This document shows, in pieces, positions 1 through 64,000 of a stretch of 64,000 bases of DNA. This stretch comes from Jejuia pallidilutea (GTDB lineage: Bacteria; Bacteroidota; Bacteroidia; Flavobacteriales; Flavobacteriaceae), in NCBI RefSeq assembly GCF_002973595.1, contig NZ_PVEO01000001.1, forward strand, positions 434,001 to 498,000, in the 5' to 3' direction. The translations under genes and the position numbers were made by a program. The notes under the pieces were generated by a model, which had not been told where the DNA came from, searched no databases, and saw only the letters and a program-made list of their open reading frames with translations. How positions within the stretch are numbered: position 1 is the first letter of the stretch; each line of letters starts with the position of its first letter.

Positions 1-384
1 AATTTTCGCAAAATATTTAATGTCATCAACGGTTATTGATTTACCATTAATTTCACGATTAAAAGATGCTGCATAATCTCTCATTATGGCTCTGGTATAT
101 TTTTTTAAATCTTCAGAATTATTCTGTAGTTTTTTTAATTCATGTTTACTTGGACTAACTGTTATTGAATAAAATTTTGGTTCTTTCTTTTTGAGTTTAG
201 CCGTATTGCCATCGATTTCTTTTACCACGTCTTTGGCTTGAATTTCATCTCCATATTGATTAAAAAAATGCTCCACATCTTCTTGCTCCAAACCTTGATT
301 TTCTTTCTCCAGATACTCAGCAAAATCCGCAGCACTTTGTGAATAATCCCCTCCTAATTTTTGAGCTGTGATTGTGATATACAT
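1..384 (-). CDS. MobB-like relaxase/mobilization protein (DUF5712), 5' part only
   Basis: The reading frame starts at an ATG on the minus strand (382-384) and stays open to the window edge, giving 128 residues without a stop, so this is the N-terminal part of a longer gene. The protein begins MYITITAQKLGGDYSQSAAD and contains KEPKFYSITVSPSKHELKKL, the pattern I know from the Bacteroidota DUF5712/MobB mobilization proteins, which act with a BfmA/BtgA protein at oriT. The expected partner gene lies immediately upstream, with 4 bases between its stop and this start, so the two are probably co-translated. The relaxase assignment rests on recognition of the family and on this pairing; the catalytic tyrosine and histidine motifs would need the rest of the gene. 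Confidence 0.75.
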   Translation of the reverse strand, partial: MYITITAQKLGGDYSQSAADFAEYLEKENQGLEQEDVEHFFNQYGDEIQAKDVVKEIDGNTAKLKKKEPKFYSITVSPSKHELKKLQNNSEDLKKYTRAIMRDYAASFNREINGKSITVDDIKYFAKI

Positions 385-388
385 AATA

Positions 389-841
389 TTATAATTGATT
401 ATTTGAATCATTTTTTTCTACAATTAGTACTTCCTTCTCTTCAACCTCTTTCTCTAAAATCAACCTTTCTTGCTTTGGTTCAAACTCCATAAACAAAGAT
501 TGCAACATTGCAGTTGTGGGTTTATCATGGTTCTTTTCTATGTCTTTTATTATAGCGATTACAGCATTTATTCGCTTCTTAATTTCACTCTCCAATGTTT
601 GCATATTTGGTCCCAAAGTTTCATTTGGGGAAATGCCATTGTCCTCAAAAAAGTCCAGCATCAGAAGCAAAGTCATCGATTGTGATTTAGATAATTTTTT
701 ACAAAACACTCGAAAACGCTCTGCTACTGAAGTTTTAATCCCGAGCTTCTCAAATCGCTCTTTTTCATATCCTTTATCCATTTTTTCTGAAAAAATTTGT
801 TGTTTTGATTGGGCTGCGAGGATTTTTTCTGAAAAAACCAT
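389..841 (-). CDS. BfmA/BtgA family mobilization protein
   Basis: A 150-residue basic and helical protein containing YEKERFEKLGIKTSVAERFR and FCKKLSKSQSMTLLLMLDFF, which resemble the DNA-binding ribbon-helix-helix-like part of BfmA/BtgA mobilization proteins from Bacteroides mobilizable elements. Such proteins bind oriT and help the relaxase. The start is uncertain. The longest frame starts at 841, but residue 21 (ATG at 779-781) begins MDKGYEKERF, where recognisable similarity starts, and the 20 extra residues are encoded by an imperfect DNA duplication (FSEK occurs twice). I favour 781. It forms a two-gene unit with the mobB-like gene. Confidence 0.72.
   Translation of the reverse strand: MVFSEKILAAQSKQQIFSEKMDKGYEKERFEKLGIKTSVAERFRVFCKKLSKSQSMTLLLMLDFFEDNGISPNETLGPNMQTLESEIKKRINAVIAIIKDIEKNHDKPTTAMLQSLFMEFEPKQERLILEKEVEEKEVLIVEKNDSNNQL
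781..837. promoter_or_regulatory. Two identical 15-bp palindromes at the mobilization gene start
   Basis: The sequence TTTTTTCTGAAAAAA occurs at 781-795 and again at 823-837. Each copy is a perfect palindrome around a central T, and the copies are 42 bp apart start to start, about four helical turns. The first copy overlaps the ATG at 781. This is the layout of a paired operator that could autoregulate the mobilization operon. If translation really starts at 841, the repeats would instead lie inside the coding region. Confidence 0.45.
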
Positions 842-900
842 GTTACATATTCAAATATCAAAACAATCAATCGCCGAAAGGTGTTGATTTTACTAGGGTT

Positions 901-976
901 TTGAAAAAACTGAAAATCGAAACATCGCGCTAGCGTGTTACCCTCTTGCTATTCCTTTTCGTCCAGCTCGCTGGAC
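901..976. other. Candidate oriT region with inverted repeats
   Basis: This gene-free stretch just upstream of the mobilization genes holds a perfect 8-bp palindrome CGCTAGCG (928-935) and a perfect 7-bp inverted repeat GTCCAGC/GCTGGAC with a 2-base loop (961-976), separated by a pyrimidine-rich tract (CCCTCTTGCTATTCCTTTTC). Relaxase targets usually lie next to the mob genes and combine an inverted repeat with a nick site, so this is the best oriT candidate in the window. I cannot name the nick position. Confidence 0.4.
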
Positions 977-985
977 AAAAAAATA

Positions 986-1015
986 CCATTACATCCAAAA
1001 ATGTAATGGCTTTTT
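986..1015 (+). terminator. Rho-independent terminator-like hairpin
   Basis: CCATTACAT (986-994) and ATGTAATGG (1001-1009) are exact inverted repeats with a 6-base loop, followed by CTTTTT on the plus strand. It would stop plus-strand transcription. No plus-strand gene is visible here, so it may instead be a structural part of the oriT region. The rest of 842-1169 shows no coding region. Confidence 0.45.
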
Positions 1016-1125
1016 CGGTAATACGAATTAAAATCAGATTTTTTAAGAGTGCTATTCTTGAAGTTTAAAAGTATCTTTAACAAACCGCTCTTTTTGTTGT
1101 AGAATATAAAATAGAAGAACCAAAT

Positions 1126-1153
1126 AAAGACCTCTAAATAATTAAAGGTCTAT
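1126..1153 (-). terminator. Terminator after the small ICE genes
   Basis: AGACCT (1128-1133) and AGGTCT (1146-1151) form a 6-bp stem. On the minus strand it is followed by TTATTTG, a weak T tract. It lies about 17 bases downstream of the 65-residue gene's stop and probably ends that transcript. Confidence 0.4.
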
Positions 1154-1169
1154 AGTTAATAATTCAATT

Positions 1170-1367
1170 TTAAATATTAAAAACATAGTCATAAGAATAT
1201 AAATTTCTTAGAGCTTCTTCTTCCAAAAGTGTATCGTAATCAATACGATGTTTTTGGGCATAGCGTCTCAAATCATTTCCAAATTTATGTTCAACATCTT
1301 TTTTGGAAACCGAAACCAATCGCTCTTGGGTTTCGTTATCGAGGTTCGTATAGTTCAGATATACCAT
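1170..1367 (-). CDS. Small hypothetical protein of a mobile element
   Basis: A 65-residue acidic and aromatic protein (MVYLNYTNLDNETQERLVSV...) with no motif I recognise and no signal or membrane segment. It starts 4 bases after the stop of the upstream 126-residue gene, so the two are almost certainly one transcription unit. Tight spacing, strand agreement and ordinary composition support a real gene. Its function is unknown; its location suggests an element-maintenance or transfer accessory role. Confidence 0.6.
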   Translation of the reverse strand: MVYLNYTNLDNETQERLVSVSKKDVEHKFGNDLRRYAQKHRIDYDTLLEEEALRNLYSYDYVFNI

Positions 1368-1371
1368 CGTA

Positions 1372-1752
1372 TTAATATTCGCTTGGTAACATCAATGTAT
1401 TATCTACAAAATACAACCTCAATTCATCCAATGGGAAATCGGTTACATTATACCTGTGCGTCTCTAAAATATTATAATTCCCATCACTATAATTAATGAT
1501 AGCTTCGCATTGTTTTTCAAACTGTTCTTTTTCAGAAAGTCGTTTAAAATCAATGGTAATAAAATGACTTCTATTTGATAGACTTTTAGCAATTACGGAT
1601 GCATCTGTAATCAGCCAAAAGCATTCTGCTTCGTTGGCTAAATATTTTAATCCGTCAGTAAAACGAGTTCCAATTAATGGGATTTTAAAGAACATTTCTG
1701 TACCGCAAAAATGTTGCAAATCGGTTTTTATTTTGTTAACTTTATCTTTCAT
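1372..1752 (-). CDS. DUF6876-like ICE-associated protein
   Basis: A 126-residue cytosolic protein with F-C-G-T-E near the N-terminus followed by T-D-G-L-K-Y-L-A-x-E-A-E-C-F-W-L-I-T-D, the pattern I associate with the DUF6876 family found on Bacteroidota conjugative elements. No biochemical role is known to me. It lies between ssb and the 65-residue gene on the same strand and is separated from ssb by a strong terminator hairpin, so it may have its own promoter in the roughly 30-bp AT-rich stretch upstream. Confidence 0.55.
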   Translation of the reverse strand: MKDKVNKIKTDLQHFCGTEMFFKIPLIGTRFTDGLKYLANEAECFWLITDASVIAKSLSNRSHFITIDFKRLSEKEQFEKQCEAIINYSDGNYNILETHRYNVTDFPLDELRLYFVDNTLMLPSEY

Positions 1753-1781
1753 TGTTTTTTCTTTTTATAAGTTAATAATGA

Positions 1782-1819
1782 AAAAGAGAGCGCCACTTTC
1801 CACAGAAACGCTCTCTTTT
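1782..1819 (-). terminator. Bidirectional terminator downstream of ssb
   Basis: AAAAGAGAGCG (1782-1792) and CGCTCTCTTTT (1809-1819) are exact 11-bp inverted repeats with a 16-base loop. T tracts on both strands make it able to act either way. It lies 10 bases after the ssb stop. Confidence 0.75.
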
Positions 1820-1828
1820 AGTTTTCAG

Positions 1829-2182
1829 TTATTCAGTAGCGTTTTCGCCTTTAATTCCTAAAAGCAAGATTTCATCCACGACCACTTCGGTAACGTATCT
1901 TTTTTCTCCGGCTTTGGTTTCATAAGAGCGTGAAGTTAATTTTCCCTCTAGTGCTACTTCTTTTCCTTTGCCTACAAATTTCTCTACGATTTCGGCAATC
2001 TTTCCCCATGCTACAATATTGTGCCATTGGGTGTTCGTCACTTTTTCTCCATTGGAATCTTTATAAAATTCATTGGTTGCGATTGAAAATTTTGCAACTT
2101 TCTTTCCACTTTCAAGGTTTGTGATTTCTGGCTCGTTTCCTACGTTGCCAATTAACTGTACTTTGTTTTTTAGAGTACTCAT
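1829..2182 (-). CDS. ssb: Single-stranded DNA-binding protein, short element-borne form
   Basis: A 117-residue protein that is one OB fold. Recognisable SSB landmarks are NKVQLIGNVGNEPEI at the N-terminus, the T-x-W-H-x-I-V-A-W-G-K-x-A-E-I stretch near residue 60, and G-K-E-V-A-L-E-G-K-L-T-S-R-S-Y-E-T. It coats single-stranded DNA, presumably during conjugative transfer or replication of the element. It stops soon after the OB fold (ending GENATE) and lacks the long linker and acidic DDDIPF-type tip through which housekeeping SSBs recruit partners, which is usual for plasmid or ICE SSBs in this phylum. Confidence 0.9.
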   Translation of the reverse strand: MSTLKNKVQLIGNVGNEPEITNLESGKKVAKFSIATNEFYKDSNGEKVTNTQWHNIVAWGKIAEIVEKFVGKGKEVALEGKLTSRSYETKAGEKRYVTEVVVDEILLLGIKGENATE

Positions 2183-2224
2183 AATAAAAAAATTTAAAGA
2201 TTAATATTGACCTATCTGAACTAT

Positions 2225-2359
2225 TCAGAAAGGCTTTTTTATTGATTTACTTATTATATCCAGAGCGTTTTCCTTTTTTTGTTTTTTTAACTTTTGTTCC
2301 GCTTCCTTTTTATTGATTTTGTAAGATTTCATAAGATTCATTTTAGATTTACTTCCCAT
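2225..2359 (-). CDS. Possible very small lysine-rich protein
   Basis: An ATG at 2357-2359 opens a 44-codon frame rich in lysine (MNLMKSYKINKKEAEQKLKK near its start). The frame continues upstream in phase to a TTG at 2402-2404, which would give 59 residues, and is closed by a stop at 2408-2410. No good ribosome-binding site is visible. It could be a real small element protein or the 3' remnant of a longer gene. I do not recognise the product. Confidence 0.3.
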   Translation of the reverse strand: MGSKSKMNLMKSYKINKKEAEQKLKKQKKENALDIISKSIKKPF

Positions 2360-2405
2360 AGAGCCGACGCTGTTACCTTCTTTTTGTTGCTTGGTGCGCT
2401 CCAAT

Positions 2406-2475
2406 ATTCAGCTTTGTTTAGACATATAAAAAGTGCGAGGCACGAGCCTGGTTATGCTGTCGTTCAAAGCTGAAT
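2406..2475. repeat. Inverted repeat with internal hairpin
   Basis: ATTCAGCTTTG (2406-2416) and CAAAGCTGAAT (2465-2475) are exact 11-bp inverted repeats enclosing a smaller GTGC/GCAC hairpin (2433-2443). No coding region explains it. It belongs to a structured non-coding stretch that runs to about 2820. Confidence 0.5.
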
Positions 2476-2608
2476 GTTGTTATTTTGCTGTCAAAAAAAG
2501 GTATGACGGTGTTGGATTACGGAAGTGATTCTAAAGTCTTTGTGAAATACAAAATCATAGGAAGTGGAACACAATGACAAATACATTTTTCCTTATTTGG
2601 CGGACTTG

Positions 2609-2703
2609 ATCCGCACTTTTTACTTGGAATAAAGTGTTCCTTTCCGTCCCGATAGCTATCGGGACGGAAAGGTTTAACGGAATGGAAAGTAAAAAGTGCG
2701 GAT
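2609..2703. repeat. Large nested palindrome
   Basis: The core at 2639-2672 is a perfect 34-bp palindrome (half-site CCTTTCCGTCCCGATAG). It is enclosed by exact 17-bp arms, ATCCGCACTTTTTACTT at 2609-2625 and its complement at 2687-2703. The inner motif CCCGATAGCTATCGGG is one I remember as very frequent in marine flavobacterial genomes. Here it may be a transcription terminator, a REP-like element, or part of an element replication or partition site. The rest of 2475-2785 holds no gene that I can see. Confidence 0.6.
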
Positions 2704-2785
2704 TGGGTCCAAGACTTTGATAATGAAGCGCTTTTACCGGAATGAAGCTTTCGGCGGAATGTAGGGGAATGGGCTGAGTGGGATG

Positions 2786-2817
2786 ATTTTTACGAGTTTA
2801 CCTCTGCGCTGATATTG
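2786..2817 (-). promoter_or_regulatory. Third copy of the conserved upstream block
   Basis: Here the TTTTTACGAGTTTACC and ATATTG blocks match the distal ends of the two leader repeats at 4841-4871 and 5931-5960 with similar internal spacing. On the minus strand it reads CAATAT, about ten bases, then GGTAAACTCGTAAAAA. Occurring three times on the same strand in non-coding DNA of the element suggests a shared promoter or regulator site. No long gene follows this copy; the nearest minus-strand frame is the small one at 2225. Confidence 0.4.
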
Positions 2818-2860
2818 ATTGAAAAGGTTCTACTTACTCATTTTTACGAAGGACTATATA

Positions 2861-2889
2861 AAAAAATAAGAGCCAGCATGAATGCTGAC
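2861..2889 (-). terminator. Terminator of the parB-like gene
   Basis: CAGCAT (2874-2879) and ATGCTG (2882-2887) form a short stem. On the minus strand it is followed by a T-rich run complementary to 2861-2867. It lies 22 bases after the stop of the parB-like gene. Confidence 0.55.
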
Positions 2890-2910
2890 CCTTACTTCCA
2901 ACAACAAAAG

Positions 2911-4707
2911 CTAGTCGTTTAATTCCTGAATTTTCGCTTCAAGATTTCCTATGCGCTCTTTCAAACGTACTTCACGCTTGTTTCTTTCTTCTACATATTC
3001 CTTTTCAATATTGGCAATTTTGGTTTTATAATAGCCTTGCATCGCATTGTAGAATGAAATGTTCGTTAAGTTATTAACGTGATTGCTTTCTCCAAAATGT
3101 ACTTGCTTGGTAAGGATATACCGAATCAACTTATAAAAGGTTTCCTTTTTGAAATTCTTTTTGAAGTTCTCGACAGTTTCTACATCAGTCTTCTTGGATG
3201 TGTTGCATAATAATTTCAAAAAGTGTTTTTGTCGACCTACATAGTCCACATTGTTTTCAAATAAAGTTAATGAAAAAGCCACCATTTCATCTACCGAAAG
3301 TGCTTTCTTCTTTTCAATATAATCGGTTTCACGAATCATCTGAACTATGTCCTCAAATTCCCTATTGTGCTCGATGTGTCGCTTTCGTGTTTCTCTTTCG
3401 TTGATTTTAACAATTTGCTCTTCTGGCGAACACTCTGCCATTTTTCTATTTGCCAACGGTTCCGAATATGTAGAATTTTCAGTTTTTGAATCTTCAATTA
3501 GCTTCACAAAAACTGCTTTGTGAACATATGTTTTCGGATGAAACATAATACCTTTTACGAATCCATTTTCTTTTGCGGAATTATACACTTCCAATTCTTC
3601 CTTGTAATTATCAACCGATTCTTCTAGTTCAGCTTTCAACTCATCTTCAGAATAGTCGTAATGTTGGTATTCTGTCTTAATGGCTTCTATTGTAGGCTCA
3701 ATCGGCTCTTCGATTATTTCGACATCATCCAGAAGATAGACTTTCAATCCCTTTTTTTCCAATTGCGATATAATGAGCTGATTATTGTCGTCAGTTGCCC
3801 AATATTTACGAATTTCAGGAATCAACAACACATTCTCCTTCTTCGATTTCTCAATTAAGTTCAAAAATGACTTGTTTTTCTTTGTTTCATAACAGGCTGA
3901 TTTTGTACACACCATTTTACCATCGCCAAACAAATTACCTTGATTAGCTGCGTTGAACAGACAGGTTGTACAGGCACCAGCTTTTGTAATCAATTTTTCA
4001 TCGGATACATTGAAAGGTGCATTCTCCAAATCATAGGTCTGGTTTTTAATCATCTGATTGATTTGATGTGCATTAAAATCTTCTCCCATGGTTTCCAGCA
4101 TCATTTGCTGTTCCCCTGGCTCGAAAAGCGCAACACCTACACCTAATGAAATTGTCATGTCGCCATTACGGACAAAGAATTTAAAACCTTCAATTAGACC
4201 TGCCAATTTTAAACGTTGCCTTACAAAATTTTCCGTTCTTCCCAACCGTTTAGAAATCTCTATTGGCGCATATTTTTCGCTCAGGAATGCTACAGCTTCG
4301 GCTTCTTCAGTAGGTTCAACATCCTGTCTTTGCAGATTTTCGATAATTTGAATTTCCAGAACATCATTATTATCGTATTCCCTAACGATACCCGGAATGG
4401 TTTTCTTTTTTGCCAATTTACTTGCACGATACCTGCGCTCTCCCATGACAATGATGTAATCCTTTCCAGATTTTCGGACCGTAATAGGTTGCAGGACACC
4501 GTGTTCTTCGATGCTTTCAGAAAGTTGTTTGAGCGCATCCTCATTAAAGGATTTTCTTGGTTGCATTGCATCTGGAATAATCCTTCCGATAGGTAGCTCT
4601 TGAACTTGAAGTCGAATGGCTTGTTGTGTCAACTTCTTTTTAACTTCATTTTTAACGGTGGTTGTTGCCTTTCCGTTTTTACTTGCAGTACTCGCTTTTG
4701 TTGTCAT
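2911..4707 (-). CDS. ParB/RepB/Spo0J-family partition-like protein
   Basis: A 598-residue cytosolic protein. After a basic tail comes a ParB N-terminal domain (about residues 35-125) with Q-P-R-K-S-F, S-I-x-E-H-G-V-L-Q-P-I-T-V-R and the CTP-binding-type motif GERRYRA. Next is a helix-turn-helix (about 150-175, ISKRLGRTENFVRQRLKL). A cysteine cluster (C-T-T-C-L-F-N and C-x-K-S-A-C-Y, about 250-275) may bind zinc. A long acidic then coiled-coil C-terminal half makes it much longer than chromosomal ParB. On Bacteroidota ICEs and plasmids such proteins are linked to element maintenance or gene regulation. No ParA is visible next to it. The start is fixed by the leader repeat that ends exactly at this ATG. 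Confidence 0.82.
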   Translation of the reverse strand: MTTKASTASKNGKATTTVKNEVKKKLTQQAIRLQVQELPIGRIIPDAMQPRKSFNEDALKQLSESIEEHGVLQPITVRKSGKDYIIVMGERRYRASKLAKKKTIPGIVREYDNNDVLEIQIIENLQRQDVEPTEEAEAVAFLSEKYAPIEISKRLGRTENFVRQRLKLAGLIEGFKFFVRNGDMTISLGVGVALFEPGEQQMMLETMGEDFNAHQINQMIKNQTYDLENAPFNVSDEKLITKAGACTTCLFNAANQGNLFGDGKMVCTKSACYETKKNKSFLNLIEKSKKENVLLIPEIRKYWATDDNNQLIISQLEKKGLKVYLLDDVEIIEEPIEPTIEAIKTEYQHYDYSEDELKAELEESVDNYKEELEVYNSAKENGFVKGIMFHPKTYVHKAVFVKLIEDSKTENSTYSEPLANRKMAECSPEEQIVKINERETRKRHIEHNREFEDIVQMIRETDYIEKKKALSVDEMVAFSLTLFENNVDYVGRQKHFLKLLCNTSKKTDVETVENFKKNFKKETFYKLIRYILTKQVHFGESNHVNNLTNISFYNAMQGYYKTKIANIEKEYVEERNKREVRLKERIGNLEAKIQELND

Positions 4708-4871
4708 AATACTTAAATTTTAGGTTAAACAATATTTTTGCAGAACCCAAACGGAAGGCAAAATTTCTGCTCAAAAGGAAACGGAATAAATGAGTTGTGG
4801 GCGAAGGGTTGGCTTTATGCCGTAGTCTTTTGATGATAATATTTTGCGAGTTTATCTTTGTACCAATATTG
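4708..4871 (-). promoter_or_regulatory. Leader repeat copy A upstream of parB-like gene
   Basis: This stretch is a near-copy of 5799-5960. Shared blocks, on the plus strand, include AAACAATATTT, CAAACGGAAG, CTCAAAAGGAAACGGAATAA, TTGGCTTTATGCCGTAGTC and TTTTRCGAGTTTA. Next to the start codon a hairpin can form with stem TTTTGC (4736-4741) and GCAAAA (4758-4763) around a conserved loop. In copy B the stem sequence differs but pairing is kept. That supports a transcribed 5' leader with a selected RNA structure rather than a plain protein-binding site. Confidence 0.6.
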
Positions 4872-4911
4872 ATATAGATATCTCTTTTTTAACAGAAATA
4901 AAGTATGAATC

Positions 4912-4941
4912 AAAAAAAACTCTAGTTTTAAGGTACTAGAG
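4912..4941 (-). terminator. Rho-independent terminator of the DUF932 gene
   Basis: CTCTAGT (4920-4926) and ACTAGAG (4935-4941) form a 7-bp stem. Read on the minus strand it is followed by eight T residues (complement of 4912-4919). It lies 20 bases after the gene's stop. Confidence 0.8.
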
Positions 4942-4961
4942 CAACCTTTGATTATCAGGTT

Positions 4962-5798
4962 TTAAACCATTTCATATATTTCATTGAATAGTTTTTTATC
5001 CCACTTTTCTTGTTGTGAAAATGTCTTCTTCAATGTATTGTGTAACATGGAATTGAAGGCATTGTAACCTAACCATAAATTAGGTTCCTCATTTAGCAAT
5101 AGTGCTTCGTAGTTCAAGGTTTCAAGAACTTCACGGGATTTCTTTGAAGGCTCTTCGTTTTTATCACTACATTCATATCTGAACAGTTTTGATTTATCCA
5201 AAATTGCTTTTACAAATTCTTTGGTGTCGATGATTTTGAAATCCTTCATCTTTTCAAATTTCTTGACGATGGTATAAAATTCATTGTTCAGGAATTTATC
5301 GAACAAACCATTCATCCTTGGCATGATAAGCTCTGTATTATTTTTGCTGTGCTTTATGGAAAACTCAATTGCTGCTTGTGAAACGTGTAGTCCATTTGAG
5401 CATACTTTCCTGTAAAAACCAAAATGTCCGGAAGTCTTTTCACTACCATCATACGAGTTTTTAAAACGTAGCATGGGCAGTATTAAATCTTCTTTGTTCT
5501 TTAATTTGAACTGGTTGCTATCTTCAATGATAAAGTCTATTATGAAAGACCTATCATTTCTATTAACGCTTCGTTTGTGATAATTTAGTCCAGCATCCAA
5601 AAGCATCTGTTCTGCTTTCTTGAAGAACAATTGATTGGGAATATGGCCATAACTATTCGATACCACATTCACGATTTTACCATTTGATATAATGGCATTT
5701 TCAAGTCCTCTACGAGATTCCATCTGCGTGAGGCTTTTTAAGGATTTCATTTCTGAAGAAACAAAAATCTCATCTTGTTGTAAATTACTTAAATACAT
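4962..5798 (-). CDS. DUF932 (phage/plasmid-like TIGR03299-type) protein
   Basis: A 278-residue cytosolic protein. Motifs such as S-x-x-Y-G-H-I-P-N near residue 50 and S-G-H-F-G-F-Y-R-K-V-C-S-N-G-L-H-V near residue 135 fit the DUF932 phage/plasmid-like family, whose members are common on mobile elements and have no settled biochemical function. The open frame extends 8 codons further to 5822, but I chose the ATG at 5798 because the duplicated leader ends there exactly as it does at the parB-like start. Its own leader and terminator indicate a single-gene transcript. Confidence 0.7.
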   Translation of the reverse strand: MYLSNLQQDEIFVSSEMKSLKSLTQMESRRGLENAIISNGKIVNVVSNSYGHIPNQLFFKKAEQMLLDAGLNYHKRSVNRNDRSFIIDFIIEDSNQFKLKNKEDLILPMLRFKNSYDGSEKTSGHFGFYRKVCSNGLHVSQAAIEFSIKHSKNNTELIMPRMNGLFDKFLNNEFYTIVKKFEKMKDFKIIDTKEFVKAILDKSKLFRYECSDKNEEPSKKSREVLETLNYEALLLNEEPNLWLGYNAFNSMLHNTLKKTFSQQEKWDKKLFNEIYEMV

Positions 5799-5960
5799 AA
5801 TATTTGATTTTAGATTAAACAATATTTAAGCTAGAACCAAACGGAAGCTAAAATCTCAGCTCAAAAGGAAACGGAATAAATAAGTAGCGGACGAAGCGTT
5901 GGCTTTATGCCGTAGTCTTTTGATGGGTGTATTTTACGAGTTTAACTTGCGGTTATATTG
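5799..5960 (-). promoter_or_regulatory. Leader repeat copy B upstream of DUF932 gene
   Basis: This is the second copy of the roughly 160-bp leader (see 4708-4871). Its hairpin uses AGCT (5829-5832) with AGCT (5846-5849), extended after one A-A mismatch by ATTT/AAAT (5824-5827 and 5851-5854), around a loop conserved with copy A. The remaining bases to the uxaA stop (5961-6196) hold no gene. They contain a 12-bp direct repeat TATTCAATGATT at 6035-6046 and 6106-6117, and this stretch is the junction between element backbone and metabolic genes. Confidence 0.6.
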
Positions 5961-6196
5961 TATGAATAACTCTCTTTTTTAGCGGACGCTATTTCAAAGT
6001 TTGATATTAGAAACAAAAAAATCCCAACTCTACATATTCAATGATTCGGTTAATAATAATCAGACGAAAATGTAAAGTTTTTTATACTTCTATGATTTTT
6101 TATCCTATTCAATGATTAACGTACGTAATAAAATTGCATAGACCTTTCAAATGCTTGAGTGGTTTTTCTTTTTGGTAAAAGAAACTATAATTCTTC

Positions 6197-7804
6197 TTAA
6201 AGTGACACGCCCCTACGCCAAGGGATAAAATCATTTTGGTTAAGCAACCTTGCCTTTGTTTTAATGTTGCCGCTTGCCACCTCAATGATGAAGCCTAGCA
6301 TATCATCGGCCATTTCCTCTATGGTCTTTTCACCACGAATCACGGCACCGGTTTCAATGTCAATGATGTCCGGCATTTTTTTGGCCAGTTCTGTATTTGA
6401 AGATACTTTGATAATGGGCGCAATGGGGTTTCCTGTTGGTGTTCCCAATCCGGTAGTGAACAGCACCACATTGGCACCAGAACCCACCATGGCCGTTGTG
6501 CTTTCCACATCATTTCCTGGGGTGCACAAAAGGTTTAGCCCCGGTTTGGTCACATATTCCCCATAATCCAATACATCTTGCACAGGGGAAGTCCCGCCCT
6601 TTTTGGCAGCCCCGGCCGATTTCATGGCATCGGTAATCAATCCATCTTTGATGTTTCCTGGCGATGGGTTCATGTCAAACCCAGACCCAGCATCGATAAC
6701 AGATTTTTCGAAAGCATTCATTAATTTTAAAAACTTTTCGCCTTTTTCATCTTCCACGCACCTGTTGACCAGTTCTTGCTCTACCCCGCACAATTCCGGG
6801 AACTCCGATAAAATAGCTGTGCCGTTTAAAGCCGCCAACATATCTGAAACCGCCCCTAATGTTGGGTTGGCAGATATGCCTGAAAACCCATCGGAACCAC
6901 CACACTCTAGCCCTACCCTTAATTTTGATAAAGGTGCTGGTTGGCGTTTTATATTATTCGCCTTTTTAATCGCTTCGAATGATTCTTTAATGATTGCCGA
7001 TAGCATTTCATCCACCGTTCCCATTTGCTGCTGTTCAAAAATAAGGATCGGTTTGTCTAGGTTCGGGTTGACGTTGTTCAACGCTTCTTTAAAAATGCTT
7101 ATCTGAAGGTTTTGGCAGCCCAAACTCAACACGGTGGCACCTGCCACATTGGGATTGTTCACATAACCTGCCAATAACCTGGCAAGGCTCTCTGAATCCT
7201 GACGGATACCACCACAACCACCTGGGTGGGTTATAAACTTCACCTCAATGTTATCAAACACATCGGGCGTTGTTGAGGCCACTTCGGTTTCTTCCTCACC
7301 ACTGACCAAGGAGCGGAGCAACATTTGATGAGGGTTTACCTTCTGCTTCAACAGTTCTTTTTCAAAAACCTCTTTTAATATTTCAATGTTTCGGTTTTCG
7401 CAAAACACCAACGGAAAAAACAACCACACATTTTCAGTGCCCACTTGACCATCTGGCCTGTGGTAGCCCATAAAAGTTTTGTCTTTCCATTTATCGACAT
7501 TTGGAGCCGTCCAATGAAACGATTCTGTTTTGCCGAACACCTTATCGCTTTGATGCTTCACATTATCAATGGTCAGCACATCGCCTTTTTCAATGGTCTG
7601 GTTGGCCGTTCCAACCAAAACGCCGTACATGATGATCCTGTCACCGGATTCAAAGGTTTCCAAAGCTATTTTATGCTTCGATTTAACATCAGAAATTATA
7701 GCAATATCGTTTCCTTCAAAAGAAACCACGTCTCCTGCTTTTAGATTTACCAAAGCAACGGCTACATTATCCGAAGTGTTTACTTTTATGAGTTTTTTTT
7801 GCAT
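6197..7804 (-). CDS. uxaA: Altronate dehydratase
   Basis: A 535-residue cytosolic enzyme that dehydrates D-altronate to 2-keto-3-deoxy-D-gluconate, the last uronate-specific step of galacturonate breakdown. An N-terminal SAF-type domain (about 1-90) is followed by the UxaA catalytic domain with H-P-G-G-C-G-G-I-R-Q-D (about 193-203), S-L-G-C-Q-N (about 227-232) and E-C-G-G-S-D-G-F-S-G (about 300-309). Both domains are present in one chain at the usual length for Bacteroidota UxaA. It is last in the nine-gene minus-strand run and starts 5 bases after uxaB. KDG kinase and KDPG aldolase are not in the window and must be encoded elsewhere. Base composition is visibly more GC-rich than the flanking element DNA. 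Confidence 0.93.
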   Translation of the reverse strand: MQKKLIKVNTSDNVAVALVNLKAGDVVSFEGNDIAIISDVKSKHKIALETFESGDRIIMYGVLVGTANQTIEKGDVLTIDNVKHQSDKVFGKTESFHWTAPNVDKWKDKTFMGYHRPDGQVGTENVWLFFPLVFCENRNIEILKEVFEKELLKQKVNPHQMLLRSLVSGEEETEVASTTPDVFDNIEVKFITHPGGCGGIRQDSESLARLLAGYVNNPNVAGATVLSLGCQNLQISIFKEALNNVNPNLDKPILIFEQQQMGTVDEMLSAIIKESFEAIKKANNIKRQPAPLSKLRVGLECGGSDGFSGISANPTLGAVSDMLAALNGTAILSEFPELCGVEQELVNRCVEDEKGEKFLKLMNAFEKSVIDAGSGFDMNPSPGNIKDGLITDAMKSAGAAKKGGTSPVQDVLDYGEYVTKPGLNLLCTPGNDVESTTAMVGSGANVVLFTTGLGTPTGNPIAPIIKVSSNTELAKKMPDIIDIETGAVIRGEKTIEEMADDMLGFIIEVASGNIKTKARLLNQNDFIPWRRGVSL

Positions 7805-7809
7805 AACAA

Positions 7810-9288
7810 TTAATTTGTAACAGTATTACTGCTGTGTAAATTCAAAATACTATGGCTGTAATTGGCAAACCCTTGCTCAATGCCATGGGCTTCAATTTCT
7901 TTTAACGCCAAGGCAACAGCTTCCGTTAGGTTTTTGACTTTTGTTAAATCTTCGCCCCAGTAGTCTTGGATGCCCAATACGCTTTTTGCAATTTCTGAAG
8001 AATCATTGGATTTCCAGATTTCCGAAAACTTGGCCACAATGTCCTCACTGTCCTGTACAGGCAGTGTATCGCCTTTCCAGATACCTTTATAAAAACGTAT
8101 CAAACAGGCAAATGCATAGGTCAGGTGGGTTGGCACTTTGTTATGGATTTTTACATATTCCAACAAACTGGGCAATACCCTTACAGCAAATTTGGAAATG
8201 GAATTTAGAGCGATGCTTGACAGGTTGTGGACAATGAACGGATTCCTGAAACGGTCAAAAACAGCATCGGCGAAATCGTTCAGTTCCTTTTTGTCCATTT
8301 CCAAAGTGTCAATGATTTCATTGAAAACCACTTTATTTATGAACCCGCCCGTAAATGGGTTGTCCACAGATTGTTTTACGGTCTTGTTTCCATAAAGCAA
8401 TGAAAAAGGCACCATGGCGGTATGGGCACCATTTAAAATCCGTACTTTTCGTGTGCGGTAGGGCTGCATGTCATTCACAATTTTCACGTCTAGACCGGTT
8501 TTTTCAAAAGGTAATTTTGCTTTTAAAGCATCATCGACCTCAATGACCCAAAGCAGAAATGTTTCGGCAGCTACTATCAAATTGTCTTGATAATCCAATT
8601 GGGCATTATAGGCCTCAATATCATCTTTAGGATAGCCCGGCACAATCCTGTCCACCAAGGTATTGTGGAAGGTGCTGTTTTCCAATAGCCATACTTTGAA
8701 ATCATTGCCCAATTTCCAATCTTCAATATATTTTAAAATGATGTCCTTAAGCGTATCTGAATTGTAATTGATGAGTTCACAGGGGATGATTGCCAAACCT
8801 TTGCTGGCTTCACCGTTAAAATGCTTGAACCGTTCATGCAAAAGCAGCGTTAGTTTTGCAGGGAACGAACTTGGTGGCTGCATATCCGGAGTGTCTGAAC
8901 TTACATAGGCAATGCCTGCTTCGGTGGTGTTTGAAATGATGAATTCCAACGAAGGTTCTTTTGCCAAACTCAAATAATCATTGAAGTTGGCATAAGGGTC
9001 CACGGCCTTCACAATATTGGAAATGAGCTCAACTTCCTGAATCTCTTCTCCTTTTTTAACGCCTTTCATAAACAAGGTGTAGAGCCCGTCTTGATCGTTC
9101 AGCATCTTTACCAAGCCTCTATCAATGGGTTGCACCACGGCAATACCTGCATTGAAACCTACTTTTTTGTTCAGTTCTTGAAAAGCATATCCTATAAAGG
9201 CCCTTAAAAAATTACCTTCTCCGAATTGTAATATTTTGATGGGCGGTTTTGTTTCCAGTCCCAAGTTTTTTCTGTTCAATTTTTTCAT
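7810..9288 (-). CDS. uxaB: Tagaturonate reductase
   Basis: A 492-residue member of the mannitol dehydrogenase family that reduces D-tagaturonate to D-altronate with NADH. The N-terminal Rossmann region carries L-Q-F-G-E-G-N-F-L-R-A-F (about 20-31). The C-terminal domain has the active-site-type lysine stretch V-R-I-L-N-G-A-H-T-A-M-V (about 283-294). Length and motif order fit UxaB rather than UxuB (fructuronate reductase), agreeing with the adjacent uxaA and the lack of uxuA. It lies 58 bases after the transporter gene. Confidence 0.92.
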   Translation of the reverse strand: MKKLNRKNLGLETKPPIKILQFGEGNFLRAFIGYAFQELNKKVGFNAGIAVVQPIDRGLVKMLNDQDGLYTLFMKGVKKGEEIQEVELISNIVKAVDPYANFNDYLSLAKEPSLEFIISNTTEAGIAYVSSDTPDMQPPSSFPAKLTLLLHERFKHFNGEASKGLAIIPCELINYNSDTLKDIILKYIEDWKLGNDFKVWLLENSTFHNTLVDRIVPGYPKDDIEAYNAQLDYQDNLIVAAETFLLWVIEVDDALKAKLPFEKTGLDVKIVNDMQPYRTRKVRILNGAHTAMVPFSLLYGNKTVKQSVDNPFTGGFINKVVFNEIIDTLEMDKKELNDFADAVFDRFRNPFIVHNLSSIALNSISKFAVRVLPSLLEYVKIHNKVPTHLTYAFACLIRFYKGIWKGDTLPVQDSEDIVAKFSEIWKSNDSSEIAKSVLGIQDYWGEDLTKVKNLTEAVALALKEIEAHGIEQGFANYSHSILNLHSSNTVTN

Positions 9289-9346
9289 TTTACCTTGTAT
9301 AAATCTTTTTAAGAATTCTTATAAATAACCTATTATTTTAAACATT

Positions 9347-10645
9347 TTATTCCAAAATCAAATTTAGATTTTCATCTAAAGGAGTCATTTTTGGCATTAA
9401 CAAATGTACTAACCCGAGGATAGCCAAATAGCAGGACCCTGCAATAAGGAATGCCCAAAAATACCCTGAATTACCAGCTTCGTCCAGTACGGAACCTAAT
9501 GCAAAATCTGCAATTATACCTGCTACCGCACCAATCATTCCTCCAATTCCTACAACTGATGCAGTTGCTTTTTTAGGAAACACATCTGATGCTAAAGTAA
9601 ATATGTTGGCAGACCAAGCCTGGTGCCCTGCCGCACCTAAACCGATAAGACAAATGGCCAACCATTTGTTGTCTGTTATAGCAACAAATGCTACTGGCAA
9701 TATGATCAAAGCACAAATTAAAAGCGTGATTTTCCTTGCTTTGTTTATGGTCCATCCTTTTTTGATAAAAACGCCTGAAAGATAGCCTCCCAATATACTG
9801 CCTCCATCTGCCATGATATAAATCACAAAGAACGGCAGTGCAATATTGTGGATATTTACATCAAAAGTTTCTGCCAAAAATTTAGCTCCCCAGAAAAGAT
9901 AAAACCACCAAACGGCGTCTGTAGTTTTTGCTAGGGCAAATGCCCAAGTCTGGCGTTTACCAAGGACACTTTTCCAAGGCAACTTTTCTTCATTTTCAGA
10001 ACTTGAATCACTTTGGATATAGGCCAATTCTTCTTTACCAACAGAAGGATGTACTTCTGGTTTTTTGTACATTCTAAACCAAAGAAACACCCATAGTGCA
10101 CTGAGCGCTCCCGTAATTAAAAAAGGTATCTGCCAGTTTTTCCCATCTTCATGCACAATCCAACCAACTACAAAAGGTGCTGCAATAGCACCAATACTTG
10201 TGGCTGCATTGAAAAGACCGGTAGCAAAAGCCCTATCCTTTTTAGGGAACCATTCTGCCGTTGTTTTTATAGCTGCCGGAAAGTTACCCGACTCTCCAAA
10301 ACCCAATCCAAACCTGGCTGCAGCAAACCCTATGACGCTCCACCCTGGGCGAACCAAAGCGTGCAACATACCAAAAAAGCTCCAAAGACCAATAGATAAA
10401 ACATATCCTTTTTTAGTGCCTAAACGGTCAATTAAGCCTCCCATAGAAAGCATACCAATAGCATACGCCACTTTAAACGATATCATGATATTGGCATAAT
10501 CACTATTGGTCCATCCGAACAGTTTTTCCAATGTTGGAGCCATTACACCAATAATGCTCCTATCAAAATAGTTTATAGTAGTTGCAAACATTAAGAGTGC
10601 TAAAATTCTATATCTATAATTTCCTATTTTTTGCTTTTTATCCAT
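9347..10645 (-). CDS. ExuT-like MFS hexuronate transporter
   Basis: A 432-residue inner-membrane protein with about 12 hydrophobic segments. It has the signature T-I-N-Y-F-D-R at about residue 25 and the G-G-L-I-D-R-L-G-T-K-K loop after the second helix pair, typical of the anion:cation symporter branch of MFS that includes ExuT. It probably imports galacturonate and/or glucuronate by proton symport to feed uxaC, uxaB and uxaA on either side. Other sugar acids are possible. Its codon usage is more AT-rich than uxaA and uxaB. Confidence 0.85.
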   Translation of the reverse strand: MDKKQKIGNYRYRILALLMFATTINYFDRSIIGVMAPTLEKLFGWTNSDYANIMISFKVAYAIGMLSMGGLIDRLGTKKGYVLSIGLWSFFGMLHALVRPGWSVIGFAAARFGLGFGESGNFPAAIKTTAEWFPKKDRAFATGLFNAATSIGAIAAPFVVGWIVHEDGKNWQIPFLITGALSALWVFLWFRMYKKPEVHPSVGKEELAYIQSDSSSENEEKLPWKSVLGKRQTWAFALAKTTDAVWWFYLFWGAKFLAETFDVNIHNIALPFFVIYIMADGGSILGGYLSGVFIKKGWTINKARKITLLICALIILPVAFVAITDNKWLAICLIGLGAAGHQAWSANIFTLASDVFPKKATASVVGIGGMIGAVAGIIADFALGSVLDEAGNSGYFWAFLIAGSCYLAILGLVHLLMPKMTPLDENLNLILE

Positions 10646-10714
10646 TATTAAGGTTTTTGATACTTACATTAAGTAGTGGTATTTATTTTTAAATTGTTCT
10701 AATATCAAACTTTA

Positions 10715-12121
10715 TTAGAAATCAAAATATTCTTTTGCGTTGAAATAACTAATGTCCGCAACCATTTTCCCAATCCATTCCATTTCTTCTTTTGGAAGTT
10801 CGCCCCTTTTTATCTCATCGCCCAAAAGGTTACAAAGGATGCGCCTGAAATACTCGTGCCTTGGGAACGACAGGAAACTTCGGGAATCTGTCAGCATACC
10901 TACAAAACAACTGATCAAGCCCATGTTTGACAAGGCGTTCAATTGCTTGGTCATGCCATCTTTTTGGTCTAAAAACCACCAGCCAGAACCAAACTGTACT
11001 TTGCCCTTTACGCTGCCATCGTTAAAATTGCCAATCATAGTGGCCATCACTTCATTATCTGCCGGGTTTAGATTATAGATAATGGTTTTTGTCAATTTAT
11101 CTTTGCCATCCAGCGCGTTTAAAAAAGCGGACAGTTTTTGTGCCTGTGTAAAATCACCAATAGAGTCCCAGCCCGTGTCTGGCCCCAAGATACGGTGCAT
11201 TCGGGCATTGTTGTTCCTTAAGGCGCCCAAATGAAACTGCTGGACCCAACCATATTCATGATAGGTTTCACACAAAAACACCAAAACAGCACTTTGGAAT
11301 TTTAAAGCTTCCTCATTGGTAATCGCCTTATTTTGCCGTTTCTTTTTGAAAATGGCGTTTACCTCGCTTTCGGTATAGTCTTCAAAATAAATTTGGTCTA
11401 TCCCATGATCGCAGAGCCTACAACCATTCGTATGAAAATATTCAATTCTGTTTTTTAGTGCTCCGCACAGGTCTTGGAATGAATCCATGGCCATTCCTGA
11501 TACCTTACCCAGAGTATCCATATAATCATTGTAACCGTCATTGCTAATCAATATCGCTTTGTCAGGCCTGAATGCGGTGCTTACCTTGACACTGAAATCA
11601 CTTTTGGCCAACTGTTGGTGGTACTTCAAAGAGTCCGTTGGATCTTCTGTGGTGCAGACCAATTCGGCATTCACCTTTTTGAGCAAGCCCCTGCAACTAT
11701 AATCTTTTTTGTTTAATTTTTCTTGGGTTTGCTCCCAAATGCTTTCGGCAGATTTTTCATTCAGCAAATCATAAATACCAAAGTACCTGGCCAATTCCAA
11801 ATGCGTCCAATGGTAAAGCGGATTCCGCATGGTGTAAGGCACTGTTTTGGCCCATTTCAGAAATTTGTCCTTATCAGAAGCCTTGCCCGTAATAAAATCC
11901 TCATTGACACCCAAGGTACGCATGGCACGCCATTTGTAATGGTCGCCATTTATCCAGACTTCGGTCATGTTACTGAAGGCCCTGTCTTCTGCTATAAATT
12001 GAGGCGGTAGATGGTTGTGATAATCTATTATTGGTTGACTCTTAGAGTAGTTGTGGTATAACTCTTCTGCATATTGGTTCTCCAACAGAAAGTTATCGTG
12101 GATGAATTTTGTTGAACTCAT
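10715..12121 (-). CDS. uxaC: Glucuronate/galacturonate isomerase
   Basis: A 468-residue cytosolic isomerase of the amidohydrolase superfamily that converts D-galacturonate to D-tagaturonate (and D-glucuronate to D-fructuronate). Metal-site motif D-Y-H-N-H-L-P-P is at about residue 33. Other landmarks are H-W-T-H-L-E-L (about 104-110), the C-D-H-G-I-D-Q region (about 237-243), Q-F-H-L-G-A-L-R-N-N-N (about 295-305) and C-F-V-G-M-L-T-D-S-R-S-F (about 411-422). The length equals the family norm. Because only the uxaAB branch accompanies it, galacturonate is the likelier main substrate. It follows the GH43-CBM6 gene by 85 bases. Confidence 0.95.
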   Translation of the reverse strand: MSSTKFIHDNFLLENQYAEELYHNYSKSQPIIDYHNHLPPQFIAEDRAFSNMTEVWINGDHYKWRAMRTLGVNEDFITGKASDKDKFLKWAKTVPYTMRNPLYHWTHLELARYFGIYDLLNEKSAESIWEQTQEKLNKKDYSCRGLLKKVNAELVCTTEDPTDSLKYHQQLAKSDFSVKVSTAFRPDKAILISNDGYNDYMDTLGKVSGMAMDSFQDLCGALKNRIEYFHTNGCRLCDHGIDQIYFEDYTESEVNAIFKKKRQNKAITNEEALKFQSAVLVFLCETYHEYGWVQQFHLGALRNNNARMHRILGPDTGWDSIGDFTQAQKLSAFLNALDGKDKLTKTIIYNLNPADNEVMATMIGNFNDGSVKGKVQFGSGWWFLDQKDGMTKQLNALSNMGLISCFVGMLTDSRSFLSFPRHEYFRRILCNLLGDEIKRGELPKEEMEWIGKMVADISYFNAKEYFDF

Positions 12122-12206
12122 TTAATATCTTTTAAATTATTTTATTGATTATTATTAATACTTAAAAACAAGAAAGTATGATTACCGGTTATAAGTTTAA
12201 ATAAGT

Positions 12207-13520
12207 TTATTTAAAACTGAACCAATCTAAATGTAAAATATCTGTTGATTTTCCTTTGAAAACGAAGCAAATATCATTTACATTTTTAAGACCATCCAAA
12301 TCACAGGATAAGAGTTTATACGATTTAAATCCACCTGTACCTGTGACATTACAAATTCCTAAAATGTTTCCTGTTTCATTTTTATCTCGAATTTCAATGC
12401 TGCCTTTTTTTGTAGCGGACACATAAAATTGGATGGTTTCTTTATCTGAAAGGTTTGCTATATTAGGGAAATAAAGCGTCCCTCCATTTTGAATTTTCTG
12501 TATTTCAAAACTTCCATTTGGAGATTCTGCCTTATTTACTTTCCCTGCTTTCATGTACCATTCAGCTTCAATTTTATCCCAATTCGCATCATATCTTCCA
12601 ACACCTGTAGCAAAATGTTTTTCTAAAAAATTGATGTCATCAACCATTTCGCCATTATCCTTATAATGCAAATAGGTAATGTAAGATTCCCTGAATTTAA
12701 TATTAGAATCCAAATGAAATTTGCACCAAGTATGGAACCATTGGTTTTTCCAAGTAAAATAATTTCCATGAGCTTGGCGTGTTAACCCATAGTTACCATT
12801 TCCTGAGTTGCCCACATAATCATAAGGACCATAAATAGTATCAGATATAGCGTATAAAGATCCTGCTGACAAATAATATTTTCCATTAAATTTGTGCAGA
12901 TTGGGCTTGTCATTATAAAAACCACCTTCTTTATTTAATACAATTGCTTTCGGTTTTTCCTGCAATGATATCATATCATCCGATAATTTAGCTATGTAGT
13001 AGCGCATATCTTCATTTTTCCCTAAATACCAACCAAAACAGATATAAGCAGTTCCATCTTCTTCAACTAAAACTGTAGGGTCGTACTCTAACCCTGGCGT
13101 TAAATCTTTAGCTAACAAAGGTTTTCCTAAAACATCTTTATATGGCCCTTCAGGTTTATCTGCAACCATAACGCCAGTAGATTCATTTCCGTTAGAAAAA
13201 TAAAAATAATATTTCTCATTTTTTTCAACCGTTTCCGTCGCCCAACATTTGGTGGAACCTTTTCCCATATAGGTTTCAGATGGTTTGATTACACGTTCAT
13301 AATGCCAATTTACTAAATCATCAGAAGACCAAATATGCCAATCGGGCATTATAAAATCCTTGGCTGTTGAATCGGCATCTCGTGTTGAAAATAGATAAGC
13401 CTTTTCATTGAAAATATAAATATGCGGATCTGCCATACCAAAATCTTTTATAATTGGATTTTGTGCGTTAACTTCAATATAAACCACGCTAATTAAAAAC
13501 AAAAGCAAAATATTTTTCAT
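12207..13520 (-). CDS. Exported GH43 glycosidase with C-terminal CBM6-like module
   Basis: A 437-residue protein with an SPI signal peptide (first 19 residues, ending VNA). Residues about 20-310 form a GH43 five-bladed propeller. G-M-A-D-P-H-I-Y supplies the catalytic base Asp, and Y-D-P-T-V-L-V-E-E-D-G-T-A-Y supplies the Asp that orients the acid. The C-terminal 120 residues end with F-V-F-K-G-x-x-x-D-I-L-H-L-D-W-F-S-F, the closing pattern of CBM6. GH43 covers arabinofuranosidases, xylosidases and galactanases; the exact activity cannot be read here. The operon context favours release of arabinose, xylose or galactose side chains in the periplasm. Confidence 0.85.
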   Translation of the reverse strand: MKNILLLFLISVVYIEVNAQNPIIKDFGMADPHIYIFNEKAYLFSTRDADSTAKDFIMPDWHIWSSDDLVNWHYERVIKPSETYMGKGSTKCWATETVEKNEKYYFYFSNGNESTGVMVADKPEGPYKDVLGKPLLAKDLTPGLEYDPTVLVEEDGTAYICFGWYLGKNEDMRYYIAKLSDDMISLQEKPKAIVLNKEGGFYNDKPNLHKFNGKYYLSAGSLYAISDTIYGPYDYVGNSGNGNYGLTRQAHGNYFTWKNQWFHTWCKFHLDSNIKFRESYITYLHYKDNGEMVDDINFLEKHFATGVGRYDANWDKIEAEWYMKAGKVNKAESPNGSFEIQKIQNGGTLYFPNIANLSDKETIQFYVSATKKGSIEIRDKNETGNILGICNVTGTGGFKSYKLLSCDLDGLKNVNDICFVFKGKSTDILHLDWFSFK

Positions 13521-13545
13521 TCTGAGTACTTTTTTTAAGAATAAC

Positions 13546-16677
<3,132 letters not shown>

Positions 16678-16741
16678 CTATAAATTTTTAAACTAATTTT
16701 AATTAATTAAATGTTTAAAGGTTTACACCATTTAACGCAAT

Positions 16742-17902
16742 CTATTTTTCATATTCACTAAAATCCCATTCTGGTAAATAATCTACATAAGGATAGCCAT
16801 CAATATCAAACTTTATTGGTAACCAAACATACCGCCCATCAATAGGGTTTGTAGGGTTCCATCGGTCTCCCATATACATAAATGCGTCTTTTTTTCCTGC
16901 TATAGGAAGCACATAATTACCTTGTGAATCATAAGAAATATAAGCCAACTCACCTTTAAAAGGATTGCTCAATTCTTGCCAAGGACCAAATATATTTTCT
17001 GCAACGGCAGAACGAGACGCGTTAGGTGCCCAACCAGTACAGCCTGAGGCTATAAGGTAATATTTACCGTCTTTTTTAAAAATGGCTGGCGCTTCCATAA
17101 AGCGATCTGGAAAAACACGTACGTACTCACCAGTGGTATCCGTGTAATCGTCTGTTAATTTTGAAATATGAAGTGTTGCATTTTCTTCGGATGCATGTAT
17201 GTGATAAGCCGTACCATCATCATCCACAAACAACGTTTGGTCACGAGACATTTGGCCGTTTTTAAAATCACGTTTTACCAAATTAAGCGAATCTGTACTA
17301 AACGGAATAGCCGACCCTCCAAACCTATAAGAAAGTGCCACCGGGTGTATTGGTTTTTCAATTAAATCGCCTGCATTTAAAGGCATGTGTCCGGCATTAG
17401 GACGCATACTTCTTACGTATTTGAAATTACCTGTAGGACTATCTGCAATTGCAATGGCTGTTTTTGCACCATCATACATAACACCCTTAGGCTCTAAATG
17501 AAACCACATCACGAACTTTTTAGTTTTTTGGTTGTATATGACTTTTGGACGCTCCATGATTACGCCTTTTGCAATATCATGATCTGGGTCATCTTCAACT
17601 ACTCTTAACACAATGCCCTCGTCGTTCCAATCGTACAAATTGGTTGATGAATAACAATGAAAACCAACTTGAGCAGTATTCCCTACCAACCCTTCTACTT
17701 TATGTTCACCATACCAATAATAAACACCATCATGATAAAGCATGCCGCCCCCATGTGCGTTAATTGGTACGCCATTATTATCTTTCCAAATAGCACCAGA
17801 TATGATTTTACTTTCTTGCACTTTTTCTTCTTTTTTATTACAGGAATTGAAAACTAAGACAAATAAAAAAGCAATGCTTAAAAACTGAAAAATTCGATTC
17901 AT
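16742..17902 (-). CDS. GH43-like lipoprotein, possibly galactan-active
   Basis: A 386-residue protein with an SPII signal and lipobox F-N-S-C (Cys at about 21), so it is anchored in a membrane facing the periplasm or cell surface. The N-terminal motif A-H-G-G-G-M-L-Y-H-D-G-V-Y-Y-W-Y-G-E followed by Y-S-S-T-N-L-Y-D-W is typical of the GH43 branch containing exo-beta-1,3-galactanases (GH43_24) and the related GH43_34. M-E-R-P-K-V-I-Y-N at about 118 and E-A-P-A-I-F-K-K-D-G-K-Y-Y at about 270 fit the propeller core. Together with LacZ-type GH2, this points to a beta-galactan backbone, but the subfamily call is by eye. Confidence 0.75.
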   Translation of the reverse strand: MNRIFQFLSIAFLFVLVFNSCNKKEEKVQESKIISGAIWKDNNGVPINAHGGGMLYHDGVYYWYGEHKVEGLVGNTAQVGFHCYSSTNLYDWNDEGIVLRVVEDDPDHDIAKGVIMERPKVIYNQKTKKFVMWFHLEPKGVMYDGAKTAIAIADSPTGNFKYVRSMRPNAGHMPLNAGDLIEKPIHPVALSYRFGGSAIPFSTDSLNLVKRDFKNGQMSRDQTLFVDDDGTAYHIHASEENATLHISKLTDDYTDTTGEYVRVFPDRFMEAPAIFKKDGKYYLIASGCTGWAPNASRSAVAENIFGPWQELSNPFKGELAYISYDSQGNYVLPIAGKKDAFMYMGDRWNPTNPIDGRYVWLPIKFDIDGYPYVDYLPEWDFSEYEK

Positions 17903-17928
17903 ATTTTAATTTATTATATAATTACTAA

Positions 17929-18690
17929 TTAAAAATTAACATTGGCACCACCATCTACGGGCAACACAACACCTGTAATGTATTTTGCTGCTTCTGAACT
18001 TAGAAATACTGCTGCATGGCCTATATCTTCAGTAGTTCCAAAATGATCCATGGCTATTCTATTTGTTATTTGTTTTTTTCTTGCCTCATCTTTATTGATG
18101 GCATTTAAAAACATATTAGATTCAATCCATCCGGGTGCTATGGCATTTACTCTTACGTTGTTTTTGGAAAACTCCGTTACTAAAGAATTCACCAATCCCG
18201 TCAAAGCTGTTTTGGAAGCACTATATGCAATGACCTTATCTACTCCAAACAATGCGGTCATGGAACTAATCATAATAATTGAACCGCTTTTACGCTTTAG
18301 CATATATTTGGCACATTCTCTGGTTAAACTAAAAACACTTATGAGGTTCGTTTGTATAATGCGTTCAAAGTCCTCATCACTGGTATCTTGTGCATAACCT
18401 TTGTAATGAATCCCTGCATTATTTATTAAAATAGCAATAGGTCCAATGGTGGTTTCAATATTTTCTACCAATAATGGCAATGTTTTTCTATCAGTAATAT
18501 CATTTATTCGATAATAGGCATTTTCACCCAACACTGTAACGGCATCTTGGAGAATTTTTTCGCGTCTTCCAGTAATAACCACTTTACCACCTGCCTCAAT
18601 GATTGCTTTTGCAATACCCAAACCAATACCTGTGCCGCCTCCTGTAATAAGTGCTAATTTTCCTAATAATGAAAATGCTTGTAATGACAT
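17929..18690 (-). CDS. SDR-family sugar (acid) dehydrogenase
   Basis: A 253-residue cytosolic short-chain dehydrogenase. T-G-G-G-T-G-I-G (about 16-23) binds the nucleotide, N-N-A-G is at about 91, and the catalytic set is Ser with Y-S-A-S-K (about 157). It ends with V-D-G-G-A, usual for the gluconate 5-dehydrogenase-like group. It follows the enolase-superfamily gene by 16 bases. In context it most simply oxidises the aldose (or an aldonate) whose acid the neighbour dehydrates, but related SDRs act on many alcohols. Confidence 0.8.
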   Translation of the reverse strand: MSLQAFSLLGKLALITGGGTGIGLGIAKAIIEAGGKVVITGRREKILQDAVTVLGENAYYRINDITDRKTLPLLVENIETTIGPIAILINNAGIHYKGYAQDTSDEDFERIIQTNLISVFSLTRECAKYMLKRKSGSIIMISSMTALFGVDKVIAYSASKTALTGLVNSLVTEFSKNNVRVNAIAPGWIESNMFLNAINKDEARKKQITNRIAMDHFGTTEDIGHAAVFLSSEAAKYITGVVLPVDGGANVNF

Positions 18691-18706
18691 ACGTAATTGT
18701 TTTGAT

Positions 18707-19798
18707 TTATTTAATTTCTGTTAAATGATCATCTAAAAAATTAAAACCCCAGCCTGGTAAATCATGCGGCATAGCATAACCATCTTTTACCAACATTGGG
18801 TTATCTATTAATGGATCTACCCAATCAAAAGACTCTGCTCCTACACCATTTGAAATGGTACAAAGCAAAGGCACATCATAATCTTTATAATAATGCGGTA
18901 GCACAGGCAAATGAAAACTTTTTGCTAAGGCAGCACTTTCTCGCCAAGCCTCTACACCGCCTATTCTTAAAATATCGGGTTGCCAAATATCCAAAGCATT
19001 GCGTGTTACCAACTCTCTTAATGGCAATGTATCATATTCACGCTCGCCCATAGCCAACGAAATACCAGTTTGATTTTTTAAAATTTGATAAGACTGGAAA
19101 TCCTGATGATGCACAGGTTCTTCAAACCAATTAATATTTAAATCTTTAGCAGCATTTGCCAATTTTATTGCAGAGGGCAAGTCCATACCCTGATTGGCGT
19201 CCATCATAATATCAACTTTTTGCCCCACGGCTTCACGAACTAATCGTAAACGCTCTATATCCGTACTCACTTTAGGAGAACCTACCTTTATTTTTACAGC
19301 CTTAAAACCTCGATTTGCGTAATTGGTAACCTCTTCTATTAATTCATCAACAGTATAAGAAATCCATCCTCCACTTCCATAAATGGATACTTTTTCTTTA
19401 TGAGTTCCCAATAATTGCTGTATGGGTTGATTTAAGTATTTCCCCCAAGCATCCCACATAGCAATATTTACGGCAGCTTGTGCCCATCTTAATAGACCTT
19501 GATTACCAAAGTATTCTGCTAAATCATCAAGCTTTCTGTAAACAACTCCAGTTTCGTTGGCCTTGAACCCTTTTATAACAGGAAGTACATCTTTTAAAGC
19601 CCCTATTATTGCATTAGGCGAATACTGAAAAGACAGCAAATACGACTCGCCAATAATACCGTTCTCCAGCTGTATCTTTAATATTACAAATGAAATTTCG
19701 CTGAGCGTATGAGTGGCATCTGAAATAGGTTTTTTCAACGCCGTTTTGGCAGTATATATTTTTGCATCTCGGATGCTAATGTCTTTGTTTACTGTCAT
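18707..19798 (-). CDS. Enolase-superfamily sugar-acid dehydratase (mandelate racemase subgroup)
   Basis: A 363-residue cytosolic enzyme with a complete mandelate racemase-type active site: K169-x-K171 in A-V-K-I-K-V-G, metal ligands D200, E226 and E252, the D275/H302 dyad (Q-P-D and L-P-H), and E322. Members dehydrate aldonates to 2-keto-3-deoxy acids or act as cycloisomerases. Divergent neighbours encode a XylX-like 2-keto-3-deoxypentonate dehydratase and a ketoglutarate-semialdehyde dehydrogenase, so dehydration of a pentonate such as D-xylonate or L-arabinonate is the best inference. A 3,6-anhydrogalactonate cycloisomerase is the main alternative. It is first in the nine-gene minus-strand run. 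Confidence 0.8.
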   Translation of the reverse strand: MTVNKDISIRDAKIYTAKTALKKPISDATHTLSEISFVILKIQLENGIIGESYLLSFQYSPNAIIGALKDVLPVIKGFKANETGVVYRKLDDLAEYFGNQGLLRWAQAAVNIAMWDAWGKYLNQPIQQLLGTHKEKVSIYGSGGWISYTVDELIEEVTNYANRGFKAVKIKVGSPKVSTDIERLRLVREAVGQKVDIMMDANQGMDLPSAIKLANAAKDLNINWFEEPVHHQDFQSYQILKNQTGISLAMGEREYDTLPLRELVTRNALDIWQPDILRIGGVEAWRESAALAKSFHLPVLPHYYKDYDVPLLCTISNGVGAESFDWVDPLIDNPMLVKDGYAMPHDLPGWGFNFLDDHLTEIK

Positions 19799-20171
19799 TT
19801 TTTTTAATTTTTATTACTTCTATTGTTGTGACAAAGCACAAATAGGGAAAATCAAAATTACAAACTCCACGACAGAGTAATTTACACTATTTGACCTATT
19901 AGAAACACTATATTGACCAAAGTAGGCTATGGAAAAGAAAATATTTATTTTTAAAACCCTATTGGACTTAATTAGTTGGACTTAATTCCAAAAAGTGAAA
20001 TACTCACAAAACCTAGAAATTTATAGTTTATCCACTTTTATGGAAATGTAATAAAGCAAAAAAATGGGAGTTATTGGGCTTAAAACATTAGACATTCTGA
20101 AATACCCACGTTAGATTTGGGTAAATAATTATAATCAAAATAAAAACGATTTTAAATATAAATTTTATTTT
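19799..20171. promoter_or_regulatory. Divergent promoter region
   Basis: This 373-bp AT-rich stretch separates the minus-strand run from the plus-strand dehydrogenase pair. It contains TTGACCTATT (19891-19900) and TTGACCAA (19913-19920), two half-sites 22 bp apart. It also has a tandem pair of TTGGACTTAATT at 19962-19973 and 19976-19987 (period 14), and an inverted repeat TACCCA/TGGGTA (20103-20108, 20118-20123) near the plus-strand start. Repeats of this kind suit operators for one or more regulators. No coding frame is visible. Confidence 0.5.
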
Positions 20172-21737
20172 ATGAAAATCAATGAAATAACTGGAAACAG
20201 TTTTATATCAGGAAAATGGACAGCAGGTGAAAAATCAACTTTTAAATCTTACCATGCCGTAACCCATGAAGCACTCTATGAAATACAAGAAGTCAATGAA
20301 CATCAAATAACATCGGCGGTAAATGCATCGTACGAAGCCTATTTAGCCTATAAAGATTTTAACTTAGATAAACGTGCTGAGTTTTTAAATTGTATTGCAG
20401 ATTGTTTAGAAGACGCAGAAGAAGAACTTTTACCAATTTGCGATTTGGAAACTGGCTTAGGCTTACCAAGATTAAAAGGAGAATTAGGACGTACCTGCGG
20501 ACAATTAAGAGCATTTGCAGCATTGGTTAAAGACGGAAGCTGGCAAAAAGCCGTGATAGATACTGCCATTCCAGAACGCACCCCTTTGCCAAAACAAGAT
20601 ATCCGTAAAGTTTTTAGACCGCTGGGGCCTGTTGCTGTTTTTTCAGCGTCTAATTTTCCATTGGCATTTTCAACCTTAGGGGGTGATACAGCATCAGCTT
20701 TGGCCGCAGGAAATTCGGTTGTTTTAAAAGGACACCCAAGCCATCCCGCTACTACCGAAGTTTCTACTAGAGCTGTAGTAGAAGCTATGAAAAAATGCGA
20801 TATTCCATTAGGTGTTTTTAGCATGTTACAAGGCGCTTCAAATGATTTAAGCACCCTTTTGGTTAAGGCAGAAAAACTAGAAGCCGTTGGATTTACAGGA
20901 AGCACCAGAGTGGGACGTATTCTTTATGACTTAGCAGCTTCCAGAGAAAAACCAATTCCTGTATATGCAGAAATGGGAAGTTCGAACCCTTTGTTTGTTT
21001 TACCTAATGCTTTAGAAAAAAACACCACAACAATAGCTCAAAATTTAGCAGCATCCATCACTTTAGGCACTGGACAGTTTTGTACCAAACCCGGATTGAT
21101 TTTTGTTCCCACAACCTCATCTACAAAACCCTTTTTAGAGGCATTAAATACTGCTTTGGAAGCGACCACAATTGGCAACTTCTTAAATAAAAATATTGCT
21201 GATAGTTTTAAAAATAGTATTTCTCATTTACAATCTGATTCGAAAATAAATACGTTGCTTCAAGCTGACAAAAAAGCCATATTGACCATTAAAGCTACCG
21301 ATTTTATTGAAAACCCAAAATTTGAGGAAGAAATATTTGGTCCTGCCGCATTAGTTATTACATGTGAGAATATGGAAGACATGAAAAAAGCAGCTAAGAA
21401 TCTTACGGGACACCTAACTGGAACCATCCATACAGATAATGATGAAGATGCTTTTGAACTTCAGAATATTTTAGAGCAAAGTATAGGACGCATTATTTAT
21501 AACGGGTTTCCAACAGGCGTAGAAGTTTGCCATGCCATGCATCATGGAGGCCCTTACCCATCTTCTACTTTCAGTAAAGAAACTTCGGTGGGCACAACTG
21601 CTATTGAACGCTTTTGTCGTGTGGTTTGTTACCAATCTGCACCTCAAGAAAACCTGCCTGAAGCACTTCAAAATAAAAACACAAGAGGCATTATGCGTCT
21701 TATTAATGGTAAATACACCACTGATTCTATAGATTAA
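20172..21737 (+). CDS. 2-Oxoglutarate semialdehyde (2,5-dioxovalerate) dehydrogenase
   Basis: A 521-residue cytosolic aldehyde dehydrogenase, slightly longer than most, as expected for the ketoglutarate-semialdehyde group. The nucleophile is C304 in L-G-T-G-Q-F-C-T-K-P-G, the general base is E267 in Y-A-E-M-G-S-S-N-P, and the cofactor loop is F-T-G-S-T-R-V-G-R. E-E-I-F-G-P is near the C-terminus. It oxidises 2-oxoglutarate semialdehyde to 2-oxoglutarate, the final step of non-phosphorylating pentose pathways. The XylX-like gene that makes this substrate starts 6 bases after its stop, a strong contextual match. Confidence 0.9.
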   Translation: MKINEITGNSFISGKWTAGEKSTFKSYHAVTHEALYEIQEVNEHQITSAVNASYEAYLAYKDFNLDKRAEFLNCIADCLEDAEEELLPICDLETGLGLPRLKGELGRTCGQLRAFAALVKDGSWQKAVIDTAIPERTPLPKQDIRKVFRPLGPVAVFSASNFPLAFSTLGGDTASALAAGNSVVLKGHPSHPATTEVSTRAVVEAMKKCDIPLGVFSMLQGASNDLSTLLVKAEKLEAVGFTGSTRVGRILYDLAASREKPIPVYAEMGSSNPLFVLPNALEKNTTTIAQNLAASITLGTGQFCTKPGLIFVPTTSSTKPFLEALNTALEATTIGNFLNKNIADSFKNSISHLQSDSKINTLLQADKKAILTIKATDFIENPKFEEEIFGPAALVITCENMEDMKKAAKNLTGHLTGTIHTDNDEDAFELQNILEQSIGRIIYNGFPTGVEVCHAMHHGGPYPSSTFSKETSVGTTAIERFCRVVCYQSAPQENLPEALQNKNTRGIMRLINGKYTTDSID

Positions 21738-21743
21738 TTTAAA

Positions 21744-22919
21744 ATGAATAAAATGATTATTCCTAATAATGCAAAGGATGGCATTTGGATAGGAAGGTGT
21801 TTTGTGCCTTCATCCAATTCCTATAACAATATAGCTGGCCCTCATGTGGTGATGGCTAAAGACGGAAAGGTTTATGACTTATCTCCTTTTTATGATGCCA
21901 CAGCAGAATTGATAAATTGCCCTGATTTCCCTCAGATTTTAAAAAAAACGCACACACTTGATAGTATAGGTAATCTTGAAGACATTATACAAAATTCCAT
22001 CTATACAAATAAAGATGAAAACGTTCCCTACTTTTTAGCACCCAACGATTTACAGGCCATAAAAGCTTGTGGCGTAACTTTTATTGACAGTTTATTAGAA
22101 AGGGTTATTGAAGAAAAAGCACAAGGAAATCCTGAAAAAGCATTTGAAATTAGAGAAACGCTCATCAAAAAAATAGGAACAGATTTAAGTAAAATTGTTC
22201 CAGGCTCAGAAGCTGCCGAGCTTTTAAAGATAGAGTTACAAAATCAAGGCATTTGGTCGCAATATCTTGAAGTTGGCATCGGAAAAGATGCTGAGATTTT
22301 CACAAAATCCCAACCACTTTCTGCTGTTGGATATGGCGCTCAAGTGGGTGTTTTGGAAGATTCCAATTGGAATAACCCAGAACCAGAAGTTGTTTTAGTG
22401 GTTAACAATAATGGACAAATCATAGGAGCTACTTTGGGCAATGATGTCAATTTACGTGATTATGAAGGCAGAAGTGCGCTTTTATTAGGCGAAGCCAAAG
22501 ACCAAAATGGCTCTTGTGCCATAGGCCCTATGTTTCGTCTTTTTGATGAAAGCTTCACGCTATCAACATTGGAAAATGAAATTATTGACATAGAGATTTC
22601 TGGAACCGATGCGTTTCATCTCAAACAAAGTTCCCATATGTCCAAAATAAGCAGGTCTCCACAAAAATTGGTAAACCAAGCCATTGGAAAAAACCATCAA
22701 TATCCTGACGGGTTGGTCTTATTCTGCGGCACTATGTTTGCGCCAACTAAAGACAGAAATGCCAAAGGACAAGGATTTACACATCACATAGGAGATGCTG
22801 TAACTATCCGTTCCAAACATCTAGGAACACTGCAAAATTGGGTAAATCATTGCCATCAAATTCCTAAATGGGAATATGGGACGTTAGAGTTTATCAAATA
22901 CTTAAAAAGCAGACGCTAA
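21744..22919 (+). CDS. xylX: XylX-like 2-keto-3-deoxypentonate dehydratase (FAH superfamily)
   Basis: A 391-residue cytosolic FAH-fold enzyme. It closely resembles Caulobacter XylX as I remember it. Shared stretches include G-V-T-F at about 113, E-R-V-I-E-E-K-A-Q-G-N, I-W-S-Q-Y-L-E-V-G-I-G, W-N-N-P-E-P-E-V-V-L, L-G-N-D-V-N-L-R-D-Y-E-G-R-S-A-L-L-L, S-C-A-I-G-P and Q-Y-P-D-G. It converts 2-keto-3-deoxy-D-xylonate (or L-arabinonate) to 2-oxoglutarate semialdehyde, the substrate of the dehydrogenase just upstream. This identifies a Weimberg-type route. Which pentose enters is not settled by sequence. A bidirectional terminator follows. Confidence 0.88.
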   Translation: MNKMIIPNNAKDGIWIGRCFVPSSNSYNNIAGPHVVMAKDGKVYDLSPFYDATAELINCPDFPQILKKTHTLDSIGNLEDIIQNSIYTNKDENVPYFLAPNDLQAIKACGVTFIDSLLERVIEEKAQGNPEKAFEIRETLIKKIGTDLSKIVPGSEAAELLKIELQNQGIWSQYLEVGIGKDAEIFTKSQPLSAVGYGAQVGVLEDSNWNNPEPEVVLVVNNNGQIIGATLGNDVNLRDYEGRSALLLGEAKDQNGSCAIGPMFRLFDESFTLSTLENEIIDIEISGTDAFHLKQSSHMSKISRSPQKLVNQAIGKNHQYPDGLVLFCGTMFAPTKDRNAKGQGFTHHIGDAVTIRSKHLGTLQNWVNHCHQIPKWEYGTLEFIKYLKSRR

Positions 22920-22939
22920 CCCCCTTTTTAGATTCAAAG

Positions 22940-22976
22940 AAAACCCGATGATAGCATAATCTATATCGGGTTTTTT
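22940..22976. terminator. Bidirectional terminator between convergent genes
   Basis: AAAACCCGAT (22940-22949) and ATCGGGTTTT (22965-22974) are exact 10-bp inverted repeats with a 15-base loop and T tracts on both strands. It lies between the convergent xylX-like and beta-helix genes. Confidence 0.85.
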
Positions 22977-23028
22977 ATTTAAATTTATAAACCAAAATAG
23001 TTTTTATTGCGCACCTATCACTTGCTAC

Positions 23029-25536
23029 CTATTTACTGTTTACAATTAGCTTTTTTGTGGTAACACCACTATTTGTTCTAGCAACAACAAGATATAAACC
23101 AGTTTGGAGTTCGCTAACATCAAGAATAGGTTTTTTTACACCTTCTAAATAATCTTTATAAAGTAAAGTTTTTCCTGTTAAATTAACAATTTTAATCTCT
23201 AGTATTCTTGCTTCGGTTAGAATTTCAACGTTATAGCTGGTAGGATTTGGAATAATTTTTAATGAATCATTTAGAGGCTTTATAGAACCAGTAGATAACG
23301 AACTATCTACGACTTCAAAAGTTACCCTATGGCTACTTGAGGCACCGCTATTATCTATTGCCTTTGCGGTGATGGAGTTTGTACCAATTGGTGGAGATAC
23401 CCAGATATACTCATAGGGAGCACTACTATCTGTTCCCAATAGTGTAGCTCCATCATAGAATTCGACTTGCGATATTGTTCCATCATCATCATAAGCAGCT
23501 ACTTTGATATTCAAATCTGTATCACTCTCAACAATCTGGTCATGGTAAAGAGTCTCAAAATCAATTGCTACAGAAGGTGCAATATTACCAGTAAAACCAG
23601 AAGGAATAGATCCTGTTTTATCATTCCAAGTTGTCCATGTAAAAAAATCATTAATCTCATTAGCAACTGCCTCGGGTAGTTTATATTGAGGAAAATAGTA
23701 TTCTTTAGGCTTTACAGGACTTGCGTTTTCGAAAGTAAAGTCTCCGTTGGGTGCATCTGCAATTTTTGGATCCTGCCAAGTAGAATTGTCCGATTCTACT
23801 TTCCAGGCAGTTTTCCACCAATCTAGGTCACCATCTCCTCCAGGATTAAAGCCGTAACCACTAGAGTGAAAAGCTGTACTAGATTTTGCACCATAATAAA
23901 TATTCTCAATGCCCTTATATTCATAATTTTCAGTTTTACTACCAGAAGGCCAAATATCCTGAAAAATCGTTTGACCAGGATCGGTACTATTCTCTTTTAC
24001 TATAATATTATTTTCTGTAATAAATGGCTTTGCCAAAACCAATTCTTTACTTGCATGGTTATCGGTTCTGTCATACCATTGGATAGCCAATGCCGCACCA
24101 TCCCTTCCATTGTTTCCACGTTGGGTACTGTTTGATAAGAGTATTGAATTAGTAAGGTTTGCGTCTCCGATGATGCTATAGTTCAACGGGTTATTTAACT
24201 GGTATGCTAAAATCGAACGATTAATCAAATAAGGACCGTTAGATAGTTCTATTGCTAAACCATGTCGGTTATACAATGAAATAAAATTATCTGTTAGAAC
24301 GTCTTTTACATGTACGTCGTACCACAGACCATTGGAATGGTTTCCAATAGCCTTGGAACTTCTTACAATCACACCATCACAGTCGTGGATTTTGGCTCCT
24401 GCCAGATACCAAGAAATACCGCCCTTACGATCTCCAAAGGCATACCCTCGCCAATTATTAAAATTGAATTCACAGTTTTCTATCAACAAGTTTTTGCTTA
24501 CGCTGGAACTGATACCATTGTTACCATTATAATTAAATTTACATGATCGCAAAGTCCAATGGCTTCCATTTGGTTTTAGGCCATTGGCACTATTTTGAGT
24601 AAACGTGCAATTTTCGAATTTTATATTGATACATTTATAGGAATCTCCAAAACGCAAAGCCCCCACATTTCCAAAATCGTCATGATTATTTGCACAATTC
24701 TTAAAAGTTATTTTTCTAAAAACCAAGCCATTTTTCTTCTCAAACTTGCCGAGTGTATATCGGGTAGCTACCTCTATATTTGCAGATGACCAATCGAATC
24801 CGGAAGGAACCTTTACGTATATATAATTTCCATTTTCATCTTTTTCAGCTACACCAAAGGAAAAGTCACTCAGACTTGTTGCCGGGTCATCAAATCCATA
24901 ATATTCATAAGATATGGGTTCTATATTACCAAAGAAATTACCCCCGCCAGTGATGTTGTATCGTTCAAGAGGGATTTGTCTCATCATATTTCCGTTAACC
25001 ACTACTAATTCCCTACGAACTGCAACCTCTGCTTTTGGTCCAAATGTTGGTGTATAATTTCCAAAATCATAAGACCAATTGTGTCGATACACACCATTTC
25101 CTAGGTTAGTCCATGTGTTTGGAGCATATTCATCGGCACCACTCCAAACAACCTGAGCCTCGTTTGTTCCCTCTATTACCAAGGGTGTATGTCTTCGGTT
25201 ATTATTTAACGAAAAATCTACAGTCCCTAAAGATTCACGATAAATACCAGGATGAATAAGGATTTTTGTTTTTATGCCAGCATCTAAATCATTTAATGCA
25301 ACATCAAACGCTGCAGTGATTGTTTTTTTGGCATCATTGTAACTTTTGCCACTGTTTGCATTGTTGCCACCGTTCTGACGGACATAGATGATATTAGAAA
25401 TACCGCTTTCATCAATATAAGCTCCGTTAACATTACTCACATCTGGAAGTACTGTTTGTGCTGAAACTGTGTTTATTGTAATTAATACAATAGGTACTAA
25501 GAACGAATAAATAATAAAGTTTGAAATTTTTTCCAT
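23029..25536 (-). CDS. T9SS-secreted right-handed beta-helix protein with Ig-like domain
   Basis: An 835-residue protein with an SPI signal (cleavage after about residue 26, VSAQ). Residues about 45-620 look like a parallel beta-helix: I-Y-V-R-Q-N-G-G-N-N-A-N-S-G start, then many asparagine-rich turns such as I-E-N-C-E-F-N-F-N-N and C-K-F-N-Y-N-G-N-N-G. An Ig-like domain follows (about 645-735, S-Q-V-E-F-Y-D-G-A-T-L-L-G-T-D), then a type IX sorting domain (about 755-835, K-I-I-P-N-P-T start and T-T-K-K-L-I-V end). It is probably a surface-exposed or released lyase or hydrolase, but the family and substrate are not recognisable to me. The terminator at its 3' side is shared with the xylX-like gene. 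Confidence 0.75.
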   Translation of the reverse strand: MEKISNFIIYSFLVPIVLITINTVSAQTVLPDVSNVNGAYIDESGISNIIYVRQNGGNNANSGKSYNDAKKTITAAFDVALNDLDAGIKTKILIHPGIYRESLGTVDFSLNNNRRHTPLVIEGTNEAQVVWSGADEYAPNTWTNLGNGVYRHNWSYDFGNYTPTFGPKAEVAVRRELVVVNGNMMRQIPLERYNITGGGNFFGNIEPISYEYYGFDDPATSLSDFSFGVAEKDENGNYIYVKVPSGFDWSSANIEVATRYTLGKFEKKNGLVFRKITFKNCANNHDDFGNVGALRFGDSYKCINIKFENCTFTQNSANGLKPNGSHWTLRSCKFNYNGNNGISSSVSKNLLIENCEFNFNNWRGYAFGDRKGGISWYLAGAKIHDCDGVIVRSSKAIGNHSNGLWYDVHVKDVLTDNFISLYNRHGLAIELSNGPYLINRSILAYQLNNPLNYSIIGDANLTNSILLSNSTQRGNNGRDGAALAIQWYDRTDNHASKELVLAKPFITENNIIVKENSTDPGQTIFQDIWPSGSKTENYEYKGIENIYYGAKSSTAFHSSGYGFNPGGDGDLDWWKTAWKVESDNSTWQDPKIADAPNGDFTFENASPVKPKEYYFPQYKLPEAVANEINDFFTWTTWNDKTGSIPSGFTGNIAPSVAIDFETLYHDQIVESDTDLNIKVAAYDDDGTISQVEFYDGATLLGTDSSAPYEYIWVSPPIGTNSITAKAIDNSGASSSHRVTFEVVDSSLSTGSIKPLNDSLKIIPNPTSYNVEILTEARILEIKIVNLTGKTLLYKDYLEGVKKPILDVSELQTGLYLVVARTNSGVTTKKLIVNSK

Positions 25537-25895
25537 TTTAAATTTTGTTTATATTGAAGAGAAATCTATTGAATCTATCATATTAGCAGTATTTGCATTG
25601 TCAAAAATTCAATTCGAGGTTAATTCAAAGCCTACGTAAAACAGTAAGTATTGCTCACGATATCTATTCATTTCGAAATTACATACATAACAAATCCCTC
25701 ATCTTACATACGCCAATAGCTAAAGCCGTAAAATTATGATATTAGCCCATAATCAAGTAGAATTATCTTGGCAGATAATTGACCTATTTTGTTTACAGTA
25801 CTAGTTGGGCACCTAATTTTTTATGGTAATAATCATCTTAGATGTACCTTTTGATTTGTTTTTTAAAAAAAATATAATATAGAAAGCGTAATAAA

Positions 25896-25925
25896 AAAGA
25901 GGCTGTCTTAAAATGCAGCCTCTTT
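25896..25925 (-). terminator. Terminator of the GH74-like gene; surrounding gap
   Basis: AAAGAGGCTG (25896-25905) and CAGCCTCTTT (25916-25925) are exact inverted repeats, with A/T tracts for termination of minus-strand transcription 27 bases after the 1503-residue gene. The rest of the 415-bp gap 25537-25951 has no gene. It contains TTGACCTATT at 25779-25788, also found at 19891, and presumably carries the promoter of the beta-helix gene. Confidence 0.75.
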
Positions 25926-25951
25926 GATTTTAATATATATACCTTGGCCAA

Positions 25952-28900
25952 CTATTCCACGACCAGTTTTTTTCTAAAAACAGCATTATCGGTTTGAGTC
26001 ATAACCACATATAAACCTGAAGGTAATGCACTCACATCAATGCGAGTGTTTTTATCATTTTTTGAATAGGTTTTGTCTATCAAAATCTGACCATTTATAT
26101 TAATGATTTTCACATCTAAAATTTTGGCATCTGTAAGTATTTCAAAATAATCATTTGCAGGATTAGGAAGAATCTTTAAATCCTTTCGATTTTTTTGTAT
26201 CAAATCCGCATCTTCAATTCCTAAAATAGGGGTGCTTACAGAAGTTTCATTGCTGTAAACAGACTCATTTGCCAAACGATCTACGGAAACAACCACATAG
26301 TAATAAGTAGTTTCTGATTCGATATCGCTATCTACAAAATCCATGGACTCTACAATACTGTTATTAATTTTAACATAGGGCCCTCCTGAAACCGTAGATC
26401 TATAAACATGGTACCCTACCGTTTTTAAATCTGAGCTTTCCCAAGACATATTAACCGAACCATTATTATTACTAGCCGTTAAATTTTCAGGAATTTTGCT
26501 AGCATAAATTGATTTTTTTGCCCACTTCTGGCGGTCGAAATAATTTTGTTGAAACACACGTGTATTGGCACCGCTGAAAAAGCCGTCTGCATCCAACACT
26601 AATCCACTTAATTTATTTTTCAATGTAATTTTGCTCCAGCCTGATTTTTCCCACAACTGCGCATCAGTTCCATCAAAAGCTGCTTGAAATGCATTTGAAT
26701 CGTCGACCAATCCAGTTGCAGTCAGGTAATATCCTGAAGACATATTTTGCAAGGTATAATACCCTCCTTTAGCATAGGCAATTTTCCATTGCCCCAATTC
26801 ATTTGCTTCGGGTGTTTTTTTATTTACATTGGCGCCATCTGAATTATCTACCGCCGTTAAGTCATATAAGCCATCCTGCTCATTCGTCAAGGTCACTACT
26901 TCAAGTTCATTTAAGTCTTTAAATGTCCAGCGTTGTTTCGCAAAAAAGTTGATGGCCCCTATTTGCACATTGGCCCCACTAGTGAATCCATTACCCTCCA
27001 AAGCTTGATTACCATCTTTATTTCTAATGTAATAAGAACTGCCATCACCCGTATTGCTTAGTTTCCATAATTGGTTATCGGCACCTGTGTAAGCTTTTTG
27101 GATGGCATTATTATCTGAAGCCTTAGTTAGAAAGAAACCAGAGGATTCATTTTCAAATGAAATATAACCATTTGGCTCAGATTTGATAATCCAAGTTTGT
27201 CTGTTGTTACTTCCTGCAGTTCCTTTGTTTACATTACCTCCATCATTATCGTTTACAGCTTGTAAATCAAAATTACCTTGAAGATTGGTTATTTTCACAA
27301 TTCTATAAAGTGTTTGAGCAGTTACTTCATCACTGTAAAGTGAATGCCCGAATTCATTATAAGCGCGTACACGGTATGTATATTCCGTTTCTGCATTAAG
27401 ATCAGAATCAACAAAACCCGAAATATTGGTTCCCAAAACAGCTATTTCTTCAAACTCAGACGTTGCGGTTTTACGTTCTAATTTATAGGCTTCTTCATTT
27501 GTGGCGTTGTCGTCCCAAGTAATTTCTATCTTTTTGGTTGATAACACAATGGATGACAGATTCGTTGGTGTAAGGGGAACGTCTAAATCACATTGTGTAC
27601 CAGTTGAATCTTCATTTGTTTGTTGTTCAGCATTGTTATCATCTACCCAAGTTATTTCAACGGTATCGGTAGGATTGACCGTTTCAGTAAAAAAATAAGA
27701 ACTTCCTGGTGCTGCCGTGGTTTCTCCAGTTTCTCCCGTAGTATTTACAACCCAATTGACTTCTACCGGAAAAAAGTTAGGGTTGTTGATTTCCCATCTT
27801 CTTTCATAATTAGGGTATTTACTGCATGCCGATGATAATATAAGGCCCAACATGGGGTCTGGAGTTACCACACTACCCTCTTCAGAACTTACATAACCAG
27901 CGGCATTCCATGCTTTAACTAAATAAACATAAGTGGTGTTAGGCGTCAAATCTTTATCTATATATTCTGTTTGGTCATAACCTGTGACGCCGACTCTTGA
28001 AAACTCAGCTTCACCATCTATTTTTCTAAAAATCCTATATTTTAATTCATTAGTAGCATTGTCCGTCCATGTAATTTTAGCCGAAGAACTGCTCAAGGCC
28101 TCTACATTAATTAAAGCAGGCGCTTGCGCTATTTCATCCAGTGCTGCTGGCGTATCCAATTCACCATAACGAACCCCTGTGGTAACCTGACCTAAAAACA
28201 CCCTGCCATAAACACTACGATCACCGGCAATGGTTCTTGGGTATCCTCCGGGTAAATTTGCTGGGGATATCAATTCCCAGTTGGCTCCCATATCAGTAGA
28301 TCGATAAATGCCCCACTGGCCGCCTGATAATCCATAAACATAAGCCGTAGGATTTGATTGTCCGGGTTTATTTTTTCCCCAAGCTATTTGATTGGCCTTA
28401 CTAAAATAATTGACTTTTGAAAATGATTCACCAAAGTCTGATGAGGCCCATAACCCATTTTCACTTAATGCAATCCATACGTTTCCTGATACATAAGGAG
28501 CTGCCGCCAATCGATAAGGATCGAAAGGGCTGCTTCCTGTCCATGCCGGAAGATCATCACTAGCTTGATCTATTTTTGCCCAAGTAGCCCCATGATCGGT
28601 ACTTTTCCAAAACGTATTGTCAATATCATAATAGGCATAAAAAATATTTCCAGCTATTCTGTCAGCTGCGATAGGCATTGGGAAATCATATTCACTACAG
28701 CCATTGCATTGTCTGCGCACAAAACCTCCTGATGGCAAACCTACACAATCGTTCCAAGTAGCACCACCATCCATCGTGTACCGCGTTCCTTTGGCATCTG
28801 CTCCAGAAAAATATACAACATTCATAGGGTCTGTTGCAGAAACGGCCAATTTAGCACCACCCACATCCAAGTTTAAACCTTCATTTACACCTGGCGTACT

Positions 28901-30463
28901 GGCATCGTCATGAGGCCAAGAAATAAAATAATTTTCAGGAAACAATGCGGTTTCACCTGGTTGTGGTAATGCAGATATACCGTTATCTGATCGCAATATC
29001 CGGCCTTGATACTTTGGATTGAAGCCCCATGTTTTTGCTATGTACATAAAATGTGGCTGTTCTTCACAAAAATCAACACTCGTGGCATTAGGGCCAATAG
29101 TGGAGTATTTTGTAGTATATCCAGCCTCCAAATCATCGAATCTGAATCCTTCTACATCAGGATGTGCCGTGTATAAAGTCCCCATATTATATTCCTCTGA
29201 AGCTGGTGGACTTGAAAGATCAATGGTAATGGTATTTGCTAAACCTTTGTACATAGCCTCCACTTCAATGACGCTTGCCCATATGTTTTTACTTCGCCAT
29301 ACCATATAAATATCACTAAACCAAACGTCATCAGAAAATGGATCAAATTGGATATCTGAAATATTACTTGAGGTTGGTGATCTAAAATAATTGTAATTAT
29401 CTGCAGGATTGTTCTGGACAATGCCTCCATTATCTGCACGCATTTCTTCCCAACTACCAGCAGTACCATTTTTTCTCCAAATCACATCTTTACTTCCAGA
29501 TGTTCCAGTTTGAGTAACTAATACTTGAGAGCCACCAGAACTATTCCTAATATCAAATGACCTATAGTTTCCTCTTGGATTTGCTGGAGATATATTTTCC
29601 CAAACACCGCTTGCATAATTCGTTCCTACTCCAGGTATATAACGCCAAAAACCAGATTTGGTTGTCATATATAAAACACCGTCATAAGCCACCTTCATTC
29701 GGGTAGCTGTAAGTGGTGATCCAGGCATTAAATTATAGATAGCACCTCCATCTGTACTTAAAAAAACGCCTTGATCGCGGACATGAACATAAACGTATTG
29801 TGAATTACCCGTTCCTGGCATGGTAAAATTAGGATCAATAGCCAGACATCTAGTTCCTATTTGACTTGGATCGGCGGGAACACTAGCCACATTGACCCAA
29901 GTGTTTTTACCACCACCTGTTGTTGATCGATACAAACCATCTTTTGTAGTTCCCGCATATATATAATTTGAATTATTAGGGTCTACTAAAATAGGTTCGC
30001 CATTAGATCGGATTGAAGTATCAGCTGATGGTTTATAGTTTCCACTAGAATATACAGAAAGAACCAACTGCCAATCTTCACCTTTGTTTGTAGATTTCCA
30101 AACTCCAGAATCTTTACTACCAAAATCATCAGGACGTCCCATAAAAGCATAAATAACATTAGGGTCTGCTGGATCAAAAGCAAAACCATCAGAACCCCCT
30201 TGATCTTTACCAAACTCCGGTGAAAATTTATCTCCCAGATATTTCCAAGTATCTGTTCCCGGATCCAGTCTAAAGGGTGATGCTATATCTGTTCTTACAT
30301 ACACCAAACCTTGCTGTTGCGGGTGAAAAAGCAAGCCAGTCATGTAACCGCCGCCTCCACTATTTACACGACTCCAATTATAGGTATCGGTGGTTTGTTG
30401 ACTAAAGAGCAAACTCTTTAAACCGATGAAAAAAAGCAAAAAAAATGTAAATTTTTTGATCAT
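25952..30463 (-). CDS. Giant T9SS-secreted GH74-like propeller with FN3 and ricin-type modules
   Basis: A 1503-residue exported protein with a signal peptide (about 1-21). Residues 30-750 form a BNR-repeat double propeller whose opening, V-Y-V-R-T-D-I-A-S-P-F-R-L-D followed by W-K-Y-L-G-D, matches the GH74 start with its catalytic Asp. Repeats such as S-T-N-K-G-E-D-W and S-T-D-M-G-A-N-W recur. Next come FN3 (about 775-865), a short Cys-flanked domain (870-955), FN3 (960-1050), two ricin-B/CBM13-like domains (about 1050-1180 and 1185-1310), FN3 (1315-1405) and a T9SS sorting domain (1425-1503). GH74 enzymes are usually endo-xyloglucanases, but sialidase-fold lyases look similar. It is likely a surface enzyme that starts polymer attack. 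Confidence 0.72.
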   Translation of the reverse strand: MIKKFTFFLLFFIGLKSLLFSQQTTDTYNWSRVNSGGGGYMTGLLFHPQQQGLVYVRTDIASPFRLDPGTDTWKYLGDKFSPEFGKDQGGSDGFAFDPADPNVIYAFMGRPDDFGSKDSGVWKSTNKGEDWQLVLSVYSSGNYKPSADTSIRSNGEPILVDPNNSNYIYAGTTKDGLYRSTTGGGKNTWVNVASVPADPSQIGTRCLAIDPNFTMPGTGNSQYVYVHVRDQGVFLSTDGGAIYNLMPGSPLTATRMKVAYDGVLYMTTKSGFWRYIPGVGTNYASGVWENISPANPRGNYRSFDIRNSSGGSQVLVTQTGTSGSKDVIWRKNGTAGSWEEMRADNGGIVQNNPADNYNYFRSPTSSNISDIQFDPFSDDVWFSDIYMVWRSKNIWASVIEVEAMYKGLANTITIDLSSPPASEEYNMGTLYTAHPDVEGFRFDDLEAGYTTKYSTIGPNATSVDFCEEQPHFMYIAKTWGFNPKYQGRILRSDNGISALPQPGETALFPENYFISWPHDDASTPGVNEGLNLDVGGAKLAVSATDPMNVVYFSGADAKGTRYTMDGGATWNDCVGLPSGGFVRRQCNGCSEYDFPMPIAADRIAGNIFYAYYDIDNTFWKSTDHGATWAKIDQASDDLPAWTGSSPFDPYRLAAAPYVSGNVWIALSENGLWASSDFGESFSKVNYFSKANQIAWGKNKPGQSNPTAYVYGLSGGQWGIYRSTDMGANWELISPANLPGGYPRTIAGDRSVYGRVFLGQVTTGVRYGELDTPAALDEIAQAPALINVEALSSSSAKITWTDNATNELKYRIFRKIDGEAEFSRVGVTGYDQTEYIDKDLTPNTTYVYLVKAWNAAGYVSSEEGSVVTPDPMLGLILSSACSKYPNYERRWEINNPNFFPVEVNWVVNTTGETGETTAAPGSSYFFTETVNPTDTVEITWVDDNNAEQQTNEDSTGTQCDLDVPLTPTNLSSIVLSTKKIEITWDDNATNEEAYKLERKTATSEFEEIAVLGTNISGFVDSDLNAETEYTYRVRAYNEFGHSLYSDEVTAQTLYRIVKITNLQGNFDLQAVNDNDGGNVNKGTAGSNNRQTWIIKSEPNGYISFENESSGFFLTKASDNNAIQKAYTGADNQLWKLSNTGDGSSYYIRNKDGNQALEGNGFTSGANVQIGAINFFAKQRWTFKDLNELEVVTLTNEQDGLYDLTAVDNSDGANVNKKTPEANELGQWKIAYAKGGYYTLQNMSSGYYLTATGLVDDSNAFQAAFDGTDAQLWEKSGWSKITLKNKLSGLVLDADGFFSGANTRVFQQNYFDRQKWAKKSIYASKIPENLTASNNNGSVNMSWESSDLKTVGYHVYRSTVSGGPYVKINNSIVESMDFVDSDIESETTYYYVVVSVDRLANESVYSNETSVSTPILGIEDADLIQKNRKDLKILPNPANDYFEILTDAKILDVKIININGQILIDKTYSKNDKNTRIDVSALPSGLYVVMTQTDNAVFRKKLVVE

Positions 30464-31200
30464 AATAAAAATATTTAGTTTGTTTTAATTGAATATGCAG
30501 GTCTTTTCACAATACCATTATAAACTCTGTGTCGTTAAAACAATAGTGAACAAGATCTATAAAACCCATCATTGAAAGCCTAAAATCAATTAGTTATAAT
30601 TTAATTTTGACCAAATTATTATTTTACATTAGATATAAATAGCAGTATTTTACCAGAGATTTAACTTATTTTGCAGAAAATGGTAAAACCTAAAAATTAT
30701 GCGTGTTTTTGATTCATATCTGTTTTGTAAAACATAAAAAAACCAAATCACATAAAATTAAATATGTGGTTTTATAGCTTACGACTCTTCTTTTACACAA
30801 GAAATATTCTGCTTTTTTTATGATTTACAATTGGGGATTGTGCACAATTCTATCTAAAAGAATGTTGAAATTCACAAGCAACAGGCAAACAATATAACGG
30901 GCAAGAATGACAAAATAACCATAGAAAAGTCTTAAAGAACATCTTTTTTTATTTCAATATTAGAATATTAGAAAAAAATCAGCGAAATCACTGCTCAAGA
31001 AGTTCAAAAACAACAATAGTTACTCATAATCATAACGTATAAGGTTACACGATTCTAATAGTACAAAGTTTTGTTTGGGATAGACAAATTGAGCAAAAAA
31101 TAGCTTTTTTAGATTGATTTATAGCACTATTTTGTCATTTTTTAGTTTTATAAAATAAGTAAATGTATATTTAGTCTTGAATATAAGCCTATTTAATCAT
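30464..31200. promoter_or_regulatory. Divergent intergenic region upstream of GH74-like and araC-type genes
   Basis: This 737-bp very AT-rich region has no convincing coding frame on either strand. Visible items are a weak stem CACATA/TATGTG near 30750-30770 and a TTGACCAAATTA motif near 30606, similar to the TTGACC half-sites at 19891-19920. It presumably holds promoters for both divergent genes. I cannot place start sites. Confidence 0.4.
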
Positions 31201-32061
31201 ATGAAAACTTTAGTTGAAAAATGGACACCATCCAACGAGCAATCTTTTATAGTAAAGGAATATTCCATTACAAGAGAATATGGAGAAGAATCCGAAGTTC
31301 TTATGCGTAGGCATGATGAGTACGAAATAACTGTGATAATTGGTGGTAGTGGCAAACGCATTGTTGGCAACGTTATTGAAAATTTTTCAGAAGGAGATAT
31401 TTTCATGTTAGGGCCTCTAGTTCCTCATAGCGTACAAGTTGATGAAGGACAAAAAGTGGAAGGGCTCACAGTACATTTTCTAGATTCTGCTTTTGGTAAA
31501 GGTTTTTTTGATTTACCGGAAAATCGCCAAATACTGCAACTTCTCAAAGACTCTCATTTTGGCGTCACTTATAAAGGAGTAGCCTATCGGAGCATTGTTG
31601 AAAAATTAAAAAAAATGATTGCTTTGAATTCTTTTGATAGAATGATTGAATTATTTCAATTACTATCCAGCATATCAAAGCTAAAAAACAGGCAACTAAT
31701 TTCTAGCCAAGGTTTTACAAAAATAACCAAAAATAAAGATTATGTCTTGGTCAATAAAACCTTCGATTATATTATGACGCGGTTTGAGAAAGAGCCTATT
31801 CCATTGGAAGATATTTCTAAACATGTCAACATGTCCCCTTCAACGTTTTGTAGGTTTTTCAAGAAACATTTCCAAATGACCTACACGCATTTTATGAATG
31901 AGGTACGTATAGGACATGCCTGCAAACTTTTACAGGACACCAATAAAAACATAGCACAAATTGCGTATTCATCAGGGTACAACCACCTCACACACTTCAA
32001 TAAGCAATTTAAAAGAATAATGGGCTATAGCCCAAAAGAGTATCGACGTGAGATAAATTAA
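31201..32061 (+). CDS. AraC-family transcriptional regulator with cupin-like N-domain
   Basis: A 286-residue cytosolic regulator. The N-terminal half (about 20-110) has the cupin-like sensing pattern R-R-H-D-E-Y-E-I-T-V-I-I-G-G-S-G-K-R-I-V-G and E-G-D-I-F-M-L-G-P-L-V-P-H. The C-terminal 100 residues form the two AraC helix-turn-helices (I-S-K-H-V-N-M-S-P-S-T-F-C-R-F-F-K-K-H and I-A-Q-I-A-Y-S-S-G-Y ending G-Y-S-P-K-E-Y-R-R). The frame could start at a TTG at 31177, but the ATG at 31201 fits the domain edge better. It precedes the deoxysugar operon and is divergent from the GH74-like gene, so it probably activates one or both in response to a released sugar. Confidence 0.85.
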   Translation: MKTLVEKWTPSNEQSFIVKEYSITREYGEESEVLMRRHDEYEITVIIGGSGKRIVGNVIENFSEGDIFMLGPLVPHSVQVDEGQKVEGLTVHFLDSAFGKGFFDLPENRQILQLLKDSHFGVTYKGVAYRSIVEKLKKMIALNSFDRMIELFQLLSSISKLKNRQLISSQGFTKITKNKDYVLVNKTFDYIMTRFEKEPIPLEDISKHVNMSPSTFCRFFKKHFQMTYTHFMNEVRIGHACKLLQDTNKNIAQIAYSSGYNHLTHFNKQFKRIMGYSPKEYRREIN

Positions 32062-32285
32062 AATTTTCCAACATTAAACGATATTGCCTATATACTTGTT
32101 CAAAAAACATATGTCACCATTTATTATCATTTAGGCCGTATCAAATTGGTCTTTTTATTTAACATTTTTAAAAAACACTGACAAAATAAACATAGAATAT
32201 GATAGGATAGGCTGTGTTTAAAGTAAATATTTTTTGTCTTTTTGAATGGTTTAAAAACTACTTAATATCTATCAACAACAAATAC

Positions 32286-33062
32286 ATGAAATTTGATCTT
32301 AAAGGAAAACGAGCCATTGTAACCGGTGGTGGTAGCGGTATTGGCAGAGCCATTGCAACTACCTTGGCCATACAAGGCGCTGAAGTTCATATTTTGGATT
32401 TGAATTCCAATAGTTTGGATGAAACAATAAAAAACATCACCAAAAAAAAAGGTAAATGCTATTCCCATATTTGTGATGTTTCCAACCAAAATAATGTCAA
32501 TGACATCATTTCGCAAATAAACAGCAAAAAACATATTGATATCCTCATCAATAATGCTGGCATTTCCCACATTGGAAACATTGAAAATACGAATGAAGCT
32601 GACTTTGATAAAATATACAATGTAAATATTAAAGGCATGTACAATTGTATGAAAGCCGCTATTCCAGAGATGAAAAAACAGGGAGGCCTTATTATAAACA
32701 TGGCATCCATAGCAGCTTCTGTTGGCATTAACAATAGATTTGCTTACTCCATGTCCAAAGGCGCTGTTTTGACCATGACGTATTCTGTAGCTAAAGACTA
32801 TCTTACACATAACATACGCTGCAACAGCATTTCTCCAGGAAGGGTACACACGCCTTTTGTTGATGGGTTTATAAAAGCCAATTATCCCGGAAAAGAGAAA
32901 GAAATGTTTGAAAAATTGGCAAAAACACAACCTATAGGAAGAATGGGAACGCCAGAAGAAATAGCAAATTTAGCTTTATACCTATGTTCAGACGAAGCTT
33001 CATTTATTACTGGCACAGACTTCCCGATTGATGGTGGATTTATAAAATTAAATGGAAATTAA
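32286..33062 (+). CDS. SDR dehydrogenase, likely 2-keto-3-deoxy-L-fuconate/rhamnonate 4-dehydrogenase
   Basis: A 258-residue short-chain dehydrogenase with T-G-G-G-S-G-I-G (about 14-21), N-N-A-G (about 90) and the catalytic Y-S-M-S-K. The frame extends 24 codons upstream to 32214, but the ATG at 32286 gives the normal SDR N-terminus. The FAH hydrolase starts 2 bases after its stop and the lactonase overlaps that one. This trio is the signature of the non-phosphorylating deoxyhexose route, in which this enzyme oxidises 2-keto-3-deoxy-L-fuconate (or rhamnonate) to the 2,4-diketo acid with NAD. Fucose and rhamnose versions cannot be told apart here. Confidence 0.82.
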   Translation: MKFDLKGKRAIVTGGGSGIGRAIATTLAIQGAEVHILDLNSNSLDETIKNITKKKGKCYSHICDVSNQNNVNDIISQINSKKHIDILINNAGISHIGNIENTNEADFDKIYNVNIKGMYNCMKAAIPEMKKQGGLIINMASIAASVGINNRFAYSMSKGAVLTMTYSVAKDYLTHNIRCNSISPGRVHTPFVDGFIKANYPGKEKEMFEKLAKTQPIGRMGTPEEIANLALYLCSDEASFITGTDFPIDGGFIKLNGN

Positions 33063-33064
33063 AT

Positions 33065-33928
33065 ATGAAACTGATTAGATTTGGCGCAACAGGACATGAA
33101 AAACCGGGCGTGCAATTAGAAGATGGAACCCGATTGGACGTATCTTCATTTGGAACAGATTATAACGAAGCATTCTTCGGAAATAATGGTATTGAAAAAC
33201 TTGGAGCTTGGTTAAAAGAAAACCAAAACAACTGTCCTAAAATTTCTGAAGACACACGTTTAGGAGTCCCTTTGACGCGCCCTTCAAAAATCGTATGTGT
33301 AGGATTAAATTACGCACAACACGCTGCCGAAGCAGGTATGGACATCCCAAAAGAGCCTGTATTGTTTTTCAAATCGACTACCGCATTGGTTGGCCCAAAT
33401 GATGACGTCATCATTCCTAAAAACAGCGAAAAAACTGACTGGGAAGTAGAGTTGGCCATTGTCATTGGCAAAAAAGCCTCTTATGTTGAAGAAGCTGATG
33501 CCTTCAATCATATTGCAGGCTATGTATTGCATAACGATGTTAGTGAGCGTGCCTTTCAAATTGAAAAATCAGGACAATGGTGCAAAGGAAAAGGATGTGA
33601 TACTTTCGCTCCTGTTGGCCCGTTTATTGCTACAACAGACGAAATTAAAGACCCAAATAATTTAAACCTATGGCTTAAATTAAATGGGAAAATGATGCAA
33701 AACAGCAGCACATCAGATTTTATTTTTAATGTACAACATGTGGTAAGCCACATCAGTCAATTTATGACGCTTTTACCCGGTGACATCATTTCAACAGGTA
33801 CTCCGTTTGGAGTTGGCTTAGGCTTAACGCCACCTATGTACTTAAAAGAAGGCGATGTTATGGAACTTGGCATTGAAGGTTTAGGTGTTTCTAAACAGGT
33901 ATGTAAAAACTACAAACCTAAGGTATGA
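33065..33928 (+). CDS. FAH-family 2,4-diketo-3-deoxy-L-fuconate/rhamnonate hydrolase
   Basis: A 287-residue cytosolic FAH-fold enzyme with G-L-N-Y-A-Q-H-A-A-E (about 81-90), metal ligands in D-W-E-V-E-L-A-I-V-I-G (about 123-133), H-N-D-V-S-E-R-A-F-Q (about 157-166) and the closing S-T-G-T-P-F-G-V-G. It resembles the ureidoglycolate lyase-like group that cleaves 2,4-diketo-3-deoxy-L-fuconate into pyruvate and L-lactate. Tight coupling to the SDR (2-base gap) and lactonase (4-base ATGA overlap) supports this role. It is a separate branch from the 391-residue XylX-like FAH protein in this window. Confidence 0.83.
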   Translation: MKLIRFGATGHEKPGVQLEDGTRLDVSSFGTDYNEAFFGNNGIEKLGAWLKENQNNCPKISEDTRLGVPLTRPSKIVCVGLNYAQHAAEAGMDIPKEPVLFFKSTTALVGPNDDVIIPKNSEKTDWEVELAIVIGKKASYVEEADAFNHIAGYVLHNDVSERAFQIEKSGQWCKGKGCDTFAPVGPFIATTDEIKDPNNLNLWLKLNGKMMQNSSTSDFIFNVQHVVSHISQFMTLLPGDIISTGTPFGVGLGLTPPMYLKEGDVMELGIEGLGVSKQVCKNYKPKV

Positions 33929-34749
33929 CCATTGATTCTCACCAACATTTTTGGAAATACGACGCCAAAACTTATCCATGGATTGATGGCACTAAAGAAA
34001 TCCTTAAAAAAGATTTTTTACCAGATAATTTAAAGCCTGTTTTAAAAAAAAATGATATAGACGGTTGTATTGCCGTGCAAGCAAGTCATTCCATACACGA
34101 AACAGAATTTCTATTGTATCTAGCCGAAAATTACGATTTTATAAAAGGTGTTGTTGGATGGCTTGATTTACGATCTGAAACCATAGAAGACGATTTAAAA
34201 AACCTATCAAAAAACCCACACCTTAAAGGTATTAGACACATTGTTCAGGCTGAAGCAAAAGACTTTATGTTGTGTCCCGATTTTCAGTTTGGCATATCCA
34301 AATTACATCAATTTGGACTTACATATGATATATTGATAGACCATACACAACTTGAAGAAGCCATCCAAATGGTAGAACAATTCCCAGAGCAAAAGTTTGT
34401 GTTGGATCATATTGCAAAGCCAGAAATTTCAAAAGGAATTGATGAAAAATGGCGGACAAACATAGAAAATTTAGCGAAAAACCCCAATGTATATTGCAAA
34501 ATATCTGGTATGGTAACAGAAACAAAAAACAACGATTGGAAACACGCCAATTTCAATCCTTTTATAGAAACCGTTGTTTCAGCATTTGGTTATGATAGAA
34601 TCATGTATGGCTCTGATTGGCCTGTTAGTCTATTGGCCTGTTCCTATAAAGAGCAATTTACTATATTGGAAAACTATAGTAGTAATTTTTCTGCTGAAAA
34701 CCGTGCTAAACTCATGGGTTTGAATGCCGTTAAATTCTATAATCTCTAA
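33925..34749 (+). CDS. L-fucono/L-rhamnono-lactonase (amidohydrolase 2 family)
   Basis: A 274-residue TIM-barrel amidohydrolase with D-S-H-Q-H-F-W at the N-terminus, G-V-V-G-W-L-D-L-R-S (about 75-84), L-K-G-I-R-H-I-V-Q (about 99-107), L-D-H-I-A-K-P (about 171-177), K-I-S-G-M-V-T-E and R-I-M-Y-G-S-D-W-P-V-S. All are hallmarks of L-fuconolactonases, which open the lactone made by the sugar dehydrogenase. It overlaps the FAH gene by 4 bases and is the third gene of this operon. Confidence 0.87.
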   Translation: MTIDSHQHFWKYDAKTYPWIDGTKEILKKDFLPDNLKPVLKKNDIDGCIAVQASHSIHETEFLLYLAENYDFIKGVVGWLDLRSETIEDDLKNLSKNPHLKGIRHIVQAEAKDFMLCPDFQFGISKLHQFGLTYDILIDHTQLEEAIQMVEQFPEQKFVLDHIAKPEISKGIDEKWRTNIENLAKNPNVYCKISGMVTETKNNDWKHANFNPFIETVVSAFGYDRIMYGSDWPVSLLACSYKEQFTILENYSSNFSAENRAKLMGLNAVKFYNL

Positions 34750-34862
34750 CATAATTTTCTCCTTTTCAATTTTAAAAATTCAGCTAAAATAAGTAGCCGA
34801 CTTAATTTGCTTTGTTAAAATATACCAAAGTTTTATCGGCAAGCATAAAAAACAAGAGTGAA

Positions 34863-35981
34863 ATGAAATCAAAAACCAATATTTATATACCTCTAACCTT
34901 TTTTTTAATTACATTTTTGAACACTTTTGGACAAAAAGTTCTTGATAAAAAAAAGATAGAAATTGCCATGGTTAAAGCTATGGAATGGCAAGAGCAGCAT
35001 CCCATATTCGAATCTTCACCTACTGACTGGACTAATGGCGCCTATTACACAGGTGTTACTCGTGCTCATATGGCAACAGGTAATCAACTTTTTTTGGCAG
35101 CATTAAAAAACATGGGGCATAATAATGATTGGCAAACATCAACTCGTTACTTCCATGCCGATGATTTAATAATTTCATATCCCTATTTATATTTACGCAA
35201 TAAGTTATGGAAGGGTTTAGTGGACACAAAGCCAACAGAAACATTTATCCAAAAACACATTTTTGAACCCAACAAATGGCGAGATGGAACAGATCCAGAT
35301 CCCGTAAAAAAAATACTCTGGTGGTGGTGCGATGCCTTATTTATGGCACCTCCCGTTTTAACCGTTTATGCCAAACAAAACGATGATATAAAGTACCTTG
35401 ATGCAATGCATACGAATTACATGCAAACCTATAATTTGTTATATGATAAAGAGGCTCATCTATTTGCAAGGGACACTCGTTTTATACGGAATAATTCAGA
35501 CAAAGATTTAAAAGAAAATAATGGTGAAAAAATCTTTTGGTCAAGAGGAAATGGATGGGTTATTGGTGGCTTAGCTCTTATTTTAGAAGATATGCCAAAA
35601 GATTATACCCGTAGGGCATTCTATGAAAACTTATTTATTGAAATGTCTCAAAAAATCATAGAAATTCAACCTAAAGATGGGTTATGGAGAACAAGCTTAC
35701 TTTCACCAGAAACCTACAATCATGGAGAAGTAAGTGGTAGTGGGTTTTTCACTTTTGGACTAGCTTGGGGTATTAATAATGGTTTATTAGATAAAGAAAC
35801 CTATGAACCAGTTGTATATAAGACGTGGGAAGCCATAGAAAAATGTCAACACAAAAATGGTATGGTTGGTTGGGTACAAAACATTGGTGCTAGTCCTAAA
35901 CCTGCCTCATATGATAGCTGGCAAAATTTTGGAACAGGTGCTTTTTTAATGGCTGGAAGTGAAATATTAAAAATAGAATAA
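34863..35981 (+). CDS. Exported GH105 unsaturated uronyl hydrolase
   Basis: A 372-residue (alpha/alpha)6-barrel enzyme with an SPI signal (about 1-24, ending NTFGQ). Motifs include [10 protein letters not shown] (about 45-54), [14 protein letters not shown] with the likely catalytic Asp, [11 protein letters not shown] and [14 protein letters not shown]105 enzymes remove the 4,5-unsaturated uronate left at the non-reducing end by polysaccharide lyases, so its presence implies lyase action on a uronic acid-containing polymer. The frame extends to a TTG at 34812, but the ATG at 34863 gives the signal peptide. It is last of the plus-strand deoxysugar operon. Confidence 0.88.
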
Positions 35982-36082
35982 ACTTGTATTTTCTTAACAG
36001 ATTATAATTGAAAACCAAATTTAAAAATAAATTATGGTTGATTAATGGTGGAGTATTTATTTAAGATACGGTAAATCCATAT

Positions 36083-37602
36083 TCACTCATCTACTTTTTC
36101 GACCTCGGCACGTATACGTTTTTTTTGCGCTTGAAAATAAGGCGCTTTCCCATAAGATGAGAATTTATGCCAAGGGGTATTCACTTTAGGCAACAATTTC
36201 CGTAAACTGTCCTTGATATTAGATCTTTCCGGTTTGTTGGCAAGGTTGTCAAATTCATTAGGGTCTTCTATTTCATCATACAACTCTTCTGATCCGTCCT
36301 CATACTGGGTATATCGGTAACTTCCAGAACGAATACTGTGATTACCCCAACCATAGGTGGTAATCGCATAGGAATTATTACTGGCTACATTACCTTTTAT
36401 AATTGGAGCCAGATTCAAACCTTCATTTTCTTTATTTTCAGGAAGGCCGCACAAATCCAACATAGTTGGGTAAATAGATAGTAATTCTGTAGGAGCCTCT
36501 ATTTTCTTGTTTTTTGGAATTCCTGGACCACTAAAAATTAAAGGTGATCTTGTTGCTTCTTCCCAGAGGCACTGTTTCGCAAATGTTCCTTTTTCTCCTA
36601 TACGATATCCATGGTCTGACCATAATACAACAATGGTTTTCTCCGCATGAGGCCCGTTTTCCAAGGTTTCTAACACCACCCCTATTTGACTATCAACAAA
36701 ACTTACACAGGCCAGATAGGCCTGCATTATTTTTTTCCAATTATTGGTTTTTAGGGCCCATTCGGTCGTAGGCATCATCGGTAAATGGTCTATGCTATCT
36801 TTCGCTATTCTAGGTATATCGTCCATATCTTCAGAAAGGTAAGGAGGTAGGACAATACTATCCAACGGATACATATCGAACCATTTTTGGGGTACATGCC
36901 AAGGTACATGAGGCTTTAAGAACCCTACCGCCATAAAAAGGGTTTCTTGGAATTATATGCTTCCAGCTGCTCTTTTACCCAATATGCCGCCTTGTAATCA
37001 GATACCAACGAATCTTGGTCGGGGAATGCCCCCCAATCCGTATTGGTCCTGGCAATTTTCTTATTATCGTCTGGGCGATATCCTGGCCAATTCATTCTAT
37101 GTTTAGGTGCAGGACCAAAATCGTTATTCGGTTTCTCACCCACAAACCTTCCGGGACCTTTAAATATTCCTTTGGGAGCGAACGTATGGAACAGCTTCCC
37201 TACCCCTATGGTTTCGTATCCCTTATTCTTAAAGTACTCCGGCAAAAATGTGATTGATTGTGTCCGCTCGTTATCTATCCTTATCAAATCATCTTTGATC
37301 ATCCCATAGATTCCTGTTGTAGAGGGGCGGAGACCGCTCATGATGGATGCCCTGGACGGTCCACACAGCGGTGCCTGACAGTGGGCATTGGTAAAAAAAG
37401 TGCCATTGGCCGCCAACGTATCCATGTGGGGTGTTATGGCATTGGGATCTCCCAAATAGCCAAGATACCCGTTCAGGTCGTCCACAGCTATCATCAAAAC
37501 GTTCAACGGCTTTTCCCCTAATGCGGTATCAGGTTTCTTTTGTCTGTTATTACAGGAACATAAGATAACGCTACAAAACAATAAGATTTTTGAAACACTC
37601 AT
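36083..37602 (-). pseudogene. Frameshifted S1 sulfatase (iduronate-sulfatase-like)
   Basis: Two overlapping minus-strand frames (36925-37602, 225 residues, and 36083-36934, 283 residues) are the two halves of one type I sulfatase. The first half has a lipobox (C-S-C near 17) and the formylglycine motif with C80 in L-C-G-P-S-R-A-S, and ends at K-K-P-F-L-W-R. The second half resumes M-A-V-G-F-L-K-P-H-V-P-W, a conserved sulfatase stretch, and carries W-S-D-H-G-Y-R-I-G-E-K-G. Adding one base to the run of five A at 36935-36939 would restore K-P-F-F-M-A-V-G. Either a disabling mutation or a homopolymer sequencing error is possible. About 500 residues restored; the substrate is unknown. Confidence 0.85.
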
Positions 37603-37714
37603 TTTATAACTCTTTTTTATAACTGTTCTGAGTTCACAAAACTACACTGCTCTCTAAGAAAATCGGACCATAGTTTCATAGGACAATTCCAGTTACTCTA
37701 ATAGGCAATAACGA

Positions 37715-38983
37715 TTAAAAAGTGAACCGGATAATATATGCTTGCCTACTACCACTATGGGCCGAATTGAATCCGATAATATCCCCATTTGGGCTCCAAC
37801 GGCAATGAATGTCACAGCGCCACGGTCCTTTGAACTCCTCGGGTTCAGGAAACTTACCCAGTGGTAAAACCGCTTGGGTCTTCATATCCATTAAGTAAAT
37901 TTTTTGCTCGTGCAGGGCATTTCCTCGAGGATAGGTATCGGTTATCATCCATTTTTGGTCTGGAGAAAAGGTACCGTGGCCATCATAATCTAAAAGTCCG
38001 TTTCCTAAACGTTTGTAATCCTGTTTACCAACGGTAAACATAACATGGGAATCTTGCTTAGCTTCGTATTTGCTGGTAATCATCAATTCATCATCATTCA
38101 ACCAATCAAAATGGGAGCCGCCCCAACCATCGGGAAAACACCGTTGTAACCCACTACCGTCGCGGTTCACTGTAAATGCAGTGGTATTACGTCTGGGCCT
38201 TGCACGAGCCAGCCAAAAGATTTTACTGCCATCGCGACTAAAAAGGGTATGGTTGAAATATTCATTTCCATCCTCGGGGATTTCCGGTACTTGATCTTTC
38301 ACATCTGCGATGGACACGATCAATTTCGCCTTACCGGTTTCCAAATCCACTAGGAAAATCCCATCATCTTCTGGAAAACGTACTTCTGACTGAACTTCTT
38401 GGCCTTCTCCTCCGTAACCGTAACCGGGCCGGGTAAGACGTAATCGGGAAAAGTTTATACTTACAGCCTCTTTACCATTGGGCGATACGGCACTGATGGG
38501 ATAAGGAATTGTTTTAATTTCCCTTTTGGTATGAACGTTCATAATAATGGACACAAATTTCCCCTTCCTTAAGTCGTTATAAATAATCAGTGAATCCGGG
38601 GAAGAACCCAACCAATGGGCCATACATCCCTGTTGAAAATTCCAAGCACGCGTAGTGGTTAGCGGAATAAATTCCTGGGTATCCAAGTCGACCAGGCCCA
38701 GTGTGGCTGGTTCATCTTCGGTTGGTAAAGTATGCTTAATGTCCGTTTCCAATACCGTAGCATATTTTTGATTTGCACTGAAGGAATTGATACCATAATA
38801 ACTGGCGTACAAATGTTCCTTGCCATTGTCCACTAATTGAATAGGCTCCGAAACTTCTGGAAAATGTACAGTGTTCCCAGCATTGTTTTCGATTTTCTCC
38901 ACTTCTTGATCCTCTTTCGGATTTTTTCCGCAGGAAATACAAATAAGGAACAATAGCGTGAGATAATTAAATATATTCTTCAT
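37715..38983 (-). CDS. Beta-propeller lipoprotein, oligogalacturonate-lyase-like
   Basis: A 422-residue protein with an SPII signal and lipobox C-I-S-C (about 15-18). The body shows propeller-blade repeats such as F-S-R-D-G-S-K-I-F-W-L, F-D-W-L-N-D-D-E-L-M-I-T and W-S-P-N-G-D-I-I-G-F-N-S, and ends H-S-G-S-R-Q-A-Y-I-I. The pattern recalls the seven-bladed PL22 oligogalacturonate lyases and other propeller lyases (PL24/PL25 ulvan lyases), but similarity is distant and lyase activity is an inference. Its ATG overlaps the stop of an upstream gene fragment. It is more GC-rich than the genes on either side, as is the broken sulfatase downstream. Confidence 0.6.
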   Translation of the reverse strand: MKNIFNYLTLLFLICISCGKNPKEDQEVEKIENNAGNTVHFPEVSEPIQLVDNGKEHLYASYYGINSFSANQKYATVLETDIKHTLPTEDEPATLGLVDLDTQEFIPLTTTRAWNFQQGCMAHWLGSSPDSLIIYNDLRKGKFVSIIMNVHTKREIKTIPYPISAVSPNGKEAVSINFSRLRLTRPGYGYGGEGQEVQSEVRFPEDDGIFLVDLETGKAKLIVSIADVKDQVPEIPEDGNEYFNHTLFSRDGSKIFWLARARPRRNTTAFTVNRDGSGLQRCFPDGWGGSHFDWLNDDELMITSKYEAKQDSHVMFTVGKQDYKRLGNGLLDYDGHGTFSPDQKWMITDTYPRGNALHEQKIYLMDMKTQAVLPLGKFPEPEEFKGPWRCDIHCRWSPNGDIIGFNSAHSGSRQAYIIRFTF

Positions 38984-39120
38984 TTTATAGTTGTTTTATT
39001 TGATGGTTTAGGGTAGTCCTTCATAAGAAATGGATATATAATTTTCTTACCGGACTTGTCCAGCCCGAATTTCTTTCTGGCCACCGCAGGATTATTCTTA
39101 AAGTGATGTTCCGAATCCAC
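38980..39120 (-). pseudogene. 3' remnant of an unidentified gene; rest of the gap is empty
   Basis: A 46-codon frame (from GTG at 39118-39120, or directly after an in-frame TAG at 39124) encodes a protein-like tail containing F-K-N-N-P-A-V-A-R-K-K-F-G-L-D and I-I-Y-P-F-L-M-K-D-Y-P-K-P. Its TGA overlaps the ATG of the propeller gene (ATGA), the normal coupling of adjacent operon genes. No matching upstream part is present, so it looks like the end of a deleted gene. The family is not recognised. The remaining 39121-39378 holds only short frames (one of 28 codons at about 39135-39220) and nothing else I can name. Confidence 0.5.
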
Positions 39121-39378
39121 ACCCTATTCACGATTGAAAATAATTTAAGATACTTAGTGCTACTAAAATTCCTTGTCCCTCTGCCCTTATTATCTTTAAA
39201 ACCTTTCTTTTCATATTTTAGGACGTTAAAATTCCATATAAGTTAATTATTATATTCGAGCTATGTTCGCTTAATAACAACGCATCGAAGTAGTTAAAGA
39301 TACTCCTTTACGCTCCTACAAGCTACCGTTAATCATTCAAAAAACAGCACTATTTTGTGGAAGTTTCAGACGCTTTGT

Positions 39379-41376
39379 TTATTCCCAAATTAAAACCATG
39401 GTCTCTTCTGGGTTGATTTCAACGCTATCCGATTTCAAAATACCATTTTTATTACTGAAAATAATTTTAGGCTTTAGATTTTCATTGCCTGTTCTAATAG
39501 CCAAAGCCTGTTTTTCTTTGTTTTTATTAATGATAACAGTTACATATTGCTTGCCTTTCTTAAGCGTCTTCATTAGCACATCACTGTGATGCCCTTCAAA
39601 TCTAAAATCCTTAGTAACATCACAAATATCCATAAGTAATGCTGAAAGCGGCTTACTGGTTTGGTTTCTGGCATAAGTTCCCAATAAGGTTGGAAGCCAA
39701 ATGACCGTTCCTTTTTTATAATTTGAACGGATTGCCAAAACTTCATCTTGGTCTTTAGACAATATCGTGCTTTCCTTCTCTGGAGTGATTAAGCCTTTCC
39801 ATTTTTCTCCCGATAATTTATGACTGAAAACGTTGAATGTTTTGGGTTCATCTAAATACTTAAATTCTGAAATTTCTCCACCATATAAATCTTTGAATGG
39901 AAAGCCAGACAGCATGGTATTGTGAAGATTTTCATCATAAAAAGCAGTCAGGCCTCCTATGATTAAAGTCCCCCCATTTTCTACATAATTCTTTAAAAGT
40001 GATGCGTAACGAGTTGGTATAGAAATTTGGTTTGCCAAAATAACAGTGGTTCCTGCATAATCTGATTTTGTAAAATCAAATTCTTCAAACGCTTTAATAT
40101 TTGGAGAAATACCCATTTCGGAAAATGCTTGAAAATATCCTAATAAGTCTTTCATTTCTGTTTTTCTGCCATCATCAACTGCTGGCAAACCTTCAGTTAG
40201 AACATTCTCAGCCCATATAGATTCCCTTACATACAGCAAATTGACACCTGTTTCTGCTTTTCTGATATTTTGAAATGTATCTGCATTCCTATCTATACAC
40301 TTACTTACTTCTTTAATAGCAAATACTCTATCTGTTGGTTTATTCTGAAAATCAATCAATGCCCATTCTCCTGCTTCTATACCCGAGGCTCTTGCGTTGA
40401 GCGACCAAAAAATACTTCCTACACCTTCTGTACCTATTACCGTCCAGAGCCACTGTGTTATTTCCTCTTCCGTTGGACACATAGGATTATAAGCACTAAA
40501 CGTATTGTTGCCCCCCTGTAACTCGGTCATTATCCATGGTAAATCACCTGAACCTGAAAGGATAATCTCGCTATTAGCCGACATAGCCAAAGCATACTCA
40601 TCTCTAGAAAACTGACCGAAATGCCAACTGGCGTGTGCAGAGCCTCCTAAACTTGTTAAAAAAGTTCTCCAATATGGAAAATCGTATTCTTGTGCATTTG
40701 AAAAAATAGCATGGTTATTAACATGTAGTGCCACATTTTTATCTGTTTTCCTGACTTCTTTTGCTATCCAATTGAGCATCCACGAAGTCATATAACGCTT
40801 AAAACGATAGTCTTGCAAATCGGCTAAAACGGGATAGCCATTAGGCAAATATTCCTTTTGAGGGTTATCTTTATTCCATTGGGTTCGCATTTGTCGTGAA
40901 AAATCATTGTCTTTTAATCCGCCACCAGGCTCATTAATCAATACCCAAGCATAAAGCGATTTAAATTGGCCAAAATGTGATACCATCTTTTGAATGTAAA
41001 CACTAAACTGCTCTAATTGCTTTTGGTCTTTCGGGAATTTCCAGCCTCCTATGTCTGTTTTTTCTGTTAATGGAAAAAAAGTAGCGTATACTTTTACTTC
41101 ATATTTCTCTGCCAATTTAAATGCCCTATCAAACAAACTAAAATCCCAACTTCCGTCTGGCTTATGCATATAAGATTCAAACATACGGATTCTACAAATC
41201 TTCATGCCGTTTTCTTTTAAAACCCTGAACCATTCCTCGGTTTCTTGTTCGGTTTGCCCTGGTTCGATGAACACTTGAGCTCCAAATTGATGTAAATTAT
41301 TTTCTTGAGCTTCTGATTTTAAAATGATTAAAAAACAGCTTAGTAACAATAAGAATGTTAAATTATTTTTATTCAT
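39379..41376 (-). CDS. Exported GH42-like beta-galactosidase-type glycosidase
   Basis: A 665-residue protein with an SPI signal (about 1-23). A TIM barrel (about 25-390) carries the acid/base E149 in W-V-L-I-N-E-P-G-G and nucleophile E285 in W-I-M-T-E-L-Q-G-G-N-N. It is followed by a Rossmann-like trimerisation domain (about 395-590, N-G-G-T-L-I-I-G-G-L) and a small beta domain, the GH42 layout. GH42 enzymes act on beta-galactosides, but this divergent exported member could cleave another beta-glycoside. It is the third gene of the minus-strand run that starts with the GH94-like gene. Confidence 0.75.
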   Translation of the reverse strand: MNKNNLTFLLLLSCFLIILKSEAQENNLHQFGAQVFIEPGQTEQETEEWFRVLKENGMKICRIRMFESYMHKPDGSWDFSLFDRAFKLAEKYEVKVYATFFPLTEKTDIGGWKFPKDQKQLEQFSVYIQKMVSHFGQFKSLYAWVLINEPGGGLKDNDFSRQMRTQWNKDNPQKEYLPNGYPVLADLQDYRFKRYMTSWMLNWIAKEVRKTDKNVALHVNNHAIFSNAQEYDFPYWRTFLTSLGGSAHASWHFGQFSRDEYALAMSANSEIILSGSGDLPWIMTELQGGNNTFSAYNPMCPTEEEITQWLWTVIGTEGVGSIFWSLNARASGIEAGEWALIDFQNKPTDRVFAIKEVSKCIDRNADTFQNIRKAETGVNLLYVRESIWAENVLTEGLPAVDDGRKTEMKDLLGYFQAFSEMGISPNIKAFEEFDFTKSDYAGTTVILANQISIPTRYASLLKNYVENGGTLIIGGLTAFYDENLHNTMLSGFPFKDLYGGEISEFKYLDEPKTFNVFSHKLSGEKWKGLITPEKESTILSKDQDEVLAIRSNYKKGTVIWLPTLLGTYARNQTSKPLSALLMDICDVTKDFRFEGHHSDVLMKTLKKGKQYVTVIINKNKEKQALAIRTGNENLKPKIIFSNKNGILKSDSVEINPEETMVLIWE

Positions 41377-41453
41377 AATTCTAATAAATTATAGCTTTTA
41401 CTTAACGCCTGCGTGTTAAATTTTTTAGTTGATATAAATTTCAATTTTAGTGT

Positions 41454-43226
41454 TTACGGAATGCGCTCAAAGAGCAACAACCTAAAATCCATGATACTTT
41501 TTCCTGCCATTTCTAAAGCTTTTAAAGCTAATTCACCTGTACCCTCTTGTAGTGTTATGTTCCCAATATCTACCTGCTTCCAATCCTTAACATAGGATTC
41601 AATCCTAGGAACCAAATCTTTTTCCATTCCTATTAATGGTGGGTCATGAGACTCTTTTATATTAAAGGTCAACTTGTTTTCCAAAAAAGACAATTGAAGC
41701 AAAGAACCTTCGTCCCCTTTGGGACAAGTGTAAAATAATTTCACTTTAAAACGTCCTGTTTCAGGTACTTTTACTTGCCATGTTATGCTATCTTTAAGGC
41801 TAACCCAATTTGTAAAAAACGAACAATTAGGCCACCTATTAGAACGTTTTATGTTACCGTGGGCATTCCCATCACGAGCCGGAATTTGTGTAAATTTCAT
41901 ATCAGGATGCCCTACAAAAAATGGCCTTTCATCTATTTCTGGCAATTCTTCATTTATTGTTTTTTTGAATGCCAAAGCCTTATTTTTTAAACGATTTTTT
42001 ATTTCAGGAACATCTAGACTAATATCGTTTTGTTGTGCTCTATCGTTTTCAATATCATACAATTTATCATCGTAAGACAAACGGTATTTTTGTGTTCTAA
42101 TGCTTATTTGGTCTTTCCATGCATTTAAAAGGAACCTGTCCTTAAATTTTACTGAGTTACCCAATAATGTGTTTTTAAAACTTATTCCATCTAATGGTTT
42201 GTTTGTTTTATAGTCTATACCACATAATTCGCTTAAAGTGGGCAATAAATCGATAGCAGAAACCAAACGTTCTATTTTTGTACCTGCTTTAATTTTTTTA
42301 GGCCATTTCATTACTAATGGTGACCTCACACCTCCCTCTTCGGTAGAGCCTTTTCTTTTTTTCATATTGCCGTTCCATCGAGCTTTTGCAGGGCCATTAT
42401 CACTAAAAAACAAAACAATGGTATTCGCTTCAAGATTTAACTGTTTTAGCTTATTGATAACACGCCCAACATTATCATCAATGTTTTCACACATGGCCAG
42501 TGCTGCTCTTGTTTCTGTTAAATTCTCATCATCGGTATTGGCAAGCATGGTAATCTCTTTGTTTTTAAAATGTGTCCAATTTTCTTCAGGTGCCTGCAAT
42601 GGCGTATGTGGTGTGTTATATGGTAAATATAGTAGAAATGGTTTGTTTTTATTATTTTCAATAAATTCCAAACCATGGTTGGTAAAATCATCAATAATAA
42701 ACCCTTTACCATCTACGATTTCTCCATTATGTTCTAACATTGGCGAAAAGTAGTTTCCCCAATGCCCTGAGCAAAACCCATAAAAATCATCAAAACCTCT
42801 AGCATTAGGATGATAGGGATACTGCATGCCATTATGCCATTTTCCGTAAGCCGCTGTTTCATATCCTGCTTTTTTAAACACCTCTGCAATGGTTGTTTCA
42901 TCTATGTCCATACGTTCTGCACCACCTCCGGTACCGTAAACACCACTTCTAAAACTATAGCGCCCAGTTAAAAGCTCAGCTCTTGTTGGCGAACAAACAG
43001 CAGCAACATAAAAATTATTAAAAATAGCACCTGCATTAGCTATTCCATCAATATGAGGTGTTTCTATATTTTTATTACCGTTGATGCTTAAATCTCCCCA
43101 GGCTTGGTCATCAGAAAGTATAATTACAACATTGGGTTGGGGTGGTTTTTCTGCTTCTTTTTCTTTACAAGCGTGTAAAAAACAAGAAACTATAGACAAA
43201 AAAAATAAAATCTTAAACTTATCCAT
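41454..43226 (-). CDS. S1-family sulfatase lipoprotein with extra C-terminal domain
   Basis: A 590-residue type I sulfatase with an SPII signal (L-H-A-C, Cys20). The formylglycine site is C78 in V-C-S-P-T-R-A-E, followed by L-L-T-G-R. The metal-binding start is I-I-L-S-D-D-Q-A-W-G-D, and F-F-S-D-N-G-P is at about 275. After the sulfatase core a further 130 residues form a beta-rich domain with W-Q-V-K-V-P-E-T-G-R-F-K-V, like the carbohydrate-binding-type domains seen at the ends of some sulfatases. It removes sulfate esters from glycan in the periplasm, and its cysteine must be matured by a formylglycine-generating enzyme not in the window. It lies 7 bases after the GH94-like gene. Confidence 0.88.
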   Translation of the reverse strand: MDKFKILFFLSIVSCFLHACKEKEAEKPPQPNVVIILSDDQAWGDLSINGNKNIETPHIDGIANAGAIFNNFYVAAVCSPTRAELLTGRYSFRSGVYGTGGGAERMDIDETTIAEVFKKAGYETAAYGKWHNGMQYPYHPNARGFDDFYGFCSGHWGNYFSPMLEHNGEIVDGKGFIIDDFTNHGLEFIENNKNKPFLLYLPYNTPHTPLQAPEENWTHFKNKEITMLANTDDENLTETRAALAMCENIDDNVGRVINKLKQLNLEANTIVLFFSDNGPAKARWNGNMKKRKGSTEEGGVRSPLVMKWPKKIKAGTKIERLVSAIDLLPTLSELCGIDYKTNKPLDGISFKNTLLGNSVKFKDRFLLNAWKDQISIRTQKYRLSYDDKLYDIENDRAQQNDISLDVPEIKNRLKNKALAFKKTINEELPEIDERPFFVGHPDMKFTQIPARDGNAHGNIKRSNRWPNCSFFTNWVSLKDSITWQVKVPETGRFKVKLFYTCPKGDEGSLLQLSFLENKLTFNIKESHDPPLIGMEKDLVPRIESYVKDWKQVDIGNITLQEGTGELALKALEMAGKSIMDFRLLLFERIP

Positions 43227-43233
43227 AACAAAT

Positions 43234-45390
43234 TCACTTCTTTTTATTTATTTCAATCTGCCGCATTCCAAATGCTTGCCAAGCAATGATGGGATTCATG
43301 GGTACGGGTATCATTCTATCAAACATTTCAATTTGAGTCCAACCTTCTCTTTCATTTGCAAAATGTGAAGAGTAACAATCTGGCCCATTAAAAATACCAA
43401 AAGGAACTTGAGGGTATAATTTTGTATGATTTGAAAGCGTACTTTTTTCCCACTCTTGCAAAGCTACTTTTGTTAAGCCTTCTTCTGCTAATGCCCATAT
43501 CAACCAAGCCCCTGTTTGAGGCCATATGCCTGCATTTTCACCTTCACCCGCTGGAATGGGCGACCATGATATGTTTTCAGGTGAAGGACTACTATAAGGT
43601 TTGCTCATTAATGTCATACCTATTGGTGTTGAACATAACTTAACAGCATTCATCAAACTTTTTTTGCGTTGTTCCTCTGTACCACATTGTCCTAAAACGG
43701 CCCATGATTGTGCATTTAAGAACAATCGGTCGTTAGAAGTTCCTATGGGGTTTCCTTCATCATCATAAGCTCTAACAAACCATTCTCTATCAAAAGAAGC
43801 TGCAACCGCTTTTTGAAGCGTTTTTAAATAGTTTTTTAATTCTGTTGCAATTGGGTCTTGACGTGCTTCGGCCAATTGATGCATCTTGATTAATGCTCTG
43901 CACATCATTCCTGTATTCATAAGCGATTGTCCATTCCCTGCGCTTCCTGTTCTTGAAAGATAGTCGTTCCAATCGCCATGTAACATTTTTATCAAGCCAT
44001 TTTTCCCCGTTCCAATATCATTTTTAATAAATTTATAAGCGTTTACCATATGCTCCCACATGGAACCTGTTTTTCCTTGGGTTCGGTAAGGTACTTTTTC
44101 GTCAAAATAATCTAAATCTTTGGTTGCTGAAAAATATTCACCGCAAGTTATCAAAAACCAAATTTCGGTATCGGACTCATCTGGAAATTTTTTATCCAAT
44201 CGTTGTGATTCCGGCTCTAATGCCAAAGGGTAAAAATCATGAGAACGTTTTAAATCGCCGCTAACCAATTGGGTTTTTGCCATCCATTTCAACGAACTTT
44301 TGGTCAATTCCGGTGTGAAATATGACATTACGATACCTGTTTCGGCCACTTCCCGCATAGAAAACCCATTATCAGGATTTGCAGGGTCTCTTCCTAAACC
44401 GTATCCTCCCAAATGAATAAAATGTTCTTGTAAAGATGTGTCGTAAAAACACATACTCAATAATTGGGAATAGGTCCAAATATTTTCCCTATCCATCCAA
44501 TTACCCTGAGCTATGGTTTTTAATGGTTTTAAAACATCAACCCATGATGTATTTGATGAATCTTTTTCAAAAGCTATTAATGCCTTTTGATAAGCCTCAT
44601 AATCTTCGTTGATACCAAATTTAAAATCCGCTACTTCCTTTTGATTAGAAGTTAAGTAAATATTTTTTTTCAAACGAATGGAACTGCTGGAAAAATCTCC
44701 AATATAGCTTTGATTCCCTACTAATGCGATACTTTTAAAATTGTTGTCTATATGATTTATTTCTGCCCTGCCTTTGTCAAGTTTTTTAGAACTGTTTTTA
44801 ATTATTTCTCGCCATTCTTTTACGTTGTTGTAAGTAGGTTTTATCCAAATATCGCTATTAACTGAAAACTCGGCTTTTAATGGTTTATCCATCATATTTT
44901 CCAGTCTTACTCTTGCTAAAAAACCTTTAGAATAATCAAAAGGAGTGCATATTCGATAGGTTATTTTCAGTTTGATATTTTCTCTGTGTAATTCTCCTGA
45001 AAACTCGGTATATCCTACCCCATATTTAACTGATTTTTCGGCATCTAATTCTGAAATAATCAATGAAATCAGTTCGCCATCTACTTGTATCATTGGATAA
45101 AAACCACCACGTGTAAAAAATTTAGCGGGACTTATATTAGTAACACCATATTCTGTAGAATACACATTGACATCGCCCCATTGATTTGTTAATATAATGT
45201 TGGAACCTGTACCTTGAAAATGAGAAAACGGATACCATGGATTTTGTTCTTTATGAAAATTCAGCATAAAGTATGGAAGCTCTTGGCTGTCATATTTCCA
45301 TGTTCCAAAATGAGAATCATTATTAGATATTTGACTATTTAAATTCCATATAATCAAAGAAATCAAAAGAGTACAAATGGATTTTTTCAT
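43234..45390 (-). CDS. Exported GH94-like (alpha/alpha)6-barrel glycosidase or phosphorylase
   Basis: A 718-residue protein with an SPI signal (about 1-20). An N-terminal beta-sandwich (about 25-270) is followed by an (alpha/alpha)6 barrel containing the GH94 landmarks H-G-D-W-N-D (about 475-480, with the catalytic-type Asp), D-D-E-G-N-P-I-G, N-A-Q-S-W-A-V-L-G-Q and G-E-N-A-G-I-W-P-Q-T. Known GH94 members are mostly cytosolic phosphorylases; a signal peptide suggests a hydrolase or an unusual periplasmic phosphorylase. It is the first gene of the minus-strand sulfatase run and is divergent from the aldo/keto reductase operon. The family call is moderately sure; the activity is unknown. Confidence 0.68.
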   Translation of the reverse strand: MKKSICTLLISLIIWNLNSQISNNDSHFGTWKYDSQELPYFMLNFHKEQNPWYPFSHFQGTGSNIILTNQWGDVNVYSTEYGVTNISPAKFFTRGGFYPMIQVDGELISLIISELDAEKSVKYGVGYTEFSGELHRENIKLKITYRICTPFDYSKGFLARVRLENMMDKPLKAEFSVNSDIWIKPTYNNVKEWREIIKNSSKKLDKGRAEINHIDNNFKSIALVGNQSYIGDFSSSSIRLKKNIYLTSNQKEVADFKFGINEDYEAYQKALIAFEKDSSNTSWVDVLKPLKTIAQGNWMDRENIWTYSQLLSMCFYDTSLQEHFIHLGGYGLGRDPANPDNGFSMREVAETGIVMSYFTPELTKSSLKWMAKTQLVSGDLKRSHDFYPLALEPESQRLDKKFPDESDTEIWFLITCGEYFSATKDLDYFDEKVPYRTQGKTGSMWEHMVNAYKFIKNDIGTGKNGLIKMLHGDWNDYLSRTGSAGNGQSLMNTGMMCRALIKMHQLAEARQDPIATELKNYLKTLQKAVAASFDREWFVRAYDDEGNPIGTSNDRLFLNAQSWAVLGQCGTEEQRKKSLMNAVKLCSTPIGMTLMSKPYSSPSPENISWSPIPAGEGENAGIWPQTGAWLIWALAEEGLTKVALQEWEKSTLSNHTKLYPQVPFGIFNGPDCYSSHFANEREGWTQIEMFDRMIPVPMNPIIAWQAFGMRQIEINKKK

Positions 45391-45755
45391 GCCAATATAA
45401 TTAAGGTTGCAAAAGCATTGATAAACTGATATAAGAATTTCAAAGGCTAAGAATACAAAAATCCTGTCAATCCATAATAATCTGGTTAAAATAGGCTTAG
45501 CTTTTAAAAAGAAAGCGTTATTTTAAGTTCATTCATATGAACAATTTGAATATTTTTAGGGAAATGTGCCTAGAAAAGACGAGTATGATTACCCATAATA
45601 AAGCATCAAAATAAATTAAAATTCACTATAAATCTTCAATTACATGCCCTTTAGTGGCTTGAAGTCAAAAAAGACCTATTAAACAACAAAATAATGGGAG
45701 TTTTAATTTAATAGATTGCATTTATTTGTAAGACAATTATTTTTAATAGGAATTC
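45391..45755. promoter_or_regulatory. Divergent promoter region
   Basis: This 365-bp AT-rich gap lies between two divergent operons. It contains AGACCTATT (45672-45680) and ATGGGAGTT (45694-45702); both short words also occur in the other divergent region at 19893-19900 and 20064-20072. An AGGAAT sequence lies just before the plus-strand ATG at 45756. No gene is visible inside. Confidence 0.4.
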
Positions 45756-46691
45756 ATGTATTCCAAACTACTAATTTTAATGAAACCAACATATAATAAC
45801 ACCCCTAACAGAAACTTGGTTTTAGGAACCGTGAGTTTAGGTGGGGCTTGGGGGAAAATTGACGAGGAAGAATCCATAGACACTATACTTTACGGTTTAA
45901 AAAATGGTATTTCTCGAATAGACACGGCTCCTGCCTATGCCAATGCCGAAAAAATTGTGGGCAAAGCACTTAGAAAACTATCAAATAAAAATGTATTTGT
46001 AAGCACCAAAGTGGGCAAACTTCAAGGCATGGCCGATGAAAGTGATTTAACCAATTACAATTTGAAGGTTATGGAAGACAGTGTCCATAACAGCATGGAA
46101 GCTTTAGGTCAAAAACAACTTGATTTACTGTTTCTCCATGAACCAGAAAATGTGCCTCCCCAACAAATCCAAGAAGTAGTACGTTTTCTTAATGAACTAA
46201 AAAAACAAGGAAAAGCAAAACAAATAGGGTTCGGAGGCATGCCAACAAAAGCTTATTGGTCTTATTTAGAAAAAGGTGTTTTTGATGTAGCCATGGGCTA
46301 TAATAATTTGGATGCATGCTCTTTTACAGGGCTTGAAACAGACATTCCTTTATGCAAAAAAAACAATATGCTGATTTATCAAGCCAGTGTTTTGCATATG
46401 GGACTTTTAGGAAATAGATTCTCCAAATATTATGAAGATACGCCAGAATGGATTTCTAAACAAGCTTTAGACAATGCTGCAAAAGTATTGCAAATTTCTA
46501 AGAGAGAAAACATACCGTTACCCACATTGGCACACCGTTTTGTTTTGGGAGTCAAAGAAATTGATTGGATTGTTTTAGGTGCTCGTAATTTAACCCAACT
46601 CAAAGATACCCTAAACGATATAGCCCAAGGTCCTTTAAGCAAGAAGATTTTTACTGACATAATAAATAGTCATTATGCATCAATACAATAA
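45756..46691 (+). CDS. Aldo/keto reductase, likely L-fucose/L-rhamnose 1-dehydrogenase
   Basis: A 311-residue cytosolic TIM-barrel oxidoreductase. It has the AKR pattern L-G-T-V-S-L-G-G near the N-terminus, catalytic D-T-A-P-A-Y-A-N-A-E (Asp and Tyr, about 60-69), S-T-K-V-G-K (Lys, about 87-92) and L-F-L-H-E-P (His, about 126-131). In non-phosphorylating deoxyhexose pathways, AKR-type L-fucose dehydrogenases make the lactone that the 33925 lactonase opens. An ATG at 45780 is an alternative start. It overlaps the next gene by 17 bases. Confidence 0.78.
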   Translation: MYSKLLILMKPTYNNTPNRNLVLGTVSLGGAWGKIDEEESIDTILYGLKNGISRIDTAPAYANAEKIVGKALRKLSNKNVFVSTKVGKLQGMADESDLTNYNLKVMEDSVHNSMEALGQKQLDLLFLHEPENVPPQQIQEVVRFLNELKKQGKAKQIGFGGMPTKAYWSYLEKGVFDVAMGYNNLDACSFTGLETDIPLCKKNNMLIYQASVLHMGLLGNRFSKYYEDTPEWISKQALDNAAKVLQISKRENIPLPTLAHRFVLGVKEIDWIVLGARNLTQLKDTLNDIAQGPLSKKIFTDIINSHYASIQ

Positions 46692-47853
46692 ACTACAAAA
46701 CAAACCTATTGAGATTAAAAATGTTCATACGATTGATGATGAACTATTTATCATTAAAAAAATACGGCTTCGCACCATATTCCCCATCATAGCAAAAAGG
46801 CCTTTTTTTGATGCCACTATGGGGCCTTTTCAAAAATTCAAAATGGGTATTCTGGAAATTACAGATGACGAAGGTTTTACTGGAGAATGTGAATTTCCCG
46901 TAAATGAATTTAATTTATTACAGGATGTATTTGCCCCTATTTTACTAAACAACACTTCACTTTCGTACAAAAAACTTCACGAAAAGCTCTATTGGAACAT
47001 CCGTAATGATGGTTTTAGAGGAAATTCGGCACTGGCATTAGGACATTTAGACCGTGTATTTTACGACTTGGCAGCAAAACGCAATAACCAACCTTTGTAT
47101 CAATATCTAGGAGTTAATCAATCTTTTGTTGAAGCTTATGGCAGCGGTGGGGGCACCAATTTGCAAGGAGATGAACTTCTTAAAGAATGCTTAAAATGGG
47201 AAAAAGATGGTTATGATATCATAAAAATGAAGTTTGGAGGATTACACACCTCCATTAAAGAAGATATCGACAGGATTTGTTTTGTACGCAACCTTTTGAA
47301 ACCAGAAACTAAATTGGCCGTTGATGCCAATCAATCCATGAGTTTAAAGAAATCACTGGAATTTGTCAAGGCATTGGAAGGATTGGACATAGCATGGCTT
47401 GAAGAACCTATCCATTCTGCTTCACTAAAGGAAATAGCTATATTATGCAAAGCATCTTCTGTACCCATTTCCTATGGCGAATCCGAAAGGTCTTCCAAAG
47501 TATTTCCATCCATTGTAGATGCAGGAGTAAAACATTTACAACCCATAGTTGGGCACATTAGTTGCTTTAAGGATTGGCTGGAAATAGGAAAAATGGCACT
47601 AGAAAAAAAGTTACAATTCAGTGGTGGTGGCAATTCTTTTTACAACTGTCAATTTGTTGCAGCAGCAGGAAACGGAGTTATATTAGAATATTTAGAACCC
47701 GTTATGGCAGCGTTTGCTGAAGTTTTCTTAACAAAACCAACTGTAAAGCATGGCCAATTTCACTTTCCTGATGCCCCAGGACTTGGTATTACCATTGACT
47801 GGAAACGTTTAGAGAAAGAAAAAAGAATTATTGACGATAAAATTTGGAAATAG
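46675..47853 (+). CDS. Enolase-superfamily enzyme, probable deoxysugar-acid dehydratase with altered active site
   Basis: A 392-residue cytosolic member of the mandelate racemase/muconate lactonizing group. It keeps K184-x-K186 in I-I-K-M-K-F-G and metal ligands D217, E243 and E269. The Asp/His dyad normally on strands 6 and 7 is missing: the Q-P-D position reads Q-P-I-V-G-H (H294), and the P-H position reads F-S-G-G-G-N. Placement between the aldo/keto reductase and a sugar symporter implies dehydration of L-fuconate or L-rhamnonate to the 2-keto-3-deoxy acid, step three of the pathway completed by the SDR and FAH genes at 32286-33928. It starts inside the end of the aldo/keto reductase gene. 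Confidence 0.75.
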   Translation: MHQYNKLQNKPIEIKNVHTIDDELFIIKKIRLRTIFPIIAKRPFFDATMGPFQKFKMGILEITDDEGFTGECEFPVNEFNLLQDVFAPILLNNTSLSYKKLHEKLYWNIRNDGFRGNSALALGHLDRVFYDLAAKRNNQPLYQYLGVNQSFVEAYGSGGGTNLQGDELLKECLKWEKDGYDIIKMKFGGLHTSIKEDIDRICFVRNLLKPETKLAVDANQSMSLKKSLEFVKALEGLDIAWLEEPIHSASLKEIAILCKASSVPISYGESERSSKVFPSIVDAGVKHLQPIVGHISCFKDWLEIGKMALEKKLQFSGGGNSFYNCQFVAAAGNGVILEYLEPVMAAFAEVFLTKPTVKHGQFHFPDAPGLGITIDWKRLEKEKRIIDDKIWK

Positions 47854-47942
47854 CATAAAACATAAACAATTGGAACGTTTTTAATTAACTTTCCATCACA
47901 AAACAGACAATGCCCAATCCTCAATAGAGTTATTTAAAAAAT

Positions 47943-49526
47943 ATGGAAATACACGAACATCTTAAATCAATCGATTTTGTAGTCGTTGGAATTTATCTTT
48001 TGTTTTTAATAGCAATTGGTGCTTACATTAGTTTTAGAAAAAAGAAAAGCACTGGAAAAGATTATTTTTTAGCAGGGAACTCTTTAAAATGGTATAGCAT
48101 TGGGTTGACCATGTGGGGTACCAATGTTGGTCCGTCTATGCTAATTGCCTCATGTGCCATAGGATATTCAACGGGGATAGTTGCAGGCAATTTTTCTTGG
48201 TATGCGTTTGTGCTTATTGCCATGCTGGCATTGGTTTTTGCACCGCATTATAAAAATACGGGCATAAGCACACTGCCTGAGTTTATGGGCAAACGGTTTA
48301 ACTCTACAACCAGAAGTATTTTAGCATGGTATTCTTTGGTTACTATTCTAATTTCCTGGTTAGGGCTTACTTTATATGCTGGCGGATTGTTGGTAAGCCA
48401 AATTATGGATTGGCCGCTTTGGTTATCAGTATGTTCATTAATGGCTTTAGCTTCCTTTTTTGCTATTGCAGGTGGCCTGGAAGCCATTGCTATTACAAAT
48501 GTATTTCAAATGATTCTTTTAATAATCGCTTCAGGCATCCTTGTTTTTACTGGAATCAACAAATTAGGCGGTTTAGAACGGTTAGCTACCGATATCCCCA
48601 ACCATTACTGGGATTTATTTTTGCCCAATGACAATGCGGATTTCCCATGGTTGGCAATCGTTTTAGGATACCCTGTAATTGGCGTATGGTTTTGGTGTAC
48701 CGATCAAAGCATGGTTCAATCTGTATTAGGTGCTAAAAATTTAGACCATGCCCAATTGGGAACCAATTTTACGGGATGGTTAAAAATTTTGGACGTGCCC
48801 TTATTTATACTTCCCGGCATTCTTTGCTTTTTACTATATCCAGAATTGAAAGATGAAAACGAAGCTTACATGACCATGGTAACAGGCTTATTGCCAAATG
48901 GATTGATTGGTTTTATTATGGCCGTTTTAATTGCTGCTCTTGTAAGCACCATCGATTCGGCTCTAAATTCATTTAGTACCGTATTTACCATGGATATTTT
49001 TGCCAAAAGAATCAAACCTGATCTTGAACATAAAAAGCTCGTTTTAATAGGACGCCTTACCATGGTGGTTGGCGCTATGCTTGCTATTTTTATTGCTATA
49101 GGTTTGGACAGAATCAAAGGCATGGATCTTTTTAGCTTATTCCAAGCTATTTTAGGTTATTTGGCACCACCCATGACAGCTTTATTCTTAACTGGGGTTC
49201 TTTGGAACAAAACCACTACCAAAGCAGCCAATATTGGTTTAATAGTAGGATCTGTTATCAGCTTATTGGTGGGGGCGTTTCAATTAATGAATTATCCAAA
49301 CAAAGCATTTTGGCCACATTTTTTACTGGTTTCTTTTTGGTTATGTGTTTTTATCATCCTGTTAATTGTTACCATATCACTTCTATATCCAGATAAGGAA
49401 AAATCAAAATTCCCAACACTCAAAGCATCTTACAACACTCTAAATTACAAGCCTTCCAATCGTGTTTTAGGGCTTTGGGGCATCTTATGCTTGGTCATGG
49501 TTTTATTATATATAATCTTTAATTGA
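47943..49526 (+). CDS. Sodium/solute symporter (SSS/SGLT family)
   Basis: A 527-residue inner-membrane protein with about 14 hydrophobic segments. It has the SSS landmarks F-R-K-K-K-S-T-G-K-D-Y-F-L-A-G, W-G-T-N-V-G-P-S, an A-G-G-L-E-A-I-A-I-T-N-V-F-Q signature near residue 180 and S-T-I-D-S-A-L-N-S-F. It probably imports the sugar oxidised by the genes around it, using the sodium gradient expected in a marine cell. The exact sugar is inferred from the operon (aldo/keto reductase, dehydratase) as L-fucose or L-rhamnose. Confidence 0.88.
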   Translation: MEIHEHLKSIDFVVVGIYLLFLIAIGAYISFRKKKSTGKDYFLAGNSLKWYSIGLTMWGTNVGPSMLIASCAIGYSTGIVAGNFSWYAFVLIAMLALVFAPHYKNTGISTLPEFMGKRFNSTTRSILAWYSLVTILISWLGLTLYAGGLLVSQIMDWPLWLSVCSLMALASFFAIAGGLEAIAITNVFQMILLIIASGILVFTGINKLGGLERLATDIPNHYWDLFLPNDNADFPWLAIVLGYPVIGVWFWCTDQSMVQSVLGAKNLDHAQLGTNFTGWLKILDVPLFILPGILCFLLYPELKDENEAYMTMVTGLLPNGLIGFIMAVLIAALVSTIDSALNSFSTVFTMDIFAKRIKPDLEHKKLVLIGRLTMVVGAMLAIFIAIGLDRIKGMDLFSLFQAILGYLAPPMTALFLTGVLWNKTTTKAANIGLIVGSVISLLVGAFQLMNYPNKAFWPHFLLVSFWLCVFIILLIVTISLLYPDKEKSKFPTLKASYNTLNYKPSNRVLGLWGILCLVMVLLYIIFN

Positions 49527-49548
49527 TAATCATTGCATTCCCTAAAAC

Positions 49549-51333
49549 ATGTCGCAGATATTTGGTAAAATAAAGTCATTAACAATTTTCATTTATACCA
49601 TTGGTATATTAAGCGTTTCTGCCCAAAAACAAATAACATATTACATTTCCCCAACAGGTAACGATACCAATCCTGGTACTATAGAACTTCCTTTCGAAAC
49701 TATTGAAAAAGCTAAAAACACCATTGCCAAACACAATGGAAAAAACGCCAAAAACATTACGGTATTTCTTCGAGGAGGACTTTATCCTGTGAAAGAGACC
49801 ATCGTTTTTAACAATGAAAACTCAGGAAATAAAAACACGACAATCACATATAGTGCTTATAAAAATGAAAACCCCATTCTAAGCGGCGGCATTGTTTTGA
49901 ATAAATGGAAAAATACAAAGGATGGTTTATGGCAAATGCACATTCCCAATATAAATTTCAGGCAGCTCTATGTCAATGGAAAAAGAGCTGTACGTGCACG
50001 AACACCCAATATTGGAAGTTATCATACAAACTTGTTATGGGATGTTAAAGCACAAGAAATTTTAATAGATTCCCGTTTGATAAAACCATGGAACAACTTT
50101 AAAAATGTTGAAATGGTTATAAATATGAATTGGGCAGAAGCTTTTATGCGACTTGATTCATATACGGAATCCAATGATGAAGCTTACACTTGGCATACTC
50201 CAACCCACGCCCGGGTTAAAGTTCAGAATCCAGAAAGAAATCTTGTTTTTAAACGCTTCTATCCACCTAAAAAAAACGAATTAGCATGGTATTTTGAAAA
50301 TGCTTACGAATTTATTGACGAACCCGGAGAATGGTATTATGACCAAGCCACGGAAATGCTCTACTACCACCCATTAGCAAACGAAAAAATAGAAAATGCC
50401 AAGGCAGTTATTCCTCGTCTAGAAACATTGATTCTTATAAAAGGGAATGCAAATGTCCCCATCACAAATCTGCATTTTGAAGGTATAACGTTTAAACACA
50501 GCACATGGCTAAAGCCAAGTAAATCAGGGGCACTTAATATGCAAGCTTGTAATTATTCCATAGAACCTACCTTAGGTAATGTACAGTTTGTAGAACGTAT
50601 TCCTGCTGCAGTAAAACTAGAATACGCCCAATTTTGCAGTTTTGAAAACAATATTTTTTCACAACTTGGAGCAAGTGCCATTGACTTATTTGACGGAACA
50701 AAAAACTGCTTGCTCAATTATAATGTTTTTAATGATATTTCAGCGAACGCTATTCAATTGGCTAGATTCAGTGACCCAAAAACCGAAATCCATATACCCT
50801 ATAATCCAAAAGATATAAGTGCAGTTACGGAACATCACATGATTTCAAACAATAAAATAAGCGATATTGGAAAAGATTATACAGGAGCCGTAGGTATTGC
50901 ATGTGGTTATGGTAGAAATATAACGATTGACCATAATGAAATTTTCGACCTGCCTTACTCTGGCATTAGTGTTGGTTGGGGCTGGACATCGGAAAAAAAT
51001 ATTATGGAAAACAACCGTATCACTGGCAATTTAATTTATAACGTCTGTCAAACCATGAGCGATGGCGGTGCCATATATACCTTATCAGCCCAACCGGGAA
51101 CGATAATAAAAAACAATTATATCCATGACGTAAAACATGCTGATTGGGCAGGCAAATCACACAATACAGGCATTTATTTGGATGAAGGCTCTAAAGGTAT
51201 TTTAATTGAAAACAATGTTATCGAAAATGTGGCAGATGGTGTACCTTTTATCTTAAAAGGTGAAAGTGTTTTTAAAAACAATCAAGGTATTCCCAATACG
51301 CAAGTAAAACAAGAAGCTGGCATTTTAAAATAA
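49549..51333 (+). CDS. GH141-like exported beta-helix glycosidase
   Basis: A 594-residue protein with an SPI signal (about 1-25, VSAQ). It starts the beta-helix with Y-Y-I-S-P-T-G-N-D-T-N-P-G-T and has an inserted beta-domain with F-R-Q-L-Y-V-N-G-K-R-A-V-R-A-R. Later come helix rungs with asparagine ladders and G-I-S-V-G-W-G-W. Family GH141 contains alpha-L-fucosidase and xylanase activities; the characterised RG-II enzyme BT1002 is an alpha-L-fucosidase. Next to a deoxyhexose dehydrogenase and symporter, alpha-L-fucosidase is a sensible guess. It is paralogous to the 58739 gene. It begins 22 bases after the symporter. Confidence 0.75.
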   Translation: MSQIFGKIKSLTIFIYTIGILSVSAQKQITYYISPTGNDTNPGTIELPFETIEKAKNTIAKHNGKNAKNITVFLRGGLYPVKETIVFNNENSGNKNTTITYSAYKNENPILSGGIVLNKWKNTKDGLWQMHIPNINFRQLYVNGKRAVRARTPNIGSYHTNLLWDVKAQEILIDSRLIKPWNNFKNVEMVINMNWAEAFMRLDSYTESNDEAYTWHTPTHARVKVQNPERNLVFKRFYPPKKNELAWYFENAYEFIDEPGEWYYDQATEMLYYHPLANEKIENAKAVIPRLETLILIKGNANVPITNLHFEGITFKHSTWLKPSKSGALNMQACNYSIEPTLGNVQFVERIPAAVKLEYAQFCSFENNIFSQLGASAIDLFDGTKNCLLNYNVFNDISANAIQLARFSDPKTEIHIPYNPKDISAVTEHHMISNNKISDIGKDYTGAVGIACGYGRNITIDHNEIFDLPYSGISVGWGWTSEKNIMENNRITGNLIYNVCQTMSDGGAIYTLSAQPGTIIKNNYIHDVKHADWAGKSHNTGIYLDEGSKGILIENNVIENVADGVPFILKGESVFKNNQGIPNTQVKQEAGILK

Positions 51334-51423
51334 TCTGGATTCTTATGATTGTCTATTATACAATTATTTGAATTGTTCTTGTTTTAACATGGAATCACGG
51401 AAATCAAAAAACCAACAAAACTC

Positions 51424-52725
51424 ATGAAAAGAAGAAACTTTTTCAATACCGCTTTACCTATTATGGCAGCAACCATGGCTGTTCCAACAATTGCTTTTTC
51501 ACAAAATAAAGAAAGGAAATTCACAAAAGTAATCAATCCCATCGATTTTGGTGCCAAAGGAGATGGCGTTACCGATGACTCCGATGCCATTCAAAAAGCA
51601 CTGGACACGCTTGAAGATGGCTCTATGTTTTTACTTCCCACAGGTTCTTTCTTGGTAACCAAAACCTTGTTTATTAGAAAAAAAATGAACATCCTTTTTA
51701 CAGGTCAAGGGCCTGGTTCCAAAATTATAGCAGGAGCTCCTATGCAAGATTTATTAAATGCTGAGTGGCCTTTTAGTGGAAGCATTATAGATTCACTCTG
51801 TTTGGATGCCAACTCAAATGCTCAAGTTGCTTTACGTGTTATGGGTGGTGTGTATGTGCAGTTAAACCGATTGGATATTTTTGCACCTTTAGACATTGGT
51901 ATTCATGGCGGACCAGAAAACCCCAATGCCAAATGTGGCCCAGAACTTATCATCACCAATACGAGATTAACCGGCATGGAACAAAAAACGCCTGAAGCTC
52001 CCAGCTCTAGATTGGGAATATTGGTGGAAGAAAGATGGACAGATTCCCATTATGACAACTTGATTATACGTGGATTTACAGAATGTGCCATGGAACTTCG
52101 TGCCAACTCAAACTTAATAAACAAAGTACATGTATATCGCTATCCTGCCTATCAATATTTTTCGGGAATGCGATTAAAAGGTAATGAAAATTATTTGGTA
52201 CAAACTTATTTTGATAATGCCATTGATGTAGGCTGTGAAATTTTAGGGAACAACACTACGATTCTCTCCAGTTATATTTTGCGTATTGCACTTGCCTTTA
52301 ACAACGGAAAAGTAGCTCCAGGCATAGGTATTTCCATTGGCAGTAAAGATAAGGAAGTTAGTAACGTTAATATCATCAACACCAGTTTTGTAAATCACGT
52401 ACCCAATACCCCAGAGTATTCGGCCAATAAACTTACTGGCATTCAACTAATCAATGGTAAAAATGTAGTTGCTTACGATAATCAATATGACCATACTGAA
52501 TTTGGTGACACCCGTGAATCTGGAAGCATTGAAGTTGAAAAGGATATAAATTCAAAAATTGTAACATTAAAATCTTTGGTAAAACCAGGAAACGTACAAC
52601 TTACCGCCACAAGTAAAATCACAGGTAATTATTGGGTTTCTAATGTGAATGAAAAGTCTTTCACCATTAACTTTTCGGAAAAACAATCCACCCCCTGCTC
52701 TTTTAATTATTTAACAAGGGAGTGA
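51424..52725 (+). CDS. Exported pectate-lyase-3-type beta-helix protein
   Basis: A 433-residue protein. Its N-terminus M-K-R-R-N-F-F-N-T-A-L-P resembles a twin-arginine signal, with cleavage near residue 27. Residues 35-60 contain D-F-G-A-K-G-D-G-V-T-D-D-S-D-A-I-Q-K-A, the entry motif of the Pectate_lyase_3/GH28-related beta-helix fold shared by lyases, GH28 and GH55-like enzymes. The later part is a right-handed helix without a catalytic set I can name. It is probably a glycan-cleaving enzyme of this plus-strand operon. Confidence 0.7.
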   Translation: MKRRNFFNTALPIMAATMAVPTIAFSQNKERKFTKVINPIDFGAKGDGVTDDSDAIQKALDTLEDGSMFLLPTGSFLVTKTLFIRKKMNILFTGQGPGSKIIAGAPMQDLLNAEWPFSGSIIDSLCLDANSNAQVALRVMGGVYVQLNRLDIFAPLDIGIHGGPENPNAKCGPELIITNTRLTGMEQKTPEAPSSRLGILVEERWTDSHYDNLIIRGFTECAMELRANSNLINKVHVYRYPAYQYFSGMRLKGNENYLVQTYFDNAIDVGCEILGNNTTILSSYILRIALAFNNGKVAPGIGISIGSKDKEVSNVNIINTSFVNHVPNTPEYSANKLTGIQLINGKNVVAYDNQYDHTEFGDTRESGSIEVEKDINSKIVTLKSLVKPGNVQLTATSKITGNYWVSNVNEKSFTINFSEKQSTPCSFNYLTRE

Positions 52726-52812
52726 AAGCTAAATATGTATTAGCAGTTACCCCTAAGCCTTCTAACTTTATGGCTTATTAATTTTTTACAACAGTATTAA
52801 AGTTTACTGATT

Positions 52813-54411
52813 ATGAAAATAGAATCTATCCTAAAGTACATTCTAATTTTTGCCTGTATTCAAGCTAGCAACATATTATCTGGTCAAAATGAACAATGGG
52901 ACATCATTGAAATAAACTATAAAATAGGCCAAACGCTTTCCAATCCTTTGGATGTAGAATTTGGAGCTACATTTTATAATGAAGATGGGCTGGATATGCG
53001 CATTCCCGGTTTTTATAATGGCGGCAGAAATTGGATGATACGGTTTTGTCCACCAAAAACAGGACGATGGACCTTTAAAACCTTTGCTTCTACTCCAGAA
53101 TTAGCGGGTAAAACAGGAACATTGCAAGTGACTCAAAACACCAAAAATTGGCAACGTGGTTCTGTAAAATTAGACCCAAAACATCCGCAAAAATTCATAT
53201 ATGCCGATGGCTCCAACTATTTTATGATGGCTTTTGAACTCGATTGGCTTTTTGCTTTGGACGCCGATAATGATAAAGCCATTCCTAAAACGGAAGAAAT
53301 CATAAGTACCGTGAAAGAAAACGGATTTAATCAGATTGTAATGAATGCTTATGCTTTTGATGCTTCATGGGGAGAAAAAGAAAAAATAAACCCTAAAAAC
53401 AATTACGCCAAACCAAAAGTATTTCCTTTTGGTGGACAAAATGAAAATCCTGACTTCAGCACTTTAAATGTAGAATATTTTAAACATTTGGATAGAGTTA
53501 TTGCGCATCTAAACGAACAACAAATGGTGGCACGCGTAATGATTTACGTGTGGAACAAAATGGTCAATTGGCCCGCTAGTGATTCTAAGGCAGACAACAT
53601 GTATTTTGATTATATAGTAAAACGTTATCAAGCCTACCCAAACATTATTTGGGATATTGCCAAAGAGGCCGTTTCATATGGTCATAATGATATGGATTAT
53701 ATTACACGAAGAATTGACCGATTGCGCAAGCTCGATGGGCACAACCGCTTACTTTCCGTGCACTCCTATGAATACTGTGATGTTTTCCCTGATAAAGTAG
53801 ATTTCATTTCCATATCAGATAACCAACCATACCTATATTCTAGAATGCGAGACGTTTTAGAAAAGCACCATTCAAAACCCGTTGTCAATATTGAAAATGG
53901 GGCTTATGAAAAAACCATGCACTCCCTTTTTGATGGGGCTTACACAGACCCGTTAACGTGTTTGGACAGAATGTACCAATGCATATTTGCTGGCACTTAC
54001 AGCAACTATTACTGGCAAAATGCGGCATGGTACAATATTATTACAAAGCCTTTTGACCTTCCGCAAGACAAACAACCACATTTTTTTTATTATCAAAACA
54101 TACAAAAACTGTTTCATCCTTACCATTTTAATGAATTGTACCCAGTACAGAATATGTATGCTGCACCCATGCTTACAAATGGGAAAGATGTGTTTATTTT
54201 TTATTTACCGGAAAATAGAACTAAAATAGCTGGGAGACTTCCTACTGTAAAGAACAAAACGGTAAAAGTAAAATGGTTCGATCCTCTTACAGGAAACCAT
54301 TATGAAGCCAATGATAAAAGTTTTAATGAAGATACTTGGTTGGCTATTGATAGACCTAAATCAATTTCAGGCTCATTATCTATTGCCATATTAACGATGG
54401 AAACAGAATAG
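52813..54411 (+). CDS. DUF5060 plus apiosidase-like (GH140-type) TIM-barrel hydrolase
   Basis: A 532-residue exported protein (SPI signal about 1-24). The N-terminal beta-sandwich (about 28-110) is DUF5060, with R-F-C-P-P-K-T-G-R-W-T-F-K-T. A TIM barrel follows with F-I-Y-A-D-G-S-N-Y-F (about 135), an acid/base-type Glu in W-D-I-A-K-E-A-V and a nucleophile-type Glu in V-N-I-E-N-G-A-Y-E. It resembles DUF4038/GH140 apiosidase-like enzymes. The usual N-E acid/base dipeptide is K-E here. It is last in the plus-strand operon and is followed by a strong terminator. Confidence 0.72.
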   Translation: MKIESILKYILIFACIQASNILSGQNEQWDIIEINYKIGQTLSNPLDVEFGATFYNEDGLDMRIPGFYNGGRNWMIRFCPPKTGRWTFKTFASTPELAGKTGTLQVTQNTKNWQRGSVKLDPKHPQKFIYADGSNYFMMAFELDWLFALDADNDKAIPKTEEIISTVKENGFNQIVMNAYAFDASWGEKEKINPKNNYAKPKVFPFGGQNENPDFSTLNVEYFKHLDRVIAHLNEQQMVARVMIYVWNKMVNWPASDSKADNMYFDYIVKRYQAYPNIIWDIAKEAVSYGHNDMDYITRRIDRLRKLDGHNRLLSVHSYEYCDVFPDKVDFISISDNQPYLYSRMRDVLEKHHSKPVVNIENGAYEKTMHSLFDGAYTDPLTCLDRMYQCIFAGTYSNYYWQNAAWYNIITKPFDLPQDKQPHFFYYQNIQKLFHPYHFNELYPVQNMYAAPMLTNGKDVFIFYLPENRTKIAGRLPTVKNKTVKVKWFDPLTGNHYEANDKSFNEDTWLAIDRPKSISGSLSIAILTMETE

Positions 54412-54463
54412 TTTTTTCATGCTTAAAACTGAACTTTATATATTCAGGTTTCAGCAGCAAAAA

Positions 54464-54496
54464 AAAATCGCCTAAAATATATTTATAGGCGATTTT
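54464..54496. terminator. Bidirectional terminator between convergent genes
   Basis: AAAATCGCCTA (54464-54474) and TAGGCGATTTT (54486-54496) are exact 11-bp inverted repeats with T tracts on both strands, serving the plus-strand operon end and the T9SS LamG gene. Confidence 0.85.
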
Positions 54497-54524
54497 GCTA
54501 TTAATAACTCAGTAAACAATTAAA

Positions 54525-55490
54525 TTATTTTTTGATAAATTTTAAACTTCCAACTTTATTTCCTATTCTAACGTTAACAATATACAGCCCAGAAGCTAAA
54601 CCACTCACATTAACTGATTTTGAAAACTCTGTTTTAACAGCTTTGCCTGATAAGTCATGTATAGTGATTTGTACAGCGCCAGAAATATTAGATTCAATAT
54701 CAATCTTATCATCTACTACAGTTGATGTAAGTTTTAATTCATTTTTACTGAATTGAACATCTTCTGAACCTAAAGAAGCCCCATTTTTAACTAAATTAAG
54801 TTGGGCTTCCGTTAAGACACCTTCATAAACTCTTACGTCGGCAATTGACCCAATAGCGCCTCTACTGTTAAGATTGCCAACTACAGAGTTTCCTATAACC
54901 AAAGAGGATAATATCGTATTAACTTCAAAAGGAACATTTTCGTTAATCAATTCTGTTACATCTGCACCAGTTGTCATATACCCTTTTACATTCTGTCCAT
55001 CCAATACTACCGCCCCAAAAATCCACGTGTCAAAAGGTACAACCCCTATTCTATATCCTGCACCTTTAAATCCTATATGAAAATTATTATCGTCAAGTAC
55101 ACTTAAAGACATTCTTGATCCATCTCTCTGGATATTGTGTGTACCCATGTCTATTAGACCATAGCTATATGTGGCCCCTGGCGAAGGTACTTTGAACCAA
55201 ATAGTGTATGTTCGTGATTGAACGCCAAAAAAAGAGAAATCGGTAGGTGTTTCTAAATAGTCCCATTCCTGACCAATAGCTTCAATAGCATTGTTACTAA
55301 CCATGTTCTGGTCTTCTACAAAAGAATAACTAGCTGCACTTGAAGGGGATAAAGCTTCAGTATAGGTTCCTCCAGAACTATTGAAATTACCGTTGAATGT
55401 ATAGTGTGCAGCTAAAGTCTGTGCTTTCAAATTAGAAATAGATAATGCAGCCATAAAAAAAATGGCATTTAAAAAAGTAATTTTCTTCAT
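54525..55490 (-). CDS. T9SS-secreted LamG/concanavalin-like domain protein
   Basis: A 321-residue exported protein (SPI signal about 1-22, NLKAQ). A LamG-type jelly roll (about 25-230) opens A-A-H-Y-T-F-N-G-N-F and contains I-G-S-I-A-D-V-R-V-Y-E-G-V-L-T-E-A-Q, the classic closing motif. A T9SS sorting domain (about 245-321) ends G-L-Y-I-V-N-V-R-I-G-N-K-V-G-S-L-K-F-I-K. It is probably a surface glycan-binding protein; no catalytic residues are evident. I chose the ATG at 55490, since the 14 upstream codons of the longer frame precede a clear signal peptide. Confidence 0.8.
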   Translation of the reverse strand: MKKITFLNAIFFMAALSISNLKAQTLAAHYTFNGNFNSSGGTYTEALSPSSAASYSFVEDQNMVSNNAIEAIGQEWDYLETPTDFSFFGVQSRTYTIWFKVPSPGATYSYGLIDMGTHNIQRDGSRMSLSVLDDNNFHIGFKGAGYRIGVVPFDTWIFGAVVLDGQNVKGYMTTGADVTELINENVPFEVNTILSSLVIGNSVVGNLNSRGAIGSIADVRVYEGVLTEAQLNLVKNGASLGSEDVQFSKNELKLTSTVVDDKIDIESNISGAVQITIHDLSGKAVKTEFSKSVNVSGLASGLYIVNVRIGNKVGSLKFIKK

Positions 55491-55915
55491 AATTTTAAGT
55501 TTTAATATTATTGATATTTTTTTAATGAACATTTTAGAACTATCTCCTTATTTCAATTTTACAAAACAGTATCGTTTTTTATTAAATCACAATAATTCGA
55601 CTCCTATAATACTCACTATCAAATATATTCACATAAAACCTTGAATTCTTATGCTAAACTTTCAAAAAATAGAACTTTTTTGATTTTAAATAACAAATCG
55701 CATTTTTTATTTATGTTTTTAATTTTTTAATACGTTCCATAATAAAAATAGCCCCGTTGAAGCTGTAGAAAATTTTATGTAAAACTTGATGCTATTTGGA
55801 AAGTTGTACACACAAACCAGGCAATGAGGAAAAACAAATTGCTCTTAAAACATACTGACTAATTGGCATTTTAAAATAGACCTTTGGGATTAAAAAAAAC
55901 GCCATTCTTTAACTA
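55491..55915. other. Gene-free AT-rich gap
   Basis: This 425-bp stretch is very AT-rich with poly-A and poly-T tracts. It must contain the promoter of the LamG gene and the 3' end region of the lipoprotein operon. I see no gene, strong hairpin or repeat. Confidence 0.5.
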
Positions 55916-58258
55916 TTAATATCTCAACCAAACTTCTTTTGTTTCGCCGGCACTAATTTCTATGAGCTGTACATTCATTAAGGCATTAACCCCTAAAGGA
56001 ATTTTAACAGCTTCGGAAGTTTCTACCAAAGTTTTTACAGCTGCTGGGTACTCTGTAGGATTATGAATCTTCAATTTAACTCTATTCTTTTCAACTTCTA
56101 AAATTTCAGCATTCACATGATCTAAAACTTGAATTAATTTTTTATCAGGTTGTATATAAATTCCAGGAACTTCAGCATAGGTAAACATTAAACTAGCCGA
56201 AGGCCAGTGCCCCATAGGCAATACTTCGCCTACCGGAATATTAGGCGTTTCCCAATCGCTCATTTGAACACGTTCATTAATATAGCCTTCAGGTAGTTTT
56301 ACTTCAGCTTCATTTAGTTTTCTTGAATAGATTGGACGCTCTTTAGTGGACATATATTGTGGTAAGGCATGCGTAATATCTTTCAATAAATTGATGTAGA
56401 TTTCATCTCCGGTTGCTCTATACAATTTCAATAAAAAATCTCCTGAAGATGTACAAATCCCTGGAGCTGCGTGTTTATTTTGAACATTGGCAAACACTGC
56501 CCCCGTAGTATTGATTTTTAAGCTATCAAACGTTGAGTTTTTAGGAAACTCATAATCATAGGACACCACCCACGTTTGACATTGACGCACCAAATCTCCT
56601 GCACATTCCAGCCAATATGGGTCTTGGGTTTGTTCATAAAGCATGGTAAAAGATTCCAATAAATAAAAAGCAGATTCACTATCTGGGGCTTGCATGGCAT
56701 CGCCAGGTCCTCCAACGGTCAGGCCTTTTTTTACATCATTTTCATAATATTGCTTGGCTATTTTTTTGGCGAGCTGTAGATAGGCATCGTTATTATAATA
56801 GTCGGCAGCTAAAACCAAACAAGCAGGAATCAACGCTCCGCTTGTGGATCCGCCAACGATAACTTCGTAGGTTTCAATATCTACAAATTGCCCCAGTTGG
56901 TTATTCTTTTCCCAAACGGCTTCCCATGCTTTTATTTGATTTTTAATTGAGGTCTCCCATTCTGGTTTTATCAAACTTGAATTTCCTTCTTTTTTAAATA
57001 AATCAAAATGTTTTAAAACGAAAAAAGTAACATCGGCACTCCTTCTAATTAATTGCATACTTGTGGTATCGTCGCAACAGATTTTTCTTAGGTCACTCAT
57101 AAAATGATCCGTTCCATCAAACGACCCATAAAAAAAACCTGAGGGCGATTGTGTTTTTTGTAACAACCAATCTATCGATTGAAGCGAACGCTTTTTATTA
57201 AGCTGATTATTTTTTTGATAAATGGCATATTGTACCATACAGGATCCTGTCCAACCTAATTCCCATGCTTCGCGTGGTGGTTTGGATTGCGCTCTTAAAG
57301 AATAATAACCCCGTTTTTCGTTCCAATTATTCTGATTCCAAATATCAATGATTTTATCGCTTGCATAGCTAAACGGTATAAATTGCTTGGGCGCTCCTGC
57401 GGGTAAAACATCCTGTCTTATTTTGGCATACTTATCATATAAATCTTGAATTTCAAGAGCTTTAAATGCATACAATTTAAAATGCAATGTGATAGCATCT
57501 CCAGCTTTCCAACTTGCGCCTTTGTCTGTACTTGGCACCCTGCCCATTAATGTGGCACGTTTTTGACGTAAGTACGGCGTGCTTAATCGGATGATGGCAT
57601 TATTTCTATCCATAGATTCTTCTACAGAAAGCCCCAGGTTGCCCAAACGGTTTTTTTGTTCGGTTAATAAAAAAAATCCTTTGTCAGTATTCGGACTTTG
57701 AAATCCAATCGCAGGCGTAGCCAAATCACCTGTGGTCAATTCTACAATAGATGCCCCTTCGGCTTCATTTAAATGCAATACATCGTTTGTAGTAATCGGA
57801 ATGTTTTTCCCTTGAATCGTGGTATCGCAAAAATTGGGCGGATATTTTTTTTGTGGTTTTATATGAAATCGGTTTCCATTATATACCGATGCAGGCATTA
57901 ACACATAATTATCAACAGACCAATCCTTAAAAGGCAACTCTGCCATAATAACGGCATTCTCCAAAGTTCCTGTTTTAAGAGATACTTTTAATTGAATATC
58001 TAAAACATCATTTTCTTCTTTTTCAACTTCCGCATTTACTTCCCATTGGGTTTTTCCAAATTGAATTTCTGAATGGGTTTCAGTCAGCGTTTGAATGATG
58101 GAATCTTTTTTATTCAGACCATTATAATCAGCTATCTGAATTTGTAGATTAAGATTTTCAGGTAATGCTTCAGGTGCTGTTTTAGATTCACAGGAAGTCA
58201 AAATAGCCAAAAATCCAACAGCAATAGTACATTTTAGAAATTCAATAATTTTTAACAT
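55916..58258 (-). CDS. Large lipoprotein of unknown function with (alpha/alpha)6-barrel-like region
   Basis: A 780-residue protein with an SPII signal (L-T-S-C, Cys23). A beta-rich N-terminal region (about 30-290) precedes a helical region (about 300-660) with repeated amphipathic helices and motifs such as W-E-L-G-W-T-G-S-C-M-V-Q-Y-A, G-G-S-T-S-G-A-L-I-P-A-C and G-P-G-D-A-M-Q-A-P-D-S-E-S-A, which look like an (alpha/alpha)6 toroid of a glycosidase or lyase. A C-terminal beta domain ends the chain. I do not recognise a defined CAZy family. It is last of the araD-araA operon, 18 bases after the RhaM-like gene, so it probably acts on the same glycan in the periplasm. Confidence 0.7.
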   Translation of the reverse strand: MLKIIEFLKCTIAVGFLAILTSCESKTAPEALPENLNLQIQIADYNGLNKKDSIIQTLTETHSEIQFGKTQWEVNAEVEKEENDVLDIQLKVSLKTGTLENAVIMAELPFKDWSVDNYVLMPASVYNGNRFHIKPQKKYPPNFCDTTIQGKNIPITTNDVLHLNEAEGASIVELTTGDLATPAIGFQSPNTDKGFFLLTEQKNRLGNLGLSVEESMDRNNAIIRLSTPYLRQKRATLMGRVPSTDKGASWKAGDAITLHFKLYAFKALEIQDLYDKYAKIRQDVLPAGAPKQFIPFSYASDKIIDIWNQNNWNEKRGYYSLRAQSKPPREAWELGWTGSCMVQYAIYQKNNQLNKKRSLQSIDWLLQKTQSPSGFFYGSFDGTDHFMSDLRKICCDDTTSMQLIRRSADVTFFVLKHFDLFKKEGNSSLIKPEWETSIKNQIKAWEAVWEKNNQLGQFVDIETYEVIVGGSTSGALIPACLVLAADYYNNDAYLQLAKKIAKQYYENDVKKGLTVGGPGDAMQAPDSESAFYLLESFTMLYEQTQDPYWLECAGDLVRQCQTWVVSYDYEFPKNSTFDSLKINTTGAVFANVQNKHAAPGICTSSGDFLLKLYRATGDEIYINLLKDITHALPQYMSTKERPIYSRKLNEAEVKLPEGYINERVQMSDWETPNIPVGEVLPMGHWPSASLMFTYAEVPGIYIQPDKKLIQVLDHVNAEILEVEKNRVKLKIHNPTEYPAAVKTLVETSEAVKIPLGVNALMNVQLIEISAGETKEVWLRY

Positions 58259-58276
58259 CGAAAAGCAAATAAACTA

Positions 58277-58702
58277 TTATCGTGTATAATCATAAATGGT
58301 TTCCATAGGCACCCAAGTTTGATCGGCATCTGCTCCTGGAGGTGCTGTTTGAAAGCCAGACATGATACTGTCCCATTCTGCCATTTTAGGGGAATAATTA
58401 TTATACCTATCGTTAAACTCATCAAAAGATAAATTTTCAGGTAAACTGATTATTAAAACCAATCGATTTCCTTGAGCAAATACTTTTAAACAGTTTGCAC
58501 CACTTTCTACAGCTGCTTGCTTCACATCTGGCCATATACCTTCGTCGCTGTGATAATGTGCGTATTTTTCTTTTACACCAACACTGTCCACCAAATTACA
58601 TGTAAATACATAATCTACCGATTTTGAAGCAACTTTATGGTTATTTTGATTATTACAGGAAGTCAGAAAAATGGATAGGAATAAAAAAGATAGTATTCTC
58701 AT
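58277..58702 (-). CDS. RhaM-like (L-rhamnose/L-fucose mutarotase family) lipoprotein
   Basis: A 141-residue protein with an SPII signal (L-T-S-C, Cys16). The mature part has the ferredoxin-like RhaM pattern: K-E-K-Y-A-H-Y-H-S-D-E-G-I-W-P-D-V-K-Q-A (about 44-63), then L-K-V-F-A-Q-G-N-R-L-V-L-I-I (about 72-85), and W-V-P-M-E-T-I-Y-D at the end. RhaM enzymes interconvert anomers of L-rhamnose and are normally cytosolic; this one is exported and lipid-anchored. It could equilibrate sugar freed by periplasmic glycosidases before transport. Some residues of the family may be changed, so catalysis is not certain. Confidence 0.75.
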   Translation of the reverse strand: MRILSFLFLSIFLTSCNNQNNHKVASKSVDYVFTCNLVDSVGVKEKYAHYHSDEGIWPDVKQAAVESGANCLKVFAQGNRLVLIISLPENLSFDEFNDRYNNYSPKMAEWDSIMSGFQTAPPGADADQTWVPMETIYDYTR

Positions 58703-58738
58703 AAGTATGGTCTTTAAATTTAATTTATAACTGAAATG

Positions 58739-60559
58739 TTATAGTTTGAGCATTTTTTCAATTTGATTTTTATACGATTCTTGATACCCGGCATTATCTT
58801 TAATCTCTGGAATATCATAAACACTGTTGCTATCCATTAGAAAAATACCTTCGCGGTGAAAATTCCAAGTCTGCACGGTTTTATCAGATTTGGGTAAAGA
58901 ATTACGTTCAACAACCATCGGGCGCTCTAAGGTTCCTCCAGATTTTTCATCCAAATAAATATATGCTATTGGATATATACCTGCTTCTTCTGATCGTTTA
59001 ATATTGGTAATATAGTTTTCACTAATGAGGGCTCCCGGTTGCTTACTCAACGTATAAATTCCAGCACCGTCACAAACCAAGTTCATTACATTACTAATAT
59101 AATTGTTAGCTATTATATTATCATGCATGGCATTGGGTTTGTCTGTCCAACCATATCCCAAACTAATGCCGCAATAAGGCGCATCTTCAATGGTGTTATG
59201 CGTTATTTTAATTTCTGCTGTATATCCAGCAGAAATTGGCGATGTTCCATAATAATCGCACCCCACATTATAAATATAATTATTGCTCACAACGTCGCTT
59301 GTACTTACCTCCCGAAGATCGGATGGATTGTAAGGTACATGATATTCGCCATCTTCCTCAGCTGTAAAGGCGCCTATCATGGTACCATTCCCAGCTATAG
59401 ACCGAATGACATTACCCTCAATGATACATTTTTTTGTCCCACTAATAAAATCAATGCCCGTAGATCCCATATGTTGAATTAAATTTCCTTTAAACTGGAT
59501 ATTTTCAGCATTTTCAACTTTAATGGCTGCACTTGGACGTCTTACCGTTTGGTAATTATCTTCTCTAGCTGTTAGATTATACATACCTGCTTGTGCATTA
59601 ATAAATCCATTGGTGCTAGGTAAATTCCAATTGGCATGTTCAAAAACAAGATTTTCAAAAGAAATATTATTTATAGGATAATCTAAGCTGCCTTTAATAT
59701 CAATGAGTGTTTCAGTCACGGGCGCAACCACCACTAATGCTTCCATCTTTTCATTGGCTTCGGGCATGTAATAAAGTGTCTCGGTTTTAGTATTAAGATA
59801 CCATTCTCCCGGTTGGTCTATAAATTCATAAGCATTTTCAAAATGAAACACAGCATTATCTTGCTTTGGCGGAAATGGTCTTGGAAATAAGATATCAGAT
59901 TGCTTATCATCAATAGAAACATAAGCTAATCTTGCGCCTCCATTAAAGTTTTCGAAGGATTTTAATTGCACGATAGCTTCAGACCAAAACATTTGAATAA
60001 CAGCTTCCACCTGTTCAAAATTATTCCATTTTTCAACTAAATCGGATTTCATTACCAACTGTCTAGATTTTAAATCCCATCCTGTCAAATTGTTGTAATC
60101 GTCCACATTTGGTTGGCGAGAACGCACTGCTCTTTTATTATTTACATACAGCTGTCGAAAATTCAATCCTTTTACCGACGCTTTATATATACCATTTTTG
60201 TCTGCTGTCCAATTGGTAATTTTTTTTCCTCCAGAAAGCCTTGGAACCTCATCGTTAAATCCTTTAATAGTTAATGTTCCTTCATGGTATTTCCAATTCT
60301 CTGAATTAAAAGTAAGGGCATCATCTATAAAATAAGTGCCTTCTCTAAGAAAAATGGTTACATTATCTTTTGGATTACTTTTTTTTAAAACCGCTTCTTT
60401 AGCCTTGTTTAATGATTTAAATGGTTTTTCTTTTGATCCTGACCATGAATCTTTTCCTGAATTAGAAACATAAAACTTTAGGTTTTCTTGGGCATTTATG
60501 GTTGATATTGAAAGAAAAACAAAAGCGATATAAAAAAATGAGCGATTTTTGAACTGCAT
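58739..60559 (-). CDS. GH141-like exported beta-helix glycosidase (second paralogue)
   Basis: A 606-residue protein with an SPI signal (about 1-23, INAQ). It shares layout and many stretches with the 49549 gene: Y-V-S-N-S-G-K-D-S-W-S-G start, F-R-Q-L-Y-V-N-N-K-R-A-V-R-S-R insert, W-S-E-A-I-V-Q-L, F-E-N-A-Y-E-F-I-D-Q-P-G-E-W-Y, G-I-S-L-G-Y-G-W and C-D-G-A-G-I-Y-T-L-S. As a GH141-like enzyme it may remove L-fucose or a pentose. Being in a different operon with araA, araD and a sulfatase suggests it acts on another linkage than its paralogue. Confidence 0.75.
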   Translation of the reverse strand: MQFKNRSFFYIAFVFLSISTINAQENLKFYVSNSGKDSWSGSKEKPFKSLNKAKEAVLKKSNPKDNVTIFLREGTYFIDDALTFNSENWKYHEGTLTIKGFNDEVPRLSGGKKITNWTADKNGIYKASVKGLNFRQLYVNNKRAVRSRQPNVDDYNNLTGWDLKSRQLVMKSDLVEKWNNFEQVEAVIQMFWSEAIVQLKSFENFNGGARLAYVSIDDKQSDILFPRPFPPKQDNAVFHFENAYEFIDQPGEWYLNTKTETLYYMPEANEKMEALVVVAPVTETLIDIKGSLDYPINNISFENLVFEHANWNLPSTNGFINAQAGMYNLTAREDNYQTVRRPSAAIKVENAENIQFKGNLIQHMGSTGIDFISGTKKCIIEGNVIRSIAGNGTMIGAFTAEEDGEYHVPYNPSDLREVSTSDVVSNNYIYNVGCDYYGTSPISAGYTAEIKITHNTIEDAPYCGISLGYGWTDKPNAMHDNIIANNYISNVMNLVCDGAGIYTLSKQPGALISENYITNIKRSEEAGIYPIAYIYLDEKSGGTLERPMVVERNSLPKSDKTVQTWNFHREGIFLMDSNSVYDIPEIKDNAGYQESYKNQIEKMLKL

Positions 60560-60597
60560 GTTATGTTATATGTTTAAAAGATTATAATAATTATTTT

Positions 60598-62061
60598 TTA
60601 TAAAGATTCATCTAAATTAATCCGTTCACTCTTTAACAAAGGAAATAAAGTTGAAGGTTTATGCGCTTCTTTCATTATGTCTTTAATTTTTTGAACCACT
60701 TCTGGATTTTCTTTGGCAACATCATGATTTTCTTCAATATCATTTTTTAAATGATACAATTCAAATCGATCTTCATTGATATAATAAATGCCCTTCCAAT
60801 CATTCCAACGCACAGCTTGTTTATAATGGCCTTTTTCCATTTCAATATCCTCATTAAATTCCCAATATAAATACTCATGTTCCTTTTGTTTTAGTCCTTT
60901 TAATGTAGGTAGAAAAGAAATACCATCCGTTTGATTTGGAATTGAAGCACCTGCAATCTCACAAAAGGTAGGCATAACATCCCAAAACGCTGCGATATGG
61001 TTCGTAACCGAACCTTCCTTGATTACGCCTGGCCAACGCACAATCATAGGTGCATGAAAGCCGCCTTCGTGGAACGAACGTTTATATTCTTTAAACTTTC
61101 CATTAGAATTAAAAAACTCTACATCGTGACCTCCTTCATTATGTGCACCATTATCACTGGTAAATACAATGATTGTATTATCCTTTTCTCCTGATGCTTC
61201 AACGGCGGCAACTATTTTGCCAACATATGCATCCAATGCTTGTAACATACTAGCAAAAGCCCGTTCTTCCTCTGGCCAATCTGTGTTTTCACCTGGATAT
61301 TTTTCATGGTATTCCATAGGCTCATGCACCAAACTATAAGCTACGTAAAGGAAATATGGGGCGGTTTTATCTTTATTTATAAAACGAATGGCTTTTTCCG
61401 TTACCATTTCGTCCATGTTAATCGGACGCATTTCCATATCTTCTTCTGAAAGGTTAAAAAGCTTTCCATTTTCATACATGGGTTCTGTATTGATTTTAGA
61501 ATACCCTTCGTATGGAATATGTTTTCCATTTTCATCCCAAAGTCTGTCTATCATCACCCCTACTTTGTTTGGGTAATCCGAACTTAGCTTACCAAAATGA
61601 TAATCAAATCCTCTATCAAATGGTGTTTGATCTGATAATTCTCCACCCAAATGCCAACGTCCACACATGGCTGTTATGTAATTGGTATTTTTTTTAATAG
61701 CTTCGGGAAGCGTTACCACCGTATTATTCAATGGTGCTACGCCAATTCCTTCCAATGATTTATGTCCCCTAAGTATGGCATGTCCTGTATGCTGCCCCGT
61801 CATCAACGAACCTCTTGAAGGCCCGCAAACAGGAGCACCAGCATAGTTTTCAGTAAACAACATACTTTCACTCGCTAAGCGGTCGATATTTGGTGTTTTA
61901 ATTTTTTCTTGACCTAAAAAAGCTAAATCACCATAACCCAAATCATCCGCTAAAATGTAAATGATGTTTGGTTTCTTTACTAAAGCAGTCTCCTTTTTTT
62001 TATTAGATTGACAACCTACTATCAATAATATCATTAAAAAATTTAAAATATTTTTAATCAT
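60598..62061 (-). CDS. S1-family sulfatase lipoprotein
   Basis: A 487-residue type I sulfatase with an SPII signal (I-V-G-C, Cys17). Metal ligands lie in I-L-A-D-D-L-G-Y-G-D, the formylglycine site is C79 in V-C-G-P-S-R-G-S-L-M-T-G, and T-S-D-N-G-A-H is at about 300. Length is complete. It removes sulfate esters from glycan fragments in the periplasm. It lies between araA and the GH141-like gene with 30-38 base gaps, so desulfation and arabinose catabolism are co-expressed. Confidence 0.9.
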   Translation of the reverse strand: MIKNILNFLMILLIVGCQSNKKKETALVKKPNIIYILADDLGYGDLAFLGQEKIKTPNIDRLASESMLFTENYAGAPVCGPSRGSLMTGQHTGHAILRGHKSLEGIGVAPLNNTVVTLPEAIKKNTNYITAMCGRWHLGGELSDQTPFDRGFDYHFGKLSSDYPNKVGVMIDRLWDENGKHIPYEGYSKINTEPMYENGKLFNLSEEDMEMRPINMDEMVTEKAIRFINKDKTAPYFLYVAYSLVHEPMEYHEKYPGENTDWPEEERAFASMLQALDAYVGKIVAAVEASGEKDNTIIVFTSDNGAHNEGGHDVEFFNSNGKFKEYKRSFHEGGFHAPMIVRWPGVIKEGSVTNHIAAFWDVMPTFCEIAGASIPNQTDGISFLPTLKGLKQKEHEYLYWEFNEDIEMEKGHYKQAVRWNDWKGIYYINEDRFELYHLKNDIEENHDVAKENPEVVQKIKDIMKEAHKPSTLFPLLKSERINLDESL

Positions 62062-62091
62062 TGTTCAATTCATTAAACATTAAAACTACTC

Positions 62092-63585
62092 TTAATTGTT
62101 GTAAAATGCTTCATTTATTTTAATGGTGTTTTTGAAGTTCCTAATAGTTGTATCCTCATCAATAACCAAAGCTTCAATATTTGCTATTTCTGCGAAATCC
62201 TCAAGTTGTTCTACGGTCACATTTTCGCTGTAACAGGTATGGTGCGCCCCTCCACCCAATATCCATGCTGTACAAGCTGTTTCAAAATCTGGCAACGGTT
62301 TCCACATGATTCTTGCAACTGGTAACTTTGGTAAATCTTCCAAAACTTCCTCGCCTACAGTTTTATTAATCAATAACCTAAAACGGTTTCCAAAATCCAT
62401 TAAACCAGCAACCAATGAGTCTCCTGCTCTGCCATTAAATACTAAACGTACAGGATCTTCTTTTCCTCCAATTCCTAAAGGATGTATTTCACACGACGGT
62501 TTATTAGTCGCCAAAACAGGATCAACCTCCAACATATGCGACCCTAAAACTCTTGGAGCAGCAGGATCTAAATGATAAGTATAATCTTCCATAAAAGCAT
62601 TTCCGCCTTCTAGGCCACTTCCCATCACTTTCATGGCTCGTATCAGAGCCGCAGTTTTCCAATCGCCTTCGCCAGCAAATCCATAGCCTTTTTGCATTAA
62701 ACGTTGTACGGCAATACCAGGCAATTGTGCCATCCCGTGTAAATCTTCAAACGTATTTGTAAAACCTTTGAATCCGCCGTCTTCTAAAAATTTTTCAAGA
62801 CCTAATTCTATGCGAGCTGCTTCTACTAAAGATGCTCTGTTTTTCCCTCCTTCAAGTAGTGAATCTACCATGTTATATGATGATTCATATTCTGTCATTA
62901 ACTTATTTATAGCGGCTTCTGGGATATTATTAATGACTTCAACTAAATCACCTACTGCATAGGTATTTACAGAAAAACCAAATTTGGTTTCTGCTTCTAC
63001 TTTATCGCCATCGGTTACGGCAACGAAACGCATATTATCACCAAAACGTGCGAATTTTGCGCCTTGCCAATCGTTCCAACCTGCTGCAACGCGCGTCCAA
63101 TCTCCAATTTTCTTTTGAACAGGTTCTGATGCCCAATGCCCCACAACCACTTTTCTATTTTTACGCAAACGGCTAACCATAAATCCAAATTCACGATCGC
63201 CATGCGCCGATTGGTTTAGATTCATAAAATCCATATCCATAGTATCCCACGGAATATCTCTATTAAACTGCGTATGTAAATGCAACATCGGTTTTTGAAG
63301 AGCCGTTAGTCCTCTTATCCACATTTTAGCAGGGGAAAATGTATGCATCCAAGTGATGATTCCGATGCAATTTTGTTCCTGATTGGCAGCTGTTAGCGTT
63401 TCATAAATCTCCTCAGACGATTTTACCGTTGGCTTAAAAATAACTTTAACGGGAATGTATGTCGAATCATGCAATGCTTTAACAATTTTTGTTGAGTTTT
63501 CTGCAACCTGTTTTAAAGTTTCTGGTCCATATAAATCTTGACTTCCAGTTATAAACCAAACTTCTTTTTTAGAAATATCTATCAT
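62092..63585 (-). CDS. araA: L-arabinose isomerase
   Basis: A 497-residue cytosolic enzyme converting L-arabinose to L-ribulose. The N-terminus [12 protein letters not shown] is diagnostic, with [11 protein letters not shown] at about 79, and the catalytic and metal region includes G-E-G-D-W-K-T-A-A (about 307-315) and H-M-L-E-V-D-P (about 349-355), closing with H-H-T-C-Y. The length is typical. It starts 22 bases after araD. L-ribulokinase is not in the window and may lie just beyond its right edge. Confidence 0.96.
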
Positions 63586-63607
63586 TTTTAAATGCTATTT
63601 TATTTGA

Positions 63608-64000
63608 TTATTGACCGTAATATGAGTTTGCACCATGTTTACGTTCATAATGTTTTTTAATTAATGAATCTTTTAATCTTGGAGCATTGGGATTAATTTG
63701 CTTTGTTAAATAAGCCATTTCTGCAATTACCTCAAGAACCTTACTATTATAAACCGCTTTTGCGGCATCTTTCCCCCAAGTAAATGGGCCGTGATTACCA
63801 ATGAGTATCATTTCCACTTCTTTATAAGAAAGTTGTTTATCTTTAAAACACTCTAAAATTTGAATGCCTGTATTGTGTTCGTAATTCCCTTCAATAAGGT
63901 CGTCTCGCATGGGTGGCGCACAAGGAATATCAGTCGTTAAATGATCGGCATGGGTGGTACCAAAAATAGGAATATCTAATTGCGATTGTGCCCAAGCTAC
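63608..64000 (-). CDS. araD: L-ribulose-5-phosphate 4-epimerase, truncated by window edge
   Basis: The frame is open to the right edge, so the N-terminal part is missing; 130 codons are present, continuing upstream of the internal ATG at 63910. It has the class II aldolase/epimerase pattern T-T-H-A-D-H-L (metal-binding histidines) and L-I-G-N-H-G-P-F-T-W-G-K (catalytic His), and ends with H-Y-E-R-K-H-G-A-N-S-Y-Y-G-Q as AraD does. It converts L-ribulose 5-phosphate to D-xylulose 5-phosphate. It is the most upstream visible gene of the minus-strand arabinose/sulfatase operon. Confidence 0.93.
   Translation of the reverse strand, partial: VAWAQSQLDIPIFGTTHADHLTTDIPCAPPMRDDLIEGNYEHNTGIQILECFKDKQLSYKEVEMILIGNHGPFTWGKDAAKAVYNSKVLEVIAEMAYLTKQINPNAPRLKDSLIKKHYERKHGANSYYGQ

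Follow-up and report, generated by a model that had tools for sequence, protein, structure and literature searches.

Repeated leaders in an integrated conjugative element of Jejuia pallidilutea as probable Frpo-like single-stranded DNA promoters

Two unrelated genes in a 64,000-nt stretch of the Jejuia pallidilutea genome (contig NZ_PVEO01000001.1, positions 434,001 to 498,000; hereafter the window) share a leader, which raises the question of what this leader does and on which strand. The first ~6 kb of the window are one end of an integrated conjugative element (ICE), whose integrase lies at contig position 409895, whose transfer genes lie at contig 423683-429925, and whose coupling protein gene, DUF5712 relaxase-like gene and small overlapping gene without Pfam match occupy contig 431750-434841. 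The DUF6876, SSB, ParB-like and DUF932 genes come next on the minus strand, toward the end of the element (Table 1). DUF5712 is classed in Pfam as a family of unknown function; from the gene order and an HxH motif we take it to be a relaxase. The sequence-only reading of this DNA had noticed the same leader just before the ATG of both the parB-like and the DUF932 gene, and blastn bears this out: the two direct copies (window 4717-4858 and 5807-5948) are 142 nt long, 85% identical (E 5e-44) and each directly precedes an ATG. For the DUF932 gene, the ATG at 5798 agrees with the leader boundary and with the relatives, and the TTG at 5822 given in the mechanical ORF list is likely wrong as a start.

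Table 1. Features of the element end, in window coordinates
Feature	Position	Strand	Remark
Relaxase-like gene (DUF5712), 5' part	1..411	-	rest lies beyond the window
Gene before and overlapping the relaxase gene	389..841	-	without Pfam match; putative mobilisation accessory, judged from its position
Conserved non-coding core, oriT candidate	918..955		between putative leading genes and mobilisation genes
SSB gene of the putative leading region	1829..2182	-	no full rod directly before it here
Third rod, truncated basal piece	2788..2823	+	between parB and ssb genes
ParB-like gene (ParB_N, PF02195)	2911..4707	-	Pfam
Rod 1, leader of ParB-like gene	4725..4873	+	predicted fold as single-stranded + strand (template of the gene)
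Rod 1 basal helix, 5' arm CAATATT	4730..4736	+	partner 4865-4871
Rod 1 predicted transcription start	4736	-	5' UTR ~29 nt; inferred from box position and the 4-5 nt spacing of PMC6847099
Rod 1 apical stem ACGGAATAAA / TTTATGCCGT	4781..4823	+	strongly conserved, with variable loop
Rod 1 -33 box TTTTG	4828..4832	+	20 nt before -7 box
Rod 1 -7 box TATCTTTG	4853..4860	+	3' arm
Rod 1 basal helix, 3' arm AATATTG	4865..4871	+	
DUF932 gene (PF06067)	4962..5798	-	Pfam, ORF
Rod 2, leader of DUF932 gene	5815..5962	+	
Rod 2 predicted transcription start	5825	-	5' UTR ~27 nt; inferred
Rod 2 -33 box TTTTG	5918..5922	+	20 nt before -7 box
Rod 2 -7 box TAACTTGC	5943..5950	+	imperfect

The leader belongs to a repeat family. 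A further copy on contig 4 of the same genome heads a second ParB gene, and the place of the truncated third rod is taken by a full copy between the same genes in two near relatives (G008 and G011), followed in G011 by an ORF of the ~52-aa type and a 181-aa gene. Remnants of the two genes that follow this third copy in the relatives were not found in the window (no match better than E 0.6). An inverted repeat with 24-nt arms, 88% complementary and spaced by 61 nt (window 2602-2710), adjoins the truncated rod and is possibly a small insertion. A 181-bp leader query matches 4 of 12 genomes of the genus and, in the host family, 73 of the 397 genomes sampled, some of them partially (E up to 0.001); at most two candidates per genome were scored in the family scan, so the copy count is a lower bound. 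The collection of 97 hits in 79 loci gave 80 copies after overlaps were merged, 73 of them distinct. As named by a simple rule on the longest ORF start, the genes after the 80 copies are ParB-like in 38 cases, DUF932 in 17 (5 behind a small ORF), a ~135-aa protein without Pfam match in 7, a second ParB type in 4 and a 52-aa ORF in 2, and the remaining 12 copies precede other genes, some again ParB-like. The leader ends at the ATG in most copies, with an ORF offset of -3 to -5 in the majority. Insertion-sequence ends and integron attC sites were considered as further readings of the repeats; the attC sites, which are likewise folded single strands, were set aside because the repeats sit before genes.

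The sequence-only reading had placed the structure of the leader in a small hairpin near the ATG, paired as TTTTGC/GCAAAA in one copy and AGCT/AGCT in the other, and had taken the difference for compensatory change. Compensatory change is real, but it is found in a much longer rod across the whole leader and not in this hairpin. Placed by copy 1 on an alignment of 44 copies, the small hairpin has 50.4% of its cells paired and 2 cells changed on both sides, and 466 of 500 shuffles are at least as good; some of its bases are shared with the rod, where they are paired otherwise. The whole leader forms one long imperfect rod whose two halves are the two halves of the leader, that is, an imperfect duplex made from one strand. 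Across 44 of the 73 distinct copies, 92.0% of the cells in 37 rod pairs are paired, against 43-47% when the partners are slid by 1-3 columns, and 12 of the 37 pairs (39 cells) show changes in both partners, where shuffles give 3.3 pairs and 9.7 cells; these controls are flattered, since the rod was drawn from the same, related sequences on which it was counted. The 44-row alignment leaves out four partial or aberrant copies (L061, L063, L075 and L078), rows with N and rows at least 95% identical to a kept one. RNAalifold, which was given the alignment only, predicted 27 pairs, 12 with double changes; apart from three additional pairs rich in double changes, these belong to the inner portion of the rod, and neither basal helix is among them. 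The basal helix has 89.9% of its cells paired in the 44 copies, is mostly invariant and shows no double changes, the helix above it has 70.5% of its cells paired, and the basal helix is missing from the minimum-energy fold of copy 1 alone.

Folded as single-stranded DNA, copy 2 is more stable than its shuffles (z -3.4), copy 1 is not significantly so (z -1.2) and the contig-4 copy is intermediate (z -1.9). The wobble cells of the 44-copy alignment, 34 G-T and 38 A-C, do not tell the folding strand apart. Among the 54 distant and 55 flavobacterial copies (both sets are described below), the better fold is that of the antisense strand in 52 and 49, respectively, and this strand has more G-T pairs; G-T counts were rejected as a sign of the folding strand, because swapped controls differ alike and the effect is mostly one of base composition. 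If the leader were instead the 5' UTR of an mRNA started upstream, folding there as a cis-regulatory RNA that controls the downstream gene, the covariation would be equally expected, and the sense RNA fold of copy 1 does beat its shuffles (z -3.7), that of copy 2 less so (z -1.5).

The promoter boxes speak for the template strand. At a fixed place in the antisense 3' arm, TA is present in all 73 distinct copies, TAHHTT in 71 and the full TAnnTTTG in 27, the full -7 box being missing in the other 46; TTTTG lies 20 nt before it in 57 of 73. The two free positions hardly ever hold G (1 and 0 of the 73 copies), which fits the TAHHTTTG of Flavobacterium johnsoniae. These -7 counts are anchored on the alignment; an automatic scan mostly took a TATTTT stretch in the neighbouring helix. 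In F. johnsoniae the start lies 4-5 nt beyond the TAHHTTTG box and the mean leader is 33 nt long (PMC6847099), and the Bacteroides promoter is described as TTTG/TAnnTTTG (PMC7366714). The antisense boxes therefore look like a Bacteroidota -33/-7 promoter, as judged from their sequence. They share the -7 box with the sigma-ABfr promoters of Bacteroidota (PMC6847099), with the difference that both promoter strands would here be two arms of one strand. In duplex DNA this -7 box points away from the gene, and folding of the strand turns it toward the gene, out of the rod base.

On the sense strand, a perfect TAHHTTTG occurs in 2 of 80 upstream 120-mers, so the perfect box is not enriched there, and in the distant copies it occurs in 0 of 52 within 75 nt and in 2 of 52 at 75-250 nt, where shuffles give 0.4 and 2.0; this comparison concerns the perfect box, and a degenerate promoter may lie there. 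Together with a Bacteroidota box on the opposite strand within the rod, which recurs in the distant copies, and with a conservation that begins at the rod itself, this makes a 5'-UTR regulatory RNA unlikely in our view. Rfam has no family at gathering score in the window, and among seven loci it found one tRNA, all other matches being below the gathering scores; the small hairpin proposed for such an RNA fails, as described above. What holds of the cis-regulatory RNA put forward by the sequence-only reading is a structured cis element with compensatory change, common to unrelated genes and without Rfam match, and what finds no support is that the structure acts in the mRNA. A promoter inside the rod, with its start ~29 nt ahead of the ATG, would leave most of the rod out of the mRNA, and transcription is predicted to begin downstream of the small hairpin, an outcome which that reading itself had counted against its proposal.

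Copies in distant genomes allow the rod and the box to be seen in sequences that did not define them. With the covariance model, weaker relatives were detected in another family of the order (5 genomes) and in three other families of the class (9 genomes). A strict apical-stem pattern matches 17 of 395 genomes of the class, with 0 hits for the backward control, and at least 119 stretches in the named-genome collection, whose titles include Winogradskyella, Chryseobacterium, Sphingobacterium, Pedobacter, Sediminibacterium and Segetibacter, besides a few odd metagenome-bin labels. The genes behind distant copies include those for SSB and RadC-like proteins (Pfam on ORF samples; the rest by ORF starts). 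From 80 of the at least 119 named-genome loci (L121-L221; 39 unused) and the other apical-stem finds, 109 distinct copies were taken, for which 75 and 80 nt of flank were required and identical flanks were dropped. They were split into 55 flavobacterial and 54 distant copies by three flavobacterial stem strings and not by taxonomy, so that at least one flavobacterial copy (L167, Mesonia) is among the 54. The copies were selected on the apical stem alone, so that their flanks can serve as a fair test. The apical stem itself is strongly conserved in the distant copies while the rest of the rod changes, and it is perhaps a protein site; this conservation is partly by choice, because the copies were found by that stem.

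TAHHTTTG is present on the antisense upstream arm in 36 of the 54 distant copies (shuffled expectation 1.9) and missing there in 18, and it occurs in none of the 54 on the sense strand upstream or on either strand downstream. The copies are partly redundant, forming 34 groups at 70% flank identity, 20 of which have the box. Moreover, 40 of the 54 copies fold better with their own flanks than with any of 20 swapped partners, the means being -37.5 and -25.1 kcal/mol. For the 55 flavobacterial copies with 4 swaps the result is uninformative (-20.0 for own and -19.2 for swapped flanks), and it is near-flat as near-identical copies would give. In the minimum-energy folds of the 36 copies with the box, box positions 2-6 are unpaired in 81-97% and the neighbours are mostly paired, so that the box lies in a bubble. 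Measured from the apical core, the partner of the predicted start lies at 34-38 nt in 29 of the 36 and at 31 or 40-41 nt in a further 4; in the other 3 it is not in the gene-side flank. Along the other arm the distance ranges from 21 to 54 nt. The predicted start thus pairs at a near-fixed distance from the apical core, which would place the apical stem just upstream of -33. These results also bear on an ordinary duplex operator or promoter cassette that was copied before several genes, with the pairing as a by-product of inverted-repeat protein sites. Parts of the leader are indeed highly conserved in sequence, as such a cassette would be, but both sides of the rod change without loss of pairing, swapping the flanks of the distant copies weakens the fold considerably, and a duplex promoter would face away from the gene; we regard this explanation as very improbable.

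The position of the relaxase gene was compared with the rods at 113 places, 12 weak or partial places having been left out. A DUF5712 match lies within 60 kb on the same contig for 85 of the 113 copies, and in all 85 (57 different genes) it is downstream and on the same strand; 28 copies have none in the 60-kb range, and a number of the matches have stop codons inside. Among 23 distant genomes, DUF5712 was not found, a weak result as control genomes gave no signal, and a relaxase of PF03432 lies within 60 kb of the rod in six (G433, G493, G596, G643, G933 and G1019), three of which are of one genus; its orientation, counted by eye, agrees in 6 of 6. In the other 17, it agrees in one at 69 kb, lies more than 100 kb away on the contig in three, and is not on the contig in 13. 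In addition, a conserved non-coding core that separates the mobilisation genes from the putative leading genes (Table 1) is common to other elements of the family, including the second element of this genome, and is probably the oriT. Relaxase genes are typically in the lagging region (PMC11541004), from which we infer that the rods are in the leading region and that the strand which folds and serves as template is the transferred strand.

Comparable leaders are known from plasmids. The F plasmid has the near-identical Frpo1 and Frpo2, in which the folding of a single strand restores promoter boxes and which early expression in the recipient requires (PMC9849209); Frpo and its ColIb-P9 homologues are non-coding repeats of the leading region, 92% identical and ~5 kb apart, and precede different early genes, SSB among them (PMC9849209, PMC11541004). 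The leaders described here are similar in their anatomy, as repeats before different genes with a stem-loop that would rebuild promoter boxes from one strand. As in Frpo and the ssi sites, a single strand is computed to fold into a stem-loop, weakly so for window copy 1 alone, and host promoter boxes facing the gene would be rebuilt, as judged by sequence and predicted fold. The candidates of Samuel et al. 2024 (PMC11541004) were likewise a predicted hairpin plus a promoter consensus before leading genes; new ones were sought there with TTGACA and TATAAT, unlike the boxes found here. The boxes here are -33/-7 TTTG/TAHHTTTG and not -35/-10, the rod is long with the -7 box in a bubble and with a strongly conserved apical stem, and the copies come from chromosomal Bacteroidota contigs. 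The leader has no match among 72,556 plasmid records (blastn, E 1e-5), nor has one distant copy (E 0.01). There was also no blastn match of the leader to phages.

Considering these results, we think it probable that the leaders are Frpo-like single-stranded DNA promoters of Bacteroidota conjugative elements. In transfer, the incoming strand would be the + strand of the window, which is the template of these genes, and its ~150-nt leader would fold into the rod, with the 3' arm as non-template promoter strand (-33 TTTTG, -7 TAHHTTTG), the 5' arm as template strand and the -7 box kept in the unpaired bubble. From a start point in the basal helix, ~29 nt ahead of the ATG, the host RNA polymerase would run out onto the single-stranded template, by which the ParB-like, DUF932 and sister proteins, and SSB and RadC-like proteins in distant relatives, would be made before the second strand exists. 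Once it is made, the rod would be gone, the box would face away from the gene, and the genes would be silent until the next transfer.

The same anatomy would also serve a single-strand initiation site, at which polymerase makes a primer for the complementary strand at the hairpin and gene expression is secondary; the M13 origin is the comparison for such a primer, and the strongly conserved apical stem could be a protein site. Many unrelated genes, however, have a rod shortly before their ATG, and some elements carry two or three rods. Neither an adjoining gene nor repetition would be required of a primer site, so we consider initiation as the main function quite unlikely. It is compatible with the promoter reading and does not exclude it; the title of the Frpo paper reportedly names both functions, promoter and second-strand initiation.

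An IMG/VR contig of 7734 bp classed as viral (L140) has two rods, which head a RadC gene and a DUF6943 gene; this hints at the use of rods by elements other than ICEs. In three loci titled Ferruginibacter, Flavipsychrobacter and Chitinophagaceae (L156, L217 and L147; Pfam was run on the first), a compact unit comprises a rod, a DUF6943-type gene and a convergent 249-aa gene that has no Pfam match, with an additional rod and a ~77-aa ORF in some; it may be a small mobile unit with such promoters. Single-stranded promoters as such are already known. In a literature search, with most subscription papers and preprints outside its range, no paper joining them with Bacteroidota was found, and the main text of PMC11541004 and of PMC12826799 has no word beginning 'bacteroid'. 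A wider proposal, on which we are evenly divided, is that the rods are single-stranded DNA promoters of a separate class, found across the phylum, built for the Bacteroidota sigma factor and without sequence relation to Frpo, with a pre-melted -7 box in the bubble of a covarying rod, with the apical stem ACGGAATAAA/TTTATGCCGT just upstream of -33 as a dedicated recognition module, perhaps for some further factor, and with a distribution among several kinds of mobile elements, not only ICEs. If the rods are single-stranded promoters, transcription from incoming single strands also occurs beyond the plasmids with E. coli-type boxes, in a separate form in Bacteroidota, where the polymerase uses different boxes; searches based on the E. 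coli consensus would not detect it. How the Bacteroidota sigma factor reads a pre-melted promoter could then be seen, as a natural test case, on the bubble-held -7 box. Furthermore, the rods would mark the transferred strand and candidate early genes, such as those for establishment and anti-defence, and would be a tool for finding early genes in these elements.
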